NCBI GenBank assembly: GCA_027624855.1
Contig: JAQBTQ010000013.1
Location: forward strand, 1-64,000
DNA: 64,000 bases
Direction: 5' to 3'
DNA from: Bacteroidota bacterium
GTDB taxonomy: Bacteria; Bacteroidota; Bacteroidia; Flavobacteriales_D; Sanyastnellaceae
Under the pieces are notes generated by a model. That model worked only from the letters and a program-made list of their open reading frames with translations. It ran no database searches and was not told the origin of the DNA. This document shows positions 1-64,000 of this stretch, in pieces. Numbering within the stretch: the stretch's first letter is position 1; every line of letters starts with the position of its first letter. Position numbers and translations under genes: made by a program.

Positions 1-1
1 T

Positions 2-151
2 GAGGCTGCCGTTGAGGAAGCACCTGCTGCTGAGGCTGCCGTTGAGGAAGCACCTGCTGCTGAGGCTGCAGCAGAGGAGGCCCCTGCTGCTGAGGCTGCC
101 GATGAGGAAGCCCCTGCTGCTGAGGCTGCAGCAGAGGAGGCCCCTGCGGAT
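2..151 (+). repeat. Five tandem 30-bp coding repeats
   Basis: Five in-frame 30-bp units with starts at 2, 32, 62, 92 and 122. The first two are identical over their length, and the others differ at one or a few codons (Val to Ala or Asp). They encode EAA(V/A/D)EEAPAA. Near-identity at DNA level suggests recent slippage expansion. The array may begin upstream of the window. Confidence 0.9.
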
Positions 152-184
152 GATGAAGCAGACGAAGAAGAGAAGAAGGACTGA
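2..184 (+). CDS. rplQ: C-terminal tail of ribosomal protein L17 (partial)
   Basis: Only the last 60 codons are in the window, ending at TGA 182-184. They encode five tandem 10-residue units of the type EAAVEEAPAA (units begin at 2, 32, 62, 92 and 122), followed by an acidic end DEADEEEKKD. The folded part of the protein lies upstream, so the identity is inferred: in Flavobacteria rplQ directly precedes carA and eno, and L17 in this group often carries an Ala/Glu/Pro-rich C-terminal extension. The tail is very acidic, unusual for a ribosomal protein, and is presumably a disordered solvent-exposed extension. Another protein with a low-complexity tail cannot be excluded from the sequence here. 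Confidence 0.6.
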   Translation, partial: EAAVEEAPAAEAAVEEAPAAEAAAEEAPAAEAADEEAPAAEAAAEEAPADDEADEEEKKD

Positions 185-208
185 ATTAAGTTCCATTAAT
201 CGAATAGC

Positions 209-239
209 AAACGGGAGGGAATACCTCCCGTTTTCTTTT
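209..239 (+). terminator. Rho-independent terminator after rplQ
   Basis: Inverted repeat with left arm 209-218 (core acgggagg) and right arm 224-233, a 5-nt GAATA loop, followed by a T-rich run (ttttctttt). It lies 25 bp after the rplQ stop and separates the ribosomal operon from carA. Confidence 0.9.
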
Positions 240-307
240 CCATACATTTTCGAAAGTGGTGGAAAAATCCATGAAGGTATTTTGGGTGTCTACTGATTTG
301 AAGAATC

Positions 308-315
308 TATCTTTG
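308..315 (+). promoter_or_regulatory. carA -7 box (TATCTTTG), 4 nt before the start codon
   Basis: TATCTTTG matches the Bacteroidota -7 consensus TAnnTTTG and ends 4 nt before the carA ATG, so transcription should begin at or next to the ATG (leaderless). A TTTG at 281-284 lies 23 bp upstream, slightly far for a -33 element. Confidence 0.6.
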
Positions 316-319
316 CACC

Positions 320-1450
320 ATGGTAGCGAAAAAAGACTCACGGGTTCCGGCTGTTTTGATATTGGCTGACGGGACGAAGTTTCAAGGCAAATCTGCAGGT
401 GCAATTGGGGTGACGACGGGTGAGATTGCTTTCAATACGGGGATGTATGGTTACCAAGAAATTTTCACTGATCCCAGCTATCACAGACAAATCCTCGTCA
501 TGGCGACTTCGCACATAGGCAACTATGGGGTCCACGTGGAGGAGGTGGAATCGAATCGCGTCCAGATAGCCGGCGTAGTCACCAAGAATTTTTCCTCAAT
601 AGCGAGTCGTGTTGGCGGAAATGGAACGTTGCAAGATTCCATGGAACGTGATGGGGTGGTTGGAATTTGCGATGTGGACACTCGAGCCTTGGTTCGACAC
701 ATTCGTCAAAAGGGAGCAATGAATGCGATCATTTGCAGTGATGGTACGGATGAAGCGGAATTGGTGCAACGCTTGAAGTCAGTGCCATCCATGGAGGGAT
801 TGGAGTTGAGTAGTGAAGTGACCTGCGATGCTCCATATGTCGTTGAGCCCGATGCCAGCAAAGCCAATGGACTTACCGTTGCCCTTTTGGATTTAGGTGT
901 CAAGAAGAACATCGTTCGTTGCCTTACCGAAAGAGGATGCACTGTGCATGTTTTTCCGATGCAAACGACAGTAGAGGAAATGATGGCAGTTGATCCTGAC
1001 GGCATTATGCTTTCGAATGGCCCTGGAGACCCCGGTGCAATGTCTGACACCGTAGAATTGGTAAAATCATTGGTTGAAACTGAGCGTAGCATTTTTGGAA
1101 TTTGTTTAGGCCATCAGGTGCTGGCCCTGAGTCAAGGACTGAAAACAACCAAAATGTTCAATGGCCACCGAGGCGTGAATCATCCAATCAAAAATTTGCT
1201 CACCGGAAAGGCTGAAATCACCTCTCAAAATCATGGGTTTGTTGTGGACAGGGCTTCACTTGATTCGCATCCAGACGTGGAGCTTACACACGTTCACCTG
1301 AATGACGATACGGTTGCAGGTATTGCGCTCAAAGGTCGACCCGTATTCTCTGTTCAATACCATCCAGAGGCTTCGGCAGGTCCTCATGATAGCCGCTATT
1401 TGTTCGACCAATTTGTTGCGAATATGCAACATGCGGTTGTACCGGCATGA
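320..1450 (+). CDS. carA: Carbamoyl-phosphate synthase small subunit
   Basis: Glutaminase subunit of carbamoyl-phosphate synthase. It releases ammonia from glutamine for CarB in pyrimidine and arginine synthesis (cytoplasm). The 376-aa length is normal. The N-terminal CPSase small-chain domain covers about residues 8-150. The class I glutamine amidotransferase domain covers about 190-370, with nucleophile Cys262 in GICLGHQ and the His348/Glu350 pair in QYHPE. A SNGPGDP loop is also present. carB is not in the window. The start is the only ATG that keeps the N-terminal strand (VLILADGT). It has no Shine-Dalgarno sequence and sits 4 nt after a TAnnTTTG box, suggesting a leaderless message. The preceding gene is closed off by a terminator. 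Confidence 0.97.
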   Translation: MVAKKDSRVPAVLILADGTKFQGKSAGAIGVTTGEIAFNTGMYGYQEIFTDPSYHRQILVMATSHIGNYGVHVEEVESNRVQIAGVVTKNFSSIASRVGGNGTLQDSMERDGVVGICDVDTRALVRHIRQKGAMNAIICSDGTDEAELVQRLKSVPSMEGLELSSEVTCDAPYVVEPDASKANGLTVALLDLGVKKNIVRCLTERGCTVHVFPMQTTVEEMMAVDPDGIMLSNGPGDPGAMSDTVELVKSLVETERSIFGICLGHQVLALSQGLKTTKMFNGHRGVNHPIKNLLTGKAEITSQNHGFVVDRASLDSHPDVELTHVHLNDDTVAGIALKGRPVFSVQYHPEASAGPHDSRYLFDQFVANMQHAVVPA

Positions 1451-1455
1451 TTCAG

Positions 1456-1463
1456 TAACTTCG
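1456..1463 (+). promoter_or_regulatory. Possible eno promoter (TAACTTCG)
   Basis: TAACTTCG resembles TAnnTTTG and has a TTG at 1437-1439, 16 bp upstream. It lies just after the carA stop and 76 nt before the eno ATG. It would let eno be expressed apart from carA. Confidence 0.35.
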
Positions 1464-1476
1464 CGCCGGTTTTTAA

Positions 1477-2817
<1,341 letters not shown>

Positions 2818-2827
2818 CCCCCTTTTT

Positions 2828-4849
2828 TTAGGAGCCTTTTTGAAACTGGACGGGGTTGATTTGTCCCGGCGTTTGCTGGAGCAAGCCATAAATTCGGAAC
2901 TCTGTTCGGTTGTTGAGTTCGTGATTGTATGATGCACAGGGCTCACCAGGAAGGCAGTCATTACGGAGTTCATCAATCCCTTTGCCCACGCTAATCATCT
3001 GCTTCGGCGAAACTCCTGCTTTCAATAAAAACGATTCAATTTCTATGGATCGATTTTTGGAAATGCGCTGATTCGGTTGATCATCGAAATCCCATGAAGA
3101 AGCGTCTTCATGCGAGCGAATTTCGAGGAAAATCTCAGGATTGAGTTTGAGGAAATCAGCCAATTCATACAATACGCTTTCCGAGGATCGCGTGATGCGA
3201 TCTTGGGCCTCCCAATTCAAGCCGGCCAACTCAAATGGCCTTCCACCCATGTATTCTGCAGCGAATTGCTGGTGATTCAGGGTTTGAATTTTCGCTAATT
3301 CGACATTCAGCACAGAATTCATCGTTTCGGTCGTGATGACTGTACGATGGGTCAAATAACCTTTGAGCGCGACTTCCACGCGATATCCTCGATTTTCCGG
3401 TAATTCGAGTTTGAGCGTCCCGTCCAATTCAGTTCGGGTATCCCATGCTGAACCATCCTGCATGTCGATGATTCGGATGGGAACGCGGGAAATGGGCATG
3501 CCCGTTGAATAGTCGTTCACAAAGATTTCACAAACAACTTTATCTGAGGTTTGCTCGACCCGGAACACCTCATCTTTACCTGCTCGATTGGAGCAGATAA
3601 AGGCTTGATTTAAATCTTCTTCAGGCACGAAGCTAAAGTCGTCGGCCATGGTGTTGATCGGGAATCGCAGCCTGACAGGTTTGGTCCATGCATCACCTTG
3701 TCGCCAATGACGTGCCTCTTGTTGAACGGTGGTGTCGACTTCAGTCCAATAGACATCCAATCCCCCCAAGGACGGATGTCCGTCAGATGAAAAGTAGAGT
3801 CTGCCGTTTTTGTCGAACGTTGGAAAGACTTCATCTCCTTCCGTATTCACTTCCGGGCCGAGATTGACAGGTTCTTCCCAAAAGGTTCCATTTCGTTGTG
3901 AGACCCATAAGTCCAAACCCCCTTGCGATTCTGGTGAAGGCAAGTCGGTCGAAAAGTAGAGCCTAGAGCCGTCAGGAGAAAAGGTGGGATGAGCAAAAAC
4001 GAAGCCCTTTTCAACAAACGGGAATGGTCGGGATTCAGCCCAAATGGAGTCATTGACCCGCGTTGATATGAGGAGTTGATAACCGCCATTCATGGGGTCG
4101 CCAAACCAGGCCAAGGTACTTTCGCTTTTTTTGGAATAGGCGATGGATTTGCCATCAGGTGATAAACAGATGATTCCATCATGTTCAGGAAGATTCAATT
4201 CCTTGACGGTTTTGGCTCTCATCACATGCGGATTGTTCGATTTCAAATCCAATGTCCATACCTCGTTCCTTCCCAACCTGGTTTTGTCATCGGATTGTCC
4301 CCATCGAAAGGGTTCAGTCGAAAAATACAGCATGCCATTGCTGATTCCCGGCGCAGAGGCCGTCTCCAAGCCTGGAAATTGCAAGGCGGCGATTTCCCAA
4401 TAACGCTCATCTTCGGACACTTTGAGCTTAAGCATGCACTGGTCCCAGATGCGTTTGGCATATTCTGGAACTTCTTTGGAAGTCACCAATTTCTCTAATA
4501 AATCAGCTGCTTGACCATATTTTCCCTGGTGCATCAAGCACTTGGCCCAATTCATTTGGTCTTCATCATTAAGCGTAGTGCGATAATTTAATTCCTCATA
4601 AGTCCTTTCCGCCGATTCGAAATCGACCATGAGCATTTGGGTTTTGCCCATCATGCGCCAACTCATGGTGTCATTTGGCCACCGATTGATGGCCTCTTCG
4701 AATGCGACAACCGCTTCTTGATATTGGTCGCGTTCGTACATCCTGAGTCCTTTCCAAAATTGACTCGACCCAGTGGATGCAATCAACAGAAAGACCAACA
4801 ACAATGTGTATTGAGCGGAAAAAAATCCAAGTGTCCTTGGTTTATTCAT
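2828..4849 (-). CDS. PorE-like TPR/beta-propeller/OmpA protein
   Basis: Exported 673-aa protein with domain order signal peptide (1-32), TPR-like helices (about 33-150), WD40-like PD40 propeller repeats with SPDG motifs (about 165-420), a carboxypeptidase-regulatory-like beta-sandwich (about 430-515), and a C-terminal OmpA-like domain (about 560-665, with N-x-x-I-S-x-x-R). This is the architecture of PorE, a periplasmic T9SS component that anchors the machine to peptidoglycan. Whether this paralogue serves T9SS is inferred. The ATG at 4849 is preferred over a TTG three codons upstream. The gene is last in a minus-strand run with rmuC, the GWxTD gene and rlmB, 88 bp after rlmB. The OmpA signature aspartate region reads HEDASSWD rather than the classic TD, so ligand binding may be altered. 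Confidence 0.8.
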   Translation of the reverse strand: MNKPRTLGFFSAQYTLLLVFLLIASTGSSQFWKGLRMYERDQYQEAVVAFEEAINRWPNDTMSWRMMGKTQMLMVDFESAERTYEELNYRTTLNDEDQMNWAKCLMHQGKYGQAADLLEKLVTSKEVPEYAKRIWDQCMLKLKVSEDERYWEIAALQFPGLETASAPGISNGMLYFSTEPFRWGQSDDKTRLGRNEVWTLDLKSNNPHVMRAKTVKELNLPEHDGIICLSPDGKSIAYSKKSESTLAWFGDPMNGGYQLLISTRVNDSIWAESRPFPFVEKGFVFAHPTFSPDGSRLYFSTDLPSPESQGGLDLWVSQRNGTFWEEPVNLGPEVNTEGDEVFPTFDKNGRLYFSSDGHPSLGGLDVYWTEVDTTVQQEARHWRQGDAWTKPVRLRFPINTMADDFSFVPEEDLNQAFICSNRAGKDEVFRVEQTSDKVVCEIFVNDYSTGMPISRVPIRIIDMQDGSAWDTRTELDGTLKLELPENRGYRVEVALKGYLTHRTVITTETMNSVLNVELAKIQTLNHQQFAAEYMGGRPFELAGLNWEAQDRITRSSESVLYELADFLKLNPEIFLEIRSHEDASSWDFDDQPNQRISKNRSIEIESFLLKAGVSPKQMISVGKGIDELRNDCLPGEPCASYNHELNNRTEFRIYGLLQQTPGQINPVQFQKGS

Positions 4850-4937
4850 GAGAATCAAAGCTTAATTAGAAGCACGATGAAGCACACTTCTTCTAAAGCA
4901 ATGATAACCTACACCAAGAGGGGTTGAGCAGGGTGTT

Positions 4938-5786
4938 TCAATTGTCTTTCCACAATGAAAGGTGGGATAATGCGATGCCTGCAGCCACTGAAACGTTCAA
5001 GCTTCCAATTTTTCCGGTCATCGGCAATCGCAGCTGCAGCGGGCATTCCCGCATGATTTGCTCTGAAATTCCAGAGCCTTCATCACCCATGACCAAGCAC
5101 ACAGGACCATCTAAAGAGCGTTCATGAATCGATTTTTCGGCTTTTTCATTGAGAGCGATTGAGGTGATGCCATTGTTCGATAGATCCTTTAATGCGATGG
5201 AGAGGTCTGGAACCCGGCAAACGGGGATACGCAGCAATGCACCTGATGAGGATTTGATGGCGTCCTCTTGGATCGGTGCAACTCCAAATGAAGGGATGAT
5301 AAGCGCTGTGACTCCGAAGCATTCTGCACTTCGGGCGATGGCTCCGATGTTGCGAACATCCGTCACACCATCAAGTGCCACGAGCAATGGCTCCTGTCCC
5401 GCTTCGTATGCACGCGCAATAATTTCGTCCAAAGGCTGATAAGGAATGGGTGATAGAAAGGCGATGATGCCCTGATGATTCTTGACTGTAACGCGGTTCA
5501 GTTTCTCTTTTGGAACGCGTTGAACGGGAATGTTCAAGGATTTGAGTTGCTGCAAAAGTTGCCCAGTTCGTTCCCCTTTTTCATCGCGTTGAATCAAGAC
5601 CCGCTGAAACTCTTTTCCCGATTCAATGGCTTCTTGAATGGGATGCCAACCGAAAATGTAGCTTCCTTTAGGAGGTCTTTTTGGGCCTGTATACCGCTTT
5701 TTGCCACCGTCGGATGAGGCTGGAAATTTGGATGTGGATTTTGAATCCCGTGAAGGTCGCTGAGGCGACGGTAAATCAAATGGCAT
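4938..5786 (-). CDS. rlmB: 23S rRNA 2'-O-ribose methyltransferase, TrmH/SpoU family
   Basis: SPOUT-class methyltransferase predicted to methylate the ribose of G2251 of 23S rRNA. The 282 aa include a basic N-terminal extension (about 40 residues) absent from E. coli RlmB. Then come the SpoU substrate-binding domain (YIFGWHPIQEAI, about 42-115) and the SPOUT catalytic domain (about 135-282) with motif 1 DGVTDVRNIGAIARSAE, motif 2 LVMGDEGSGIS and motif 3 GSLNVSVAAGIALS, which form the knotted SAM site. Start ATG 5786. It follows the GWxTD gene by 37 bp in the same minus-strand transcription unit. Confidence 0.9.
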   Translation of the reverse strand: MPFDLPSPQRPSRDSKSTSKFPASSDGGKKRYTGPKRPPKGSYIFGWHPIQEAIESGKEFQRVLIQRDEKGERTGQLLQQLKSLNIPVQRVPKEKLNRVTVKNHQGIIAFLSPIPYQPLDEIIARAYEAGQEPLLVALDGVTDVRNIGAIARSAECFGVTALIIPSFGVAPIQEDAIKSSSGALLRIPVCRVPDLSIALKDLSNNGITSIALNEKAEKSIHERSLDGPVCLVMGDEGSGISEQIMRECPLQLRLPMTGKIGSLNVSVAAGIALSHLSLWKDN

Positions 5787-5823
5787 GGATGCGTGAGTTC
5801 AGTGGAGCAAAGGTATCGGCAAA

Positions 5824-7089
5824 TCAATCGATTTTGATTCTTCCATTCCTCCAATTCGTGACCATGCGATCCCATGGCGATCTGAATTGTATTGAACGAC
5901 TCAAGACGTAGAAATCCTCATCCCATGGATGTTCCACGTGCAAAAACCGAAAGGTTATGGCATTGGCAGAACCCTCTTCGCCATAAACCCACCATTCGCT
6001 ATCCTTGGATTTTCGGACTTTGTCGGGCACCCCAAAAACGATATGCACCATGCCCCGATCCGTTCGCCAGCCCGGATAGATTCCCGAAAAATATCGGTTC
6101 GCTTCCTCCACACGACCGTAATAGGTTGCAATGAGCGCTGAGGCCTGCGAAGGGTCGCTGGAACAATTCAACCAAAATTCATCCAAAGCGGCTTTGGCAT
6201 CATCGGCGTCCATCATCTGGTCAAATTCAGATCTGGAGGTAATGTATCGGCTCGCCATGATCATATCGCTCAGGTCCCTGACATAGGGATGTTCAGCTGT
6301 GGTACCTTGGAGACGATGCGCAACTCGAATGGAACCGTCATTGGTGGGCTGACCAACAATATTTAGTCCGGGCTGCACGATGTATCCGCTCCAGCCGGTA
6401 TCGTCAGAAATCCATTCCGATCGCAGGATGGGTTGAAGGGTATCCGATTTGTCCTGGGTTTGGGTGAATGGGGGAGAAGGTAAAGAGCGAGGTATTTCAA
6501 CACTTGCGTGTTGCCAGGTCATGTTGGCATCGGTAATGAAATAAACCGTATCGCCCACATGTGCGAACTGGTTATAAACCGGCCAGCCATCACTGTGAAA
6601 TGGTGTTCGTGGTTTTCCTGGTTGTGGCAACGGCACCGACCATTCCGCACTCGTGTTCCGATTCAAATCGCTCAGTTTTACCTCGATTAAATTGGTTCCT
6701 TGATTCCAATCAGCTGCAAATTCCGCCAATGAGCTTCGCCAATGAATCCGAGACCATTTAGGAGCATAATCCGATAAGGTATCGCTCCAATTCACTTCAA
6801 AAGTTCCAGCTTGGATGGATAGGTTGGCGGTGAATGGAGCTTGTGGGGATTCCCTGAGGTACAGGCATTCTTTTCGGTTCCATTCCAAGTAGACATCGAC
6901 GGAATCAATGCCCGCTGGGAGTACACTGCACTGAGGATGCAATATCTGTGCTTCAAAATCATAGGGGCGCTGGGCGGATTTGTTGAGCACATTGGTGGTC
7001 GAAGAGCAACCACTCCCGAGCATCATCAGCGCCCCGAGCCAAACGGACAATCCGAAAGGAAGAATCGAATGAAACTCAATTTTGTGCAT
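5824..7089 (-). CDS. GWxTD-domain lipoprotein
   Basis: A 421-aa predicted lipoprotein. The signal peptide ends in lipobox LGSGC at about residues 26-30. The C-terminal GWxTD domain is named for its motif, seen here as GWRTD in YPGWRTDRG, followed by VHIVFG and YGEEGSANAITFRF. The family is common in Bacteroidota and its molecular role is unknown. The ATG at 7089 is chosen because it places the lipobox at a normal distance. An in-frame ATG at 7140 would add 17 residues and overlap rmuC by 65 bp. With the chosen start the gene overlaps the rmuC stop by 14 bp, so it is translationally coupled to rmuC and precedes rlmB. Confidence 0.8.
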   Translation of the reverse strand: MHKIEFHSILPFGLSVWLGALMMLGSGCSSTTNVLNKSAQRPYDFEAQILHPQCSVLPAGIDSVDVYLEWNRKECLYLRESPQAPFTANLSIQAGTFEVNWSDTLSDYAPKWSRIHWRSSLAEFAADWNQGTNLIEVKLSDLNRNTSAEWSVPLPQPGKPRTPFHSDGWPVYNQFAHVGDTVYFITDANMTWQHASVEIPRSLPSPPFTQTQDKSDTLQPILRSEWISDDTGWSGYIVQPGLNIVGQPTNDGSIRVAHRLQGTTAEHPYVRDLSDMIMASRYITSRSEFDQMMDADDAKAALDEFWLNCSSDPSQASALIATYYGRVEEANRYFSGIYPGWRTDRGMVHIVFGVPDKVRKSKDSEWWVYGEEGSANAITFRFLHVEHPWDEDFYVLSRSIQFRSPWDRMVTNWRNGRIKID

Positions 7090-8431
7090 GATCCGTTTCA
7101 CGGGATTGAATTTCTGGAGTCGATTCGGAGAGGAATTCATCTGGAATTTTTGATTTCACGTGAATTCCAAGTTCTCTCATTTGCTCAGCTTGGTACAGAG
7201 CGCCTTGTCGTCCTTGCAGCTTGGTCAAGGCATCATCATAGGAGGACTGAGCTTGCGTCAATCGGGCTTTGATTTTCGAAAACTCCTCCAAGAATGAATG
7301 GATTTGATGGTACAGTTTACCTCCGCGTTCGACGATGTTTTGGATGTTGGCTTTTTGTTCCTCTTGTTTCCATACATAACTGATGGTTCGCAGGGTCGCG
7401 ATCAGGGTGCTGGTTGAAACGAGCAATACATTTTGTCGCAAGGCCTCTTCTTGTAATTCCAATAAATGTTGACCAAGCGCTACCCATGAAGCTTCAATGG
7501 GCATGAACATCAACGTGTAATCCGTACTCTTGCCGTACAGTTCAGCGTAATTCTTGGTTCCGAGGCTTTTGATGTGGGCACTGACACTTTGTGCATGCAG
7601 TTTTCGCTCTCGTTCCAATTCTGCTGCATCCTCGCATTGGGTCATGCGTTCGTAGGCGGTTAAGCTCACTTTGCTATCGACAATCAGGACTTTTTCATCA
7701 GGCAATTTGATTAGAAAGTCTGGACGGAAAAGTTTGCCAGATTCATCTCGCTTTGAAGATTGTTTTGAGAAGTGGATTCCTTCGATGAGCCCCACTTGTT
7801 CCAAAATCCGCTCCAATTGATACTCCCCCCAGTCACCTTGGACCTTGCTTTCACCCTTTAGGGCATTGGTTAGGTGTTTGGCCTCTGTTTGTAGGTTCTG
7901 ATTTAGTGCGAATAGCTTTTCCAATTCTTTGTCGAGCTGTCCCAATTGTTCACGTTCATCCCCATAGAACTTGTTCATCTGGTTTTGGAGCTCGACAAAC
8001 TTCTCTTGAATGGGTTTGACAACTGCAGAAAGCGTTTCTTTGCCCCCTTCGGCCAGTTGCTTTTGATGGCGCTCCGCGTTTTCTTCCAGGATGTTGCGAG
8101 CGAGCAAATCAAACTCGCGTTTCATTTCTTGCCTTCTCCTTTCTGCTTCTTGCGAAAAATCTTCGTATTTCTGCTCTGCGCGACCTCTGGCCTCGATGGC
8201 TGATTGTAAATCATGTCTGAGTCCTTTGACTTCTTCTCTTGTGCGATCCAATTCTGATTGCAACTGATCACGATCAAAGGCAAGCCGATTCAGCTCATCA
8301 GGATTATCTCTTCCAACCGAGCTTTTCTTGCTCATTTGCCTGGCCAAAACGACCATTCCCACTGCCATCAAGGCTAGAATTAAAAACAAGATGGTGATAA
8401 GTTGTGCGGAATCCATGCCTTGAATATACAT
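7076..8431 (-). CDS. rmuC: DNA recombination protein RmuC
   Basis: A 451-aa RmuC-family protein, linked in E. coli to limiting inversions between short repeats. It has an N-terminal membrane segment (about residues 10-28), a long coiled coil (about 38-190, rich in Glu/Arg/Gln heptads), and a PD-(D/E)XK-like RmuC domain (about 195-390) with RPDFLIKLPDEKVLIVDSKVSL, which holds the D-x(n)-D-S-K nuclease-like signature. ATG 8431 is used. A second in-frame ATG lies 15 bp downstream (8416) and is equally possible. It is first in the rmuC-GWxTD-rlmB-PorE-like run. Confidence 0.92.
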   Translation of the reverse strand: MYIQGMDSAQLITILFLILALMAVGMVVLARQMSKKSSVGRDNPDELNRLAFDRDQLQSELDRTREEVKGLRHDLQSAIEARGRAEQKYEDFSQEAERRRQEMKREFDLLARNILEENAERHQKQLAEGGKETLSAVVKPIQEKFVELQNQMNKFYGDEREQLGQLDKELEKLFALNQNLQTEAKHLTNALKGESKVQGDWGEYQLERILEQVGLIEGIHFSKQSSKRDESGKLFRPDFLIKLPDEKVLIVDSKVSLTAYERMTQCEDAAELERERKLHAQSVSAHIKSLGTKNYAELYGKSTDYTLMFMPIEASWVALGQHLLELQEEALRQNVLLVSTSTLIATLRTISYVWKQEEQKANIQNIVERGGKLYHQIHSFLEEFSKIKARLTQAQSSYDDALTKLQGRQGALYQAEQMRELGIHVKSKIPDEFLSESTPEIQSRETDHAQN

Positions 8432-8492
8432 CTAAACGCAACCTTCGCGTTGTATCCTTCGTAGGATGAACAGAACTTTTAACAACCGAACG

Positions 8493-8609
8493 ATGAAACG
8501 GTTTTTTCAATACGCAATCGGCTTGATTTTAGCCGCCTCTTTGTTGGCGTCATGCGCAACAAGCTATTCTGCTTGTGCAGCATATGCCGAAGTTGAGGTC
8601 TGCGAGTAA
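8493..8609 (+). CDS. Tiny lipoprotein (38 aa)
   Basis: A 38-aa reading frame with a textbook lipoprotein signal: MKRFFQ, hydrophobic AIGLILAASLLAS, then Cys at residue 20 in the lipobox LLASC. The remaining 18 residues contain two more cysteines and end in EVEVCE. It lies in the otherwise empty gap between divergent rmuC and the OsmC stop, on the strand opposite to both. Its stop (8607-8609) is 2 bp from the end of the OsmC gene. Short Cys-containing lipoproteins of this kind occur in Flavobacteria, but I do not know a function. The call rests on the signal peptide and the fit to the gap. Confidence 0.65.
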   Translation: MKRFFQYAIGLILAASLLASCATSYSACAAYAEVEVCE

Positions 8610-8611
8610 CC

Positions 8612-9031
8612 TCAAGTCCAGTAGAAATTGACAATTTCTTCTGTGTCCGGATGCAACGAGCGCGCTACCGGACACGCTCTTGTTGTGCGTTCTAATATTT
8701 TCTTTTGTTGGTCGGTAGCCTCTGGCATGTGAATGGTCAGATCGATTTCGATTCGTTGGATGCGTCTCGGATTTGTCCCCATTGTTTTCCATATGTCTGC
8801 GGCCATTTTTGAGGGTTCAAGGTCCATGTCTCTGGCTTTTATTGCCAAGATGGTCATGACGCAACTGCCCAAAGCAGAGCTGACCAAATCCGTTGGAGAA
8901 AATGATTCGCCTTTACCGTGGTTGTCCACAGGCGCATCGGTCAAGACTGTCGTTCCGGATTTTTGGTGGGTCATGGTCGTGCGCAATTCACCATTGTAGG
9001 TCAAAGTATAATCAGCAGGTCGATCATTCAT
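8612..9031 (-). CDS. OsmC/Ohr-family peroxiredoxin-like protein
   Basis: A 139-aa OsmC-family protein, thiol-dependent enzymes that reduce organic hydroperoxides. The two conserved redox cysteines are present: Cys57 in SALGSCVMT and Cys120 in RACPVARSL. The Ohr/OsmC helix signature PTDLVSSALGSC is intact. Start ATG 9031 gives the normal length. An in-frame ATG at 9082 would add 17 residues without family similarity. The gene stands alone, divergent from the barrel-protein gene at 9105. Confidence 0.9.
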   Translation of the reverse strand: MNDRPADYTLTYNGELRTTMTHQKSGTTVLTDAPVDNHGKGESFSPTDLVSSALGSCVMTILAIKARDMDLEPSKMAADIWKTMGTNPRRIQRIEIDLTIHMPEATDQQKKILERTTRACPVARSLHPDTEEIVNFYWT

Positions 9032-9092
9032 TCGAGGTGCGTTTGGGTTCTTAACAGTTGCAAAGGTGCATCGAAGATCCAATCTTCCACGC

Positions 9093-9100
9093 TAAATTTG
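9093..9100 (+). promoter_or_regulatory. -7 box TAAATTTG, 4 nt before the ATG at 9105
   Basis: Exact match to TAnnTTTG, ending 4 nt before the start codon. This is the same geometry as carA, Nif3, lpxK and the gene at 34005. No good -33 TTG was found at 18-20 bp. Confidence 0.55.
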
Positions 9101-9104
9101 AATC

Positions 9105-9911
9105 ATGTTTGGGTCCCAACTCATTCCAAAGCTCCGAAACCTCGTCCTTTTACTCGTCCTATTCATGGCAGCGAGTGGTTGGCTTGTGGTGAACGCTCAA
9201 CAAAATCCATCCAATGCACTTTCGCCTTACAGCGATGGCAAACCAAATTTGGCAGTCACAGATGAGTTGCAAGTTGGGGCGATTTTTCACACACAGGGAT
9301 TGGGCGTAACTTTTCGACGAGGGAACTACGTTAATCCACTCGAAATCAAACAATTTGGTGCGGATCTAGCATACTTTAAGCACCCAAAGGAAATCCGAAC
9401 TTCGAATCCCATTTATGAGAATGGCAGGCCATACGTGTATGGCAAGCAGAATACGCTGCAAATGCTTCGCCTTTGGTTCGGAAAGCAATCGGTTTTGGCA
9501 TTGAAATCCAGGAAAAATGGGGTGCGATACGGTGCTTTTTGGAAGGTAGGATGCTCTGCAGGGATTTTGAAACCGGTATACCTCGAAATTGGATATCCGG
9601 ACATCCCCTACGACTATGTGGCCACCGAACGCTATGATCCAGACCTGCACTTTTCTGATAACATATATGGCATGGCCGCATGGAGCAATGGCCTGGACGA
9701 GTTAAAGGTTGTTCCTGGTTTTCATGCCAGCTACGCGCTTGATTTTGAATATGGAACAGAACGCTATGTTCCCAAAACGCTGTCGACCGGGGTTTCATTT
9801 GATGGGTTTTTGGTAGCGCCAGAAATTTTTGCGGATAAGTTTGAACAGAACAATCGGTTCTTTGTCACATTGTTTGCCACCTTTGAAGTTGGAAGAAACT
9901 GGAGAGATTAA
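9105..9911 (+). CDS. Predicted outer-membrane beta-barrel protein
   Basis: A 268-aa protein with a cleavable signal peptide (hydrophobic stretch about residues 12-30, ending VNAQQ), followed by alternating polar/hydrophobic strands such as [19 protein letters not shown] and aromatic girdle residues. Motifs [17 protein letters not shown] and [11 protein letters not shown] recall an uncharacterised barrel family I associate with Bacteroidota genomes, from memory and not checked by search. It is followed by lipA with 13 bp between stop and ATG, so the two are probably cotranscribed. No function is known to me. Confidence 0.7.
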
Positions 9912-9924
9912 TCTGGAAACAGCC

Positions 9925-10800
9925 ATGACGACCCCCACCAATCCCAATCCCGAGTCGCAGCGAGTCCCCAAGCCCAAATGGCTCCGGGTCAAGCTACCTA
10001 CAGGGCCTGAATACAAGGAGGTCCGCGACATCGTATCTGAGCACAAATTGCATACGATTTGTGAAAGCGGCCATTGTCCCAATATGGGGGAATGCTGGGG
10101 AGCGGGCACAGCAACCTTCATGATTTTAGGAAATATCTGCACGAGATCGTGCGGATTTTGCAATGTCGCTACAGGAAAACCTCTGGAGGTCGATGTTATG
10201 GAACCCGGTCGGGTGGCGCGTTCTGTCAAGCTGATGAACGTAAAGCACGCGGTGATTACATCGGTCGATCGAGATGATTTGCCTGATGGTGGAAGCGAAA
10301 TTTGGGCACAGACGGTTCGGGCGATTCGCCATCAGAGTCCTGGAACAACGCTCGAAACGCTTATTCCAGATTTTGCGGGCAAGTGGGAAAACCTGGCGCG
10401 CATCATCCAAGTTGCCCCAGAAATCGTCTCGCACAACCTTGAAACTGTCCGGCGCTTGACCAAAGCCGTGCGCATTCAGGCGAAATACGATCGCAGCTTG
10501 GAGGTACTACGGCGGTTGCGACAAGCCGGAATCAAAACCAAGTCAGGTGTGATGCTCGGTCTCGGCGAAACATTTGATGAGGTGGTTGAAACCATGGACG
10601 ATTTGCGCAGTGTGGATTGCCAAGTACTAACGCTTGGTCAGTATCTACAGCCCACACCAAAACACCTGCCAGTAGTTGAGTTCATTCATCCGGACGTCTT
10701 TTCCGAGCTCAAGGAATTGGGGCTGAAAAAAGGATTTAGGTTCGTCGAAAGTGGACCACTTGTTCGCTCCAGTTATCATGCTGAGAAGCATCTTTTCTGA
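9925..10800 (+). CDS. lipA: Lipoyl synthase
   Basis: Radical-SAM enzyme that inserts two sulfurs into octanoyl groups on lipoyl domains of 2-oxoacid dehydrogenases and the glycine cleavage H protein. The 291 aa are normal. The auxiliary cluster cysteines are Cys46, Cys51 and Cys57 ([12 protein letters not shown]). The radical-SAM cysteines are Cys72, Cys76 and Cys79 (CTRSCGFC). The C-terminal RSSYHAEKH supplies the conserved Arg-Ser-Ser. The ATG at 9925 is chosen because the in-frame TTG at 9829 would lie inside the preceding gene. There is a possible ribosome site (ggagag, 9901-9906) upstream. Confidence 0.96.
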
Positions 10801-10918
10801 ACGGCTTCATCGCATTTATTACTTTCTGGCATTGTTCGATTTTGCCCATTTCAACGGGTAAATCTGCTGTTCATTCCCCTGTCTTGCACATTGAGGTTGA
10901 AGTCGTGAACAGAAAGGC

Positions 10919-10948
10919 TTGGTGAGCGATTGGATTGTTGTAACTTTC
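10919..10948 (+). promoter_or_regulatory. Promoter of the 10976 gene (TTG-N19-TAACTTTC)
   Basis: TTG at 10919-10921 and TAACTTTC at 10941-10948 with a 19-bp spacer fit the -33/-7 pattern. This implies a leader of about 20 nt and supports ATG 10976 as the start, since an upstream in-frame ATG/GTG region would precede the transcription start. Confidence 0.55.
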
Positions 10949-10975
10949 GAACTCCTGAATGACAAAACCAAAACC

Positions 10976-13900
10976 ATGCAATTGAAATCATATTTTGTTG
11001 CTTCGGCTGCTATTGTTACCGCCTTTGTGGGGTGGCAAATTTCTTCTAGCAATTCCATCACATCTTCAAACATCGGAGAAACCAATGGTTATCTTCCAAG
11101 GGTTGAAGCTGAAAAAGCACAATCACCGGAAGGTGCTTGGGAAATTCAAAAAATGCTTCGCGGTGATATCGAGACGGGTGAAATGAACGAGGCGGGGCTC
11201 TTTGAACTTCGTCAAGAAGTGGAGCGATTTGCTGCGAATCAGTCGGTCAACGGTCGATCAACGGAGCACTATTGGAATGAAATGGGCCCGGATAACATTG
11301 GTGGACGTACCCGCGCCATTGCGGCTGTGATTCCAGATGATCCCAGCGTGGAAGAAACGGTTTTGTACGCTGGGTCTGTCTCAGGCGGTTTGTGGAAATC
11401 ATACAATGGCGGGAATGATTGGAATCAGGTGTTTGGTCTTGATCAAATGATGATTGGTTCAATTGGAATCACAAAAGCTGGTCACGTCTACGTCGGTTCA
11501 GGTTCTCTTTTTGAAGGCGGTGGAGGTGAAGGAGGAAGCTCTTTCCGAGGACGCGGCATTTGGTGGTCTGCAGATGGTGAGACTTTTGAATTGGTTGAAG
11601 GCACAGATCCAGGCGAGTTTGGTTCGGGTGATTTTTCTGCAGTCGATGCGATGGTTCCAGATCCCAACGATGAAAATCGCGTTTGGTTTGGTTCAAATGC
11701 CGGCTTTGGTTTCATCGAAGACGGCGTCATGACCATGAGCCCAAGCAGTGACATCAATGGCGCTGTCGCAGACATCGCGGTGGCACAGGATGGTTCATAC
11801 ATGTTGATTGGAATGAACAACTGCCGGGTCTACCGCAGTGAAGGAACGGATTTCACTTCCTTCAACTCAGTTTCAGGCTCAAACAATGACGATACGGTCT
11901 TGCCACAGAGCGGTAATGGCCGCGTTCGAGTGGACATTTCCATCGACGATCCCAATCACGCTTTTGCTGTATTCGCGACGAGTGGGGGGTCATTTGGAGG
12001 ACTCTATCACTCTTCAAATGCTGGAGAAACGTGGAGCAACGTTTGGCCAAACGATATCCTAGAGGCGACGCCGCTTCCAAGAAACCAAGGCATTTATGAC
12101 CTTGCGTTGGGAGTAGCGCAGGGCCAGCCGGACCTTGCATACGTTGGCGGCATCGAGTTGTGGCGTTCGGGACCAAATCAACAAGCTGAATTGGCTGCTT
12201 ATGCGTTCGACTTTGCTGGAACGACAATCGACGTGCATGCCGATGTGCACGAAATCATTTTCACCCCATACGGCAACATGTACGTTGCGACGGATGGAGG
12301 TATCTACAAAAGCACAGATGGCGGCGAATCATACGTTGACATGAATCGCGATTTTGCAGTAACACAGTTCTACGGAATGGATCACAGTGCCCGCAGCGCC
12401 GTACTCGGAGGAACGCAAGACAATGGTTCTTTGTTCATTCCCGCTAGCGGTTATTTCTTGAGCGATCAAGAGGCCATCGAAGTGCAAGGAGGTGACGGTT
12501 TTGATTGTTCTATTTCTCAAATTACAGAAGCCGAAGGATACGAGTATGCTTTCTATGCCACTTCACAGAACGGCGGTCTGTCCCGAGGTACGGTGGGACC
12601 AGGAGCAATCAATAATTACGGGGATTTCTGGGACGAGAACATCATTGATTTAGCAAATACGCAAGGAGAAATTGGCCAATTCTATTCAGTGGTGCGACTG
12701 TATGAAAACTCAGATGACCCAGATACTGAGCGAAAAGTGATTTTGGTAAATCCATACGGACAGACGGTCACTGACAGCACCTTCACGCTTTCGACTTCCA
12801 ACCAAAATCTGGACTTTGATTACACCCTGCCAGAGGGGGTTGAGCTCCCATACTATGAAGAATTGATTCGACCTGACCGATTGTTGGATGAACCATTGAC
12901 TGCAGATCCTGATTATTTCTGGTTGGATCCTCAAGTTGCTATTGAACAATTGGAGTGTGTTACCGATAGCACGTTTGTCGGAACAGAACAAGTCATTACA
13001 GACATTACCCCAATCGTAGATTCACTTTACATCGCTGATTGGGATGAATGGGTATACAATACGGTTGGATACGATACGACGTACATGGAAATGGATGTCT
13101 ACGACGTGACAGAAGTTTGTGACACGATGTACTTCCATCCTGGAGATACCCTCAATGATGTCGCAGGTAGATTGCAAGTAAGAGACCCCTACACGACCGT
13201 GACCATTGCTGGATTCAATGGTGGCAACGGTATTTGGATGACCCGTGATGGTTTGAACTTCAATACCACCCCGAAATGGATCCGTCTAGACAATGCTCCT
13301 GCCGGAACGGGAACAAAAGCCGTTGAATTCACGGTGAATGTAGAGCCAGAGGCAGGTAACCACATGTTTGTCAGCGGCTGGGATGGAAAATTGTTCCGTT
13401 TCGATGGTATGGAGTCCATTTACTCTCAAGAGGATGTTCCTGCTAACATGCGCAAGCAAATTCAAAGTGTGGGTGCGGCCATTACGGGTATTGCGGTAGA
13501 TCCTAACAATCCAAACCACGTGGTGATTACGGTTGGTGGATATGGAACCGTTTCATCTGGAAAGGTTCAAGAGACGTTCAACGCATTGGATGAAGATGTC
13601 AACTGGACAAACATTTGGAATGTCAGCGGATTGTCTAAAATGCCTTGTTATGACGTTGTCATCGATGCCATGGATCCTTCAGGACAAACGATTGTAATCG
13701 GAACCGAATATGGCATTTTCGCTACAGACAACGGTGGAGATGATTGGGTGATGGCTAATCAAAATATGGCTTCTGCCCCCAATCAGGTTACTGCACCGGT
13801 ATTCGACTTGAAACAACAATGGAGAGGTGCTTCGCCATGGATCAATCCATCGAATCAAGGCGCCATTTATGCAGCGACACACGGTCGTGGAATCTTCCGT

Positions 13901-14203
13901 TCAGATTTATTCTTGGATGTCGAAGACATCGATGAGGATCAAGCTTCAGCTCAGCAGGGTTTGTTGCTCTATCCCAACCCAACGGCCAATGCCAATTTCA
14001 CTGCACAGTCTTCAGTGATGCGCGGAGATTTCCAACTTCAGGTGTTTGACCTTACCGGAAAATTGAGCGTGGATCAGGCCATTCAAGGCTACCTCGGTGG
14101 TCCAATTGTGATAGATGTGAGCACGGTTCCCAATGGGCAATACATCGTTCGGTTGGTCAACGGAAAGTTCCAAGAAACAGGGAAATTGTTGATTCGCCGC
14201 TGA
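10976..14203 (+). CDS. Sortilin/BNR-type beta-propeller protein with T9SS type A sorting domain
   Basis: A 1075-aa exported protein. The signal peptide spans residues 1-25. Then comes a large region of sialidase/VPS10-like propeller blades, recognisable by repeated motifs such as YAGSVSGGLWKSYNGG, IYKSTDGGESY, IFATDNGGDDW and HGRGIFRSDL. The last 80 residues form a T9SS type A sorting domain (LLLYPNPTAN, LQVFDLTGK, GQYIVRLVNG, ending KLLIRR). The protein is predicted to cross the outer membrane by T9SS and be surface attached or released. The substrate is unknown. A Thr/Asp-rich insert at about 600-740 interrupts the blades. It is monocistronic, with its own promoter and terminator. ATG 10976 is chosen from the promoter and the signal peptide. 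Confidence 0.85.
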   Translation: MQLKSYFVASAAIVTAFVGWQISSSNSITSSNIGETNGYLPRVEAEKAQSPEGAWEIQKMLRGDIETGEMNEAGLFELRQEVERFAANQSVNGRSTEHYWNEMGPDNIGGRTRAIAAVIPDDPSVEETVLYAGSVSGGLWKSYNGGNDWNQVFGLDQMMIGSIGITKAGHVYVGSGSLFEGGGGEGGSSFRGRGIWWSADGETFELVEGTDPGEFGSGDFSAVDAMVPDPNDENRVWFGSNAGFGFIEDGVMTMSPSSDINGAVADIAVAQDGSYMLIGMNNCRVYRSEGTDFTSFNSVSGSNNDDTVLPQSGNGRVRVDISIDDPNHAFAVFATSGGSFGGLYHSSNAGETWSNVWPNDILEATPLPRNQGIYDLALGVAQGQPDLAYVGGIELWRSGPNQQAELAAYAFDFAGTTIDVHADVHEIIFTPYGNMYVATDGGIYKSTDGGESYVDMNRDFAVTQFYGMDHSARSAVLGGTQDNGSLFIPASGYFLSDQEAIEVQGGDGFDCSISQITEAEGYEYAFYATSQNGGLSRGTVGPGAINNYGDFWDENIIDLANTQGEIGQFYSVVRLYENSDDPDTERKVILVNPYGQTVTDSTFTLSTSNQNLDFDYTLPEGVELPYYEELIRPDRLLDEPLTADPDYFWLDPQVAIEQLECVTDSTFVGTEQVITDITPIVDSLYIADWDEWVYNTVGYDTTYMEMDVYDVTEVCDTMYFHPGDTLNDVAGRLQVRDPYTTVTIAGFNGGNGIWMTRDGLNFNTTPKWIRLDNAPAGTGTKAVEFTVNVEPEAGNHMFVSGWDGKLFRFDGMESIYSQEDVPANMRKQIQSVGAAITGIAVDPNNPNHVVITVGGYGTVSSGKVQETFNALDEDVNWTNIWNVSGLSKMPCYDVVIDAMDPSGQTIVIGTEYGIFATDNGGDDWVMANQNMASAPNQVTAPVFDLKQQWRGASPWINPSNQGAIYAATHGRGIFRSDLFLDVEDIDEDQASAQQGLLLYPNPTANANFTAQSSVMRGDFQLQVFDLTGKLSVDQAIQGYLGGPIVIDVSTVPNGQYIVRLVNGKFQETGKLLIRR

Positions 14204-14226
14204 TCTCAATTTGAATAAGCGAACCA

Positions 14227-14258
14227 TAAAAAATCCCCTGAACTTCAGGGGATTTTTT
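14227..14258 (+). terminator. Strong terminator, probably bidirectional
   Basis: Inverted repeat aaaaaatcccctgaa / ttcaggggattttttt around 14227-14258 with an almost perfect stem. It is flanked by A and T runs, so it can serve both the 10976 gene and lpxH on the other strand (stop at 14287). Confidence 0.93.
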
Positions 14259-14286
14259 TATGCGCTTAAATCATCTTTGGATTGGC

Positions 14287-15075
14287 TCACAATTGAAGCA
14301 ATTCAGCTTTTCCGTTCTCAATTTTAGCGCAAGTAAAATGGTTGATCCAATCTCCAAGATTGATGTACCGTGCTGGTGATTGATCTGCTGCCGGATGCTC
14401 CACCATTAAGTCGAGCGGAAGATGCCGATGTCCAAAAACAAAACAATCAATCGGCTCCTCTTTCAATGTTTCTTGGCAGTACTTCCACAACCACTCGTGT
14501 TCTTTTTTCTCAAAAACCAAATCTTCTTTGCCACCGTTCGCTCGGCTATTTCGGGATAGATACGCTGCTAAACCAATGCCTAGGTCAGGATGTACCCAAC
14601 GAAAGGCCCATTGCAACAAGGGATTGGTGAAAATTTTTTTGATTCGTTTGTATCCATAATCGCCCGGACCCAAACCGTCGCCATGGCCAATCATGCATCG
14701 TAAACCGTCATACTCGCGAACAATGGGTTCACGATGAAGCGTCACACCCACCTCTTCTTCAAGGTAACCATAGGTCCAGAGATCGTGGTTGCCTGTATGG
14801 TAATGAACCGGAATGCCAGCATCTGTGATACGTGCAATGGCTCCGAGTAACCTCACTCCACCTTTGGGAACAGCTCGTCGGTATTCGTGCCAAAAGTCGA
14901 ATACGTCACCCACCAAATGAATTTCGGTCGCAGGGCCGGCTGCTGCATGTCCTAACCCTCGAGCGGAGTTTTCTAACCATTCAATAAAGCGCATTTCGCG
15001 GTTTCTGCTTCCTTCTGGGTTTGGAGCCCCAAGGTGCAAATCAGAAGCAAGGTGGACGCGATGCGGGGAACTCAA
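14287..15075 (-). CDS. lpxH: UDP-2,3-diacylglucosamine diphosphatase
   Basis: Calcineurin-like metallophosphoesterase of lipid A synthesis that hydrolyses UDP-2,3-diacylglucosamine to lipid X. 262 aa. The dimetal motifs are all visible: SDLHLG (D-x-H), GDVFDFW, GNHDLW, the His in MIGHGDG, and FGHRHLP. The start is a TTG at 15075. It is the only initiation codon between the stop of the upstream TlpA-like gene (15088-15090) and the SDLHLG motif, and no ATG precedes the active-site residues. The 12-bp gap indicates tight coupling in the lpxK-TlpA-lpxH operon. Confidence 0.9.
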   Translation of the reverse strand: MSSPHRVHLASDLHLGAPNPEGSRNREMRFIEWLENSARGLGHAAAGPATEIHLVGDVFDFWHEYRRAVPKGGVRLLGAIARITDAGIPVHYHTGNHDLWTYGYLEEEVGVTLHREPIVREYDGLRCMIGHGDGLGPGDYGYKRIKKIFTNPLLQWAFRWVHPDLGIGLAAYLSRNSRANGGKEDLVFEKKEHEWLWKYCQETLKEEPIDCFVFGHRHLPLDLMVEHPAADQSPARYINLGDWINHFTCAKIENGKAELLQL

Positions 15076-15087
15076 TGGCTTGATTGG

Positions 15088-16317
15088 TTAACGCAATAAC
15101 TCATTGAGCTTGGCAGTCAAAGCAGGACCACGCAAGTGAGTTGCTACAATGGTGCCATTTTGGTCAATGAGGGCTGCATATGGAATGCTTGAGACGCCAT
15201 AGGCGCGGGCGGCTTCATTTTGCCAACCTTTGAGGTCGCTCACATGGTTTGACCACATCAATCCATCTTGTTGAATGGCCGCTTTCCATCGGTTTACATC
15301 TTGATCAAGCGATACAGAAAACACTTCAAATCCTTTTGCATGGTATTGGTTGTATGCATTGACCACATTGGGATTTTCCCTTCTACATGGCCCGCACCAA
15401 GACGCCCAAAAGTCGAGCAACACAACTTTGCCGCGGTAGTCGCTTAAGCGAAGTTCATTTCCGTCTGGATCGTTCATCACGATGTCAGGCGCTTGGTCGC
15501 CAATGCCATAACGAGAATTCTTCGCTTGACGAGGGGGGTTGGCGCCATTGCCTTTTTGTACAACCCGTTTCTGTTGATTTTTTCGATCAACTGCGGCTTG
15601 TTTCTTGACCTGTGAAAGCGCTTTGTGAAAGGATCCGTCAGAAAGTTGGTCTTTTGTTTCATCCAGTATTTGCTGAACCAAATCAGCGTTTGAACTGATT
15701 TCGAGGTGTTCCAAAGGTCCAAGCAATGCAGGCGAACCGGGATGCTGTACGATGAAATCTTTAGCCCAGTTATCGGCTTCATTTTTTTTACGCGTGGCTT
15801 CGTCTGAGAGTTCTTGCATTTTTTCTCGATCGTTGCGATCGGTCATTTGCATCATGCCTCGCAGCCGACTCAAATGCGTTTGAAGTGGCATTGCTTTGGC
15901 ATAATACTCATGGACCTCCTCGGTCGGTTTTGAGCCAGAAATGGTCGCGTTTGTTATGAATCCACCCCCGGGTATTTCGGCTTCGATGTAGACGCCCATG
16001 GTGCTATCCATGATGACGACCATCGGAGAGCTATTGCTCACCATGAGTTGGTAGTAATCCATGACCAATGGTTCGTCAGGAATCAACAAAAATTCACCTT
16101 CCATGGAAGAGGTGGTTGAACCAATTGCAACAAATTGGCCATTCTCCCATTTCCTCAATTCCATTTCCACTCCCAATCCTTCTCCAGTCAATACTCCGGA
16201 TACGGAGTTTTTGGGGCCATATGACTTTTCGCATCCGACCATCAAGATCGAAAGGACCAATAGCATCGGTAAGGATGAGGCGACCACGCCGGTGTGCTTC
16301 TTCACAAATTCCTTCAT
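15088..16317 (-). CDS. TlpA-like thiol-disulfide oxidoreductase with DUF4369-type N-terminus
   Basis: A 409-aa predicted lipoprotein. The signal sequence ends in lipobox LMVGC (Cys about residue 29), followed by a DUF4369-like beta domain (about 35-150), a helical linker (about 150-255), and a redoxin/thioredoxin domain (about 265-409) with the active site WCGPC in FWASWCGPCRREN and a cis-Pro loop near SSIPYAAL. It probably acts as a periplasmic or outer-membrane-anchored disulfide reductase. It lies between lpxK (48 bp upstream) and lpxH (12 bp downstream) on the same strand. A link to lipid A is not implied by its family. Confidence 0.87.
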   Translation of the reverse strand: MKEFVKKHTGVVASSLPMLLVLSILMVGCEKSYGPKNSVSGVLTGEGLGVEMELRKWENGQFVAIGSTTSSMEGEFLLIPDEPLVMDYYQLMVSNSSPMVVIMDSTMGVYIEAEIPGGGFITNATISGSKPTEEVHEYYAKAMPLQTHLSRLRGMMQMTDRNDREKMQELSDEATRKKNEADNWAKDFIVQHPGSPALLGPLEHLEISSNADLVQQILDETKDQLSDGSFHKALSQVKKQAAVDRKNQQKRVVQKGNGANPPRQAKNSRYGIGDQAPDIVMNDPDGNELRLSDYRGKVVLLDFWASWCGPCRRENPNVVNAYNQYHAKGFEVFSVSLDQDVNRWKAAIQQDGLMWSNHVSDLKGWQNEAARAYGVSSIPYAALIDQNGTIVATHLRGPALTAKLNELLR

Positions 16318-16365
16318 GATTCAAATATCTTGAATTTCTCTTATGTATGCACGGCGCGAAGGCAA

Positions 16366-17427
16366 TCAATTCGAATGCTCATCTATAACCTGTGCCAGCC
16401 AACCCCGAAATTTTGCATAATTCGTCCAGTTGGCTTGGATTGATTCATAGCGAACTTCAACACCAGCAATTCCATCCTTTGGGAAACGCATGACGTCTTT
16501 TTCTGTTGTGACCAAGGCGTGCAGTCGATCCAAGCCTGAGATTCGCTTCCATCGATCGAAATCATCTGGGCCAAATGTATGGTGATCCGGAAACGCTTCA
16601 CGGCGAACTACTTGAAATCGTTCGGCTAGTCCGTCCATAAATCGATCGGGTTGAGCGATTCCCGCAACGGCCAAAATTCGCTCGCGTTGGTCAGGAGAAA
16701 CGTTTGCATCACCGTTCGAACACGCAGAACGATCAGGCCATGTCCGCAATGGAAGCAAGTCCATCTGACTGCCAAAAACGGGTCGTTCTTCAGAAAAGGT
16801 TGGAGCAAATTGCTCCCGTAAGTTGTTTGTTCCGGGTGCAACTCGTGTGATGATGATTGCATCTGCATGATGCATCCGACTTGGTAGATCCCGCAATCTT
16901 CCCATTGGAATCATTTGATCCTTGACGACCGGTTGATTGGAATCGATGAGCAATAAGCTCAAGGTTGGTTTCAATGACCGATGCTGAAAGGCATCGTCAC
17001 AAACCACCCAATCCAATTCGGGATGTTCGGCTTTCATGCGCTCCAATCCGTTCAAACGATTTTCGCAAACGGCGACCGGAGCCTGATCCAACTTTTGCTT
17101 TAGCATCAGGGGTTCGTCCCCGACGTCTGGGGCTTCTGAGTCAGAATGAACCCATTGAAATCCACTCGTTTTTCGACCGTATCCTCTGCTCAATATTCCG
17201 ATTTTGCCTGGGCCCACAATGGATTCCAATTCTCGAACAATGCATTCGGTCATTGGCGTTTTTCCGGTGCCACCAACCGTCAAATTTCCGAGGACAATGG
17301 TTTTGATGGCTCCTTCCTTGGAGTTGGCGATTCCCGTATCGAATAGCCAATGCCTGAAACGCACACCGAGGGTGTAAAGAGCGGCTGAAATCCGCAGTAA
17401 AGGCTTTGGAAGATCGGTGGGATTCAT
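16366..17427 (-). CDS. lpxK: Tetraacyldisaccharide 4'-kinase
   Basis: Inner-membrane-associated kinase that phosphorylates the 4' position of the lipid A disaccharide. 353 aa. P-loop GNLTVGGTGKTP at about residues 47-58, the LSRGYGR segment, and DDAFQHR (the family DDGxQH variant) are visible. The start ATG 17427 lies 4 nt downstream of a TACTTTTG box on the minus strand, so a leaderless transcript is likely. It is first gene of an operon with the TlpA-like gene and lpxH, and divergent from the Nif3-like gene 45 bp away. Confidence 0.94.
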   Translation of the reverse strand: MNPTDLPKPLLRISAALYTLGVRFRHWLFDTGIANSKEGAIKTIVLGNLTVGGTGKTPMTECIVRELESIVGPGKIGILSRGYGRKTSGFQWVHSDSEAPDVGDEPLMLKQKLDQAPVAVCENRLNGLERMKAEHPELDWVVCDDAFQHRSLKPTLSLLLIDSNQPVVKDQMIPMGRLRDLPSRMHHADAIIITRVAPGTNNLREQFAPTFSEERPVFGSQMDLLPLRTWPDRSACSNGDANVSPDQRERILAVAGIAQPDRFMDGLAERFQVVRREAFPDHHTFGPDDFDRWKRISGLDRLHALVTTEKDVMRFPKDGIAGVEVRYESIQANWTNYAKFRGWLAQVIDEHSN

Positions 17428-17431
17428 GCGT

Positions 17432-17439
17432 CAAAAGTA
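17432..17439 (-). promoter_or_regulatory. lpxK -7 box (TACTTTTG on minus strand)
   Basis: The plus strand reads caaaagta at 17432-17439, which is TACTTTTG on the minus strand, ending 4 nt before the lpxK ATG. It lies back to back with the Nif3 box at 17461-17468. Confidence 0.6.
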
Positions 17440-17460
17440 CGGGTTGTTCGGGAGCTCCCT

Positions 17461-17468
17461 TACATTTG
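17461..17468 (+). promoter_or_regulatory. Nif3 -7 box (TACATTTG), 4 nt before the ATG
   Basis: Exact TAnnTTTG match ending 4 nt before ATG 17473. The possible -33 TTG at 17444-17446 is only 14 bp away, so the upstream element is unclear. Confidence 0.6.
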
Positions 17469-17472
17469 GTGC

Positions 17473-18591
17473 ATGCAACAAGGAACAAGCGTCAAGGTGC
17501 GCGATGTCATGCGCCATTTGGAACGGTGGGCACCACCAGCTTTGCAAGAATCGTATGACAATTCTGGCCTACTCGTCGGGAGTAGTGATATAGAGGTAAA
17601 TGGGGTGTTGGTCTCATTGGATTGTACAGAGGCTGTCATTGAGGAAGCGGTGCGTTGTGGAGCGAATATGATTGTTTCCCATCACCCCATTGTGTTCAAA
17701 GGCCTCAAGCGTTTGAATGGCGCGAATTATGTTGAGCGGACGGTCATGGCGGCCATTCGAAATAACATTCAATTGTACGCCATTCACACCAACCTCGACA
17801 ACGTCAAAGACGGCGTGAATTTGAAGTTGGCTGAACAAGTGGGGTGTGACCTTGCGACGTTGGAGGTGTTGCGCCCAAAGTCGGATGTGTTGATGCAATT
17901 GGTGGTGTACACGCCGGCTACAGAAGCCGAAGTTCTGGAGCAGGCACTATTCGATGCCGGTGCCGGTCGGATAGGAGCGTACGATGAATGCGGCTTTACC
18001 GTAGAAGGGCAAGGCACTTTTCGTCCTTTGAAAGGCTCAAATCCAACCCTTGGTCAACTGGGGCATAAAGAAACCGTGCAGGAAAGGAGGCTTGAAGTGG
18101 TTGTGGAGCCACATAATTTGGGAGCGGTGCTCCGCGCCATGCATGAGGCTCATCCTTATGAAGAGGTTGCACACGGAATTTGGCCTTTGAAGAACCAATT
18201 GCGCCACGTCGGAAGCGGAATGCTTGGAACGTTAGAACAACCCAAATCGGAGTTGGAATTCTTGGATGCCATAAAAGATTCGTTAGGCTGTGCGGTCGTT
18301 AAGCATACCAAGCTACTCGGTCGTGAAGTTCGAAAAGTAGCCGTCTGTGGCGGATCTGGAAGCTTTTTGTTGGCAGATGCCATACGAGCTGGGGCTGATG
18401 TTTTTGTTACTTCTGACTTTAAATACCACGAATTTTTCGATGCCGATGACCGGATTGTGATTGCTGATGTCGGGCATTATGAAAGTGAATGGCAAACAAC
18501 CGACTTGATAGTCAGCCAGCTAAAAGAAAAATTCACTAATTTTGCCGTCCATTTGGCAAAGGCCAATCCGAATCCTATTCACTATCGCTGA
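17473..18591 (+). CDS. Nif3-like dinuclear metal center protein
   Basis: A 372-aa Nif3/YqfO-type protein, often annotated as GTP cyclohydrolase I type 2, though the true reaction is uncertain. The metal-binding motifs are present: SHHPIVFKGLKRL (about residues 65-77), HTNLDNVKDGVN (about 98-109) and the C-terminal DVGHYESE. The middle segment (about 135-235, starting LMQLVVYTPA) is the PII/CutA-like insert found in the long YqfO form. The gene is followed 7 bp later by the coiled-coil zinc-ribbon-family gene, a conserved pairing in Bacteroidota, so the two form an operon. Confidence 0.9.
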   Translation: MQQGTSVKVRDVMRHLERWAPPALQESYDNSGLLVGSSDIEVNGVLVSLDCTEAVIEEAVRCGANMIVSHHPIVFKGLKRLNGANYVERTVMAAIRNNIQLYAIHTNLDNVKDGVNLKLAEQVGCDLATLEVLRPKSDVLMQLVVYTPATEAEVLEQALFDAGAGRIGAYDECGFTVEGQGTFRPLKGSNPTLGQLGHKETVQERRLEVVVEPHNLGAVLRAMHEAHPYEEVAHGIWPLKNQLRHVGSGMLGTLEQPKSELEFLDAIKDSLGCAVVKHTKLLGREVRKVAVCGGSGSFLLADAIRAGADVFVTSDFKYHEFFDADDRIVIADVGHYESEWQTTDLIVSQLKEKFTNFAVHLAKANPNPIHYR

Positions 18592-18598
18592 CCACAAC

Positions 18599-19399
18599 AT
18601 GGCAAAAAAAACCACTACCTCTACTGCAGAAGACAAGCTCCGTGCACTCTATGACCTGCAATTGATTGATTCCCGCATCGACCGCATTCGTGTAGTCCGT
18701 GGTGAATTGCCTTTGGAGGTTGAAGATTTAGAAGACGAAATTGAAGGGTTGCGAACCCGACTGGAACGATTGGAAGAAGACCTGGACTTGGTCAATCAAA
18801 GGATTTCAGCGTACAAAATCCAAATTGAGGATAGTAAGGCGTTGATCGCAAAGTATACAGAACAGCAAAACAACGTTCGCAACAACCGTGAATTTGAATC
18901 TTTGAACAAAGAAGTCGAATACCAGACGTTGGAAATTGAATTGTGTGAAAAGCGTATTCGTGAGTGTCAGGCGCAAGCTGAGCAAAAGACCGAAATCGTA
19001 AACGGAAGTAAAGAGAAGTTGGAAATGCGTGAGGCTGATTTGGAAGGCAAGAAAACAGAATTGTCTGAAATTATTTCAGAAACCCAGCAGGAGGAAGATG
19101 TTTTGATGGAATTGAGCGATAAGATGGCGAATGTAATTGACGAGCGGTTACTTGCTAGTTACCAGCGTATTCGTGGAGCGGCGAAAAATGGATTGGCTGT
19201 AGTTCCGATTGAGCGTGAAGCATCGGCGGGGTCATACATTAAAATTCCACCACAGCGACAGATTGATATTGCGCAGCGCAAGCGAATCATCGTCGATGAG
19301 CATAGTGGAAGGATTTTGGTCGACAAAGAATTGGCTGAAGAAGAGACTTCACGGATGGACTCTCAGATCAGCAAAGCATTAGCCAAAGTCAAGAAGTAA
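18599..19399 (+). CDS. Coiled-coil C4-type zinc-ribbon family protein lacking its cysteines
   Basis: A 266-aa cytoplasmic protein. Residues 12-190 are a long charged coiled coil (Glu/Leu/Lys/Arg heptads), followed by the conserved C-terminal block KNGLAVVPIERE...IPPQRQIDI...GRILVD. In the family as I know it, this block is a four-cysteine zinc ribbon (C-G-G-C and C-E-Y-C). Here the equivalent positions are Ser209, Ser212, Asp233 and Ser236, so zinc binding should be lost while the surrounding residues are kept. ATG 18599 begins MAKKTT; an in-frame TTG further upstream would overlap the Nif3 gene. It is translated from the Nif3 operon with a 7-bp gap. Proteins of this type are usually of unknown function. 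Confidence 0.85.
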   Translation: MAKKTTTSTAEDKLRALYDLQLIDSRIDRIRVVRGELPLEVEDLEDEIEGLRTRLERLEEDLDLVNQRISAYKIQIEDSKALIAKYTEQQNNVRNNREFESLNKEVEYQTLEIELCEKRIRECQAQAEQKTEIVNGSKEKLEMREADLEGKKTELSEIISETQQEEDVLMELSDKMANVIDERLLASYQRIRGAAKNGLAVVPIEREASAGSYIKIPPQRQIDIAQRKRIIVDEHSGRILVDKELAEEETSRMDSQISKALAKVKK

Positions 19400-19428
19400 G
19401 AGCCGGACTGCAAACGGTAATTCCGAAA

Positions 19429-20913
19429 TCACATTCGAAAACCCACGGTGGCCACGACCATTCCGTGGGTTTTTTGCAACCTCCCGGCATTGATTAATTC
19501 AGGGGAGAAAAGATAGATGTCGCGCTCGTACCAGCTCCTGCGATACGTCATCGCGCCGTACCATTTTTCGGTCCGATAAGCCCATCCCATGCTTCCGGTA
19601 TAACGGTTCGCATCCACTGAGATATTAGCGGCTGGAGTAAAAGGCGATGTTTCCATTCCTGCCCCTGCACGCAGTCGCCAATCCCTCTGGATCCTAAACT
19701 CAACGCCCACTCGGGCAGCGTGCGACATGCCATAAAGTTCACGAGCAGCTTCATTTTCCGTTTCAAAATCATACGCATTGGGACCGGAAAGGGCGGAGGC
19801 ATTGAGCGTTCCTGAGCCGTAGTCGACTCGTTCGTAATCCGCAGTCACGATTCCGTATTTGCCCATGATAAAGGCAGCCGAAGTCAACAACCGAGACGGC
19901 GTGTAGATCACATATTCGAGGCGATTGAAAGGGGAATTGTAATCGTAGTTTTCACCGGATTTGAAAGCGCTGCGAATGGTGGTGGAATATTCATCCGTAA
20001 AGGTGATACGACTTCGGGTGTGATAGGCCAATCCGAGGCGAAGCCAGTTGGTTGCCGCCAGATTCACACCCAATTTGAAATTGAGACCACTGCCCTCGAC
20101 ACTGAGTCGTTCTTGAAATTCCCATTCATTTAGTTGCAATGAATCGATTCGCGGACGTTCGTGATGGATGGCGGTTTCATCGAATGTGGAACTGATGATT
20201 CCAATGCTCGCGCCGAGGTAGAGCCGTTCATTGAGACCAGAACCCAAACCGATATTGGTTTCGTTTAATCGACCGCTGCGCTCAATGGTCTTGCCGGCCC
20301 AAACTCCTCCTGAGGGGATGGCGCTGATGTAGGCTGTGGGGTTGTTATTGGGGTGGGGATCCAACAAATAAGTTTCCCAAGCCAGGCTGCTTGTGAAGGG
20401 TGCCCGATCATAAAGGTCAGGAGGCACCGTTCCCATGGCTTCCGCCAAGAACACATCCAGCAATGAGGCATCCAATGTTGCGTCTTCAATTTCGATTCGT
20501 TCGTTAAAGTTCGCCTTACGCGTTGTGGTGATGGCCAATGTCGTTACAGGCCAATCGGGATTTACAGAAGGGTAGCTCAGTGCAATGCCAAAGTTGGTCG
20601 AAGATCCAGTGAGTTGGTTGGCATTCCCAAATTGTCCATTGAGATTCACCTTGGCTTTCTTAGATGCAAATCCTGTCGTCCAACCGGCATCGCCCCTTCG
20701 ATACAAACCAATTCCGGCAGGATTCCCAGACAGGCAGGCTAAATCTGCACCGAGCGCTCCGAACGCTCCGCCCATGGCCATGGTTCTTGTGCTTCCCAGC
20801 GACTCTTGAAAACTGTAGCGCAGGATGTCAATTTCATTTTGTGCCAACAGCGGTACCGTCGCTGAAGACATCCAAACGAATGCGCCTATGCTCGCGAGTT
20901 GTTTGTAATTCAT
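19429..20913 (-). CDS. FadL/OmpP1-type outer-membrane transporter
   Basis: A 494-aa outer-membrane protein of the FadL/OmpP1/TodX type, a 14-stranded barrel family that imports hydrophobic compounds. The signal peptide is residues 1-24 (ends LLAQN). The N-terminal hatch region contains GSTRTMAMGGAFGALGADLACLSGNPAGIGLY, with the family NPA motif. The rest alternates aromatic-rich strands and ends in the typical terminal strand VVATVGFRM. The start ATG overlaps the TGA of the preceding low-complexity lipoprotein gene (ATGA at 20910-20913), so the pair is coupled. The substrate is unknown. Confidence 0.85.
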   Translation of the reverse strand: MNYKQLASIGAFVWMSSATVPLLAQNEIDILRYSFQESLGSTRTMAMGGAFGALGADLACLSGNPAGIGLYRRGDAGWTTGFASKKAKVNLNGQFGNANQLTGSSTNFGIALSYPSVNPDWPVTTLAITTTRKANFNERIEIEDATLDASLLDVFLAEAMGTVPPDLYDRAPFTSSLAWETYLLDPHPNNNPTAYISAIPSGGVWAGKTIERSGRLNETNIGLGSGLNERLYLGASIGIISSTFDETAIHHERPRIDSLQLNEWEFQERLSVEGSGLNFKLGVNLAATNWLRLGLAYHTRSRITFTDEYSTTIRSAFKSGENYDYNSPFNRLEYVIYTPSRLLTSAAFIMGKYGIVTADYERVDYGSGTLNASALSGPNAYDFETENEAARELYGMSHAARVGVEFRIQRDWRLRAGAGMETSPFTPAANISVDANRYTGSMGWAYRTEKWYGAMTYRRSWYERDIYLFSPELINAGRLQKTHGMVVATVGFRM

Positions 20914-21905
20914 CGTCCTCCACCTCGACTTGAGCGAGAAGAGCTGCTACCTGATGAACGTGAATTGCCTCCGGAACTACCGCCTAAACTGCCTCCAGAT
21001 CGTGAATTCCCCGAATTCCAGGATGGCGTGTTTGTGCCGTTGGACCGACTCCGGGATGAATTGTCAGGCGAACTCCACGTATTTCGGTTGGAGTTTCCAC
21101 TGTTTTCTATCCATCGCTGTACCGGTGAAGAATTTTTCGGTGAGACATAGGTAGGGGCCTCTTCCGTTCTAGGAATTTCTTCCGTCATATTCTCATTGGA
21201 AGGAGTATCCACTTTGGGACGAACCAAGACGCCATTTGCGTCGTAATTGCTTCCATTGTTCGTGTAACTCATGATGGGTGTGCGCGTCCGACCTGTCACG
21301 CCTCCAAGCTGGTCCGTGGTGCCTGTTCCAGTCCATCCACCGTAATTGATATTCCCACCATTGTTCCAATTGGTGTAGCCGTAACCATTGTTCCAACCGT
21401 TATTCCATCCATTGTTCCAGCCATTGTTCCAGCCGTATGGGTTGTTTCCATATCCCATGGATCCGTACGGATTGCCCCAGCTAGAAAACGGGTCATATCC
21501 CCCCATGCCATAACCAAATCCCAATCCACCCGCGCCAAACGGGTTCAAATAAGATGACAAACCCCAATTCGTCCCAAATCCATTTCCAAATGGTTGGAAG
21601 GGATTGTTAAAACTTGACTGGTACCCTGGCATGCCATAGTATCCACCTGCGTAGCCCGGACTGTATTGGCTGCGGCTGGGATCGTAATAATCGTCTTCTT
21701 TGGTTTCTTCGCTTGACTGCTCAAGGGCAAATGCCAAATACATCGCGTCAGTGACAAATTCTTCGCCGCGTTTCAAATACAATTCGTCATCTTCGAGAGC
21801 TGAAAAATTCGGAGTTGTGGCACATCCTGACAATAGCATCAGGCCAATAAAGGCAACAAACCATTGCAGAGATAAAGTGAGGGAGGAGAGGGAGAAACGT
21901 GCCAT
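20910..21905 (-). CDS. Low-complexity Asn/Gly/Trp/Ser-rich lipoprotein
   Basis: A 331-aa predicted lipoprotein. The lipobox LMLLSGC lies at about residues 22-28, followed by a short helical part (DDELYLKRGEEFVTDAMYLAFALE), a Tyr/Gly/Pro/Asn-rich region, four or more NGWN units (about 165-180), and a Ser/Gly/Arg-rich basic tail. The family is not recognised. It is the first gene of an operon with a FadL-type porin (4-bp overlap) and divergent from proS. The repeat composition suggests a flexible surface or periplasmic protein. Confidence 0.75.
   Translation of the reverse strand: MARFSLSSLTLSLQWFVAFIGLMLLSGCATTPNFSALEDDELYLKRGEEFVTDAMYLAFALEQSSEETKEDDYYDPSRSQYSPGYAGGYYGMPGYQSSFNNPFQPFGNGFGTNWGLSSYLNPFGAGGLGFGYGMGGYDPFSSWGNPYGSMGYGNNPYGWNNGWNNGWNNGWNNGYGYTNWNNGGNINYGGWTGTGTTDQLGGVTGRTRTPIMSYTNNGSNYDANGVLVRPKVDTPSNENMTEEIPRTEEAPTYVSPKNSSPVQRWIENSGNSNRNTWSSPDNSSRSRSNGTNTPSWNSGNSRSGGSLGGSSGGNSRSSGSSSSRSSRGGGR
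21365..21435 (-). repeat. 12-bp tandem repeats encoding NGWN
   Basis: On the plus strand, units of the form ccattgttccag recur in tandem with small variations, encoding NGWN repeats on the minus strand. They are in frame, so length changes would alter repeat number without breaking the gene. Confidence 0.75.
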
Positions 21906-21920
21906 GATGAGCGTTTAATC

Positions 21921-21950
21921 TTTGGAAAGGTACGAAATTGGGTACTTTTG
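21921..21950 (+). promoter_or_regulatory. proS promoter (TTTG-N18-TACTTTTG)
   Basis: TTTG at 21921-21924 and TACTTTTG at 21943-21950 with an 18-bp spacer. The proS ATG is 62 nt beyond the -7 box. A minus-strand box TACCTTTC in the same interval may drive the divergent lipoprotein gene. Confidence 0.7.
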
Positions 21951-22012
21951 CCGTGCAGAAAGTCCATGATTGACAAACTGCACAAATCATACCAAACTGA
22001 CAGCACGATTCT

Positions 22013-23485
22013 ATGGCTTCAAAATTGACTTCCCGCGAAGCGGATTACAGCAAGTGGTACAATGAACTGGTGGTGCAAGCTGACCTTGCTCAACACAGCG
22101 ATGTCAAAGGCTGCATGGTCATAAAGCCTTACGGTTTTGCGATTTGGGAACGCATGAAAGACGTCCTTGATCAGATGTTCAAGGACACGGGCCATGTGAA
22201 CGCCTATTTTCCGCTCTTTATACCGAAAAGTTACCTTTCTCAAGAAGCTGATCACGTTGAGGGATTTGCCAAGGAATGTGCTGTTGTAACGCATTATCGG
22301 CTCAAGAATGCTGAAGATGGGAGTGGGGTTGTGGTGGACCCGGACGCAAAGCTGGAAGAGGAACTCATTGTTCGACCGACTTCGGAAACGATTATTTGGA
22401 AGACTTACAAAAATTGGATTCAGAGTTACCGTGATTTGCCTCTGTTGGTGAATCAATGGGCCAACGTCGTGCGATGGGAAATGCGCACGCGGCTTTTTCT
22501 ACGAACGACTGAATTCCTCTGGCAAGAAGGACATACGGCCCATGAGACTTCAGAAGAAGCGGTTGCTGAAGCGCGCAAGATGCTCGATGTTTATGCGGAC
22601 TTTGCCGAAGGGTGGATGGCGATGCCGGTGCTCAAGGGAATTAAGACGGCCAACGAGCGCTTTGCAGGAGCGCTGGATACTTATTGCATAGAGGCCATGA
22701 TGCAAGATGGAAAAGCTTTGCAGGCTGGAACGTCGCATTTTCTCGGTCAAAACTTTGCCCGTGCGTTCGATGTGAAATTTGCCACCCGTGATGGAGGACA
22801 AGAATTGGTTTGGGCCACTTCGTGGGGCGTTTCGACGCGATTGATGGGAGCGCTGATCATGACGCATTCGGATGATGCGGGGCTCGTTCTCCCGCCAAAG
22901 CTCGCGCCCATCGAGGTCGTGCTGGTGCCCATCTATAAAGGAGAGGATCAAATGGCGGAAATTGTGACAGCGCTAAATGGCATTGCAGGCGATTTAAAAG
23001 CTGCTGGAATTCGGGTTAAGGTGGACGACGATGACACCAAGCGAAGCGGATGGAAGTTTGCAGAATACGAACTGAAGGGAGTGCCGGTGCGCCTCGCTAT
23101 GGGTCCGCGCGACTTCGCAGGAGGGACCATAGAAGTCGCCCGTCGCGATACTCAAACCAAAGAAATTATTGATGCGGCAGGCATCGTGCAGCATGTTAAG
23201 GAGTTGCTCGATACCATTCAACAATCATTGTTTGATCGGGCGGCAAAGCGCACAAAAGAAACAACGACTCGGGTGGATTCTTGGGAAGAATTTCTTGCTG
23301 CACTTGATGCTGGTGGATTCGTTGAAGCCCATTGGGACGGTACACCTGAGACAGAGGATCTCATCAAGCAAGAAACAAAAGCCACCATTCGCTGCATTCC
23401 TTTGACAGAGAATCATGAATCGGGCGTTTGCATCCGAACCGGAGCACCATCTGAGCAACGCGTAGTTTTTGCTCGGGCTTATTAA
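22013..23485 (+). CDS. proS: Proline--tRNA ligase (short, eukaryote/archaeal-like type)
   Basis: Class II aminoacyl-tRNA synthetase, 490 aa. This is the short form that lacks the bacterial editing insert and is used by many Bacteroidota. Motif 1 region FIPKSYL, motif 2 block [22 protein letters not shown] (about residues 160-182), RPTSETIIW, and motif 3 region near [10 protein letters not shown] are visible. An anticodon-binding domain follows (about 300-400), then the C-terminal zinc-binding-like domain. The gene has its own promoter and is followed by dps after an 11-bp gap. Confidence 0.95.
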
Positions 23486-23496
23486 TTGAGTTGATC

Positions 23497-23967
23497 ATGG
23501 ACCATACACCAATCGGGCTGAATCCCCAAGTCACCCAAGAGACAATCACAGGCTTGAACAGCCTATTGGCTGATTTGCAGATTTTTTACCAAAACGTCCG
23601 CGGCTTCCACTGGAACATTCGCGGTGCGGAATTCTTTGAATTGCACGCCAAATTCGAAGAGCTGTATACCGACCTTCAACTCAAGATCGATGAGGTAGCC
23701 GAACGCATTTTGACTTTGGGCGGTCGTCCATTGCATACCTACGAGGCCTACTTGCAATCCACAGATGTACATGCAGTAAAAGACATCTCCAATGGTTCTG
23801 AGTCCATCAAGCATTGCGTGGCCGCGTTCAGCGTTTTGTTGCTGCGCGAGCGAGCACTTTTGCAGTTGTCTGCGAATGCTGGTGATGAAGGAACCCATGC
23901 GCTGATGAGTGATTACATCCGAGAACAAGAGAAGACGGTTTGGATGTACCGTGCGTATTTGGGCTAA
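23497..23967 (+). CDS. dps: Dps/ferritin-like DNA-protection protein
   Basis: A 156-aa Dps-family four-helix protein that oxidises and stores iron and can protect DNA from peroxide damage, acting as a dodecamer. The Dps ferroxidase signature is visible: NVRGFHWNIRG (about residues 29-39) and KIDEVAERILTLGG (about 62-75). The ATG at 23497 is preferred to a TTG two codons upstream. It sits 11 bp after proS on the same strand, so it may share that transcript. A separate promoter was not found. Confidence 0.92.
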   Translation: MDHTPIGLNPQVTQETITGLNSLLADLQIFYQNVRGFHWNIRGAEFFELHAKFEELYTDLQLKIDEVAERILTLGGRPLHTYEAYLQSTDVHAVKDISNGSESIKHCVAAFSVLLLRERALLQLSANAGDEGTHALMSDYIREQEKTVWMYRAYLG

Positions 23968-23982
23968 TTTTTTCGCAGGTTC

Positions 23983-24012
23983 TTGCGAGTTGCAATCCCT
24001 GTAGTATATTTG
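23983..24012 (+). promoter_or_regulatory. tRNA-Glu promoter (TTG-N19-TATATTTG)
   Basis: TTG at 23983-23985 and TATATTTG at 24005-24012, spacer 19 bp, with the tRNA starting 11 nt after the -7 box. This is one of the best consensus promoters in the window. Confidence 0.8.
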
Positions 24013-24022
24013 CGCCCCGTTT

Positions 24023-24094
24023 GGCCCGTTCGTCCAGGGGTTAGGACGCCAGGTTTTCATCCTGGAAACAGGGGTTCGATTCCCCTACGGGCTA
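24023..24094 (+). tRNA. tRNA-Glu (anticodon UUC)
   Basis: A 72-nt cloverleaf. Acceptor arms GGCCCGT and ACGGGCT pair with a G-U at position 1, followed by discriminator A. The anticodon stem CCAGG/CCTGG encloses loop TTTTCAT with anticodon TTC. The T arm AGGGG-TTCGATT-CCCCT is perfect. The 3' CCA is not encoded, because CTT follows. A promoter lies immediately upstream and a terminator immediately downstream. Confidence 0.97.
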
Positions 24095-24100
24095 CTTCCA

Positions 24101-24136
24101 AAATCCTCGCTCCAACAACGGTGGCGGGGATTTTTG
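24101..24136 (+). terminator. Terminator after tRNA-Glu
   Basis: Stem aaatcctcgc (24101-24110) with gcggggattt (24124-24133), one G-T pair, followed by a T run. Confidence 0.85.
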
Positions 24137-24327
24137 ATTTCAAGGCTTGAGTAGCCTGCGAAAAACTGTTCACATGTGAAGAAATGAATTGCGTTTTGAC
24201 AAGCTGTTATCGTTGAAGCAAAAAAGGATAGCCCAACAATAGGCTAATGCTTATTATCGTTTCTTTCTACGTATGCAAAGGGTTCCTTCTTTAGCGAGCC
24301 CTCCTTGAATGAATAGCAATTGTATCC

Positions 24328-24657
24328 ATGAAAAAAATCTCTTACATCTTCTTGGCAGTCATGATGCTATCCTCTTGTGCTGGAATCAAAAACACGATCC
24401 ATCGTGCATCGGTTCACGAAGGGGAGTCTTTTATTAAGTACGGAGTTGCAGGATACCCTGATGGTATTGAGGTTTTTAAAGGAAGTGAGTGCCTCAAGAC
24501 TGATGCCGAGATCCGTCGATTCAATCGTCAGTGGAATCGGCAAGAGCGACGGTCAGTCAGAGAATCGGAAAAGGCCGAAAAAAAATTGCATAGGAGAATT
24601 GATAAGATCTCGAATAAGAGTCACAAAGAATACTTGAAAACTTGTTGTGACGATTAA
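24328..24657 (+). CDS. Small basic lipoprotein of unknown function
   Basis: A 109-aa protein with a clear lipoprotein signal (MKKISYIFLAVMMLSSC, Cys17). The mature part has a short beta-like segment (FIKYGVAGYPDGIEVF) and then a highly charged helix rich in Arg/Lys/Glu (about residues 60-100), ending KTCCDD. I do not recognise the family. About 190 bp upstream of the start hold no other gene apart from the terminator. It is followed by the FISUMP gene 75 bp downstream on the same strand. Confidence 0.6.
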   Translation: MKKISYIFLAVMMLSSCAGIKNTIHRASVHEGESFIKYGVAGYPDGIEVFKGSECLKTDAEIRRFNRQWNRQERRSVRESEKAEKKLHRRIDKISNKSHKEYLKTCCDD

Positions 24658-24732
24658 TGGAGAGTTTTAGCCGCGATTACAGATGATGGATCACTCAAGA
24701 GTTTAAGATACCAATTTCAATAAATCCAAAAA

Positions 24733-25464
24733 ATGAGATTCAAAATACATTCGATTGTTGCTGCGATTGCATTTTTTTCGTCAATTGATGCAAAGGCGCA
24801 AGGGTGTGAGCCTGTGACTTATGATGGTTACACCTACAAGGTTGTTCAAATTGGCGATCAATGTTGGTTTGCGGAAAATTTGAGGACCAGGCGATACGCG
24901 AATGGTGATGCGATACCGGTAGATTCGTCAGATGAACAATTAAGTGAAATGAATCAGGGGGCGAGAGTAGTTTATGGCGAAGATGAGAGATGCAACAATA
25001 AATCGCCTGATGGCGATGCATGCGACCCCAATTGGTCACTCAAAGAATACGGCCGCCTCTACAACAGCTTAGCAATGAATGATGGCCGAGGATTGTGTCC
25101 CAGCGGCTGGCATGTTCCAACAGATGGTGAGTTTATGACGCTGGAGATGGAACTGGGATTGAGCGAAGTTGAGTGTAATACGGTATTTTGGCGCGGCACC
25201 GACCAGGGCACACAGTTGAAAGCAACTTATGGATGGAATGACGATGGCAATGGGGAAAACTCGAGCGGTTTTTCAGGATTGCCTGGCGGTGTTCGATTAT
25301 TCGATGGACGTTTCCGTGGAGCTGGAACTTATGGGGTTTGGTGGAGTTCTTCGCCTGTTGGCAGTGAATTTTGGAATCGCACACTTTTCGACGTCGGCTC
25401 AGATATTACCCGCCATAACAGCGGTAGTGGAACCTTTTTGTCTGTCCGTTGCCTCAAAGACTGA
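24733..25464 (+). CDS. FISUMP-domain exported protein (copy 1)
   Basis: A 243-aa exported protein. The signal peptide is residues 1-23 (ends AKAQG). The FISUMP (Fibrobacter succinogenes major paralogous) domain follows, with the hallmark WFAENLRTRRYANGD, YGRLYNSLA, GLCPSGWHVPTDGEF, GFSGLPGG, WWSSSP and C-terminal SVRCLKD. These domains are common on the surface of Bacteroidota and Fibrobacter, and their ligand is unknown. A 38-bp stretch (24859-24896) is identical to the FISUMP gene at 27083, indicating recent duplication or gene conversion. Confidence 0.85.
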   Translation: MRFKIHSIVAAIAFFSSIDAKAQGCEPVTYDGYTYKVVQIGDQCWFAENLRTRRYANGDAIPVDSSDEQLSEMNQGARVVYGEDERCNNKSPDGDACDPNWSLKEYGRLYNSLAMNDGRGLCPSGWHVPTDGEFMTLEMELGLSEVECNTVFWRGTDQGTQLKATYGWNDDGNGENSSGFSGLPGGVRLFDGRFRGAGTYGVWWSSSPVGSEFWNRTLFDVGSDITRHNSGSGTFLSVRCLKD

Positions 25465-25650
25465 TCAAGTAAATCTATTTATTTTCGTTATATTGGTTGC
25501 AGAAATTAAATTTAAATAAATGATTAAATTACTCAGCCACAAAACGGTTGCATTGTTGCCTCCAATCCCAATGGCTTGAAAGTTGTCATTTCACCACATC
25601 CTTTCATTAGGGAATAGCTGATTGTGACTCAAACTTCCTTTCCATCCATT

Positions 25651-25911
25651 CTACGCGTATGTACCAGTTTCACCAAATGAGCTGGTGAATGCTATTTCAT
25701 ATCCATTCTCTGTGTAAAACGTTAGCTCCCGAGGCTTGTCCCATATACATTTAGCTCTTGCGTGGTCGAAGGTACAGCAACAAGAGCTCCAGCTGCCTTG
25801 ATCAGACCAACTGTGCCCATTACAATCTCCTTGATTGGGCTTATGGTCCATGAGGTCTTTGCAAAGGGTTTGTGCCACAATTGTGAGTGATCTGATTCTG
25901 TAGGTTTTCAT
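25651..25911 (-). CDS. Small Cys/Trp-rich protein of unknown function
   Basis: An 86-aa reading frame starting ATG 25911. It has six cysteines, three of them consecutive (SSCCCTF), with Trp/His/Asp-rich surroundings (GHSWSDQGSWSS, DHARAKCIWD). This looks like a folded metal- or disulfide-stabilised domain rather than random antisense sequence. No signal peptide or membrane segment is clear. It is divergent from the CD225 gene and fills a gap that otherwise has no gene. The family is not recognised, and a spurious frame is possible. Confidence 0.45.
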   Translation of the reverse strand: MKTYRIRSLTIVAQTLCKDLMDHKPNQGDCNGHSWSDQGSWSSCCCTFDHARAKCIWDKPRELTFYTENGYEIAFTSSFGETGTYA

Positions 25912-25993
25912 TTCGTAATTATGGAGAAAAATCCTGAAAAGGTTCTGTTGCCTTTGAAACGAAAATCCGATTTCATTCCGATGAAAAAAATTG

Positions 25994-26024
25994 TTTGGAT
26001 TTTAGTTTTGATATCTTACATTCG
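25994..26024 (+). promoter_or_regulatory. CD225 gene promoter (TTTG-N19-TACATTCG)
   Basis: TTTG at 25994-25997 and TACATTCG at 26017-26024 with a 19-bp spacer. It places the transcription start after the in-frame upstream ATGs at 25921 and 25981, supporting ATG 26041 as the true start. Confidence 0.6.
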
Positions 26025-26040
26025 TCCGAAACTAACTCCC

Positions 26041-26304
26041 ATGGAAAACTCAGGAAACGGAACACCGCCAAAGTCATGGATGGTGGAATCAATTTTAGTT
26101 ACACTTTTATGCTGTCTTCCTCTTGGTATTGCAGGAATCGTAAATGCTTCGAAAGTCGAATCAGCTTTTTATGCGGGAAATGTGGACTTGGCGAATGACT
26201 ACGCAGCTAAGGCAAAGAAGTGGTGCCTATTTGGTGTGATTGGATCGCTCGTTGGTGCCTTTCTCTATATTGTATTTATTGTTTTACTGGGGCTCATTGC
26301 GTAG
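26041..26304 (+). CDS. CD225/dispanin-family membrane protein
   Basis: An 87-aa two-TM protein of the CD225/dispanin (IFITM-like) family. Family marks: PPKSWMVESILVTLLCCLPLGIAGIVNASKVES (first intramembrane helix with the double Cys), the loop FYAGNVDLANDYAAKAKKW, and a second TM to the C-terminus. The family is widespread in Bacteroidota, with unknown bacterial function. ATG 26041 matches the usual family start and the promoter. A longer in-frame form from 25921 would add 40 residues of unlike sequence. The stop overlaps the probable start region of the DUF2752 gene. Confidence 0.85.
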   Translation: MENSGNGTPPKSWMVESILVTLLCCLPLGIAGIVNASKVESAFYAGNVDLANDYAAKAKKWCLFGVIGSLVGAFLYIVFIVLLGLIA

Positions 26305-26695
26305 GAAAGCAACGTGGATTGCAGCGAGTGCCATAATGTTAGGGCTTGCGTTCGCTTATAAGTCTTTTAACCCAGGTGATTATGAGGTTTTTCCGCGTTG
26401 TCCCTTTCTGCAACTAACGGGGCTTACCTGCCCTGGCTGCGGATCACAAAGGGCCATTCATCATCTGTTGAACATAGATATTTCATCGGCCTTTCGACAG
26501 AATCAGTTGATGGTATTGTCAATACCCTATTTGATTTTGGGAGCAACTTTTGAGTTTTCCAAAAGCAAGACCCTGAAATTTTTGACGTGGAGAAAGCGGC
26601 TGTTTGGCCCGTTGGCAACAAGAATCGTTTTGGCAATTGTCTTGGTTTTTTGGATAGGTCGAAACATCGCCACTAGCCTTTCCGAAACGCTCTGA
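26297..26695 (+). CDS. DUF2752 membrane protein
   Basis: A 132-aa protein of the DUF2752 family with the signature CPFLQLTGLTCPGCGSQRAIHHLL and three TM segments (residues about 5-25, 70-88 and 100-125). The conserved Cys-Pro-Gly-Cys-Gly motif hints at a metal or redox site, but no function is established. The start is uncertain: TTG 26297, which overlaps the CD225 stop and gives the normal basic N-terminus before TM1, is chosen. ATG 26336 would truncate TM1. It is coupled to the CD225 gene and converges on the GRAM-like gene with a 2-bp gap. Confidence 0.75.
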   Translation: MRRKATWIAASAIMLGLAFAYKSFNPGDYEVFPRCPFLQLTGLTCPGCGSQRAIHHLLNIDISSAFRQNQLMVLSIPYLILGATFEFSKSKTLKFLTWRKRLFGPLATRIVLAIVLVFWIGRNIATSLSETL

Positions 26696-26697
26696 TT

Positions 26698-26994
26698 TCA
26701 GCTTATTTCAGCATGCCATTTCGACCAATTTGAAACGACGAAATCGAAGCTTTCGCCTTGTTTTGTTTCTACGATGATTCCGCATTTGTACAACGGGATG
26801 ACAAATAAAATATAGAAAAACAGTGGCTCGCAATTGGTAATGTCACTCCGCAATATTTCAGTAGGAGAGGCGCCAATATGAATCTTGTTTGGCTTGAAGA
26901 TTAATCGTTCGTTGGTTAGAATCAATTTCCCTCCACGAGGGTTCAAGTTAGCCTTTGCTTCAAGGATGATGTTTTCATTGGGTGAAAGTTCCAT
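26698..26994 (-). CDS. GRAM/PH-like domain protein
   Basis: A 98-aa protein. The pattern LEAKANLNPRGGKLILTNERLIFKP is typical of bacterial GRAM/PH-like domains (a strand pair followed by LTNERLIF). A hydrophobic hairpin (LFFYILFVIPLYKCGIIV) and the family ending VSNWSKWHAEI follow. Probably a small membrane-associated protein of unknown role. Start ATG 26994. Confidence 0.65.
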   Translation of the reverse strand: MELSPNENIILEAKANLNPRGGKLILTNERLIFKPNKIHIGASPTEILRSDITNCEPLFFYILFVIPLYKCGIIVETKQGESFDFVVSNWSKWHAEIS

Positions 26995-27082
26995 GCGTAA
27001 TAGTTTTGTTATTGCAATAAATCACTTTTAAGATTCATTATTTCTCTGATTATTATCAAATTTGAATCAAAAATATAATCTC

Positions 27083-27940
27083 ATGAAGCTAACTACAAAT
27101 CCACTCTTTTTTGCACTGCCATTCATCATGTTGATTGGCATTATGAATTCAGGTAAAGCCCAAGACAATAATGATTGCCAATCCCTCAACTATCAGGGCT
27201 ATACCTATGCACTCGTTGAGATTGGCGACCAATGTTGGTTTGCGGAAAATTTGAGGACCAGGCGATATGCGAATGGGGATTCGATTATTTCTGGATTCGT
27301 TGAGAATTCCGATGCGGTTGGTAGAGTGGATCAATACAAGGAATTGGCCCCGAATGAAAGCTATGACACGGAGGGATGGACTGACGTTGAAATAGACATT
27401 TATTTGAGTTTTGGCGAAGCGCCTGAAGGAGCGAATCTTGTCGAAGAGGTAATTTTCAGTCCAGAGCACCACGGGCTTCTTTATAACTGGTATACTGTAC
27501 ATAATGACCGAGATGTATGTCCGATAGGTTGGCACGTTCCGGAAATAGCAGAATTCGAAATGCTGCAAAAGGTGGTCGAGTCAGGCAAGGTCGATGAGGA
27601 GCAGGTATTGAGAGCGCTTGTCGCGGACGGGGATGACTGGGAATTGTCAATGGATTCAATTGATCATGTCAGTGGAAAAGAGCTCATCAATGCAGCTGGA
27701 TTTTGGGCATACCCATCAGGAGTTTGGGAAACCTATGGCGGGGAACCGGCGGGATTTTGGAATTCTAATCATGCGGCATTTTGGACTACCTCTCTTGCAG
27801 GACCTGATGCATGGAGTTGGGATTTGCAAGGGAATTGGTATTATGGCGACTTGGATGGTGAGCACCTCCAGAGGACCAGTGTTGGAAAACACCACCGATC
27901 AAGAATGGACGGTTGTTCTATCCGGTGCCTACGTGATTAG
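27083..27940 (+). CDS. FISUMP-domain exported protein (copy 2)
   Basis: A 285-aa exported protein. The signal peptide is residues 1-27 (ends GKAQ). The FISUMP domain carries WFAENLRTRRYANGDS, LLYNWYTVHNDRDVCPIGWHVP, GFWAYPSGVW, AAFWTTS and SIRCLRD. ATG 27083 is chosen over an upstream in-frame TTG at 27062. Its central domain is related to the gene at 24733, including 38 identical bp (27230-27267), but the flanking loops differ strongly. Confidence 0.83.
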   Translation: MKLTTNPLFFALPFIMLIGIMNSGKAQDNNDCQSLNYQGYTYALVEIGDQCWFAENLRTRRYANGDSIISGFVENSDAVGRVDQYKELAPNESYDTEGWTDVEIDIYLSFGEAPEGANLVEEVIFSPEHHGLLYNWYTVHNDRDVCPIGWHVPEIAEFEMLQKVVESGKVDEEQVLRALVADGDDWELSMDSIDHVSGKELINAAGFWAYPSGVWETYGGEPAGFWNSNHAAFWTTSLAGPDAWSWDLQGNWYYGDLDGEHLQRTSVGKHHRSRMDGCSIRCLRD

Positions 27941-28089
27941 GGTGGTATTTTAACGCATGTGTGCGCAATTTCTGCTGGATTGATTGGGCTGAATGTGTTG
28001 AATTTGCTGGGGTAGAATAGGTTCCAATTTTTTTTTCGCATGTGAACACCAACTGGCGGTCAGTTCAAGTACATTCACAGCCGTAAGAC

Positions 28090-28665
28090 ATGATGCATCC
28101 GCATACACGGGTCCAATTCATCGGGGATGAAGTGGGCCAAGGGGTGGTCGCTACGGCGTTCATTCCTAAAGGAACGGTGACCTGGGTTCAAGATCCATTG
28201 GATCGGGTGTTTACGCCGAGTGAAGTGGGCACTTTACCTGCTGCTTCACAAGCACAATTGGAGTATTTCGCGTTTAAGAATGGCAAAGGCAATATGGTCT
28301 TGTGCTGGGATCACGCGAGGTATGTGAATCACAGCTTTCGAAGCAACTGCCTGAGTACGGTTTTTGATTTCGAAATCGCTGTTAGGGATATCCAACCGGG
28401 TGAGCAATTGACCGATGATTATGGATACCTCAACTTGCCATTTCCTTGGAGGCCAAATGATGAAGGAACCCGCAGGAAATGGGTGCGCCCAGACGATTCC
28501 GTTCGCTATGCAAAAAATTGGGATTCCCAAATCAATCGAGCGTTGCGTCGGTTGAATCGGGTCGATCAACCGCTGCTGTCATGGGTTGCACCAGAGGTTT
28601 GGACAATGGCGAGCCAGCCGGAGGCATTCAATCGAAGCATTCGAGAGTTGTATTGTCCGTTGTAG
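28090..28665 (+). CDS. SET-domain protein
   Basis: A 191-aa protein with a compact SET domain, the lysine methyltransferase fold. It shows the N-terminal strand (VVATAFIPKGTVTWV), the SAM-site motif RYVNHSFRSNC (about residues 77-87, the NHS/NC signature), and the catalytic-tyrosine region DDYGYLNL (about 113-120). There is no post-SET cysteine cluster. The C-terminal half is helical and basic. The substrate is unknown. Bacterial SET proteins of this size occur in several phyla. A TACATTCA element at 28070-28077 may be its -7 box. The flanking genes are unrelated. Confidence 0.82.
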   Translation: MMHPHTRVQFIGDEVGQGVVATAFIPKGTVTWVQDPLDRVFTPSEVGTLPAASQAQLEYFAFKNGKGNMVLCWDHARYVNHSFRSNCLSTVFDFEIAVRDIQPGEQLTDDYGYLNLPFPWRPNDEGTRRKWVRPDDSVRYAKNWDSQINRALRRLNRVDQPLLSWVAPEVWTMASQPEAFNRSIRELYCPL

Positions 28666-28818
28666 GATCATCTGCCGATTCAATAGTGAGGGAGAAGTCG
28701 ACTTGATGGACTGACTCGATGGACTGAAATTCATTGAAAGGACGGGATTGCGCGATAGCTTTTTCACAAGAATCAGCTGCCTCACTATATTCATGGCTTT
28801 ATTTATTAAATATCGCAA

Positions 28819-29574
28819 ATGGATAAAGAGAAGCCCATCGCCATTCAACGCCCCAATTACTTCATCGAATTCCTCGTGGTATTCCTTGGTGTCACCATTT
28901 CATTTTGGTTAAGCGAGTGGAATGATGGTCGCAAGCTGGAAGAATTACACAAAGAAGATGTGGTGAGTTTACTCGAAGACTTGGAGCGGGATCGATTGCG
29001 GTTGGAGGCTGTTTATGAAAGTGCAGAAAAAGGAGCTGCCCGATCCAAAAGGGTTATCGAGGTTACTGAATCTTATCGATATGGGGAGCTAGGGTATGAG
29101 GCATTTACAGACAGCTTAATTTCCATTGGTTACATCTATGGTTATAGCACGTTTTTTATGAACAGCGCGACGTACAAGTCCCTCATAGGTAGCGCTAGGA
29201 TGCAAGAGTTTCCACATCAAATCAACAAGCAAATCCGTGATTATTACGAGTACGTATCGAAGCGCGTGGAAGACAACAACGATATCGTCGATGCGATCGC
29301 ATTGCGCTATTACAATGAGTTTCACCCGTATTGCTTATTGGTCAATATTGAAGGGAGGGACCACAATGCTGAGGATCGCGCGTTTTTTGATGATCCAGAA
29401 AATGCCGCACATTATTCTTCGTCGCCCTTCTACCATCAAACCATCGCGCTGTACGATCGGGCGGAGGTTCACAAACGACAAATCGGGCAATACCGTGCCA
29501 TTCGCGATTCATTGGATGGCATGTTGCGGGGCTATGCACAAACCCTGCTCAACGATAAGGATCTGGTGAAATGA
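28819..29574 (+). CDS. Single-TM DUF6090-like protein
   Basis: A 251-aa protein with one N-terminal TM helix (about residues 15-34, FIEFLVVFLGVTISFWLSEWND). It is followed by a long helical periplasmic region (KEDVVSLLEDLERDRLRLE...) with a central YEYVSKRVEDNND segment. The TM-then-EWND layout matches a family of small anchored coiled-coil proteins (DUF6090-like) common in Flavobacteria, of unknown function. It lies 39 bp upstream of the first palindrome of the regulator locus. Confidence 0.65.
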   Translation: MDKEKPIAIQRPNYFIEFLVVFLGVTISFWLSEWNDGRKLEELHKEDVVSLLEDLERDRLRLEAVYESAEKGAARSKRVIEVTESYRYGELGYEAFTDSLISIGYIYGYSTFFMNSATYKSLIGSARMQEFPHQINKQIRDYYEYVSKRVEDNNDIVDAIALRYYNEFHPYCLLVNIEGRDHNAEDRAFFDDPENAAHYSSSPFYHQTIALYDRAEVHKRQIGQYRAIRDSLDGMLRGYAQTLLNDKDLVK

Positions 29575-29611
29575 ATAAAGTAAAAGGCGAAGAAAAAGTC
29601 GCTTTCTAAAG

Positions 29612-29631
29612 GATTCACCCTTATCCGTGAA
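29612..29631 (+). promoter_or_regulatory. Palindromic site 1 (TTCAC-N8-GTGAA)
   Basis: TTCAC at 29614-29618 and GTGAA at 29627-29631 form an inverted repeat around an 8-nt spacer. 18 of the 20 bases starting at 29612 recur at 31347-31366. It lies 67 bp before the TPR-HTH regulator gene and 13 bp before a weak -7-like TATTTTCC, a plausible operator for that regulator. Confidence 0.5.
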
Positions 29632-29698
29632 AGCGTTAACCATCTATTTTCCTGATATTGGGATTAGAAAATCATTCAATTCACCCACTACTATTTTC

Positions 29699-31333
29699 AT
29701 GACGAGGGAAATTCGGCTCTTTTGGATGTTCGTGTTGGTGCTGGGCATTCAATCCGAAGTTGAAGCGGATTCAGGTGGTTCATTGGATAGCTTATTGGAA
29801 GTATGGCACGACGAGTCCGCGAACATCGACGAGCGATTCGCGGCATTTGACGAGATGTACGCGGGATACCACCAACGGTACCCCGATACGATGCTGGTGG
29901 AATTGGAGCAGTTGGCGGTGAAGGCGCTAGAACACAATCGACCGCTCATCCTGTTTGAGGCGTGGGTGCGCAAAGGGGGCTTGCTCAATTACAAGGGACT
30001 CAACGAACAGGCCCTCAAAGCGTATCAGCGAGCGGAGGAGGTCATCTTACCGTTTGACGATGACATGCGCATGGGCTCCTTGGCCTCGAACCGGGGAAAT
30101 GTGTACGCCAATCAAGCGGATTATGCACGAGCCATGGATTCCTTCACGACAGCCTTGGAATTGTATACAGCAGCTAATTTTGCACCTGGTCAACGCAATG
30201 CCCGAATGGCATTGGGCAACGTGTTTGTCTTGATTGAAATGTTCGAGTTGGGAAAAACCCAATACGAGGAGGTGCTTGCTGAATTGGATTGGACCCCAGA
30301 GAATGCCCGCTTTCGGGGGCTTCTGTACACGAACCTCGGGTACTGCGAATACAAGCTGGGAAACTTGCAGCACGCAAGGGAACTATACTACCAAGCGATG
30401 CCACTTGCTGAGCAAGCCCATTCCGATTATCATCTGGCTTGCATTCATCAAAACATCGGTACGCTTTACGAAGAGGAGGGCCTGCTAGACGACGCGGAGT
30501 TTCACGCAATGCGGAGCTTGACCCTGTTTGAACGGCTGGGTGCGGAACAGTCCATGGTCGAATGCCAAGTTTTGCTCGCGCGGCTGCACTTGGGCGACGA
30601 CGTGCGCGGGTCTTTGGAACAGGCGGAGGGCATTTTAGCACGGCAGTCGGACATAAAAGACCACAAGCTGTCGCGCGATTTGCACGAGCTGCTGTACCTC
30701 GCTCACAAGGAATTGGGCAACACGCCGCAGGCCCTTGAAATGCACGAATCCTATCTCGCGTTTCACGACAGCGTCGAGCACGCGCGAAACAAGTACATCG
30801 TCATTCGCACAGCGTACGAAAAGGATGTTGAGCACCGGTTGAATGTGCTTCGGATGGAAGGCCAAGAAGAGGTGGACAGGCTGTACATCAAGCAGCTTCA
30901 AACCGTTATCCTGCTCATCGTGATTTTCGGTCTTGTGGTTGCCGGAGTGGTGGCCTATGCCTTGCGAAACAAAGCCATGCACGAACAGCGCAAAGCGTCA
31001 CTGCTTAAAGAAATAGAGGGGTTGAAAGCCTCGCAAATGAGAAACATGGCGATCTCCATGCCCTCACTGGAAGACCAGCGAGCGGCCATTGAAGCGGCCA
31101 TTGATCGGCCGTTGAACGAAACCGATTGGAAGGTCTTGAACCTCTTAATGACAGAACCGACCATGACGAACCAAGCCATTGCAGATCAGGCCTTCCTAAG
31201 CATTGACGGCATCGGCTCTTCTCTCCGAAGGATGTACGAATATTTCAATATCAAAGAGACGAGATACAAGAAAATTGCACTGGTTCACGTCGTGACCAAA
31301 CTCACGCTGGAGCCGAATCACCCTTCGGAATGA
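29699..31333 (+). CDS. TPR - transmembrane - LuxR-like HTH regulator
   Basis: A 544-aa protein. The signal sequence (about residues 1-22) is followed by an extracytoplasmic array of TPR repeats (about 60-370, e.g. NRGNVYANQADYARAMDSF and NLGYCEYKLGNLQHAREL), one TM helix (about 401-421), a short coiled coil, and a C-terminal winged/LuxR-type HTH (about 480-535, NQAIADQAFLSIDGIGSSLRRMYEYF). This sensor-regulator layout, with external TPRs and a cytoplasmic DNA-binding domain, is typical of Bacteroidota. The ATG at 29699 is preferred to an in-frame GTG at 29627 that lies inside the palindrome. It is bracketed by two copies of a palindrome, suggesting autoregulation and control of the downstream secreted proteins. 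Confidence 0.85.
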   Translation: MTREIRLFWMFVLVLGIQSEVEADSGGSLDSLLEVWHDESANIDERFAAFDEMYAGYHQRYPDTMLVELEQLAVKALEHNRPLILFEAWVRKGGLLNYKGLNEQALKAYQRAEEVILPFDDDMRMGSLASNRGNVYANQADYARAMDSFTTALELYTAANFAPGQRNARMALGNVFVLIEMFELGKTQYEEVLAELDWTPENARFRGLLYTNLGYCEYKLGNLQHARELYYQAMPLAEQAHSDYHLACIHQNIGTLYEEEGLLDDAEFHAMRSLTLFERLGAEQSMVECQVLLARLHLGDDVRGSLEQAEGILARQSDIKDHKLSRDLHELLYLAHKELGNTPQALEMHESYLAFHDSVEHARNKYIVIRTAYEKDVEHRLNVLRMEGQEEVDRLYIKQLQTVILLIVIFGLVVAGVVAYALRNKAMHEQRKASLLKEIEGLKASQMRNMAISMPSLEDQRAAIEAAIDRPLNETDWKVLNLLMTEPTMTNQAIADQAFLSIDGIGSSLRRMYEYFNIKETRYKKIALVHVVTKLTLEPNHPSE

Positions 31334-31346
31334 GCGGCATCCAATT

Positions 31347-31366
31347 GATTCACCCCTATGCGTGAA
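31347..31366 (+). promoter_or_regulatory. Palindromic site 2 (TTCAC-N8-GTGAA)
   Basis: Second copy of the 18-bp palindrome (TTCAC 31349-31353, GTGAA 31362-31366). It is 33 bp before the ATG of the Kazal protein gene and 10 bp before TAAATTTA (31377-31384), a near -7 box. The site therefore covers the -33 region. Confidence 0.5.
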
Positions 31367-31399
31367 CCGATTGTCTTAAATTTACTTCACCTTCGAACC

Positions 31400-32320
31400 A
31401 TGAAAAAGCTATTCCAAACCATACATATCGCAATGCTGGCCGCGACATGCAGTATCCATGGGATCGTTTTTTCTCAAGTCACTACTGCAGTGGACTGCGA
31501 CCTCATGAACCTTGTCGTGAATGTGGGCTCACAGCCCAATATGATCAGCCTGTACCACCCCGGGGGATACCTGACCTGGCCGCCTTCGGAGAATGTTATG
31601 GAATGGGAATTCACCGATAGCGATGGCAACATCATCCACGAGGAAGTTTTGGTCGACAACCCCTTCATCACGTTCGAGTTCGACATTCCATTGACAGACA
31701 CAATGTTCGTTTCGGTGCTCCTAACCAACGATTCAGCATTGCTCAATGGGAACCCATTGGCGTGCCTCATAGAAGACTACTTGACGTGGGAGATCAGTAC
31801 TTGGCCGAATAGCGGGGAGGAATATGGCACCTGGACGCTAGGCGGCAGTGTAGGAGTGGATGTTTCCGAACCCGCTTCTTGCATTGATGAGGACCTGATC
31901 GACCCCAATGCAATTTGCCCTGCAGTATTTGAGCCGGTTTGCGGATGCGACGGTGTGACTTATTCAAACGAATGCGAGGCCACCTACCTCGGGGGAGTCA
32001 CATCATGGGAATACGGGCCATGCGTAGTGGTTGAATACGGGGGCTGCACATACCCGCAAGCCTGCAATTTCGATCCGGGTGCTGCATTCGAAGACGGTTC
32101 GTGCACGTTCCCGCCGGAAGCTTGCGCGTGGCCGAGCGCATGGGCTGCTGGTTGCACCTATGAGGATGCCGAGAATTACGATGACAGTGCTGCCGTAGAT
32201 GACGGTTCGTGCACATGGGGTCCGTGTGAGGTGTGCGTGGGTGACCTCGATGGGGATGCCGTTGTGGCCGTCACAGATGTACTCATCCTGCTGAGCGCAT
32301 TTGGCGCTGAATGCCCGTGA
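31400..32320 (+). CDS. Secreted protein with Kazal and DGSC/dockerin-like repeats
   Basis: A 306-aa exported protein. The signal peptide is residues 1-27. Domain 1 (about 30-155) is shared with the next gene (VNVGS, LYHPGGYLTWPPSENVMEW, TDTMFVSVLLTNDS). A Kazal-type inhibitor motif follows (CPAVFEPVCGCDGVTYSNECEA, about 173-205), then two GCTYxxAxNxxxxAxxxDGSC repeats, and a C-terminal GDLDGDAVVAVTDVLILLSAFG calcium-loop segment. It is presumably a secreted inhibitor or adhesion protein. ATG 31400 is preferred because ATG 31358 lies within the palindrome and adds a non-signal prefix. The neighbouring regulator may control it. Confidence 0.8.
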   Translation: MKKLFQTIHIAMLAATCSIHGIVFSQVTTAVDCDLMNLVVNVGSQPNMISLYHPGGYLTWPPSENVMEWEFTDSDGNIIHEEVLVDNPFITFEFDIPLTDTMFVSVLLTNDSALLNGNPLACLIEDYLTWEISTWPNSGEEYGTWTLGGSVGVDVSEPASCIDEDLIDPNAICPAVFEPVCGCDGVTYSNECEATYLGGVTSWEYGPCVVVEYGGCTYPQACNFDPGAAFEDGSCTFPPEACAWPSAWAAGCTYEDAENYDDSAAVDDGSCTWGPCEVCVGDLDGDAVVAVTDVLILLSAFGAECP

Positions 32321-32361
32321 TACGCTACAGCCTTTAAATGAATCCCAGTCACCAAAACCCT

Positions 32362-32976
32362 ATGAAAAATTTTCTTACACTTCTCTTCCTAGCCTTAGTC
32401 TCATCGGTGTCAGCCCAAATCACTTCGGTCGGATGCGACTCCATGGCCTTGGTGGTCAATGTTGGATCTCAAGAGACTGCGTTGAATTTGTATCATCCGG
32501 GCGGATACCTCACTTGGCCACCGAGCGAAAACGTAATGGAATGGTTGTTCACGGATGAGGAGGGCAACGTGGTTCACGAGGAGACACTGATCGACGAAAA
32601 CTTCGTTTCCTTCGGTCACAATGTTCCTGTCACGGACACCATGTTTGTATCCGTACTCCTCACCAACGATTCATCCATTTATTATGATGGAAACCCGGTG
32701 GCGTGCCTTATAGAAGACTACTTGACGTGGGAAGAAGAAGAAATCATTCCCGGCACTTTTATCGGCGCTTGGACGCTTGGCGGCGCAGTTGGGACCTATG
32801 CTGGAGAGCCGTCGGGCATTGGAGAGGTGGCCTTTGGATTCCCTTCAACACCCAGGAAGCTGGTTTCCATCTTGGACATCACGGGCCGTGAGGTAAACCC
32901 CGAGCCGAATCAATTGCTCTTTTTCATCTATGATGATGGCTCTGTGGAGAAGCGATTTGTGGTGGAAAGGAGGTGA
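32362..32976 (+). CDS. Secreted paralogue with T9SS-type C-terminus
   Basis: A 204-aa exported protein. The signal peptide is residues 1-19 (ends SVSAQ). Domain 1 is clearly paralogous to residues 30-155 of the preceding gene. The C-terminal about 50 residues (FPSTPRKLVSILDITGREV, IYDDGSVEKRFVVERR) look like a short T9SS type A sorting domain. The same C-terminal style occurs in the deiminase gene at 42600. It follows the Kazal protein gene by 41 bp and is probably cotranscribed. ATG 32362 gives the signal peptide; an in-frame ATG at 32338 is less likely. Confidence 0.78.
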   Translation: MKNFLTLLFLALVSSVSAQITSVGCDSMALVVNVGSQETALNLYHPGGYLTWPPSENVMEWLFTDEEGNVVHEETLIDENFVSFGHNVPVTDTMFVSVLLTNDSSIYYDGNPVACLIEDYLTWEEEEIIPGTFIGAWTLGGAVGTYAGEPSGIGEVAFGFPSTPRKLVSILDITGREVNPEPNQLLFFIYDDGSVEKRFVVERR

Positions 32977-33015
32977 TGCCGTTCAAGGTTAAAATCAAGG
33001 CTTCTGGAGCAGTTT

Positions 33016-33909
33016 TTACAACTGTTTCGGGTCAATTTTAGGATCGTAGTCGTTTGAAGTTCGAAGTGAATGCAATTCGCTTTTTGGATCTTTGGAGCGA
33101 ATGAAGGGAAAGAAAAGTTGAACATACCAAGGTTCCTTCATTGTATTCCAAGCACCGAATTTCGTTGGGTACCGACGGGTAATTTTTGCTGTACCAAACA
33201 GGACGTCCCATAAAAAAAGCAAATTGCCAAAATTTCCGTTTGGATTTGAAATTCCGTCTTCAACAGTCAGGCCATGGTGAGCATAGTGGGTGGCAGGAGT
33301 CGAAATTAACCGTTCAATGATCCAAGCAATTGGTTGAAGCCAACGTTGACTGTATAAAATTCGGTCCCACTTCGTTTCGCTATGTGCGAGTAAGATGACA
33401 ACCAATTTGACAACCAAATAAACTGCATAAACCTTCCCCATTCCGAAGTAAACCAACGCTGCCGAAAGCCACAATCCAGGCATCATTGCATAGTAAAGAA
33501 CGGCATTTCGATAAGTGACCAAGACCCCCATTTCCTCAATCACATGATGTGGCCTGTGCAATTTCCACAGCCATTTGAATCGGTGAGATGCACGATGCCA
33601 CCAATACTGGGTCAAGTCATCAACAATCAAAAAAGCAATGGTTTGCCAGATCCAATGCCAATGCGAGCACACATTTTCTGAGTTTGGAGAAAGTTGATTT
33701 AAAGTGAACAATACCAATGCAAAAATTCCAGGTTTGATTAGTGTAGGAAGCATGGTTAAGCTCACCAACTCCATTGTCCAATCATTTCGAGAACGGCGGT
33801 CTTCGAAGTAGAGGCCTCCAATGGATTCAATTATTCCAACCAAAATCAAAACCATGAAGGGGATGAATTTGCTCCAATCCATCAAGGAATAATCCATCCA
33901 AAAATTCAT
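33016..33909 (-). CDS. Sterol desaturase / fatty acid hydroxylase family protein
   Basis: A 297-aa integral membrane di-iron protein. At least four TM segments and the histidine boxes HRASH (about residues 108-112), HRPHH (about 121-125) and HYAHHG (about 226-231) are the metal-ligand clusters of the family. Members hydroxylate or desaturate lipids, and the substrate here cannot be told. AT-richer than the genes just before it. It is convergent with the secreted paralogue gene and divergent from the 34005 gene. Confidence 0.85.
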   Translation of the reverse strand: MNFWMDYSLMDWSKFIPFMVLILVGIIESIGGLYFEDRRSRNDWTMELVSLTMLPTLIKPGIFALVLFTLNQLSPNSENVCSHWHWIWQTIAFLIVDDLTQYWWHRASHRFKWLWKLHRPHHVIEEMGVLVTYRNAVLYYAMMPGLWLSAALVYFGMGKVYAVYLVVKLVVILLAHSETKWDRILYSQRWLQPIAWIIERLISTPATHYAHHGLTVEDGISNPNGNFGNLLFLWDVLFGTAKITRRYPTKFGAWNTMKEPWYVQLFFPFIRSKDPKSELHSLRTSNDYDPKIDPKQL

Positions 33910-33992
33910 AGCTCTGACTTATTTAACCTTGGCTAATGATCGTGCATCGATCCATTCGCCTCACAAGTTAATCATCCAAGACATTTTGAATG

Positions 33993-34000
33993 TAAGTTTG
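33993..34000 (+). promoter_or_regulatory. -7 box TAAGTTTG, 4 nt before ATG 34005
   Basis: TAnnTTTG match followed by aatc and the ATG. The downstream 11 nt (TTTGAATCATG) are identical to those at gene 9105. Confidence 0.55.
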
Positions 34001-34004
34001 AATC

Positions 34005-34427
34005 ATGCGAGTATTCTGCAACATTCTAGCCGTCGTTGCGGCTTTTGTCGTTGGCAGTTTGACCATGTCATTCTTGCATCAACTTCACATGGACATTTGG
34101 CCTGAAGCTCCCATGCCAGGAGATTCGGCTTCTCGGCAAGAATTTCAAGATTGGATGGCCGGACTCAGCATGACGACCATGCTGTTGGCCACTGTTGTTC
34201 ATTGGCTCGGAACGGCTACTGGAGCTGCGACGGGTATGATGGTCGCGGCGCGTGATGAAGACACTGGGCGACGCCCGATGTGGCCCGCTTGGACCATAGG
34301 TATTTGGTTTTTCGTGGGTGGCGTTGTGAATGCGATTTGGTTGGGAACGCCGTTTTGGTTAGCCGTCATCGATGCATTGGGCTATGTGCCGACAGCATAC
34401 GTCGTAGGGCGATGGCTGAGCCGTTGA
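34005..34427 (+). CDS. Four-TM membrane protein of unknown function
   Basis: A 140-aa protein with four predicted TM helices (about residues 5-24, 52-80, 95-112 and 118-135). Loops contain MPGDSASRQEFQDWMAGL and ARDEDTGRRP. A glycine-rich helix pair (GTATGAATGMMVA) suggests tight packing. No family recognised with certainty. Single gene, with a leaderless-type promoter at 33993. Confidence 0.65.
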   Translation: MRVFCNILAVVAAFVVGSLTMSFLHQLHMDIWPEAPMPGDSASRQEFQDWMAGLSMTTMLLATVVHWLGTATGAATGMMVAARDEDTGRRPMWPAWTIGIWFFVGGVVNAIWLGTPFWLAVIDALGYVPTAYVVGRWLSR

Positions 34428-34435
34428 AGGGCTAA

Positions 34436-34461
34436 ATAAAACGGCCTGCAAATCAGGCCGT
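34436..34461 (-). terminator. Terminator for the minus-strand FISUMP gene
   Basis: Hairpin acggcctg/caggccgt (34441-34448 with 34454-34461). The adjoining aaataaa on the left reads as a T run on the minus strand, so it mainly terminates the gene at 34542. It may also stop the 34005 transcript. Confidence 0.75.
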
Positions 34462-34541
34462 TATGTCGCCAAGATAAACGTCAGACGTGGATTAAAATCT
34501 GCAAGCAATTGCTGCAGCGATTGCGAATAATTAACCCGGAT

Positions 34542-35306
34542 TTAGTACATATCCTCAATGCATCGGACAAATGGAAAGTATCCACCATCACCAATATGCA
34601 TGAAATTATAATAATCATCAAAACACACAAACGAGGTTCCGCAACCATCTTCTTGACGACCCTCTAGTTCTCCATTGATAGGGAATGCATAAAATCCAAC
34701 TTCATTGGTTCCTGGCAGGCAGCCGTCTACTTCGAGCCAGCCTTGGGTGCTTTTCAGTTTGGTTTCCCACGAATTGCCAAGTGCACTTTTCAAGTTATCC
34801 CAATCTTGTACGGTCGGAATTCTCCAACCATCTGGGGCCAGTCCACGATCATCACGGATAGCTGCACTGTTGTAAATATGCCCGAGAACTTCTTTGCTAA
34901 CCCATCCTCCAAACACATTTTTTTCAATGGTTGTCACTGAAATAAAGGCCGGTACATCAGATCCTTCGTATTGCTCAAACTCCTCCGAATTGGTGCATTC
35001 ATGAATGGGGTCTCCATTTCGAAAATGACTCACTTTTAAATTTTTTGCCGTCCAGTGCATTCCATAGAGAACCTGGTCGTTCTCATCATTAATTTCAATG
35101 AAAGTAATGGGCATGTTCTCTTCAAAACCGTCCGGTGTGTAATGGATATTCTCGTAATGTTCTGGCCTATGAGTATCGCCTCTCCAATTATCCAGTATTT
35201 CCTGACTTGGTAATACCCAGTCATCATGAAGGTAGGTGCGACAGCCCGCTGTGCACATGATGAGTCCGCTAAAAATGATCAATGAGATGGAAACTTGATT
35301 CTGCAT
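34542..35306 (-). CDS. FISUMP-domain lipoprotein (copy 3)
   Basis: A 254-aa predicted lipoprotein (lipobox CTAGC, Cys about 22). It has a divergent FISUMP domain: WTAKNLKVSHFRNGDPI, HIYNSAAIRDDRGLAPDGWRIPTVQDW, GFYAFPINGEL and a terminal FVRCIED. The hallmark is looser than in the copies at 24733 and 27083, and no long DNA identity with them was seen. It is divergent from the DUF4920 gene, with overlapping promoter space. Confidence 0.75.
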   Translation of the reverse strand: MQNQVSISLIIFSGLIMCTAGCRTYLHDDWVLPSQEILDNWRGDTHRPEHYENIHYTPDGFEENMPITFIEINDENDQVLYGMHWTAKNLKVSHFRNGDPIHECTNSEEFEQYEGSDVPAFISVTTIEKNVFGGWVSKEVLGHIYNSAAIRDDRGLAPDGWRIPTVQDWDNLKSALGNSWETKLKSTQGWLEVDGCLPGTNEVGFYAFPINGELEGRQEDGCGTSFVCFDDYYNFMHIGDGGYFPFVRCIEDMY

Positions 35307-35331
35307 GATTTTCTAGATTTGCACAGCAATA

Positions 35332-35339
35332 TAGGTTTG
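35332..35339 (+). promoter_or_regulatory. Possible -7 box TAGGTTTG of the DUF4920 gene
   Basis: TAnnTTTG match 18 nt before ATG 35358. A second match, TAGATTTG, lies at 35314-35321. No clear -33 element. Confidence 0.35.
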
Positions 35340-35357
35340 ATTTTAATTATTTCGACT

Positions 35358-35864
35358 ATGCAAACAGAATTGATAACTCTGAAACAAATGGCATTCACCT
35401 CGGCGTTATTCATCGCAATTATGGGTTGCAATGATGCTACAACAGAATCATCTTCACAAGGGGAAACGCCCCCTCAAACTTTCTACGGATCAGTTATTGA
35501 ATTGGACGGAGCTGTGGATGCGGCAGGTTTGCGGGAGCGCTTGTCGGATACAGGGCGAGCTGCGGTGCGGTTTGAAGGCGAGGTGACGGCAACGTGTGCT
35601 AAGAAGGGATGCTGGATGGATGTTGCATCTGGCGAGGACACCGTGTTTGTGAGGTTTTTGGATTATGGGTTTTTCGTGCCCACTGAGGGAGCGGAAGGAA
35701 AGCGCACCGTTATCGAGGGTGAGGCGTTCTTTGATACGATTACGGTGGAGATGCGTCGGCATTATGCAGAAGATGCGGGAATGGCTGCAGAAGAGATTGC
35801 GGCGATTACAGAACCAGAGTTGCGCTTAGCCTTTATGGCCACAGGGGTGATGATCGAAGATTGA
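35358..35864 (+). CDS. DUF4920 lipoprotein
   Basis: A 168-aa predicted lipoprotein (lipobox AIMGC, Cys about 24). The DUF4920-type domain has the conserved Cys-Lys-Lys-Gly-Cys-Trp-Met motif (CAKKGCWMDV), a likely metal site, then VRFLDYGFFVPTEG and EGEAF. The function of the family is not established. ATG 35358 is used; ATG 35388 (10 codons later) would also leave a signal sequence. The next gene, a monohaem cytochrome, begins 3 bp after its stop, so the two are an operon. Confidence 0.78.
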   Translation: MQTELITLKQMAFTSALFIAIMGCNDATTESSSQGETPPQTFYGSVIELDGAVDAAGLRERLSDTGRAAVRFEGEVTATCAKKGCWMDVASGEDTVFVRFLDYGFFVPTEGAEGKRTVIEGEAFFDTITVEMRRHYAEDAGMAAEEIAAITEPELRLAFMATGVMIED

Positions 35865-35867
35865 CCC

Positions 35868-36317
35868 ATGAAGATGATCCGAATTTCTAGCCGAATGGGT
35901 GCGGTTTGCTCGCTGCTAACGCTTGCGTTGCTGCTTAATCGATGTGGAGAGTCCACCAACGCCGATGTTCCCAAGTTAGCCCCTACCCAACCCAATGAAT
36001 CCTCTGAATTGGCTCATGCGATGAGGGTGTTGGACGCCGAATTGATGGAGTTGAAATCCATATTCGGACAAACCGAATCCGCATGGGATGGAGCGACCAT
36101 TTCATCTCTTGATTTGAACCAGTTGGAGCCGACCGATAGCAGCATGTTGGTCGAGGGCTACACAGCCTATGCTATTGCTTTTTCGAAGCAGGTAGATGCG
36201 TTTAATCTTGGGCCAAATGCTCAAACATATGATGGAGTGGTAACGGGATGCCTCAACTGCCATCAGCGAGCTTGCCCGGGACCGCTGGAGCGGATTTCGA
36301 AGCGACTGATTGAGTGA
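35868..36317 (+). CDS. Monohaem c-type cytochrome-like protein
   Basis: A 149-aa exported protein with signal sequence (about residues 1-26, possibly ending in LNRC). The mature part is helical (four helices) and has one haem-binding motif CLNCH near the C-terminus (VVTGCLNCHQRACPGPLERI). This resembles the class II cytochrome c layout, in which the CxxCH lies in the last helix. It is predicted to be a periplasmic electron carrier or sensor, cotranscribed with the DUF4920 gene. Confidence 0.75.
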   Translation: MKMIRISSRMGAVCSLLTLALLLNRCGESTNADVPKLAPTQPNESSELAHAMRVLDAELMELKSIFGQTESAWDGATISSLDLNQLEPTDSSMLVEGYTAYAIAFSKQVDAFNLGPNAQTYDGVVTGCLNCHQRACPGPLERISKRLIE

Positions 36318-36354
36318 GATTATGGAATTGGAGCATTCGCATTAGCGCAAAAGA

Positions 36355-36380
36355 AAAGACGCATAAAGCGTCTTTTTTCT
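36355..36380 (+). terminator. Terminator after the cytochrome gene
   Basis: Stem aaaagacgc/gcgtctttt around loop ataaa (36355-36363 with 36369-36377), followed by T residues. The A-rich left flank allows use on the minus strand for the gene at 36408 as well. Confidence 0.88.
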
Positions 36381-36407
36381 TTCAATCACGATGCTTATCA
36401 ATCAGGA

Positions 36408-36734
36408 TCAATAATAATAATCGTCATACATAAAAGGGTCATCCATCATCATCGACCCAATCAGGGCTCCATATAAAAGCCAATAGCCAATAGTAAATAA
36501 GAAATAAATTATGCTGAGGATGAGCCCGATAATTGCTAAAATTCTTCCGGTTTTTAGTGCTGAATAATTGCTGTATTCTCCTTCAGTTCCAGCTTGAACA
36601 AGGGCCAGATCTTTTTTCGCCATGGACAATGCAATGGCGCCACAGATGATACCTACAATGCCAAAGCACCAGCAACAGACGATGGAAACAATACCGAGAA
36701 CCAGTACTGTGGTCGCATTTGGTAAATTTTTCAT
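36408..36734 (-). CDS. CCC-motif membrane protein (DUF4190-like)
   Basis: A 108-aa membrane protein with two long hydrophobic segments (about residues 9-38 and 62-92) and an acidic, Tyr-rich cytoplasmic or external tail (MMMDDPFMYDDYYY). The CCWC cluster in TM1 and the interhelix ALSMAKKDLALVQAG are marks of the CCC-motif/DUF4190 family, which commonly sits next to DUF2752 genes in Bacteroidota. It follows the DUF2752 gene by 32 bp. Function unknown. Confidence 0.78.
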   Translation of the reverse strand: MKNLPNATTVLVLGIVSIVCCWCFGIVGIICGAIALSMAKKDLALVQAGTEGEYSNYSALKTGRILAIIGLILSIIYFLFTIGYWLLYGALIGSMMMDDPFMYDDYYY

Positions 36735-36766
36735 TAGAGTATAAGGGTATATAGGGATAATTAATT

Positions 36767-37045
36767 TTATATCAACATTTTAACAGCATAAGCAAAAATC
36801 ACAGTTATCGAATGAATGATTCCCGTAATTAAAACAACTTTTGGTCCGATCTTAAATCTCCTATTCAGCAAAAATAGGCCGCTCAACACAAGTGGAAGGG
36901 CTGTGTAAACTGGTGGATACAATTCGAACGCGGCCTGGAAATCACCTTTAAAGAGCAACGCAAGAGCGCGCTGCATTCCACAACCCGGACAGTCAATTCC
37001 GAAAATCATTTTGTTTAGACAAGGCAGCATCCAAGATTCATGCAT
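36767..37045 (-). CDS. DUF2752 membrane protein (second copy)
   Basis: A 92-aa DUF2752 protein with the signature LPCLNKMIFGIDCPGCGMQRALALLFKG (about residues 7-34) and two TM segments. ATG 37045 is chosen; an in-frame TTG at 37117 would add an unlike, basic prefix. It is paired with the CCC-motif gene downstream. The paralogue at 26297 is paired with CD225 instead. Confidence 0.75.
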   Translation of the reverse strand: MHESWMLPCLNKMIFGIDCPGCGMQRALALLFKGDFQAAFELYPPVYTALPLVLSGLFLLNRRFKIGPKVVLITGIIHSITVIFAYAVKMLI

Positions 37046-37192
37046 GGGGCAATTTAATCTTTTTTGACAAATAAAAAAGTGTCGGCTCCGAGAATTTCCT
37101 GAACGTTCAAAACCCAAAATCTGTTGGAGTGATTGACAGGGGTTGAAGGATTATTTCAAGAATATGAAGCAATTAATGCATATTATTGAAAT

Positions 37193-38137
37193 ATGTTTAA
37201 TCGTCATCTAGTCTCCATCGTCGCATTAATATTTCATTTTTCTGGGTCGAGTCAATTGCCTTCTGTTGACATCGAATCCATGAATAAAAAGGATTTGAGG
37301 GAATACATTCTCCAATGCCATTCCAAAATCGATGATTTATCAGATGAATTGAATCGTCTTCAGACCAGTTTATCTGACTTGAAATCGTCGAGTGAATTGC
37401 AAATTGGTGGATTGAATGACTCCATACAATCTTTGATAGCATCAAGCGCAAAGGCCTCCGCTGAACTCGTTGAGTTGAGTGAATTGCTTGAAGAGAGCAA
37501 AAAACGAGCTGAATCAGTGGTCCAGGACGAAAGACGCAAATTGTTGGATGCGGCTTTTCAGGAGCAAACGGTCATTGTGGATTCATCAATCATGCAGTTG
37601 CCTGCAGATGAATTTTATGATTGGTTCGGTCGCGTTCAAGACTATTATGTCGTACATGAAAAGCTTCTTATTGAACTTCGGATTTCTGAAATTGGCGAAG
37701 ATGGTAAGGTGACATTTGTTTCGGTCGGTGAAGATTGGGGTGACGGCGAAATAGATGAATATTCTTATTGTGAATCAACTTATTTTGAGGCTTGGCATAC
37801 AGATGGGTACCCCATTTTGATTGAACAAATTAGACGCTCTTATGGTGCTGGTGGTTCGAATTATGTGAACGCTTATTATGGCGGTGATGGATGGAGCCCA
37901 TTTGAATTTGATGAGCCCTGTTCATGTGAACTAGGAAATTGGCACAGCCAAGAAGATCCCAGAGAAGTTCGAGCGGAATTTTTCGATGGTCGTTTCCTTT
38001 CTTTTTTCAGATTTTGCTGCTCCGATGGGTATGACTGTCCAAGATGTTGCCATGACCGGGAGTTGAAATGCACCTATGAAATTCTTGGCAGGGAAGCCGT
38101 TTTAATCGATACTGAATTTTTTGACGTCAGTGATTGA
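37193..38137 (+). CDS. Exported coiled-coil protein with Cys-rich C-terminus
   Basis: A 314-aa exported protein. The signal peptide is residues 1-20. A coiled coil follows (about 33-115, Leu/Glu/Ser heptads), then a beta-rich domain of acidic, aromatic character (about 125-240), then a cluster of cysteines (CSCELGNW, FRFCCSDGYDCPRCCHDRELKC) that could form a zinc or disulfide knot. I do not recognise the family. Single gene, followed closely by the endonuclease gene, whose possible -33 TTG overlaps this gene's end. Confidence 0.65.
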   Translation: MFNRHLVSIVALIFHFSGSSQLPSVDIESMNKKDLREYILQCHSKIDDLSDELNRLQTSLSDLKSSSELQIGGLNDSIQSLIASSAKASAELVELSELLEESKKRAESVVQDERRKLLDAAFQEQTVIVDSSIMQLPADEFYDWFGRVQDYYVVHEKLLIELRISEIGEDGKVTFVSVGEDWGDGEIDEYSYCESTYFEAWHTDGYPILIEQIRRSYGAGGSNYVNAYYGGDGWSPFEFDEPCSCELGNWHSQEDPREVRAEFFDGRFLSFFRFCCSDGYDCPRCCHDRELKCTYEILGREAVLIDTEFFDVSD

Positions 38138-38175
38138 GGAATGGCGCGAGCGCTATCCTCGAAACGTTTTCGAAC

Positions 38176-38904
38176 ATGTTCTACACCCGTTTCATTCCCT
38201 GCTTGGCCATCTTGTTCATGGTTTCAACGCCACTGAAATCGCAAGATGCCAAATTTGCTCCGCAGTCGAAAGGAATCTTACTCAACAACCCGAGTTATTT
38301 GATCGATTTTGATGAAGATGCGCACATCGCTCATTGGGTGCACTATGAATTACTCGCTCACGAAACAATGGGCGCTGTGACCCGGTCAGATGATTTCAGG
38401 AAGGACGACCGAGTCTCCTCAAGCGCTTCACCCTCCGATTACAAGGGATCGGGGTATGATCGTGGACACATCAAACCAGCAGCCGATTCAAAATCATCTT
38501 CAGATGAAATGTCCACTTCATTTTTGATGACCAACATGTTGCCTCAAACGCCTTCCCTGAATCGAGGAAAGTGGAAAGCGTTAGAAGACCTCGTGCGCAG
38601 TTGGGCAGTGGAATATGGAGGGGTACACATCACTTCAGGGCCCACGCCTGAGTCGTTCGGTGAACTCCGCGGTGAGGTGGAGATTCCTGCGGGGTGCTGG
38701 AAAGCCTTGCTGCGAACGGTGCCAGGTGATACCTTGACCATTGCTTTTTTGTTGCCAAACACCAAACGCATTGAAGGAGATCTGCAGGACTTTGCGTTGC
38801 CCGTGGATGAACTGGAGCAGCTATTGGGGGTAGACCTATTTCCGGCTCTCCCTGATGCCATCGAAAACCGAATTGAACGATCAATAAATTTTGATGAGTG
38901 GTGA
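38176..38904 (+). CDS. DNA/RNA non-specific endonuclease (NucA family)
   Basis: A 242-aa exported nuclease of the beta-beta-alpha-metal type. The signal peptide is residues 1-21. Active-site motif DRGHIKPAAD (about residues 94-103), with catalytic His in DRGH, and the downstream Mg-binding Asn region SFLMTNMLPQTPSLNRGKW. Probably degrades extracellular nucleic acids for nutrient use. ATG 38176 is chosen because the in-frame TTG at 38134 would overlap the preceding gene. A weak promoter (TTG 38134-38136, TATCCTCG 38154-38161) is possible. Confidence 0.88.
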   Translation: MFYTRFIPCLAILFMVSTPLKSQDAKFAPQSKGILLNNPSYLIDFDEDAHIAHWVHYELLAHETMGAVTRSDDFRKDDRVSSSASPSDYKGSGYDRGHIKPAADSKSSSDEMSTSFLMTNMLPQTPSLNRGKWKALEDLVRSWAVEYGGVHITSGPTPESFGELRGEVEIPAGCWKALLRTVPGDTLTIAFLLPNTKRIEGDLQDFALPVDELEQLLGVDLFPALPDAIENRIERSINFDEW

Positions 38905-38927
38905 GGGAGGAGTCAATCTTTGATCTC

Positions 38928-38972
38928 ACCAAAAACCCCGTCAAGCGTTGGTGAAACCATTGCAAGACGGGG
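38928..38972 (-). terminator. Terminator for the DUF4878 gene
   Basis: Extended hairpin: outer arms ccccgtc (38936-38942) and gacgggg (38966-38972), inner arms tggt/acca. The aaaaa run on its left is a T run on the minus strand, matching the gene that ends at 38999. Confidence 0.7.
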
Positions 38973-38998
38973 TAGAGAATAATTCGAGTTTCTATTTC

Positions 38999-39376
38999 TT
39001 ACATGTCGACGACGTACCAGAGCCCCTCGTGTTGCTCCAATTGAATCTTTTCCTTGCCTTCGCCTGTAATAATCAATTTAATTTTAGCCGATGTCCCTTC
39101 GACTTTAATGACTTCCGTGTGGTACGGGTTCAGTAGTTTGGATTGCATCCGTTGAACCCGCTTTTCGTTTCCACATAGATCCTTCGTTGCCCTCTCCACA
39201 ACGTCCGGGTGAACATAGGTCATGGCCAATTCGCAATCGCCTTGGGCCAAAGCACCCGCAAAAGCTAAAAGTGCGGATTCGGGGTCATTTTGGTCGGAAG
39301 CGCACGAAGTAAAGCCGATCACGAATAAAAGTGCCGCAATCGCGAAAAAGGAGGTTTTTTGAATCAAGAAGGGCAT
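38999..39376 (-). CDS. DUF4878-like lipoprotein
   Basis: A 125-aa predicted lipoprotein (lipobox FTSC, Cys about 24). The small alpha/beta domain DPESALLAFAGALAQGDCELAMTYV...LWYVVDM matches the DUF4878/NTF2-like pattern found in lipoproteins of Bacteroidota. Function unknown. ATG 39376 is used; a longer in-frame version would run into the next gene. It follows a small lipoprotein gene by 17 bp. Confidence 0.75.
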   Translation of the reverse strand: MPFLIQKTSFFAIAALLFVIGFTSCASDQNDPESALLAFAGALAQGDCELAMTYVHPDVVERATKDLCGNEKRVQRMQSKLLNPYHTEVIKVEGTSAKIKLIITGEGKEKIQLEQHEGLWYVVDM

Positions 39377-39393
39377 GAAATTGGGGTTAATGG

Positions 39394-39648
39394 TTATTTG
39401 GTTGAAGGAATTTCGCGCATTAATACAAATTCGTAGCCATAAGCGTCTGTGGTGCGGCTTTTTGCTCTTCTCGATCCAACCACTTGCCATCCATCAAGTC
39501 CTAAAGCATTCATTTCGGAGGTAAATGTAACATCGTTGATGAACTCGAAGGTATACTCAAATTGTTTCGGTCCTTGGTTTGTAGCAGGGGGCGTGCAACC
39601 TACGAGGATTCCAGTGGTCAAAATGACCGCAAATATTGACTTTTTCAT
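39394..39648 (-). CDS. Small lipoprotein, DUF4177-like
   Basis: An 84-aa predicted lipoprotein (lipobox LVGC, Cys about 18). The mature domain FEYTFEFINDVTFTSEMNALGLDGWQVV...GYEFVLMRE has the LNxLGxxGWE pattern of DUF4177-type proteins. Start ATG 39648. First gene of a two-lipoprotein operon with the gene at 38999. Confidence 0.7.
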   Translation of the reverse strand: MKKSIFAVILTTGILVGCTPPATNQGPKQFEYTFEFINDVTFTSEMNALGLDGWQVVGSRRAKSRTTDAYGYEFVLMREIPSTK

Positions 39649-39773
39649 GATGCTAAAATTTGGAATGAAATTTAGTTCGATTGAAAGGGTTGAATTCCCA
39701 TGATGGCCCTTGCTTTTTCTACATCCCATTGTTCGTCAAGACCGTTGCGATGATCACCCTAAAATTTCGTTTA

Positions 39774-39781
39774 TAGCTTTG
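39774..39781 (+). promoter_or_regulatory. -7 box TAGCTTTG of the NlpC-like gene
   Basis: TAnnTTTG match ending 16 nt before ATG 39798, implying a leader of about 10-12 nt. The -33 region has no clear TTG at the usual spacing. Confidence 0.45.
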
Positions 39782-39797
39782 CGCAAACATTGATTGC

Positions 39798-40388
39798 ATG
39801 CTTTTTTCGATTGCACCTGCATTGTTCGTGGCACTTATGGATTCTACAGATGCTGTGCAGATTGTTCCAGATTCCTTGGCTTCTGATAGCACAGCAATCG
39901 CCGAGTGGCCTGTTCAGCCTTTGGAATTTTGCCCAAGTGAAGAGGTATTGATTGATTTGACTGCTTTGAAAAACTGCTGTTGTGTCATGGGGGATTGCAG
40001 CAATGAGACCGAAGCGCCAGGTTTGAAAGTGGTGGAAGCTGGAATCCAAATGTTGCGAGATGACATTCAATTGGCGGGCTCCTGTTGGGATTTTATTAAC
40101 GCTGTTTACACCCGAGCAGGGTTTGAACGCAAACAACAAACGATTTACCAAGGAGCAAAGGGCAGCCTCCTGAAAGACCCAGATTTGATTCAACCGGGAG
40201 ACTGGATTTATCATATCAACTATGGCTTTCACAACGTAGGACACAGTGCCATTTTTTTGTGCTGGCAGGATTATGAGCAACGACTGGCACTGACGCTGAG
40301 CCATGTTGGTCAAAACAAACTGCGCGCTGGCAAGCTTGGGGTTTATGACTTGAAAGGAGTCTACAAAATCAAGCGACCACAAGAGTAA
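39798..40388 (+). CDS. Predicted NlpC/P60-like cysteine hydrolase
   Basis: A 196-aa protein. The Cys96 context GSCWDFINAVYTRAGF and His149 context HNVGHSAIFLCW match the catalytic Cys-helix and His-strand of the NlpC/P60 (papain-like) fold, including the PGDW strand just before the His. A CCCVMGDC cluster lies upstream (about 60-67). The N-terminus is hydrophobic but short, so export is uncertain. It would hydrolyse a peptide or amide bond, perhaps in cell wall, but the substrate is unknown. Confidence 0.6.
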   Translation: MLFSIAPALFVALMDSTDAVQIVPDSLASDSTAIAEWPVQPLEFCPSEEVLIDLTALKNCCCVMGDCSNETEAPGLKVVEAGIQMLRDDIQLAGSCWDFINAVYTRAGFERKQQTIYQGAKGSLLKDPDLIQPGDWIYHINYGFHNVGHSAIFLCWQDYEQRLALTLSHVGQNKLRAGKLGVYDLKGVYKIKRPQE

Positions 40389-40405
40389 AGTTGCCGTGGT
40401 CGACT

Positions 40406-42151
40406 TTATTGGTCAGAAGTTCCCGTCTCGATTTCGTAACAAAAGATTGAACGTCCCCGGGTCGCCAGGTAAATCCTATTACCGATGATGACGGGTGACG
40501 ACTCCATCACGCGTTCAAATTCTTTTTTGAAAATGATTTCACCGGTTAATCCATCCAATAAGTAAAATCGTCCGCCGACGTCTGTCAGGAAGAGGTAGAT
40601 GTTGCCTTGGTCATCATAAATGTCAACGGGTGAGGCCCAGGAATAACGATCGAGCGGAACAACAAACGCCTCGTCGCCTGAAGATTTATGGATGGCAACC
40701 AAGGCGCCTTTTCGGTGTTCGTCCGTTCGGGAAAAAATGCAATAAACCAGATCATTTCCTTGATGCTTGCCTATTACAGGACTGGCCAAAATTCCCCCGC
40801 TATTCGGCTTTTCTCCTATGGGACTTCCAAAACATCGCATTCCATAGCGCCAAATTTCCTCACCTGTACTGGCATCGCGTTTCCGCAGGTATGCCGTGCC
40901 CTCGGGTCCCAATAAATCAACTTCGTTTCCGGTGTACAAGAAATAGTTTCCGGGCGTTTCTTCATTAATGGCTATGGTGGCATCGGTATCATCTTCATTG
41001 CGGACATTCCAGACAGGCTTCATGGTTGCAATGTCAAAACACAACACATTGCCTTCGTTGTCCGCAACAAATCCATAAGATCCGATGATGGCTGGGCTGG
41101 ACTCAATTCCGTAGTGACTCATCCCATCTACACTGTATCGCAATCTTTTGAGGCCGTGAATTTGATGCAATGAATCCATGGCAAAGGTGTAGATCAAGCC
41201 ATTTTCTGCGGGCCAAATAACTTGGCCTGTGGCTGAATTTATCACGGGGTTGCTATCAAAAGCGCCCCATTCCCTAGGCGCCAATCGATCGAAGCCGTTG
41301 ATGTGAAAGTGTTCTTCACGATCAAACATATCGAATACATAGGCACCCATCCGAGATGTTTTCGGGATGCCTTGCCCGACATACAACAACCCATTTTTGC
41401 GGGGGTCAACCGAAATGCTTCCTTTGATGGGATTGCCGATCGAAAGGTGCTCGCGGGTCTCAATTCCACGAGCCGCGTCGATGAAGTAGATGTTCCCACA
41501 TAGCGACCCGATAATGACTTCCATGGCGCTATCGTCGCCTAAAAATTTGGGGTCTTCAATTCCGAGTTTGATTTTTTCTTCTGCGCTCCATTGAACCAGT
41601 GAAGGCTGTCCGGTCCATCCTGCTCCGCCTCCCCACTTTCCATACTTGGTTTGGACGGTATCATAAGCCGTTCGGAAGTGCCAAATTTCTCTGACTCCCG
41701 TCGGCCTTCCTGCTATGGTACCTCTAGACGGTTGATTGCGCATTGCGTTGCCACGGAAGCAGAAAACACTGAGTGAGTCTGTAGAATATTGATAGCCAAA
41801 CGGTGCAGATTGAAATCCATTGGCCAGGGAATCGCGGGGTTCAATGGTGATTTCAAATTCAAAATCCTCGGACAATCTTGAAACGGGGATAAAGCCGTCG
41901 TCAACAGCAGGGGCCGAATGCGACGTGTCCGTATTCAGTGAATCCGGTTGTTCTTTATCGAGAATCGATGTTGGTCGTGACTCTGTTACGCCCGATGAAC
42001 AGCCGATCAAATTGACGATTATCGCTGTGATGAATGCGGTAAAGGTGATTTTGCACTTGTTGCCAAGAGAAGGCTTATACCAAATCAATGCATCGGAATT
42101 TGTTAGGCTCAAGGAACAGTATCCATTGTTGTTTTTTTTAATAAATTCCAC
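40406..42151 (-). CDS. PQQ/BamB-like beta-propeller lipoprotein
   Basis: Up to 581 aa. A hydrophobic segment ending in the lipobox-like NLIGC (about residue 51) is followed by an eight-blade-type PQQ/BamB propeller with repeated motifs (IYFIDAARG, LLYVGQG, VLCFDIATMKPVW, YLRKRDASTGEEIWRYG, FYLLDGLTGEIIF, SIFCYEIETG). The start is uncertain: GTG 42151 gives an unusually long n-region, and two in-frame TTGs (codons 14 and 22) would give a normal lipoprotein signal. Propellers of this sort often scaffold outer-membrane complexes, but the partner is unknown. It is convergent with the NlpC-like gene. Confidence 0.75.
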   Translation of the reverse strand: MEFIKKNNNGYCSLSLTNSDALIWYKPSLGNKCKITFTAFITAIIVNLIGCSSGVTESRPTSILDKEQPDSLNTDTSHSAPAVDDGFIPVSRLSEDFEFEITIEPRDSLANGFQSAPFGYQYSTDSLSVFCFRGNAMRNQPSRGTIAGRPTGVREIWHFRTAYDTVQTKYGKWGGGAGWTGQPSLVQWSAEEKIKLGIEDPKFLGDDSAMEVIIGSLCGNIYFIDAARGIETREHLSIGNPIKGSISVDPRKNGLLYVGQGIPKTSRMGAYVFDMFDREEHFHINGFDRLAPREWGAFDSNPVINSATGQVIWPAENGLIYTFAMDSLHQIHGLKRLRYSVDGMSHYGIESSPAIIGSYGFVADNEGNVLCFDIATMKPVWNVRNEDDTDATIAINEETPGNYFLYTGNEVDLLGPEGTAYLRKRDASTGEEIWRYGMRCFGSPIGEKPNSGGILASPVIGKHQGNDLVYCIFSRTDEHRKGALVAIHKSSGDEAFVVPLDRYSWASPVDIYDDQGNIYLFLTDVGGRFYLLDGLTGEIIFKKEFERVMESSPVIIGNRIYLATRGRSIFCYEIETGTSDQ

Positions 42152-42177
42152 GAATTATGAACGAATCACTCAACACT

Positions 42178-42579
42178 ATGATCTATTCCGCGACTCTTAA
42201 AAATTGGATGCTAATCGCATTGTGTAACGTTTCGATTGGATTAATGGCACAAGGGGTGCCTTGGAATTACGAAGGGTACATCCATACGTATCCCATTAAA
42301 GCATGGATTGAATACGGAGAAGCAGAATTTTCAGGTGCAGGGGGCTATTATGTACCCATTTCAGGATATTACTATTATCCTCGACATGAGAAAAAGATCT
42401 ACTTCACGGGTGAATGCTCAGGCTCGGGATACATTTCGCTGAGCACCCGCTCCAATGGCAAGGACGAAAGGGAATACTTTGATGGTGAATTCACCAACTC
42501 CATGCTTGAAGATTTCGAAGGAACATGGCAACAGGGCAATAAAACATTGTCATTTGAGCTGAGTCCGATAGACGATTGA
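42178..42579 (+). CDS. Small exported protein of unknown function
   Basis: A 133-aa protein with a signal peptide (LIALCNVSIGLMAQ). The mature part is Tyr/Gly-rich with beta character (IHTYPIKAWIEYGEAEF, GGYYVPISGYYYYPRHEK, ECSGSGYISLSTRSNGKDE, FEGTWQQGNKTLSFELSP), resembling a small lipocalin- or C1q-like sandwich, but no family is recognised. ATG 42178 is chosen; ATG 42208 also leaves a signal peptide. It is followed by the deiminase gene after 20 bp on the same strand. Confidence 0.6.
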   Translation: MIYSATLKNWMLIALCNVSIGLMAQGVPWNYEGYIHTYPIKAWIEYGEAEFSGAGGYYVPISGYYYYPRHEKKIYFTGECSGSGYISLSTRSNGKDEREYFDGEFTNSMLEDFEGTWQQGNKTLSFELSPIDD

Positions 42580-42599
42580 TCTTGCATTACCTTGGGAGG

Positions 42600-43856
42600 A
42601 TGCGCAAATTTGGCCAATCATTGTTCCTGTTGTTGTTTGGAGTTTTTCACGGGGTGGCCATAGGGCAACCCCAATATCATATGCCTTCAGAGGAAGCCGC
42701 ACATGAAGGCACGTGGTTGCAGTGGCCGCATGATTACACCTATGGTTGGGGGGCACAAGACTTGGAATCCAGTTGGGTTGATATGGTCGAAGCCCTGACA
42801 CCAGGTGAACGGGTGCACATCATTGTCTACAATGCCAGCATTCAATCGCATGTCGAGGAATTGTTGGAGTCAAGTAGCGCGGTCCTGGATCAAGTGGATT
42901 ATTTGATTTGTCCAAATGATGATTTTTGGGTGCGCGACAACGGTCCCATTTTTGTTGAATCGGAGGCGGGCAATTGGGTGGTGTTGGATTGGGGATTCAA
43001 TGGCTGGGGAGGTGATGCGCCGTATGCACTGGATGATGCGGTGCCCAGTGCGGTGGGACCTGCGCTTGCATTGGAAACCATCGATCTGAGTGCGATGGTC
43101 CTGGAAGGCGGTGCCATAGAAATTGACGGGAATGGTGCGTTGGCAGCTACTCGGTCGGCAGTCACCCAAGCAGACCGCAATCCAACTTTGACCGAATCGG
43201 AAATTGAATCGTACCTCAGTCAATACTTGGGTGTGGATCACTTCATTTGGTTGGATGGTCAGTATGGAGGTCAAGAAGACATCACCGATCAGCACATCGA
43301 TGCTTTTTTTCGATTTGCCGAACAGAATCGTGTCGTGACCATGAGTGATGCTGACCTGGCTTACTGGTATGTGAGTGCCTCCGATCGTGCAATCATTAAT
43401 GAAGCAGCGAATGCCGACGGAGTGCCCTATGAGCGAATTGAATTGCCTTTGACCACGAACAACGTGCAGACAACATGGGGGGAAAACGTCGGATTTCGGG
43501 GGTCTTATGTCAATTACTACGTTGCAAATAGCGTCGTTCTTATGCCGAGTTATGATGATCCCATGGACGAGGTGGCGCAGCAAATCCTTCAGTCCATTTA
43601 TCCCAATCGGTCAGTTGTAGGAATCAATTGCCAGAACATGCTGTTGTATGGCGGAATGGTTCATTGCGTTACCCAGCAACAACCGGCTGGTTCAGGAACA
43701 CTTTCGATTGAATTTCCTGTTGGATTGGAGTCGGGATCCCCGCAATTTGTAGGATACCTGGATTTGCTGGGACGATCAATTGATCATCCAGAACCGGGAA
43801 AGCTGTTTTTGAAGCTATTCGACAACGGAAGGGTCGAGCAGGGAATTTCCTGGTAA
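42600..43856 (+). CDS. Exported agmatine/peptidylarginine-deiminase-family enzyme with T9SS C-terminus
   Basis: A 418-aa protein of the PAD_porph/agmatine deiminase family. It hydrolyses a guanidino group (agmatine or arginine residues) to a ureido group plus ammonia. Catalytic residues are intact: Asp113 in FWVRDNGP, Glu/Gly block LEGGAIE (169-174), His232 in DQHIDAF, and nucleophile Cys356 in GGMVHCVTQQQP. Unlike cytosolic agmatine deiminase it has a signal peptide (1-22), and its last about 40 residues (YLDLLGRSIDHPEPGKLFLKLF, DNGRVEQG) look like a T9SS type A sorting domain. It is therefore surface or secreted, as P. gingivalis PPAD is. ATG 42600 is preceded by GGGAGG. Confidence 0.85.
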   Translation: MRKFGQSLFLLLFGVFHGVAIGQPQYHMPSEEAAHEGTWLQWPHDYTYGWGAQDLESSWVDMVEALTPGERVHIIVYNASIQSHVEELLESSSAVLDQVDYLICPNDDFWVRDNGPIFVESEAGNWVVLDWGFNGWGGDAPYALDDAVPSAVGPALALETIDLSAMVLEGGAIEIDGNGALAATRSAVTQADRNPTLTESEIESYLSQYLGVDHFIWLDGQYGGQEDITDQHIDAFFRFAEQNRVVTMSDADLAYWYVSASDRAIINEAANADGVPYERIELPLTTNNVQTTWGENVGFRGSYVNYYVANSVVLMPSYDDPMDEVAQQILQSIYPNRSVVGINCQNMLLYGGMVHCVTQQQPAGSGTLSIEFPVGLESGSPQFVGYLDLLGRSIDHPEPGKLFLKLFDNGRVEQGISW

Positions 43857-43861
43857 TAGGA

Positions 43862-43890
43862 TTGCTTCGCGGGTTCCGCTCGTAACTTTC
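43862..43890 (+). promoter_or_regulatory. Penicillin-acylase gene promoter (TTG-N18-TAACTTTC)
   Basis: TTG at 43862-43864 and TAACTTTC at 43883-43890 (spacer 18), with ATG 43927 about 30 nt after the predicted start. The -7 sequence is the same as at 10941-10948. Confidence 0.5.
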
Positions 43891-43926
43891 ACGGGTCGGA
43901 TAAATTCTGGGTCGAATAAAGATGAA

Positions 43927-46338
43927 ATGAAAAAAAAGCTTCGCATTGTACTCCGTTTTTTAGTGGTTACTTCAGCTCTCTTGCTGTTCGGGTTGGGTGC
44001 GATTTATCTATCGCAGCTGCCCGATTACGACTTCTTGCTGGAATCAGGAGAGGTTTCTTCAGAAGTAGAAATCCTCTTCGATGAGATGGCGGTTCCACAT
44101 ATTTATGCTGAAACGGAGGACGATGCCATGTTCGCGTTGGGTTATGTCCACGCCTCCGAACGATTGTGGCAAATGGATTTGCTACGTCGCGCGGGTGCTG
44201 GAGAATTGTCGGCTCTGCTCGGCAAGGACATGGTCGAGAACGATCAATACCTGAGAACTTTGGGCATGCGTGAAGCCGCAATAAAAACAGCTGCAGCTTT
44301 CGAAACCGATGCGCCGATTCGGATTCGTAAGAGCATGGATGCTTACTTAAAAGGAATCAATGCATTCGTCGAATCGGGCAATCGCCCCTTCGAATACCAT
44401 CTGGTGGGTGAGGATCCGGCACCGTTTACCACTGAGGATGTTTTTTGTTCAACGGGTTTCATGGCCTACTCATTTGCCATTCACCTTAAAACCGAACCAA
44501 TTCTGGATTGGATGCTTCATGCACTTGATGCAGTTTACATGAATGATTTGGCGTGGGGACAGGAAGGCTTTGTGCAAATTCCGGTTGATCGTGTTGATAT
44601 GCTGCCTGACATTTCAGGTCTGGCCAATCGCGTATTCCAATTGGACGATGATCGCCCGGTGCCACAATGGTTGGGGTCGAATGCTTGGGTGCTGAGTGGC
44701 GATCGCACTGCTTCGGGTGAAGTGTTGTTCTGTAATGACGCTCACATGGCCTATGCTTCACCTTCGGTGTGGTACGAGGCCCACATCGTGACTCCGGAAT
44801 TGGAATATTATGGAAACCATCTCGCCGGTCTACCATTCCCAGCAATTGGTCATACACGCGACCATGCTTGGGGCATTACCATGTTTGTCAATGATGACAT
44901 CGACCTCTACCGGGAGGAGATCCAAGGCGATCTCTACCGCTTTGGAGAGGAGTGGAGGCCCTTGGAGCGGATTCAAGACACCATTTTTGTAGCAGGTGGT
45001 GAACCGGTCACTTTTGACATTGTCAAAACGCATCACGGCCCGATTGTCGAAGATGATCTGGCGATGTGGTGGACATACACCCAATACCCTGAAAATCGAA
45101 TTCACGAGGCTTTTTATGGTTTTTCTAGGGGGAGCGGAATCGAGGAATTCCAATCGTACGCTTCGTTGGTCCACGCGCCTGGAATCAATTTAATGTATGG
45201 CGATCGCCGAGGTGATATTGGTTGGTGGGCAAGTGCCAAACTCCCCGTTCGTCCAAATCAGTTGAACACCAAAGTTGCCATCGACGGTACGAATCCATCG
45301 AATGATCCCTCAGGGTGGCATCCGTTCTCAGCCAACCCACAGTTGGTGAATCCCGCTCGTGGGTTTGTGTACTCTGCGAACAACGCCCCCGAACCCATGG
45401 TCGATAGCATTGGGTATCCGGGTCATTATTATTCTGGAAACACGCGCGCGGCGGGAATTTATGAGGCCCTTTCCGCCCCAAAAAATGATTGGACCATCAG
45501 CGATGCGCAGGCCATTCAGCTGGACCATCATTCGCGTGTTTATGCTGAGAATGCGGCGATCATGGTGGAACTTGCGGAGGCTGCTGGTCAATCGGTTCCG
45601 ATATTGAAAGATTGGGACGGCGCTCATCGAGCGAATGACGTTGCTCCGACGCTATATTATCGTTGGATGTACCGGACGATTCGTTTGGCGATGTTGGATG
45701 AGTTTGAGCGGGCCATCGGAGAAACGGATTCGATCGATGCCAAAGAAAAGTTCGAGTCTTGGCACCGAACCATCGTCAGCGAAAACACTTTTCCCAGACT
45801 TCTCCGAAATCTCGACTCTCCTTGGTGGGATGATGTCCGCACCGATGACAAAGAGAGCGCTGGAGACATAGTTGTCCTTGCCTTGAAGGAAGCCAAACGG
45901 GACTTGCAGTCGACTTTTGACGGCGATTCATCGCATTGGCATTATGGAAGATTGCACACAGCGACTCATCGTCACGCGATGACGGATGTGCCAGTATTGG
46001 GTGAAGCGTTGGACGTTGGGCCGTTTGAGTTGCCATCGGCAAAGGACGCATTGAACAAGTATGAGTTCAAGTTGAAAGAGGCCGTTGATTTTGAGATTTT
46101 TTCAGGTCCTTCCATGCGGATTTCGATTGATTTCTCGGATGTGGCATCATCTGAAAGCATACTGCCAACCGGACAATCCGGCAATCCTTTTAGTCCTTTT
46201 TACGACAATCAAGCGGCATTGTATCATGCAGGTCAATTTCGAAAGCAACGAATGGACCGGCCAGATATTGAAGAACATCGGATGGGCACTTCCCGCATTA
46301 TTCCAGATGTGGGGCTGGAATCATCAGCTGATCAATAA
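43927..46338 (+). CDS. Penicillin acylase family (Ntn-hydrolase) protein
   Basis: An 803-aa precursor. The N-terminal membrane or signal segment (about residues 6-28) is followed by the alpha-chain region (VEILFDEMAVPHIYAETEDDAMFALGYVHASERL) and the autoproteolytic site before Ser251 in WLGSNAWVLSGDRTASG. Ser251 becomes the N-terminal nucleophile of the beta chain. The beta-chain oxyanion Asn region is also visible (FVNDDIDLY and HHGPIV). Family members hydrolyse amides, including acyl-homoserine lactones, but the substrate cannot be told. Own promoter. Its 3' end overlaps the convergent YiiX-like gene by 7 bp. Confidence 0.9.
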   Translation: MKKKLRIVLRFLVVTSALLLFGLGAIYLSQLPDYDFLLESGEVSSEVEILFDEMAVPHIYAETEDDAMFALGYVHASERLWQMDLLRRAGAGELSALLGKDMVENDQYLRTLGMREAAIKTAAAFETDAPIRIRKSMDAYLKGINAFVESGNRPFEYHLVGEDPAPFTTEDVFCSTGFMAYSFAIHLKTEPILDWMLHALDAVYMNDLAWGQEGFVQIPVDRVDMLPDISGLANRVFQLDDDRPVPQWLGSNAWVLSGDRTASGEVLFCNDAHMAYASPSVWYEAHIVTPELEYYGNHLAGLPFPAIGHTRDHAWGITMFVNDDIDLYREEIQGDLYRFGEEWRPLERIQDTIFVAGGEPVTFDIVKTHHGPIVEDDLAMWWTYTQYPENRIHEAFYGFSRGSGIEEFQSYASLVHAPGINLMYGDRRGDIGWWASAKLPVRPNQLNTKVAIDGTNPSNDPSGWHPFSANPQLVNPARGFVYSANNAPEPMVDSIGYPGHYYSGNTRAAGIYEALSAPKNDWTISDAQAIQLDHHSRVYAENAAIMVELAEAAGQSVPILKDWDGAHRANDVAPTLYYRWMYRTIRLAMLDEFERAIGETDSIDAKEKFESWHRTIVSENTFPRLLRNLDSPWWDDVRTDDKESAGDIVVLALKEAKRDLQSTFDGDSSHWHYGRLHTATHRHAMTDVPVLGEALDVGPFELPSAKDALNKYEFKLKEAVDFEIFSGPSMRISIDFSDVASSESILPTGQSGNPFSPFYDNQAALYHAGQFRKQRMDRPDIEEHRMGTSRIIPDVGLESSADQ

Positions 46339-47003
46339 TCAGGAGCTCCAGCAGTGCGAAAAATTTCAACGAGGGAATTTGCACGAAGTAAGTCAGCGGG
46401 GGTAACAATATGTTCTGTCATGGGGACATCGGCAAAACCATTGGTGTAACGCTCCGAGGCGATTCGTTCCACTTCTTTGCTATCGAGTTTCAAATTTTTG
46501 ACTTTGTTTTTGGCGCACAACTCGATGCCCGCCCCTTCTTTGAAGAGTTTCCAGGCCAACTCAGAACAATACATGAGATCGTCACTCCATCTGAACTGCA
46601 GATCATAATCCCTACCATTGAATTGTTCGCCGTATTCACGAATGTCCAACAGCATGGCTTCGGTTAAACTTTGCCTGGACCGCATGACGATGTAGTCATC
46701 TCCTTTCCCTCTGTCTTTCCATTCTTTCCAAGGGGTCAAACGCACGGTTTTGACTGCCTCGTATACGAAGGGTTTTCCATCCATCAAATAGATGATTCCC
46801 ACATGTGAATAGGGGCAATCTGTTGCTTCTTGAATCGCCTGGCTTTGATCTGATTGCGAGATTTGAAAAACCAGGTCTCCATTTTGGAGCTCCCATTTTT
46901 CGGGATAGGCAGATTCCGAGGAATTGCCATCTTTTTTGCACCCAAACATTCCGAATTGAATGACCAAAAAGGGAAGAAGTAGGAATAATTTATTTTTTCT
47001 CAT
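46332..47003 (-). CDS. YiiX/YebB-like NlpC/P60 cysteine hydrolase (lipoprotein)
   Basis: A 223-aa predicted lipoprotein (lipobox GMFGC, Cys about 22). The permuted papain-like fold of YiiX: NGDLVFQ strand, catalytic His in YSHVGIIY (about residue 67), and Cys in LMYCSELAW (about 147). The family acts on cell-wall or lipid-linked amide bonds, and the substrate is unknown. ATG 47003 is chosen over a TTG 18 bp upstream. It lies 14 bp after the caspase-like gene on the same strand, so the two hydrolases are cotranscribed. Confidence 0.8.
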   Translation of the reverse strand: MRKNKLFLLLPFLVIQFGMFGCKKDGNSSESAYPEKWELQNGDLVFQISQSDQSQAIQEATDCPYSHVGIIYLMDGKPFVYEAVKTVRLTPWKEWKDRGKGDDYIVMRSRQSLTEAMLLDIREYGEQFNGRDYDLQFRWSDDLMYCSELAWKLFKEGAGIELCAKNKVKNLKLDSKEVERIASERYTNGFADVPMTEHIVTPADLLRANSLVEIFRTAGAPDY

Positions 47004-47017
47004 TTCATTTTCTGATT

Positions 47018-47794
47018 TCAACGGATTTTAAAATCCTTTTTTCCTGCATAAGCCGCATCATAGCTCTTGAAATTGCTGAATGTTTCGACCGTGGTCACAC
47101 CATTGCGTGTGCTGGTCCGTTGAAAGGTTCCGGGACTGTAATTACTTGAAACTCCAATCATGACATTCGAGTCGTAGGTAGTCCATCCCGTGTAATCCAA
47201 ATCATTCCAGGTAGAGGCCGTTTCGCGATAGGCTTCATCGATGGTGTATCCCTGAAACATAAGCCGCAAAAACCTTTCCAGTCCGCTTCCCCAATTATCG
47301 GCATAATATCCAGCAGCACCCATATTGAAAAACGGTTGGGAGTACGAGTTGACTCGGTTGACAGCTTCTTTGATTCCAATGTCCCCATCATCACCTGCAG
47401 AAGAACCGGCCCCTCTGCAAACGCTCTTGAACAATACCAAGGCATTGGGTGCCAATTGAATGTTTTCTTCTACTTCATAGGAGGACCGGATATCGGTGCT
47501 GCTCCCGTTGTCGAGACAGAGGCCTCCTGTGCCATTGTACCCTTGGGTGGAGCCATGACCAGAATAGATCAAGATGTTCACCCCTTGAGCGTGTTTCTTG
47601 ACCATTTCCCAAGTGGCATTTCCATTTCCGAGCCATTTTACCTGGTATCCTTCTTCTTCGAGCAAATCAATGGTCGATTGGACCTTGGGTCCCTCGAGGG
47701 ATCCATCGTGTGCATTGATAATGAGCGCCCTTTGTGCAGATAGGATGGAGGTCCCGAGAAGCAAGCAAAAGAATAGGGTTGGGATTTTTTTCAT
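47018..47794 (-). CDS. Exported caspase-like (clan CD) cysteine peptidase
   Basis: A 258-aa exported protein. The signal peptide is residues 1-20 (ends LSAQ). The catalytic dyad of the caspase/gingipain clan is visible: His80 in ILIYSGHGST and Cys126 in NALVLFKSVCRGAG, each at the end of a hydrophobic strand. The N-terminal RALIINAHDGSLEGP strand-loop also fits. The C-terminal part is Thr/Ser-rich (SNYSPGTFQRTSTRNG). No T9SS domain is evident. First of an operon with the YiiX-like gene. ATG 47794 is preferred, as it gives the signal peptide. Confidence 0.72.
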   Translation of the reverse strand: MKKIPTLFFCLLLGTSILSAQRALIINAHDGSLEGPKVQSTIDLLEEEGYQVKWLGNGNATWEMVKKHAQGVNILIYSGHGSTQGYNGTGGLCLDNGSSTDIRSSYEVEENIQLAPNALVLFKSVCRGAGSSAGDDGDIGIKEAVNRVNSYSQPFFNMGAAGYYADNWGSGLERFLRLMFQGYTIDEAYRETASTWNDLDYTGWTTYDSNVMIGVSSNYSPGTFQRTSTRNGVTTVETFSNFKSYDAAYAGKKDFKIR

Positions 47795-47914
47795 GAGCGG
47801 ATGGTTTTGCTTTGTTGAGGTGATTCGCACTGAATTCAAACGTCAATAATAAGTTGGGAATTGTGTTCTTCAGTGAGAATTTAATTTTCAATTAATTCAT
47901 GTACATTCACTTCA

Positions 47915-48484
47915 ATGAAAAATATCCTACTTAGCGCTTTTGTAATTTTTGCTGCTTGTTCGGGCGTGGCACAATCTGAGGCCATCCAAGAAGCATTGAC
48001 CTATTTGAATCGGGTAAGAGCAAATCCTGAGGCATTTTCTGAAGAGATTGGTGTGCCTTTGCACAATGCGATTCCAAGGCATGCGCTTAAGTGGGATTCA
48101 AGGTTGGGTGCAGCGGCCCAGCGAAAGGCCGAAGACATGGCGCGCCGCGGGTATTTTGATCATGTGGATCCCGAGGGATACGGCATGAATTACTTCATTC
48201 AGCAAGCGGGTTATGAGTTGCATCCGCTTTGTTTGGATGATCGATCAAATAATTTTTGGGAGTCCATTGCAGCGGGCTCTAGCACTCCAGTTGCATCCAT
48301 TATCCAATTGATCAATGATGGGGTGAATTCGACCGATTTAACCTATGCGGGTCATCGCGTTCATTTATTGGGGATGAGTGATAACTATGCCGATTGTGAT
48401 GACATTGGAATTGGCTTTGCCTACGCCCCGAATTCCCGTTATCGTTATTATTGTGTTGTTTTAATTGCAAAGCATACCTTGTGA
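47915..48484 (+). CDS. CAP-superfamily secreted protein
   Basis: A 189-aa exported protein of the CAP/SCP (PR-1-like) superfamily. The signal peptide is residues 1-19. Family marks: LTYLNRVRANPEAF, LKWDSRLGAAAQRKAEDMARRGYFDHVDPEGYGM (catalytic-like His), FWESIAAGS, AGHRVHLLG and a terminal hydrophobic strand. The role of bacterial CAP proteins is unclear. Divergent from the caspase-like gene. Confidence 0.85.
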   Translation: MKNILLSAFVIFAACSGVAQSEAIQEALTYLNRVRANPEAFSEEIGVPLHNAIPRHALKWDSRLGAAAQRKAEDMARRGYFDHVDPEGYGMNYFIQQAGYELHPLCLDDRSNNFWESIAAGSSTPVASIIQLINDGVNSTDLTYAGHRVHLLGMSDNYADCDDIGIGFAYAPNSRYRYYCVVLIAKHTL

Positions 48485-48509
48485 GCAATATTCTTTATGC
48501 ATCCTATCA

Positions 48510-48857
48510 ATGAAAAAAAGAAGACTAGGAATTTTGATTCTGGTTTTGCTGGTTTTTTGTTCCGGTTGGATCGTGGTCTTGGATTTGAAAAAAACGGAAC
48601 GCGTAGTGTACGTTCCTTTGCCTTTGAAAACCCAACAAATGGCTGCGACGATTCCGCCTTTCGGGATTTTCATTCATGCAAAATACCGAGATGAGGGAGC
48701 TGGAAGGGGCAGCATTTTGGCACATGAGCGTGTCCATTGGGACCAGTACAAGAGAATGGGGCTGATTAAATTTTACTATCAATACCTTACAGAATATTTT
48801 AGGAACGGTCGAATTCATCATTCTATGGAAGAAGAAGCTCGACGAAAAAGCATGTAG
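48510..48857 (+). CDS. Small membrane-anchored HExxH protein
   Basis: A 115-aa protein. The N-terminal TM anchor (about residues 6-24) is followed by a short linker and the zinc-peptidase-like motif HERVH (about 77-81) in SILAHERVHWDQYKRMG, then FYYQYLTEYF and EEEARRKS. The HExxH-x-x-Q-x(n)-FYxxYxxEY...E-A pattern recalls a family of small predicted zincins in Bacteroidota. The Glu in EEEA could be the third ligand. Proteolytic activity is unproven. It follows the CAP gene by 25 bp and precedes the next gene by 4 bp. Confidence 0.65.
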   Translation: MKKRRLGILILVLLVFCSGWIVVLDLKKTERVVYVPLPLKTQQMAATIPPFGIFIHAKYRDEGAGRGSILAHERVHWDQYKRMGLIKFYYQYLTEYFRNGRIHHSMEEEARRKSM

Positions 48858-48861
48858 ATCA

Positions 48862-49389
48862 ATGAAATTCGCCTTTACCTTGGCAGCCTTGTTGCTGATT
48901 TTTACTCCCGAAATCGCTTTTGGGCAATCAAAAGAAGACCTGATTTCCAACATCAGAACCATGTACGGTGAAGCGGTGGCTTTTGAAGAAATGGGGATGG
49001 CAGAATGCGAACAGCAATCCAAGGTGATAACTGATTTTGATGGAACGGCGTGGTGGGATCATGAAGCCATGGAGGAGACAATGGAGATTTCACAATGTGT
49101 TTACCCCGTGCGCTACGAAATCATTGAAGTGCGAATTCGCTGGTGGGATGGAGAAGAGCGATTGAAACTCTACGCTCACGATTCAGAGTTATTTTTCATT
49201 TATCGAACGCATTCTAGCCACGAAGCAGAAATGAGCTATCGCTACTACTTCCACCAGGATGAATGCATTCGATTGCTGGTCAAGGATAAGACGGAATCCA
49301 ATGATGCAGAGAACCGCGAAGTCCCTGTTGGAAGCGCGGCATTCAAGGAAGCGTTGCTGGATATCTTGAGTTTTCCTTTATCGCGATGA
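48862..49389 (+). CDS. Small exported protein of unknown function
   Basis: A 175-aa exported protein with signal peptide (residues 1-21, ends AFGQ). The mature domain is alternating alpha/beta with aromatic motifs (GTAWWDHEAMEE, EVRIRWWDGEERLKLYAHDSELFFIYRTH, MSYRYYFHQDECIRLL). No family recognised. It is coupled to the HExxH gene (4-bp gap) and the CAP gene, suggesting a three-gene exported-protein operon. It converges on the APC permease gene. Confidence 0.65.
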   Translation: MKFAFTLAALLLIFTPEIAFGQSKEDLISNIRTMYGEAVAFEEMGMAECEQQSKVITDFDGTAWWDHEAMEETMEISQCVYPVRYEIIEVRIRWWDGEERLKLYAHDSELFFIYRTHSSHEAEMSYRYYFHQDECIRLLVKDKTESNDAENREVPVGSAAFKEALLDILSFPLSR

Positions 49390-49423
49390 ATTGGGGCGTG
49401 CTGCGCTACGGTAATTGTGACCA

Positions 49424-50758
49424 CTACTTTTGACGATTGACTAAGAAATAAATGGCAATCGCGGGAGTTAAGGTGATGAGACTCCAAAGAATCAGCCAAG
49501 GATTTGATCGCACGAAAAACCAGATCATCCACAGGGAGAAACCGATGAAAATGAGTGGTGTGATGGGATAACCCCACGCCTTGATGGATGTGGGAAGGTG
49601 AGCTTTGCGGATTCGGATGATGAATACCCCTGTCACGGTCAACATCGAGAAGAGCGATAAAGTGACCCCCGTGTATTCGACAATTGTTTCAAAAGGGAGG
49701 GCAAGAAACAGAAAAATGGTAATGGCACTGATCAAGCCCAATGCGCGCGTCGGAACGCCTTTCGAGTTTTCGAACCCCAATGTTCCCAATGCAGGGTAAT
49801 CTTTTCCAATTTGCTGAGCCACACGAGGACCAGCAATGAACATGGCATTCATACCAGCCAACAACGTTAGTCCGAAGAACAAGCTAAACAGCTGGAGATA
49901 GTTTTTTGAAAAGACCGATTCAACCAACATGTTACCAGGATCCATTTTACCCGCCAGCTCATTCATGGGGATGACATGTAGGAAAGACGCATTGAGTAAT
50001 GCATACAACACGGTCACGATTACAGTGCCCCAAAGGACCGATGCGATGAGGTCTCTTCTCGGGTTGACCAGTTGTTCAACAATGTAGGTGGAAGCATTCC
50101 AACCGCTGTAAGCGTACATCACCCAAACCAAGCTGCCTGCGAATGCAGCCGATCCGATCATTCCCCAGCTAGTTTCGTTGGGACTAAAATCACCGAGGCT
50201 GATGCCTCGTGCGTCACCACTCGTCCAAGCGCTGACGATTAAAAAAGCGATGAAAGCGAGCTTCAAAGAGGTCAGGAGGATCTGCGCTTTTCCGCTCTGC
50301 TTGTTTCCGAGAAATTGAATGGCAATCGCTAGTGCAATGAATCCTGTACCCAATGCCTTTAGCGAAATGGCGGGAAGTAAGGATTGAAAAACGGGTAACA
50401 GGTATGAAGCTGCGGCTTTGGCCAACGCCGCGATGGCCGCTGAGAAACCAACCACAATCGACACCCAACCACTCATGAGCCCGACAACGGGGTGATATAA
50501 CCTCGATAAAAACGAATATTCTCCGCCACTCTTTGGATACGTGGTGGCTACTTCAGCATAGCTCAGTGCACCACAAAAAGCCAGCGCACCCCCGGCAATC
50601 CAAATGACCAAGATGGTAAACGGATCGGGGATAGCATCGGCCTTTACCTGAAAGCCAATCGAAGTGAAAACTCCCGTTCCCACCATGTTCCCAATCACCA
50701 TGTTCAATGCGACAGTGCGATTGAACCGCTGGGGTTGTGAGGTGTTGGATTCGCTCAT
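49424..50758 (-). CDS. APC-family amino acid permease
   Basis: A 444-aa integral membrane transporter with about 12 TM segments. The APC signature near the start is GNMVGTGVFTSIGF (TM1 break), followed by the TM2 region GGALAFCGALSYAEVATTYPKSGGEYSFL and AFAGSLVWVMYAYSGWNASTYIVEQL (TM6). It imports or exchanges amino acids, with the substrate unknown. ATG 50758 overlaps the TGA of the preceding lipoprotein gene (ATGA), showing tight coupling. An in-frame upstream start at 50800 is less likely. It is last in the four-gene cell-wall operon. Confidence 0.88.
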   Translation of the reverse strand: MSESNTSQPQRFNRTVALNMVIGNMVGTGVFTSIGFQVKADAIPDPFTILVIWIAGGALAFCGALSYAEVATTYPKSGGEYSFLSRLYHPVVGLMSGWVSIVVGFSAAIAALAKAAASYLLPVFQSLLPAISLKALGTGFIALAIAIQFLGNKQSGKAQILLTSLKLAFIAFLIVSAWTSGDARGISLGDFSPNETSWGMIGSAAFAGSLVWVMYAYSGWNASTYIVEQLVNPRRDLIASVLWGTVIVTVLYALLNASFLHVIPMNELAGKMDPGNMLVESVFSKNYLQLFSLFFGLTLLAGMNAMFIAGPRVAQQIGKDYPALGTLGFENSKGVPTRALGLISAITIFLFLALPFETIVEYTGVTLSLFSMLTVTGVFIIRIRKAHLPTSIKAWGYPITPLIFIGFSLWMIWFFVRSNPWLILWSLITLTPAIAIYFLVNRQK

Positions 50759-51978
50759 TGACGCACGAACATCATTTGGTTTTGAAGCTTGCTGTTCCAA
50801 TGATATCCCAACGAGAATGGCATTTTTCCGCCAAAATAATTGCTATCGAGGTATGCCCGCTCCAAGTCTGGTTGGTACAAGGTGTCTGCGGTGAAATCTG
50901 AAACAGGAGGCGCATAGACCCCAAACAATCGCGGTTTGAATTCTTTTTTATTCACATGTCGCCACGGGATGCCTGTGTCGTCTTGGATGATGGTTTCTGA
51001 CCGGTCCAAGATGATTTCGCGAATCGTGCTAAAGAAGTAATAATGCGGTAAATAGCTCGCTGCTTTCATGAACGTGTTTGAGCGCGGAAGTGCCTTGAGA
51101 TGAGTGAGCATTGCGGTATCTCTCTTCAACTTTCGATTCGAAATGTCACAATCCAAATAGGTGAGGTAGCGCATTTCAGTCGCTGCCTTTTCCTTGAACG
51201 AAATTCGGATTCCCTGTTCAAAGGTTACTTCGCGCCCTTTGACCGTATCAGCCTGTGCCACACCGACCGAATCGAGATGAAGTTGTTCTACATGGTATAC
51301 CTCATGACCGGTGATACCAATGGCCCAAAGCATCGTGTAAATCAATCCAGAGGTACGATTTTCAGACTGAATGTCCGAAGTCATGTTTTTGGTGATGAAG
51401 TAAGATCGCTTGAAGATATCGCGCAGCATCGTTTCGGTGTCATGCAAAAGCGAATCCATCTCAGTGGCTGAAACGCTGGAGTAATCGGGAATTTGACCAA
51501 TGGGTTCTAAGGCAAACAAGTGATAATCGCGGCTTTGTGGGTAGACTTGGTGCACATGCAAAAAGTCTCCCCCGGCAAATGGATAGAATACGGGCAGCGT
51601 CTCATCCACGCCTTCTCTCTTCAATTCTTCTCCGAAGAAGTCTTCCATGGGTTTCAATCGATCAGCTGTGATTTGCTGAAAGTTCTTACCCATCCTTTGC
51701 TGATACATTGCGTAGTAAGCGGAGTCGACATTCAGCAAATTCAATGAATCAAAAGGCACAGTGCCCGCAATGAGTTGGGCCAGTTCGTTGAAATAAGGGT
51801 TGGGCAAAATCTTTGGAACGGGCGGCGCGAGCTGCGAAGAATCAACGGCTTGCGTAACAGATGAATCGACAGGCGTACTGGTTTCCAAGGACTCAGAATC
51901 ATTGGAGCCGCAGCCGGCAGCGATGATGAGCAAACCAAAGGTCAAGCCCGCAATTAAATGGTTGTAAAGTGTTTTCAA
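50755..51978 (-). CDS. Unknown lipoprotein in a cell-wall operon
   Basis: A 407-aa predicted lipoprotein (lipobox IAAGC, Cys about 23), with a Ser/Thr/Glu-rich linker to about residue 55, then a globular alpha/beta domain. Notable motifs are LPVFYPFAGGDFLHVHQVYP, AIGITGHEVYHVEQLHLD (a GHExxH-like run with Glu and two His) and FSLGYHWNSKL. HEVYH is an HExxH pattern, so zinc hydrolase activity is possible. No family recognised. The start is TTG 51978, 3 nt after the stop of the M23 gene, and no ATG precedes the lipobox. Confidence 0.7.
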   Translation of the reverse strand: MKTLYNHLIAGLTFGLLIIAAGCGSNDSESLETSTPVDSSVTQAVDSSQLAPPVPKILPNPYFNELAQLIAGTVPFDSLNLLNVDSAYYAMYQQRMGKNFQQITADRLKPMEDFFGEELKREGVDETLPVFYPFAGGDFLHVHQVYPQSRDYHLFALEPIGQIPDYSSVSATEMDSLLHDTETMLRDIFKRSYFITKNMTSDIQSENRTSGLIYTMLWAIGITGHEVYHVEQLHLDSVGVAQADTVKGREVTFEQGIRISFKEKAATEMRYLTYLDCDISNRKLKRDTAMLTHLKALPRSNTFMKAASYLPHYYFFSTIREIILDRSETIIQDDTGIPWRHVNKKEFKPRLFGVYAPPVSDFTADTLYQPDLERAYLDSNYFGGKMPFSLGYHWNSKLQNQMMFVRQ

Positions 51979-51981
51979 GGG

Positions 51982-52950
51982 TTAGTTGATTCGTAGTTTT
52001 TGACCAATTTGTAAAACATCCGTTTTCAGGTTGTTCCACGATTTAAGTTGTTTGATAGACACTTTGTATTTCCGACTGATGACCCAGAGGTTTTCGCCAG
52101 ACTTTACCGTGTGGTATTTTTTCTTGCGCGCTGTTTTGGCTATCACGCTGCTAGGAGGGTCATTCAAAAATGAATCCGTAAGCGTCACTGTGTCGGTTTT
52201 TAGCTGCAATGAATCCACATTGATTGCGACTTCGCTATTGAAGGATTTTCCCTTGTAGCGCCATTCGTAATGGAGATGGGGACCGGTCGAGCGCCCAGTA
52301 GTACCCCCGAGCCCAATCACTTCTCCAGTAAGCACCAATTCCCCGCTATTGATGAGGATTTCGTCCAGATGTGCATAGAGCGTTTCTAGACCATTGAAGT
52401 GTCGGATTACGATGCAATTGCCATATCCGCCATCATTATACTGGGCATAGCGAACGACTCCATTGAAAGAAGTTCGTACGGTGTCACCGATGTCCAGCCC
52501 TAAGTCCAATCCTCGATGCATTCTTCCCCATCGGGGACCATATGGCCAAAAGAATTCCCCCCAATAATTGAAATAGAAGGACTCCTCACCTTCAAGCAAA
52601 TCAATTACCAGGGTATCCCCATTGAGCGTGTGATCTGAGGTGCTCGGCCAAACATAGGTCGTCGCCCATGATTCTTGAAAAAGCGGCAATGAATCCAAAA
52701 TCCTCTGTCCCCAAATTTGACGGACGAAGGCAGCATCGTTCAGTCGCAATGAATCGACCTGAGCGCGAAGTGTGAGCTTTTCTTTCGGGCTCGTTTCTGG
52801 CACGAGGCTATCCGTCTGAAGTGCAGGAGTTGCGATTCTAGTGGAATCCAATAATGTTGAATCGACTTGCGCTAGTTCTTGTGCCTGCAATGAAAGGATC
52901 GATCCAGCCATCCCAAAAACGAATAGAATAAATAAACGCGTGTAGTTCAT
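51982..52950 (-). CDS. M23 endopeptidase with C-terminal LysM
   Basis: A 322-aa exported protein. The signal peptide is residues 1-23 (ends LQAQ). The M23 peptidase domain (about 125-255) has zinc ligands His145 and Asp149 in MHRGLDLG, His194 in LYAHLDE and GPHLHYEW (His225/His227). A C-terminal LysM (about 276-322, YHTVKSGENLWVISRKYKVSIKQL) binds peptidoglycan. It is predicted to cut peptide cross-links in the cell wall. The start ATG overlaps the L,D-transpeptidase-like gene by 4 bp. Confidence 0.92.
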   Translation of the reverse strand: MNYTRLFILFVFGMAGSILSLQAQELAQVDSTLLDSTRIATPALQTDSLVPETSPKEKLTLRAQVDSLRLNDAAFVRQIWGQRILDSLPLFQESWATTYVWPSTSDHTLNGDTLVIDLLEGEESFYFNYWGEFFWPYGPRWGRMHRGLDLGLDIGDTVRTSFNGVVRYAQYNDGGYGNCIVIRHFNGLETLYAHLDEILINSGELVLTGEVIGLGGTTGRSTGPHLHYEWRYKGKSFNSEVAINVDSLQLKTDTVTLTDSFLNDPPSSVIAKTARKKKYHTVKSGENLWVISRKYKVSIKQLKSWNNLKTDVLQIGQKLRIN

Positions 52951-54308
52951 TGATTTTTGGATTCAGGTGATGCCTTTCCTTGTTTCATGATGGATTCATA
53001 CTCCTCACCCAATAATTGAAAGGCGTCAAAAATGTAACCATTGTCGTGGCTGCCCGTGCTGTCCAGTTTGAGCTGCTCTGCAAGCACAGGGTATTGTTGG
53101 TTCACCCAAAGCCGGAACGCATTGCCTTCGATTTCATTTTTGAACGGAATTAGGTCTGGGATGGAGGTGGCGTCGATTTTTTTGAAATATCGCTCATCCT
53201 GATAGCAGACAAAGAAATTTGCATCTTGTGGCGTCCACCAACGCAGGAATTTTGACGCGAAATCTGAAACCCGAATGCAGCCAAGGCTGTTGGCGCACCC
53301 TAGCATCCCACGGCTCAGTTCAGACAAAGACACTTCGTGAATGCCATTGTTTTTGAGGCACCTGCTGAATTCAGGATCGGGGGTCATCGTAAGAAAATTC
53401 GGAAGTTCCGTTTTTCCTTGATAGTGCGCAATCCGATTATGACCTCCGCCGACCAACTCATCCCGCTTGGCGTCTAACTCACCATAGGTGCGTTGTCGTT
53501 CCCAATTCTTGGAAGTGATGGTGTACTTTGAGGCATAGTATTTTCGTTTGGGCCCGATTGGAAGGTACTGGAACATTTCCTTGACTTCCGTACTATCGTC
53601 CTGTTGAATAAGTTTGTAATCCATCCGCTTCGAAGAAGTCGCAAATTTCGCGACCAAGATGAGGGTGTCGGGATAGACTTCACACACATTGAGTGTTTGT
53701 CCTACTTCGTAATACGTTGCTCGATGAGTACCGATGGTGCGCTTCAGTGGTGGCGAGTGGTACTTCCAGACTTGAGTGATGAAGTTTTCTGCAAGCGCAA
53801 GTGATTCGCCTTCAAGATAGTTGGGCAATAGTGCTAAGATCTTCCCGACAGATTCACCGTCTTTGTAGGCGGAATGCATCAGAGCCATGACGTCTTCCCC
53901 AACTCCTCTGAGTTCTTGCAAGAGGGAGGGATTGGGATTGATTTCTGAGATTCCTCGGCCCTTTCCATTTTCGTCGAGTGCATTGAGGTCACCCACCAAG
54001 TACCGGTTCCGATAAGGATGGTCCTCCGGTAGCTGTTGATTGTACAAGTCCTCAACTTGATACGTCCGATTTTGATTGGGGTGAAAGAAACTCCTGTCTT
54101 CCAACAATGGGAGGTAGCAAGAATTCGTTTCAGCGATGGAAGCAATGGTTGATGCATCCAGTGAAGCAATGGGGGTGCTCAATGAAACTTCTTCAGTGTC
54201 ACTGCCGAGATTGATCAAATAATTGGCAAGCGCTCTACTTTGCTGTGCATGGAATTCACCATGAACAATTGAGGCGAACATCAAGATGAAAGAGAAGTTC
54301 TTTTTCAT
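52947..54308 (-). CDS. L,D-transpeptidase-family protein
   Basis: A 453-aa exported protein. The signal peptide is residues 1-21 (ends FHAQQ). It carries a YkuD-type catalytic motif: His324 in NNGIHEVSLSE and Cys344 in MLGCANSLGCIRVSDFA (the HG/SxGCIR signature). The long N-terminal part is helical with a Tyr-rich middle. It could form or break peptide links in peptidoglycan or attach proteins to it. First gene of the operon with the M23/LysM peptidase, the lipoprotein and the APC permease. Only a weak -7-like sequence (TATCATTG on the minus strand) was seen upstream. Confidence 0.82.
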   Translation of the reverse strand: MKKNFSFILMFASIVHGEFHAQQSRALANYLINLGSDTEEVSLSTPIASLDASTIASIAETNSCYLPLLEDRSFFHPNQNRTYQVEDLYNQQLPEDHPYRNRYLVGDLNALDENGKGRGISEINPNPSLLQELRGVGEDVMALMHSAYKDGESVGKILALLPNYLEGESLALAENFITQVWKYHSPPLKRTIGTHRATYYEVGQTLNVCEVYPDTLILVAKFATSSKRMDYKLIQQDDSTEVKEMFQYLPIGPKRKYYASKYTITSKNWERQRTYGELDAKRDELVGGGHNRIAHYQGKTELPNFLTMTPDPEFSRCLKNNGIHEVSLSELSRGMLGCANSLGCIRVSDFASKFLRWWTPQDANFFVCYQDERYFKKIDATSIPDLIPFKNEIEGNAFRLWVNQQYPVLAEQLKLDSTGSHDNGYIFDAFQLLGEEYESIMKQGKASPESKNQ

Positions 54309-54531
54309 GGTTTAAATCCAATACAATGATAAGGAAATCATGGAACTCACAATTTGCGGTCAAATTCCTTTTGGCACCCCAAGTTGATTGTGGACAAATA
54401 ATATTTAAGGTGATTAATCTTTTTAGTGAGGGATTATAAATTGGTCTGCTCTGGCAGGTGCGACCAATGCGCTAAAATCGCAGGGATTATCGTTATTCAA
54501 TTTGTTATTCAAGGAATTAGTAGATCGAGGT

Positions 54532-56016
54532 ATGAAAGTTTTGATTCAATTGTTTTTTTTGTTGTTGATTTTCGGCGCGGAAATCAGGGAATTACAGGCA
54601 CAACAAGATCCTGAATCCGCTCAAGATTCAACGGAATCAAAGGGAATATCGGAGGAGTCCAAATACCAGGAATACAAGGAGTTGTTTGGTTTGTACTGTG
54701 TGGATCAAAAAGGAACCGACAATTATGGTGAGGGCATAGAAGCGTTGTACGGAACCCGGAATTTTCGTCCCATCCTTCATGGTGTAGCCTATCGCGGCGG
54801 TGGCAATAACTATTACCACCGAACCGACAAGCGAAACAATAAAAACCCGCTTCCGCCTGATGGCTTGCAGAATTTGGCCAATTTGGATTTTTCGACGTCG
54901 GTTTATCTCTACACTGAAAATTTTGAAACGGCCCCTTCGGAGGTTTCAGGTACGAATGGTACCATGAGTTATCAGCAAATCAGCGGGAATACCGAAGCCG
55001 AACAAGACGAAATTTTGGCGCTAGTCCATGAATCCATTTTGAACCAAGAAATCGGGCCTGTTTATCTGCATTGTTGGAATGGATGGCATCAATCCGGGTA
55101 CATTTCGGCCATCATTTTGCGCCAGTTTTGTGGGTTGAGTGCGTCCCAAGCGTTGCAATACTGGGCTGAAAACGCGGATGGTTGGAATAAAGGATATCAG
55201 CGCATTCGAACAGCGATTGCAGAGTTCAAGCCACGAAAACAATATCAAATTGAGGCTTCTTTGAAGGAGGAGATTTGCCCGTGCATGAGTGAGTGGGAAG
55301 AAACAGACCTTGTTGCATCCGAAAAATTGGATTGGATTCAAATCAACATGAACCGAATGGTTCCATTTGGCAGGAATTCAAGTGAAATTGATCCAGGTGC
55401 CCTCACAGCAATTGATGATTACATTGAATTTCTGAACGAGCATCCATACCTCACTGTTGAGGTTGGAGGTCATAGTTCTTTGACCGGCTCCGCCGCTTAC
55501 AATCAAAAATTATCCCAAACCCGTGCTGAAACGGTAATGAAATACATGGTGAGTTTGGGTGTCGATCCTACTCGTTTGACTGCCGTGGGATATGGTCAAT
55601 CCCAGCCCGTGATGCGTGGCACTTCGGATGAAGCGAATCAGCTAAATCGCCGAATTCAATTCCGGGTGACCTCGCTCTCCTATCAATTTGAATTCGCATT
55701 GAGCAGTGCAGAAATTCGGCCCATCTACCGCAAAGAGCTCATTGAGTTGAAAGAGATCCTAAGTTCCGTTTCGAACGCTAAATTTCTGATTACTGGTCAT
55801 ACGGATGACTCTGGAACCAAGGCCTTCAACGATCGCCTTTCTGAGATGCGTGCGAAATCTGTCTATGATTTTTTGAAAGATCAAGGCTTTGATGTCAAAC
55901 GATGCGAGTACAAAGGAATGGGATCGAGTTCTCCTGTAGTGCCCAACACGACGGATGCCAACCGAAATCGCAATCGTAGAATTGAAATAGCAATCATTCC
56001 CAATTCAAAACCGTGA
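54532..56016 (+). CDS. Phosphatase-like domain fused to two OmpA domains
   Basis: A 494-aa exported protein. The signal peptide is residues 1-24 (ends LQAQQ). Residues about 45-250 form a dual-specificity/tyrosine-phosphatase-like fold whose P-loop reads HCWNGWHQSG (His180, Cys181). The invariant Arg expected six residues after Cys is Gln187, so normal phosphatase catalysis is doubtful. Two tandem OmpA-like peptidoglycan-binding domains follow (about 280-385 and 395-490), with GHSSLTGSAAYNQKLSQTRAE and GHTDDSGTKAFNDRLSEMRAK. It is thus a cell-wall-anchored periplasmic protein. The stop overlaps the GTG start of the CotH kinase gene (GTGA), so the two are coupled. Confidence 0.8.
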   Translation: MKVLIQLFFLLLIFGAEIRELQAQQDPESAQDSTESKGISEESKYQEYKELFGLYCVDQKGTDNYGEGIEALYGTRNFRPILHGVAYRGGGNNYYHRTDKRNNKNPLPPDGLQNLANLDFSTSVYLYTENFETAPSEVSGTNGTMSYQQISGNTEAEQDEILALVHESILNQEIGPVYLHCWNGWHQSGYISAIILRQFCGLSASQALQYWAENADGWNKGYQRIRTAIAEFKPRKQYQIEASLKEEICPCMSEWEETDLVASEKLDWIQINMNRMVPFGRNSSEIDPGALTAIDDYIEFLNEHPYLTVEVGGHSSLTGSAAYNQKLSQTRAETVMKYMVSLGVDPTRLTAVGYGQSQPVMRGTSDEANQLNRRIQFRVTSLSYQFEFALSSAEIRPIYRKELIELKEILSSVSNAKFLITGHTDDSGTKAFNDRLSEMRAKSVYDFLKDQGFDVKRCEYKGMGSSSPVVPNTTDANRNRNRRIEIAIIPNSKP

Positions 56017-58223
56017 AACGCCATCTGCTATTTGCACTCTTAATGATTGGGGCCTTCGGTCTGTCGAATCGGTTCGAAGCTCAAGAACACATTCGGTGTT
56101 CCCACGTCAGCGGCAAATCGGACTCTTCTTTTGTCTTCACCGCGTCGAGTGAACGTGGAGAATTGCGATTTGAGACGGGCGGAACATTCGTCAGCAGTTC
56201 CAGTCCGCGCTGGCCAGATAGTTTGGTCATCAACCGAACCACGGCGCTAGAATTGGCGTTGTTTGATGCCGACACATTGGTCGAGCGGTCGCACCGGTTT
56301 TTTGCCGTGGATATTCCCACGCACTTCCCCATTTTGGCGGTTTCAACTGCGGGATACTACTTCTGGGATTCCGTCAACGGCATCAGCGTTCGAGGTCCAA
56401 ACGCCTATTTTGACACCACATCAGGATTTTGGCGCAATAACAATTATGAGAAGAAATGGGAGCGGGAGGTGAATATTGTTTACATCGAGGACGATGGAGA
56501 AGAGGTCATCAACCAGAGAGGTGGCATTCGGGTATTTGGAGGGATGAGTCGGCATTTGCCCCAAAAATCTTACCGAATCATCGCGCGAGAGGAATACGGT
56601 AAAAAGCGATTTAAGCACCAATTTTTTGAGCATCGTGAGAACGAGAAATTTAAGACCCTCGTGCTGCGCAATGGATCAACCCATTACAATAAATCCAAGA
56701 TTTTGGATGTTTTTGCGACGCAGCTTGCGAAAGAATTGGGCCTGGAAATTCAAGAAGCGCAACCTGTCACCTTGTACATAAACGAGGAGTATCAAGGCAT
56801 TTATAACTTGAGGGAACACATACGAGGGCATTACTTAGAAGCCAATTGGGGAGGTGACCGGGATTCGATGGATTTGATTCAGGGTCACTCTCGTGCTGAA
56901 AACGGAGATTCAAAAGGTTATTTTGAAATGTTCGATTGGATCAAGAAGACGGACTTGTCGGATGATTCCTTTTTGCCCGAACTGTTTAAGTGGATGGATG
57001 TCCGTAACTATTTCAATTTTATGGTGGTTCAGATTTATCTGAACAATGTGGACAGCATGGGAAACATCCGATTTTGGCGTAAAGACGATTCCACGCCATT
57101 TCGATGGATACTGTACGATACGGATTTGGGTCTCGGTCACAGCCGTGCGGTTTCTTTTAACTACATGCAGTATCGATTGAGTCGGGTCCAAACGGATTGG
57201 TTCAATCCTCAGTGGTCCACGGCCATCATCACCAACCTGTTGGAAAATGACTCATTGAAGAAGGACTTCATCCATCAAGTTTCTTATATCACCAGTACAA
57301 CCTTTGAGGTTGAACGATTTGAAAGTGTCTTGGATTCCTTGGTGGATTTGTATGCGCACGATGTTGAGATCCATCGCAATCGAATCGGTCAATTGAATAA
57401 ATGGGAATATCACATTAACAAAATCAGGGAGTACGGGCAAAAGCGTCCGCCATACATGCTGGAATATACCCGTCAGCAATTTGACCTGGACAAACCTTAT
57501 CGCCTAGAAATCGTCAATGAGCATCCTGAATGGGGTCACTTCCGGATCAATGACAACCCAGGCCGCTCTGATTCGACCTATGCAGGCTGGTATTTTTCAG
57601 AATTACCATTGAAAGTGGAATGGGTGCCAAACCGGCTGTTCAAGGCGACTGAAGAGTCGATTTTGTTTGTTTCCGCTGAGCCAGGAGACACACTGCGTCT
57701 GCAGCCGCATTTTGAGCCGAGCCCGATGAGCCCTTATGCTGGAAAGGTCAAATTGAACGAGTGGCATCCTGCTCGAGATTCCGTGGCCCCTTGGATTGAA
57801 TTGATTTCATTAATTCCCGATACCATTCCTGGGTTGAATTGGACGTTTTGGACTGCTTCAGGAGAATTCGATTTTGAGTATGCTAGCATGGGTAAATCCA
57901 CCTTTTATCTCGAAGATTCTCTGAGCACATTGTGGAGCGATTCTTCTCACGTGCGTGGCTGGTGGCGAATGCTTGATGAAGAAGGGCTGGTTATTGATAG
58001 TATTTCTTGGTATGATTTGAAGCCAACAGGGGTTTATGAACGAGTCGATTCGATTGGTCATGAATTGGAGTGGATTGAGGGTCCTGGAACGCCAGCATTA
58101 CTTAATCCAAGCCAACAGCCTCCAAGAGAACGTGCGTCCATTTGGTTGGTTTCACTTTTGATTTTGGGCCAGTTCATGCTGGTTTGGCATTCTTATTTCA
58201 AAAAAGAAAAGGTAAATCTTTAA
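56013..58223 (+). CDS. CotH-family kinase-like membrane protein
   Basis: A 736-aa protein. The signal peptide is residues 1-23. Its CotH kinase domain (about 150-470) has RGGIRVFGGMSRHLPQKSYRI (substrate/ATP lysine), LVLRNGSTHYNKSKILDVF, NNVDSMGNIRFWR and the metal motif WILYDTDLGLG (D-x-D). A second, beta-sandwich lamin-tail-like region follows (about 575-690), and a C-terminal TM anchor (about 710-728) with a basic end. CotH proteins phosphorylate secreted proteins in Bacillus spores, and the target here is unknown. The GTG start (56013) overlaps the stop of the phosphatase-like/OmpA gene. Confidence 0.87.
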   Translation: MKRHLLFALLMIGAFGLSNRFEAQEHIRCSHVSGKSDSSFVFTASSERGELRFETGGTFVSSSSPRWPDSLVINRTTALELALFDADTLVERSHRFFAVDIPTHFPILAVSTAGYYFWDSVNGISVRGPNAYFDTTSGFWRNNNYEKKWEREVNIVYIEDDGEEVINQRGGIRVFGGMSRHLPQKSYRIIAREEYGKKRFKHQFFEHRENEKFKTLVLRNGSTHYNKSKILDVFATQLAKELGLEIQEAQPVTLYINEEYQGIYNLREHIRGHYLEANWGGDRDSMDLIQGHSRAENGDSKGYFEMFDWIKKTDLSDDSFLPELFKWMDVRNYFNFMVVQIYLNNVDSMGNIRFWRKDDSTPFRWILYDTDLGLGHSRAVSFNYMQYRLSRVQTDWFNPQWSTAIITNLLENDSLKKDFIHQVSYITSTTFEVERFESVLDSLVDLYAHDVEIHRNRIGQLNKWEYHINKIREYGQKRPPYMLEYTRQQFDLDKPYRLEIVNEHPEWGHFRINDNPGRSDSTYAGWYFSELPLKVEWVPNRLFKATEESILFVSAEPGDTLRLQPHFEPSPMSPYAGKVKLNEWHPARDSVAPWIELISLIPDTIPGLNWTFWTASGEFDFEYASMGKSTFYLEDSLSTLWSDSSHVRGWWRMLDEEGLVIDSISWYDLKPTGVYERVDSIGHELEWIEGPGTPALLNPSQQPPRERASIWLVSLLILGQFMLVWHSYFKKEKVNL

Positions 58224-58230
58224 CATTCGT

Positions 58231-58260
58231 TTTGAATGTTCGATGAGATTTGTACCTTGC
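58231..58260 (+). promoter_or_regulatory. Promoter of the 58289 lipoprotein (TTTG-N18-TACCTTGC)
   Basis: TTTG at 58231-58234 and TACCTTGC at 58253-58260, spacer 18 bp. The ATG is 28 nt after the box. Confidence 0.55.
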
Positions 58261-58288
58261 GCCCGAATTTTAACCAATCCCAAAACCT

Positions 58289-58528
58289 ATGAAGTTCTCT
58301 TTTAACCCTGTTTTGTCATTAGTGGCATTCGCAATGTTGGTTTTCGTTTCATGTGGTGGTGATGAAGCCGCTGCAGATGCTGCTGAAGCTCCAGCCGTTG
58401 AAGAAGTAGCCGAAGAACCAGCTGCTGAGGAAGCTGCTGCTCCTGAAGCTGAAGCCACTGAAGCTGTCGCTGACTCTTCTGCCGCTGAAGCTACTGAGCC
58501 AGCCGCTGAAGAAGCTGCTGCAGAGTAA
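58289..58528 (+). CDS. Ala/Glu-rich small lipoprotein
   Basis: A 79-aa predicted lipoprotein. Signal MKFSFNPVLSLVAFAMLVFVSC gives Cys22. The whole mature part (57 residues) is Ala/Glu/Pro/Asp low complexity (PAVEEVAEEPAAEEAAAPEAEA...), strongly acidic and probably disordered. The composition is similar to the rplQ tail at the start of the window, though unrelated in location. It is monocistronic, with a promoter and a strong terminator, which suggests it is abundantly expressed. Function unknown. Confidence 0.75.
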   Translation: MKFSFNPVLSLVAFAMLVFVSCGGDEAAADAAEAPAVEEVAEEPAAEEAAAPEAEATEAVADSSAAEATEPAAEEAAAE

Positions 58529-58574
58529 GTCTTGCCAAATCGTCGTTCGATGCCTGCCATCGAACACAAGAAAT

Positions 58575-58605
58575 TAAGGAAGCCTCAAAGGCTTCCTTTT
58601 TTTTA
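58575..58605 (+). terminator. Terminator after the Ala/Glu-rich lipoprotein gene
   Basis: Perfect stem ggaagcct/aggcttcc (58578-58585 with 58589-58596), loop caa, followed by an eight-T run. Confidence 0.93.
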
Positions 58606-58631
58606 CGCTAGGACCAATCCTAGCAGTAATC

Positions 58632-59612
58632 TTAGTACCAATCGATGAAGCTTCGGACCCCTGCCGTCCAGCCAGTATTGATGTTGGTCGGGCCGACGGC
58701 AACATCTGGAGCAATCCAACAGGTCCATTGCCGCTGAAATTGACAGCTAAAAATTGGCGCAATTTGACCGGTATTGCGATAAATGGCTCCAATCCCTATC
58801 AAGGTTGAAGATCCCGCTTCACTCAATCGGGTGTCGTAGCCCAATCCATATTGCAAAAGGGACCCCATTGAAAACAGTTGAGCGCCTGATTGCCTTTCGA
58901 ATTCCCCCCACACGACGCATTTCCAAGTATTCCGGCTAGTTTCAATATCGAATTGACCCAATGCCAAAACGGTATGACGAAAGGCATATGGATCTTTTTG
59001 ATACCTGAACAAGCTTTGGTTAACCGGTGCGTGAACTGCACGATAACTGATACCAAACAGGCTGGATTGATATCCGATTTCAACTCCAGACTCCAAATAG
59101 TGTTTTTGGTCCAATAGGATGTTTTCACCGGATTCTTCCAGTTCCGGAGTGATGGGGTTTAAGAGGTATTGACTATCCCACACGCCCAGATTTCGCCAAG
59201 TTCGCATGCCGTATCCCAAGTGAATTCCGCCGGACACAAAGGTGTCATGCGTCAGTGCGATTCGTTTGAATGCGCCGGTTACCGCCCGGAATCTTTTCAA
59301 AAATTCTCCTTCCACATCATGTTCTATGGTGCCAAAAATCACATGAGAACCACCGTAGCCATTGCGATCAGGAAGGACAGAATAGATTTGGATTTTGGAA
59401 GTTTCAAATGCACTGTTTGCGATTCCTTGATCTACTTTTCTATGTTGTAAATCAAAGGTCAGGGATGACAGTTGATGCCGATTTTGCGTTGTGCTGTAAT
59501 GGGAAATGACGGATTGACCACCTGCCCAGCGCGCAGGAACGAGGCATGATATGGCATCCTGTGCATGGAAGGACGAGACCACATGCACAAAGCACATGAT
59601 CATAATGGTCAT
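58632..59612 (-). CDS. PorP/SprF-family T9SS outer-membrane protein
   Basis: A 326-aa barrel protein of the PorP/SprF family. The signal peptide is about residues 1-17 (ends SFHAQ). Family marks: RWAGGQSVISHYSTTQNRHQLSSLTFDLQH, FKRIALTHDTFVSGGIHLGYGMR, YLESGVEIGYQSSLFGISYRAVHAPVNQS and the C-terminal GWTAGVRSFIDWY. These proteins work with CHU_C-tagged adhesins, placing them at the T9SS exit. It follows the CUB/CHU_C gene, as in most Bacteroidota. ATG 59612 is chosen; an ATG at 59654 would overlap the upstream gene by 20 bp and is also possible. Confidence 0.83.
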   Translation of the reverse strand: MTIMIMCFVHVVSSFHAQDAISCLVPARWAGGQSVISHYSTTQNRHQLSSLTFDLQHRKVDQGIANSAFETSKIQIYSVLPDRNGYGGSHVIFGTIEHDVEGEFLKRFRAVTGAFKRIALTHDTFVSGGIHLGYGMRTWRNLGVWDSQYLLNPITPELEESGENILLDQKHYLESGVEIGYQSSLFGISYRAVHAPVNQSLFRYQKDPYAFRHTVLALGQFDIETSRNTWKCVVWGEFERQSGAQLFSMGSLLQYGLGYDTRLSEAGSSTLIGIGAIYRNTGQIAPIFSCQFQRQWTCWIAPDVAVGPTNINTGWTAGVRSFIDWY

Positions 59613-59634
59613 GGCTATCCGAGGACGGCTATGT

Positions 59635-62600
59635 TCAACGAACCAATGCGACATGTCTGGTAGTTTTGACCTGGGTGCCGTCCTCAAAAATCATGTTCAA
59701 TCGAACGGCGTACACAGCTGATGGTGCCGGTTGGTTTCGTTGTGAGCCATCCCAGCCTTCTTGAGGGTCTTGGGTTTGCCATACTTGTTCTCCCCAGCGG
59801 TTAAACACGGTCATTTCAAAAACATCTAATGGCTCAGACCTGACCACCAGTTGATCATTCAATTGGTCTCCATTGGGTGAAAATTGATCAGCTAAGAACC
59901 AATTAACTGGCGCATGGACGCAAATGGACGCCGTATCACTGACGGCACATCCTCCTTCGTTTTCGATGGTCAATGTTGCGACATAGGTGCCCGGTTGCTC
60001 AGGGGACCACGATGGGGTGAAAAGGCCTGTATAAGGGGTTTCCCAGACTTCGGTCCATTGATTGTTCTCATCAATTTCGAAAATGTTCCAAACGCCGTTA
60101 ACTGCGAATTGACTGTAATCAATTAATTCGATCGGTAAGAAATCCCAAGCGATGCATTCGGTACCTGGATTGACAGAGAATCCGGCGCTGACCGGAGAAT
60201 AGGATGGCGGAATGGCTTCATCGCCAGCGGTGCACCCTTGATCCGCATGAACCAGTTGCCATGATGTTGGAACACCACTTAGGCCATTGAGCACCCATTC
60301 ATTGGCATTGTTTGAAATAACATCGGGTTGTATCGTCTGCCCGTCCCACCACAATTGATATTCTTGCGGATGACATGTCAAATAGACGCTCGTGGGTTCC
60401 CCGTAGCACAAGGTATCGCCGTAAGTGAATTCCCAATTGACCGCAGGAACCACCTCAATGTACACAGAGTCTTGTGCAGGATCTGAACAGCCATCAGAAG
60501 CAGTTACAATCAATTGTTGGGATGAATTGCCGATGAAGGTGGTCGTTGCAATACCAAACCCGCCATTCGACCATTCCCATGTTGGGAGGGTTCCTGGTAT
60601 AAGACCGCCCCATGCTTCAGCCTGCGCACTCGTGGCGGTGCCTGGACAAATTACAGAGTCCGTTACAGTCAAGGCGACTTCCAGCGGAGGCAGCAACGTG
60701 AAACTAGCGCTGCCCGATGAGGAGCAAGCCAATCCGGTCCAATCTATGGTTAATTGGTGCAATCCCGTATCCAAAGCTGCAATTGCTACTTCTGACATTG
60801 GCGAGCCATCAAGCGTCCATGTGCTGCCTGTTGCGGGATACAATTCGGGTTCCCAAACGATATCCTGGAAGCACCAAATCGGTTCTAAATTGACGAAAGC
60901 AGCTTGTTGCCAAGCTTCCACATTGACAGCGACATCGTCCACACAACCTCCGGGTGCAGTCCAGGTGACGTTCTGCCATCCACCAATGGCCGAACTTGGT
61001 GTGAGCAGACCCGTAATGGGATCCACACCGCTACCGCTCCAAACGCCTCCAAGGGGCCAATCCTCATCGACCAACTCCAACGGATCAGCATCGCTGCAAA
61101 CCACCACTGGGTCGAGATTCAATTCAGATGGATAGACTTGCAGGTCCATGGTTGCGGAACAGGTATTTGCCGTGAAGGTGAGTTCATAGTTTCCGGGCAG
61201 AATTTCCTGTGGATTGAGTATCCAATCGCACCATGAGGCCACGGACAGGCCTGGACTGCTTCCGCTTCCATTGGTAATGGTCGTCGGAGTTGCTCCTGGC
61301 CAATTTCCAGACCAAGAACCGCACCAAGGAATCGCTGCGATTGCGTTGTCGTGCAAATTGATTGGGTCGGCTGCGTTGCAAGTTGAAAAACTGGCCGCGA
61401 CACTCGTCATGATGTTGTTGGCGAGCAGGGTGTCCGCGCAACCATTTGGCGCTGTGTAGACCAATTCTTGACCCCAGCCTTCGGGAGCTTGTCCAGGATC
61501 AAAAAGGCCATTCGAAGCGATACCAAGTCCCAACCAGTTCCCACCAGAAGGTGAAGCATCTTGAGCTGGAAAGAATGGATCTTGCTCAGGACAACTTGTA
61601 AACGATTCGATTCCTAAATCGATGGGCAAGATGTTCGCTACCGCCAGATGATTGCAGCCAACGAGCTGATAAAGCCATGTGGTGACTCCGGGATTCAAAT
61701 TCCCAGGATCAAAGCCCTCGTTATCAAGTCCAGGCCCAGTCCAATATCCAATTGCCTCCATCTCCGGTAAAGCTTGCCAACCAATGGATTGACACAGGTC
61801 ACCCAAATTGATCGGAGGTTCATCGGGCACCACATCTACCATCAAAGTATCCGAACACCCCCCAGCTTGGTAAATCAATTCAAAAACCCCGAGTGAATCC
61901 GGATTGAAGAGCCCACCAGGAGTGACGTATCCCCACCAAGTAGCAGGCTGATCCGAAACGCCAATTAACGGAATGGGATCTCCACCGAGGCAGGTGGTAA
62001 AATCCGTTCCAGCTTGAACGTATTGCATTTCAACCAAGGTGTCCAAAGTGCAACCTTCTGCCGAAGTGTAAGTCATGGCGAGGCTTATCGGGTCCGATCC
62101 ATTCGACATTGCTGAAACTCCAGCGGACTCCACGTCTAACCACCAAGTGTTGGCATCAAAATAGGCTGGAGAGCTCCAGGTGCCCCCAGCGGGCATCGCA
62201 ACCAATTCGATGTCTTCAAACGCACTGCAGACTGGGGTGACTATTTCACTCGTAATTTGGATGAGTTGAGGTCCGATCGAGTAGGAAAATTCTGCGGAAA
62301 GGCCCAATTCAGGTTGCTGAACCAAAAGGTTCAAATCAACGGTGTCTTCGTTCGCGAAACAAAGGGAAAAACCTGCATCGACTCCATCCGGTAATTCGCT
62401 TGAACTTAATGGTGATCCGGTTCCGGAATTGGTCCATTCCGTCGCATGCTGGGCGCATCCCATCGCCGTCCAATAGACTTCGACGCAGCCACCGATGCAG
62501 GGTTGTTCTGAAACACTCCATGTCCCATTGATGGGGCAAGACGTCACGGCGGCATTGAATTGAACTTGAAATTGATGAAGCGAATCGCAAGCGTCACGCA

Positions 62601-63270
62601 TCGCCAATGGAAGCATCAATTCCCAGTCGCAATTTCCTTCAACGGGATCTATGAATGGAATGAAAACGCTGGTGGTACTATCGCCAATGCAATCGAGCGT
62701 GGCATTTGCAAGGTCCCAAGATTCAAAGGGTCCCTCGAGAACCTCCAAAGAATCCAAATACACGTCGGCACATCCAAGCGGGACATCCCATTGGAAGTCG
62801 ATGCCATTTGCCCCGCATACGGCATTTTCAACCATCGAAATGATGGGTGGAACGGGCACGGGTGCTTGGCCGATCCATTCGAGTTCAAATCCACAGAGAT
62901 TTAAGCTGTTATCTGAAGTGAAGACGAAAGACACCATACCGGAATTGGCGGTAAGCGCATTGGGCACAAAATCACTTCCGGTCAATTCGGCCATCAATAC
63001 CCCCGAATCGAACGGCCCATCCCAAATGGTGAGAAAATCAAAATCTTCTTCAATGCAGATAGGGGAGAGAAATTGAATGAGAATGGGGATGGGTTCTCCG
63101 AGGTCAACGACGAACGTGAGATTCTCATTGGAGCTGTATTCTTCTCCTTCACCCGTATCCACCAATTGGCCGTTGCAATCCGATACAACCAGGTTTTCCA
63201 TGACGTACTCAACTTGGCTCCAGCCACATTGAAAGATTAGCGTCATGAATAGAATGAGCCCCGTTCTCAT
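59635..63270 (-). CDS. CUB-domain adhesin with CHU_C/gliding-motility C-terminal (T9SS type B) domain
   Basis: A 1211-aa exported protein. The signal peptide is about residues 1-19. A CUB-like domain follows (about 20-135, with CIEEDFDFLTIWDGPF and SFVFTSDNSLNLCGFELEW), then many short Cys-containing Ig-like/PKD-like segments (recurring GGxWxGxG, DxLxL motifs). The T9SS type B sorting domain is at the end (FSPNGDQLNDQL, FEMTVFNRWGEQVWQT, YAVRLNMIFEDGTQ). It is predicted to be a large surface adhesin or gliding-associated filament. ATGA overlap with the preceding lipoprotein gene. Partner of the PorP/SprF gene. Confidence 0.9.
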   Translation of the reverse strand: MRTGLILFMTLIFQCGWSQVEYVMENLVVSDCNGQLVDTGEGEEYSSNENLTFVVDLGEPIPILIQFLSPICIEEDFDFLTIWDGPFDSGVLMAELTGSDFVPNALTANSGMVSFVFTSDNSLNLCGFELEWIGQAPVPVPPIISMVENAVCGANGIDFQWDVPLGCADVYLDSLEVLEGPFESWDLANATLDCIGDSTTSVFIPFIDPVEGNCDWELMLPLAMRDACDSLHQFQVQFNAAVTSCPINGTWSVSEQPCIGGCVEVYWTAMGCAQHATEWTNSGTGSPLSSSELPDGVDAGFSLCFANEDTVDLNLLVQQPELGLSAEFSYSIGPQLIQITSEIVTPVCSAFEDIELVAMPAGGTWSSPAYFDANTWWLDVESAGVSAMSNGSDPISLAMTYTSAEGCTLDTLVEMQYVQAGTDFTTCLGGDPIPLIGVSDQPATWWGYVTPGGLFNPDSLGVFELIYQAGGCSDTLMVDVVPDEPPINLGDLCQSIGWQALPEMEAIGYWTGPGLDNEGFDPGNLNPGVTTWLYQLVGCNHLAVANILPIDLGIESFTSCPEQDPFFPAQDASPSGGNWLGLGIASNGLFDPGQAPEGWGQELVYTAPNGCADTLLANNIMTSVAASFSTCNAADPINLHDNAIAAIPWCGSWSGNWPGATPTTITNGSGSSPGLSVASWCDWILNPQEILPGNYELTFTANTCSATMDLQVYPSELNLDPVVVCSDADPLELVDEDWPLGGVWSGSGVDPITGLLTPSSAIGGWQNVTWTAPGGCVDDVAVNVEAWQQAAFVNLEPIWCFQDIVWEPELYPATGSTWTLDGSPMSEVAIAALDTGLHQLTIDWTGLACSSSGSASFTLLPPLEVALTVTDSVICPGTATSAQAEAWGGLIPGTLPTWEWSNGGFGIATTTFIGNSSQQLIVTASDGCSDPAQDSVYIEVVPAVNWEFTYGDTLCYGEPTSVYLTCHPQEYQLWWDGQTIQPDVISNNANEWVLNGLSGVPTSWQLVHADQGCTAGDEAIPPSYSPVSAGFSVNPGTECIAWDFLPIELIDYSQFAVNGVWNIFEIDENNQWTEVWETPYTGLFTPSWSPEQPGTYVATLTIENEGGCAVSDTASICVHAPVNWFLADQFSPNGDQLNDQLVVRSEPLDVFEMTVFNRWGEQVWQTQDPQEGWDGSQRNQPAPSAVYAVRLNMIFEDGTQVKTTRHVALVR

Positions 63271-63743
63271 CTTAAAGTATCCAGAATGAGGATGGTTTCG
63301 GAAGTGACAATATTCGATCGGTTTCCAGCCCGGTCGTACAATTGAAAACTAAACGTTGTGGTTTCTTGATCACCGTTACCAAGTAGAAATAAGGGAGGGA
63401 TTTGGACCAGAAACTCACCTTCTATGGAAAGTTCCATTTGATTCGGTGTGAGCGGGGGAACATGGTACCAATCGTCTTGATTCAACCTCGAGTCTCTCAC
63501 ACGCAGCGTCGCAGAATCGGGATCGGCATGACCCAAATCACCTTGTGCATCTTGGTAAAACAAGATGACCTCAATGGGGTGCTCAAAAGCACCGACAATG
63601 ACCGGACTCACGTCGAGAATCTCAATCGCGGGTGCTTCCGGAGCAGGTTCATCAGGTTTGCATCCCATCAACAGAGCAATAACAAAAACTGCAGTCCAAA
63701 GAAGCGCCGTGCTGTGTCGAAAGAAACGAATGGCGCTGCTCAT
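63267..63743 (-). CDS. Small lipoprotein upstream of the adhesin
   Basis: A 158-aa predicted lipoprotein (lipobox LLMGC, Cys about 28). The mature part is beta-rich (Ig-like), with IEILDVSPVIVGAFEHPIEVILFYQDAQGDLGHADPDSATLRVRD and FSFQLYDRAGNRSNIVTS. This is the YxDxxGDLG pattern common in lipoproteins next to CHU_C adhesins. Possibly a surface-anchoring or accessory factor. It is coupled by 4-bp overlaps to the adhesin and to the upstream truncated gene. Confidence 0.72.
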   Translation of the reverse strand: MSSAIRFFRHSTALLWTAVFVIALLMGCKPDEPAPEAPAIEILDVSPVIVGAFEHPIEVILFYQDAQGDLGHADPDSATLRVRDSRLNQDDWYHVPPLTPNQMELSIEGEFLVQIPPLFLLGNGDQETTTFSFQLYDRAGNRSNIVTSETILILDTLR

Positions 63744-64000
63744 GGGATATAAATTGAATACAATGGGATGAGGTACGGCTGGCTTCCTGGCCCTGGAATA
63801 GCGATGGAGTTGGTTCCATCGTCCACCATAGCTTGCAAAAACCAGGTTGACTCAGATGGAAATCCCGAAAGATCGATGGTCACTTTGTGACCGTACGTGC
63901 TCGTCTGCCCAAAGAAATCAATCGCTTCAAACGTCATGGGCTGCTCCATTTCATAAGAGGGGGCGCTTTCCAATTCGTCCATCGAAGCAGCGATTCGCAA
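63740..64000 (-). CDS. C-terminal part of an exported beta-rich protein (5' end outside window)
   Basis: The window ends inside this gene. The visible 86 residues have no stop at the edge, so the start lies beyond 64000. The content is strand-rich (MTFEAIDFFGQTSTYGHKVTIDLSGFPSESTWFLQAMVDDG), suggesting an Ig-like or DUF4249-type domain, but this is not decisive. The TGA overlaps the start of the following lipoprotein gene (ATGA), so it heads or extends the adhesin operon. Confidence 0.6.
   Translation of the reverse strand: MRIAASMDELESAPSYEMEQPMTFEAIDFFGQTSTYGHKVTIDLSGFPSESTWFLQAMVDDGTNSIAIPGPGSQPYLIPLYSIYIP

Follow-up and report, generated by a model that had tools for sequence, protein, structure and literature searches.

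Palindromic candidate operators of a membrane-spanning TPR–HTH regulator upstream of secreted-protein genes in Flavobacteriales

Two palindromes in the window, the whole stretch of 64,000 nucleotides analysed here, are probably operators of a membrane-spanning TPR–HTH regulator, which would activate very few secreted proteins and would also control its own gene. The reading of the palindromes as operators is strongly supported and their link to the TPR–HTH regulator is well supported; activation of the targets is likely, judging from promoter geometry. Observed directly were the site itself, a constant distance between it and the -7 box at the target genes, its linkage to and co-occurrence with the regulator, and the lack of further full copies in the own genome. 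Many related bacteria have this combination of sensor and site as well. The features of the locus are listed in Table 1.

Table 1. Features of the regulator locus, with positions in the window.
Feature	Positions	Strand	Basis or remark
Candidate palindromic operator 1, TTCACCCTTATCCGTGAA	29614–29631	+	67 bp before the regulator ATG; probable autoregulatory site
Weak -7-like box, TGATATTG	29653–29660	+	21 bp after operator 1; 4/6 consensus letters
Regulator, 544 aa	29699–31333	+	Pfam TPR_12 and HTH_24; hydropathy; AF2 model
HTH domain, most conserved part of the regulator (LNETDWKVLN..IA....S.DGIGSSLRRMY)	31067–31309	+	Far better conserved than the TPRs
Candidate palindromic operator 2, TTCACCCCTATGCGTGAA	31349–31366	+	Predicted to span -51 to -34 of the Kazal/YHPG gene promoter
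-7 box, CACCTTCG	31388–31395	+	Exactly 21 bp after operator 2; 4/6 letters
Target gene, encoding a secreted protein with a Kazal domain and, at the N-terminus, an Ig/Fn3-like "YHPG" domain	31400–32320	+	Kazal_1; alignments
Paralogue with YHPG domain	32362–32976	+	Alignments; no palindrome of its own in the window

A sequence-only reading of this DNA had described two 18-bp palindromes of the form TTCAC-N8-GTGAA, lying in 20-bp blocks that match at 18 of 20 positions. Both statements were confirmed in the window sequence (blocks 29612–29631 and 31347–31366). The bare pattern occurs three times in the window against 0.08 expected, a number reached in none of 100 shuffles. The third copy (56136–56153) looks like a chance occurrence: it is located within an ORF (56013–58223) and lacks the internal CCCnTAT. 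Across the 2.29 Mb draft genome, in which the window lies on contig 40, the bare pattern was unremarkable, with 8 places versus 4 for the backward control. The earlier reading had named many unrelated genomic copies of the motif as evidence against it; the full motif ATTCACCCNTATNCGTGAA was found only at the two places in the window; the 12 next-nearest places listed each have 3 mismatches, and none lies within 2. Between the upstream gene and site 1, at 29580–29605, a short hairpin-like stretch (AAAG-CGA against TCGCTTT) was seen by eye, which is possibly the terminator of the upstream gene. The locus is surrounded by three PF09603 proteins (Fibrobacter succinogenes major paralogous domain) at 24733–25464, 27086–27940, and 34542–35306, and a bacterial SET-domain protein (PF00856, E 2e-10) is encoded at 28090–28665.

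The regulator had been described from its sequence as a TPR–TM–HTH protein, an architecture that is supported by Pfam, hydropathy, and the predicted structure. An N-terminal hydrophobic stretch is followed by a TPR superhelix (residues ~29–338), a TM helix (~402–424; hydropathy peak 2.96 at residue 403), a linker, and the C-terminal HTH (~457–537). In the AF2 model (mean pLDDT 86.7; ~80 in the HTH), the TM stretch is contained in one helix of ~110 residues (342–451), and the HTH is built of four helices without wing strands. At E ≤ 0.001, Pfam returned TPR, SNAP, and HTH families alone, and no kinase or receiver domain was found. The HTH_24 match lies above the Pfam cut-off, and a TM helix and a DNA-binding domain are predicted within one chain, as in transmembrane one-component regulators. 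The TM helix is flanked by four K/R residues on the HTH side versus two on the other, and this bias, together with the N-terminal hydrophobic helix, would be consistent with a TPR sensor located outside the cytoplasmic membrane.

Conservation among the regulators is far higher in the HTH than in the TPRs. HTH_24 was the best Pfam match in all 18 of the 18 members compared; GerE was below the cut-off in the window regulator and weak in 3 of the 18. In the hhalign comparison, the HTH matched AsnC (probability 94.5% over 33 columns) no worse than GerE (93.2% over 49).

The secreted family to which both downstream proteins belong was named YHPG here, after a motif. The Kazal protein additionally has Asp/Cys repeats and a dockerin-like end (both by eye). 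The earlier reading had placed the second palindrome ahead of the Kazal gene and its paralogue; this holds for the Kazal gene, whereas the paralogue has no site of its own here and does have one in the closest relative, genome G013. In the window, the paralogue is possibly transcribed by read-through from operator 2. The paralogue's YHPG domain was modelled by AF2 as mostly beta (pLDDT 91.4). Pfam searches of 18 members gave only scattered single-member chance matches for this domain, no NCBIfam domain was found in the two window proteins, and the best PDB sequence match had an E-value of 0.096. Among the 50 matches listed in the fold search, the domain resembled generic Fn3/Ig-like and complement domains (best E 0.0011, query TM 0.33–0.45). 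The T9SS type A sorting domain TIGR04183 exceeded its cut-off in 4 of 8 tested proteins of relatives (4/6 YHPG proteins and 0/2 other targets); one of the YHPG proteins, that of locus L109, has no site. TIGR04183 was not detected in the two window proteins. A C-terminal tail, ~GREVNPxPNQxLFxIYxDGSVEK, is common to the paralogue (32800–32976) and the propeller-like target of loci L044/L120, and is perhaps a sorting signal missed by TIGR04183.

Near-full-length matches of the regulator were present in 9 of the 22 genomes of the genus, including the own genome. Beyond the genus, a first sample of 60 genomes yielded matches in one other genus of the family and in one other family of the order. The identity was 82% in G013, 40–49% in the seven others of the genus, 43% in G029, and 32% in G052. 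The same palindrome accompanies most of these regulators; none was found in the fetched stretch at the regulator locus of G011 and G002. G013 has the paralogue first, then the regulator and the Kazal gene, and a site stands before each of the three (the regulator's has 2 mismatches); in the window, regulator, Kazal gene, and paralogue follow one another with two sites.

When the genus was searched for exact copies of TTCACCCNTNNNCGTGAA, 8 of the 22 genomes yielded 15 matches in total, versus 1 for the backward control. Ten of the matches precede YHPG genes, one precedes the window regulator, and two are within long ORFs; the other two are ahead of a secreted propeller-like gene of G018 and at the corresponding remnant place in G020. 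Two of the ten YHPG-gene sites (G018:C118 and G012:C337) do not share a contig with the regulator, and in G002, G005, G008, and G021, where the fetched stretch contains no regulator, near-matches were identified ahead of YHPG genes. Thus, the site does not merely travel with the regulator gene. At L045 (G020:C92), the regulator frame is broken by stops, but the locus has the YHPG gene and the two sites downstream; the regulator is possibly decaying in that species, or the break is an assembly error.

A wider scan of GTDB genomes with a YHPG profile produced 69 loci, 22 of which have an HTH regulator alongside. The relatives with named records are Flavobacteriales and allied MAGs; an 88% match belongs to Crocinitomicaceae. 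Across Flavobacteriales, the site upstream of the secreted YHPG relatives has the 18-bp consensus ~TTCACsCyTAggCGTGAA. Sixty-three upstream regions with a usable start, from 62 loci (L094 has two genes), were scored; the scoring left out 7 loci in which no start was usable, one gene too close to the end of its contig, and secondary fragments of <100 bits. A site with a score ≥14 was found in 38 of the 63 regions versus 10 of 1,227 control windows from the same loci, and the remaining 25 regions scored <14. After removal of the 15 training rows, 23 of 48 regions (21 of the 23 distinct) retained a site versus 0/48 with the reversed matrix. Since some of the relatives are near-identical, these counts are not all independent.

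The site was also associated with the presence of the regulator. Where the regulator is linked, the site is present at 21 of the 21 scorable loci; where it is not, at 16 of 41. The regulator was sought genome-wide (E 1e-10) for 50 of the 69 loci, 7 of which were taken because they were linked; of the 43 unlinked loci, 39 were scorable, and the 4 unscorable ones have no regulator. A regulator elsewhere in the genome was found for 7/16 loci with a site versus 0/23 without one (Fisher p = 0.0007), three of the seven genomes having been used in training. In the other 9 of the 16, no regulator was detected anywhere at E 1e-10; some of these are small assemblies. In a test anchored on the regulator, 28 of the 299 genomes sampled from the order carry it. 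Of the 29 loci listed, 28 were examined, and 21 of these have a site with a score ≥13 in the fetched 1.5-kb flanks, versus 0/28 with the reversed matrix. Outside the 11 loci of training-set genomes, 12 of 17 regulator loci have the site. No site was found in the fetched flanks of 7 of the 28 loci; G011, where no target was found, is among them. In L257, L263, and L264, no YHPG gene was found; there the site is followed by the gene of a secreted protein that by eye is leucine-rich or propeller-like, and the -7 box at 21 bp is kept with 5/6 letters. The regulon interpretation had been said to depend on conservation of the motif, and the motif is indeed kept beside orthologues of the regulator and, in trans, before the target genes.

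The position of the site relative to the promoter was then derived from an alignment of 21 sites (17 distinct), chosen from the loci of the first comparison with relatives, with ≤3 mismatches and upstream of genes. The -7 box of Bacteroidota, TAnnTTTG, is matched 21 bp beyond the palindrome by a mean of 4.37 of 6 letters with related sites grouped, as compared with a maximum of 2.99 over 5,000 random rotations. In 23 further unused sites (21 distinct), the mean at the same 21-bp offset was 4.39/6 letters versus 3.0. The sequence-only reading had proposed a weak -7-like box at each palindrome; such a box exists, but the one conserved across relatives is 21 bp downstream of the palindrome and is not the adjoining A/T-rich stretch. 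Both window boxes are weak, and operator 1 is followed at 13 bp by another weak match, TATTTTCC, that competes with the one at 21 bp.

The -7 box of Bacteroidota promoters is placed at -12 to -5 (PMC6847099), and with the 21-bp spacing the palindrome therefore extends from -51 to -34, with its centre at -42.5. On this geometry, the palindrome at target promoters is predicted to occupy the position of a class II activator. Fixed spacing with a centre near -41.5 or -42.5, which characterizes this class, was found at the target promoters and not at the regulator promoters. For 10 of the 38 sites of the wider YHPG set, an ATG is located at +1 or +2, in the target frame in 10/10; thus, leaderless messages are predicted. 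The loci with the predicted start at, or one base before, the ATG are L094, L096, L099, L103, L104, L105, L108, L112, L113, and L115. Likewise, in the window the predicted +1 downstream of operator 2 is the A of the Kazal gene ATG at 31400. Leaderless messages were reported to make up 5.5% of the mRNAs examined in Flavobacterium psychrophilum (PMC9723704).

Ahead of the regulator genes of the window, G013/L094, L113, L175, L176, and L177, a site is located 47–70 bp before the start; no YHPG gene was found in L175, L176, and L177 (loci of ~3.2 kb each). The presence of a site before the regulator's own gene, in the own genome and in four others, suggests autoregulation. The fixed 21-bp spacing was not found at these promoters, of which 0/6 reach 5/6 letters at that distance; therefore, autoregulation could be repression. 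In G072 and for one of the two regulator genes of G073, the -7 box scores best at a distance of 11 bp.

From these data we infer DNA binding, dimerisation, activation, and membrane topology as follows. The TPR superhelix would be exposed outside the cytoplasmic membrane, and the single TM helix would run on into the long helix and carry the C-terminal HTH inside, where a dimer would bind the 18-bp palindrome. Centred at about -42.5, the palindrome adjoins the place of the -33 element; because of this, the bound regulator would touch RNA polymerase and activate transcription in the class II manner. The targets would be one to three secreted proteins per genome within the scanned genus, most of them YHPG proteins and some with a T9SS sorting tail. 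A more speculative and rather doubtful extension is that the TPR factor and the operator–promoter form a conserved "socket" for varied secreted clients (YHPG, leucine-rich, and propeller proteins), with the periplasmic TPRs reading the export or state of the client and feeding back on the promoter without a kinase or a soluble regulator. The operator, its exact promoter position, and the short target list can all be read from the DNA, so that two short fragments and a single domain would suffice to test binding and activation. If true, the circuit would control a secreted protein family for which the domain models searched gave no match. It also poses the question of how a protein fixed in the membrane finds its one promoter or its few.

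Two alternatives accept the palindrome as an operator. According to one of them, which we consider unlikely, the regulator represses rather than activates, the site overlapping the -33 region at its own promoter; in G072 and at the one G073 gene, with the -7 box 11 bp off, a bound protein would block the polymerase. However, the spacing at the targets is fixed at 21 bp and leaves the -7 region free, as fits a class II activator, whereas repressor sites usually tolerate varied positions. It is also improbable, to a slightly greater degree, that the palindrome is the genuine operator of a different transcription factor and that the neighbouring TPR–HTH gene only shares its control. The nine unlinked site-bearing genomes (of 16) without a detectable regulator would be explained in this way, but the regulator is present in 22/69 YHPG loci with the site in 21/21 scorable ones, it is missing from all 23 siteless genomes, and the site stays beside it when the target gene encodes a different protein.

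The other two alternatives are very improbable. The earlier reading had weighed a self-contained surface-sensing regulon against direct repeats bounding a mobile 1.7-kb cassette, and of these the regulon was supported in part and the cassette was not. Near-identical blocks do bracket the regulator, its presence is patchy (9/22 genus genomes), and the neighbour genes vary between relatives. However, G013 has three sites before three genes in another order, single sites precede targets in many genomes, including some whose fetched stretch lacks the regulator, no ORF around the segment is by eye an obvious transposase or integrase, and the other repeats found are short or within genes. With the flanking gene for a fatty acid hydroxylase as a guide, a syntenic empty site was sought in the three closest relatives that have this gene (76, 67, and 66% identity; a fourth with 41% was left out of this reading), and none was definable because the neighbours of the hydroxylase in those three differ from those in the window. 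Equally hard to credit is a role of the palindrome as an RNA hairpin, in a leader element or terminator. An 18-bp inverted repeat with constant polarity towards the gene at nearly all sites of the first comparison could be read in this way; however, the -7 box puts it ahead of the transcription start, and a T run directly follows only 1 of the 21 aligned sites (the G013 paralogue; by eye). Operators of the TPR–HTH regulator thus remain the preferred reading.

Transmembrane transcription regulators are described as enriched in Bacteroidota, and their way of working from the membrane as poorly understood (PMC10269533). The regulator is predicted to share with the ToxR/CadC-like proteins treated there a sensor outside, a TM helix, and a DNA-binding domain in one polypeptide; it differs from them in having a TPR superhelix as its presumed sensor and the HTH at the C-terminus. 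The main text of that paper does not use the terms TPR, tetratricopeptide, LuxR, or GerE, and the titles and opening lines of abstracts of the open-access papers listed contained no description of this regulator or of the motif. The TPR region also matched NCBIfam FimS with E 2e-7, far under the cut-off score. FimS–FimR positively regulates FimA fimbriae in Porphyromonas gingivalis (PMC11053733). FimS itself is a histidine kinase, and its response regulator is a second protein, whereas the present protein bears its own HTH and no kinase domain was found in it.

Among the 50 matches listed in a fold comparison of the TPR part alone, which included no HTH match, were LGN (Z 28.6, rmsd 3.4, 313 aligned), NprR (Z 25.4, rmsd 5.0, 327 aligned), RapI (Z 24.2, rmsd 5.3, 335 aligned), and MalT (Z 21.8, rmsd 2.8, 272 aligned). 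The TPR superhelix is thus arranged similarly to that of the RRNPP sensors NprR and Rap and of MalT domain III; since LGN scores higher, the likeness reflects a common repeat fold and is no evidence of kinship. NprR, Rap, and MalT are cytoplasmic, whereas the regulator described here is predicted to span the membrane. A parallel in promoter geometry is the lux box, a 20-bp palindrome centred at -42.5 through which LuxR activates in the class II manner. The palindrome described here has a similar length (18 bp) and the same predicted centre and class, and the HTH aligns with the GerE profile, though no better than with AsnC; unlike LuxR, the regulator has no autoinducer domain, would be membrane-bound, and has HTH_24 as its best Pfam match.
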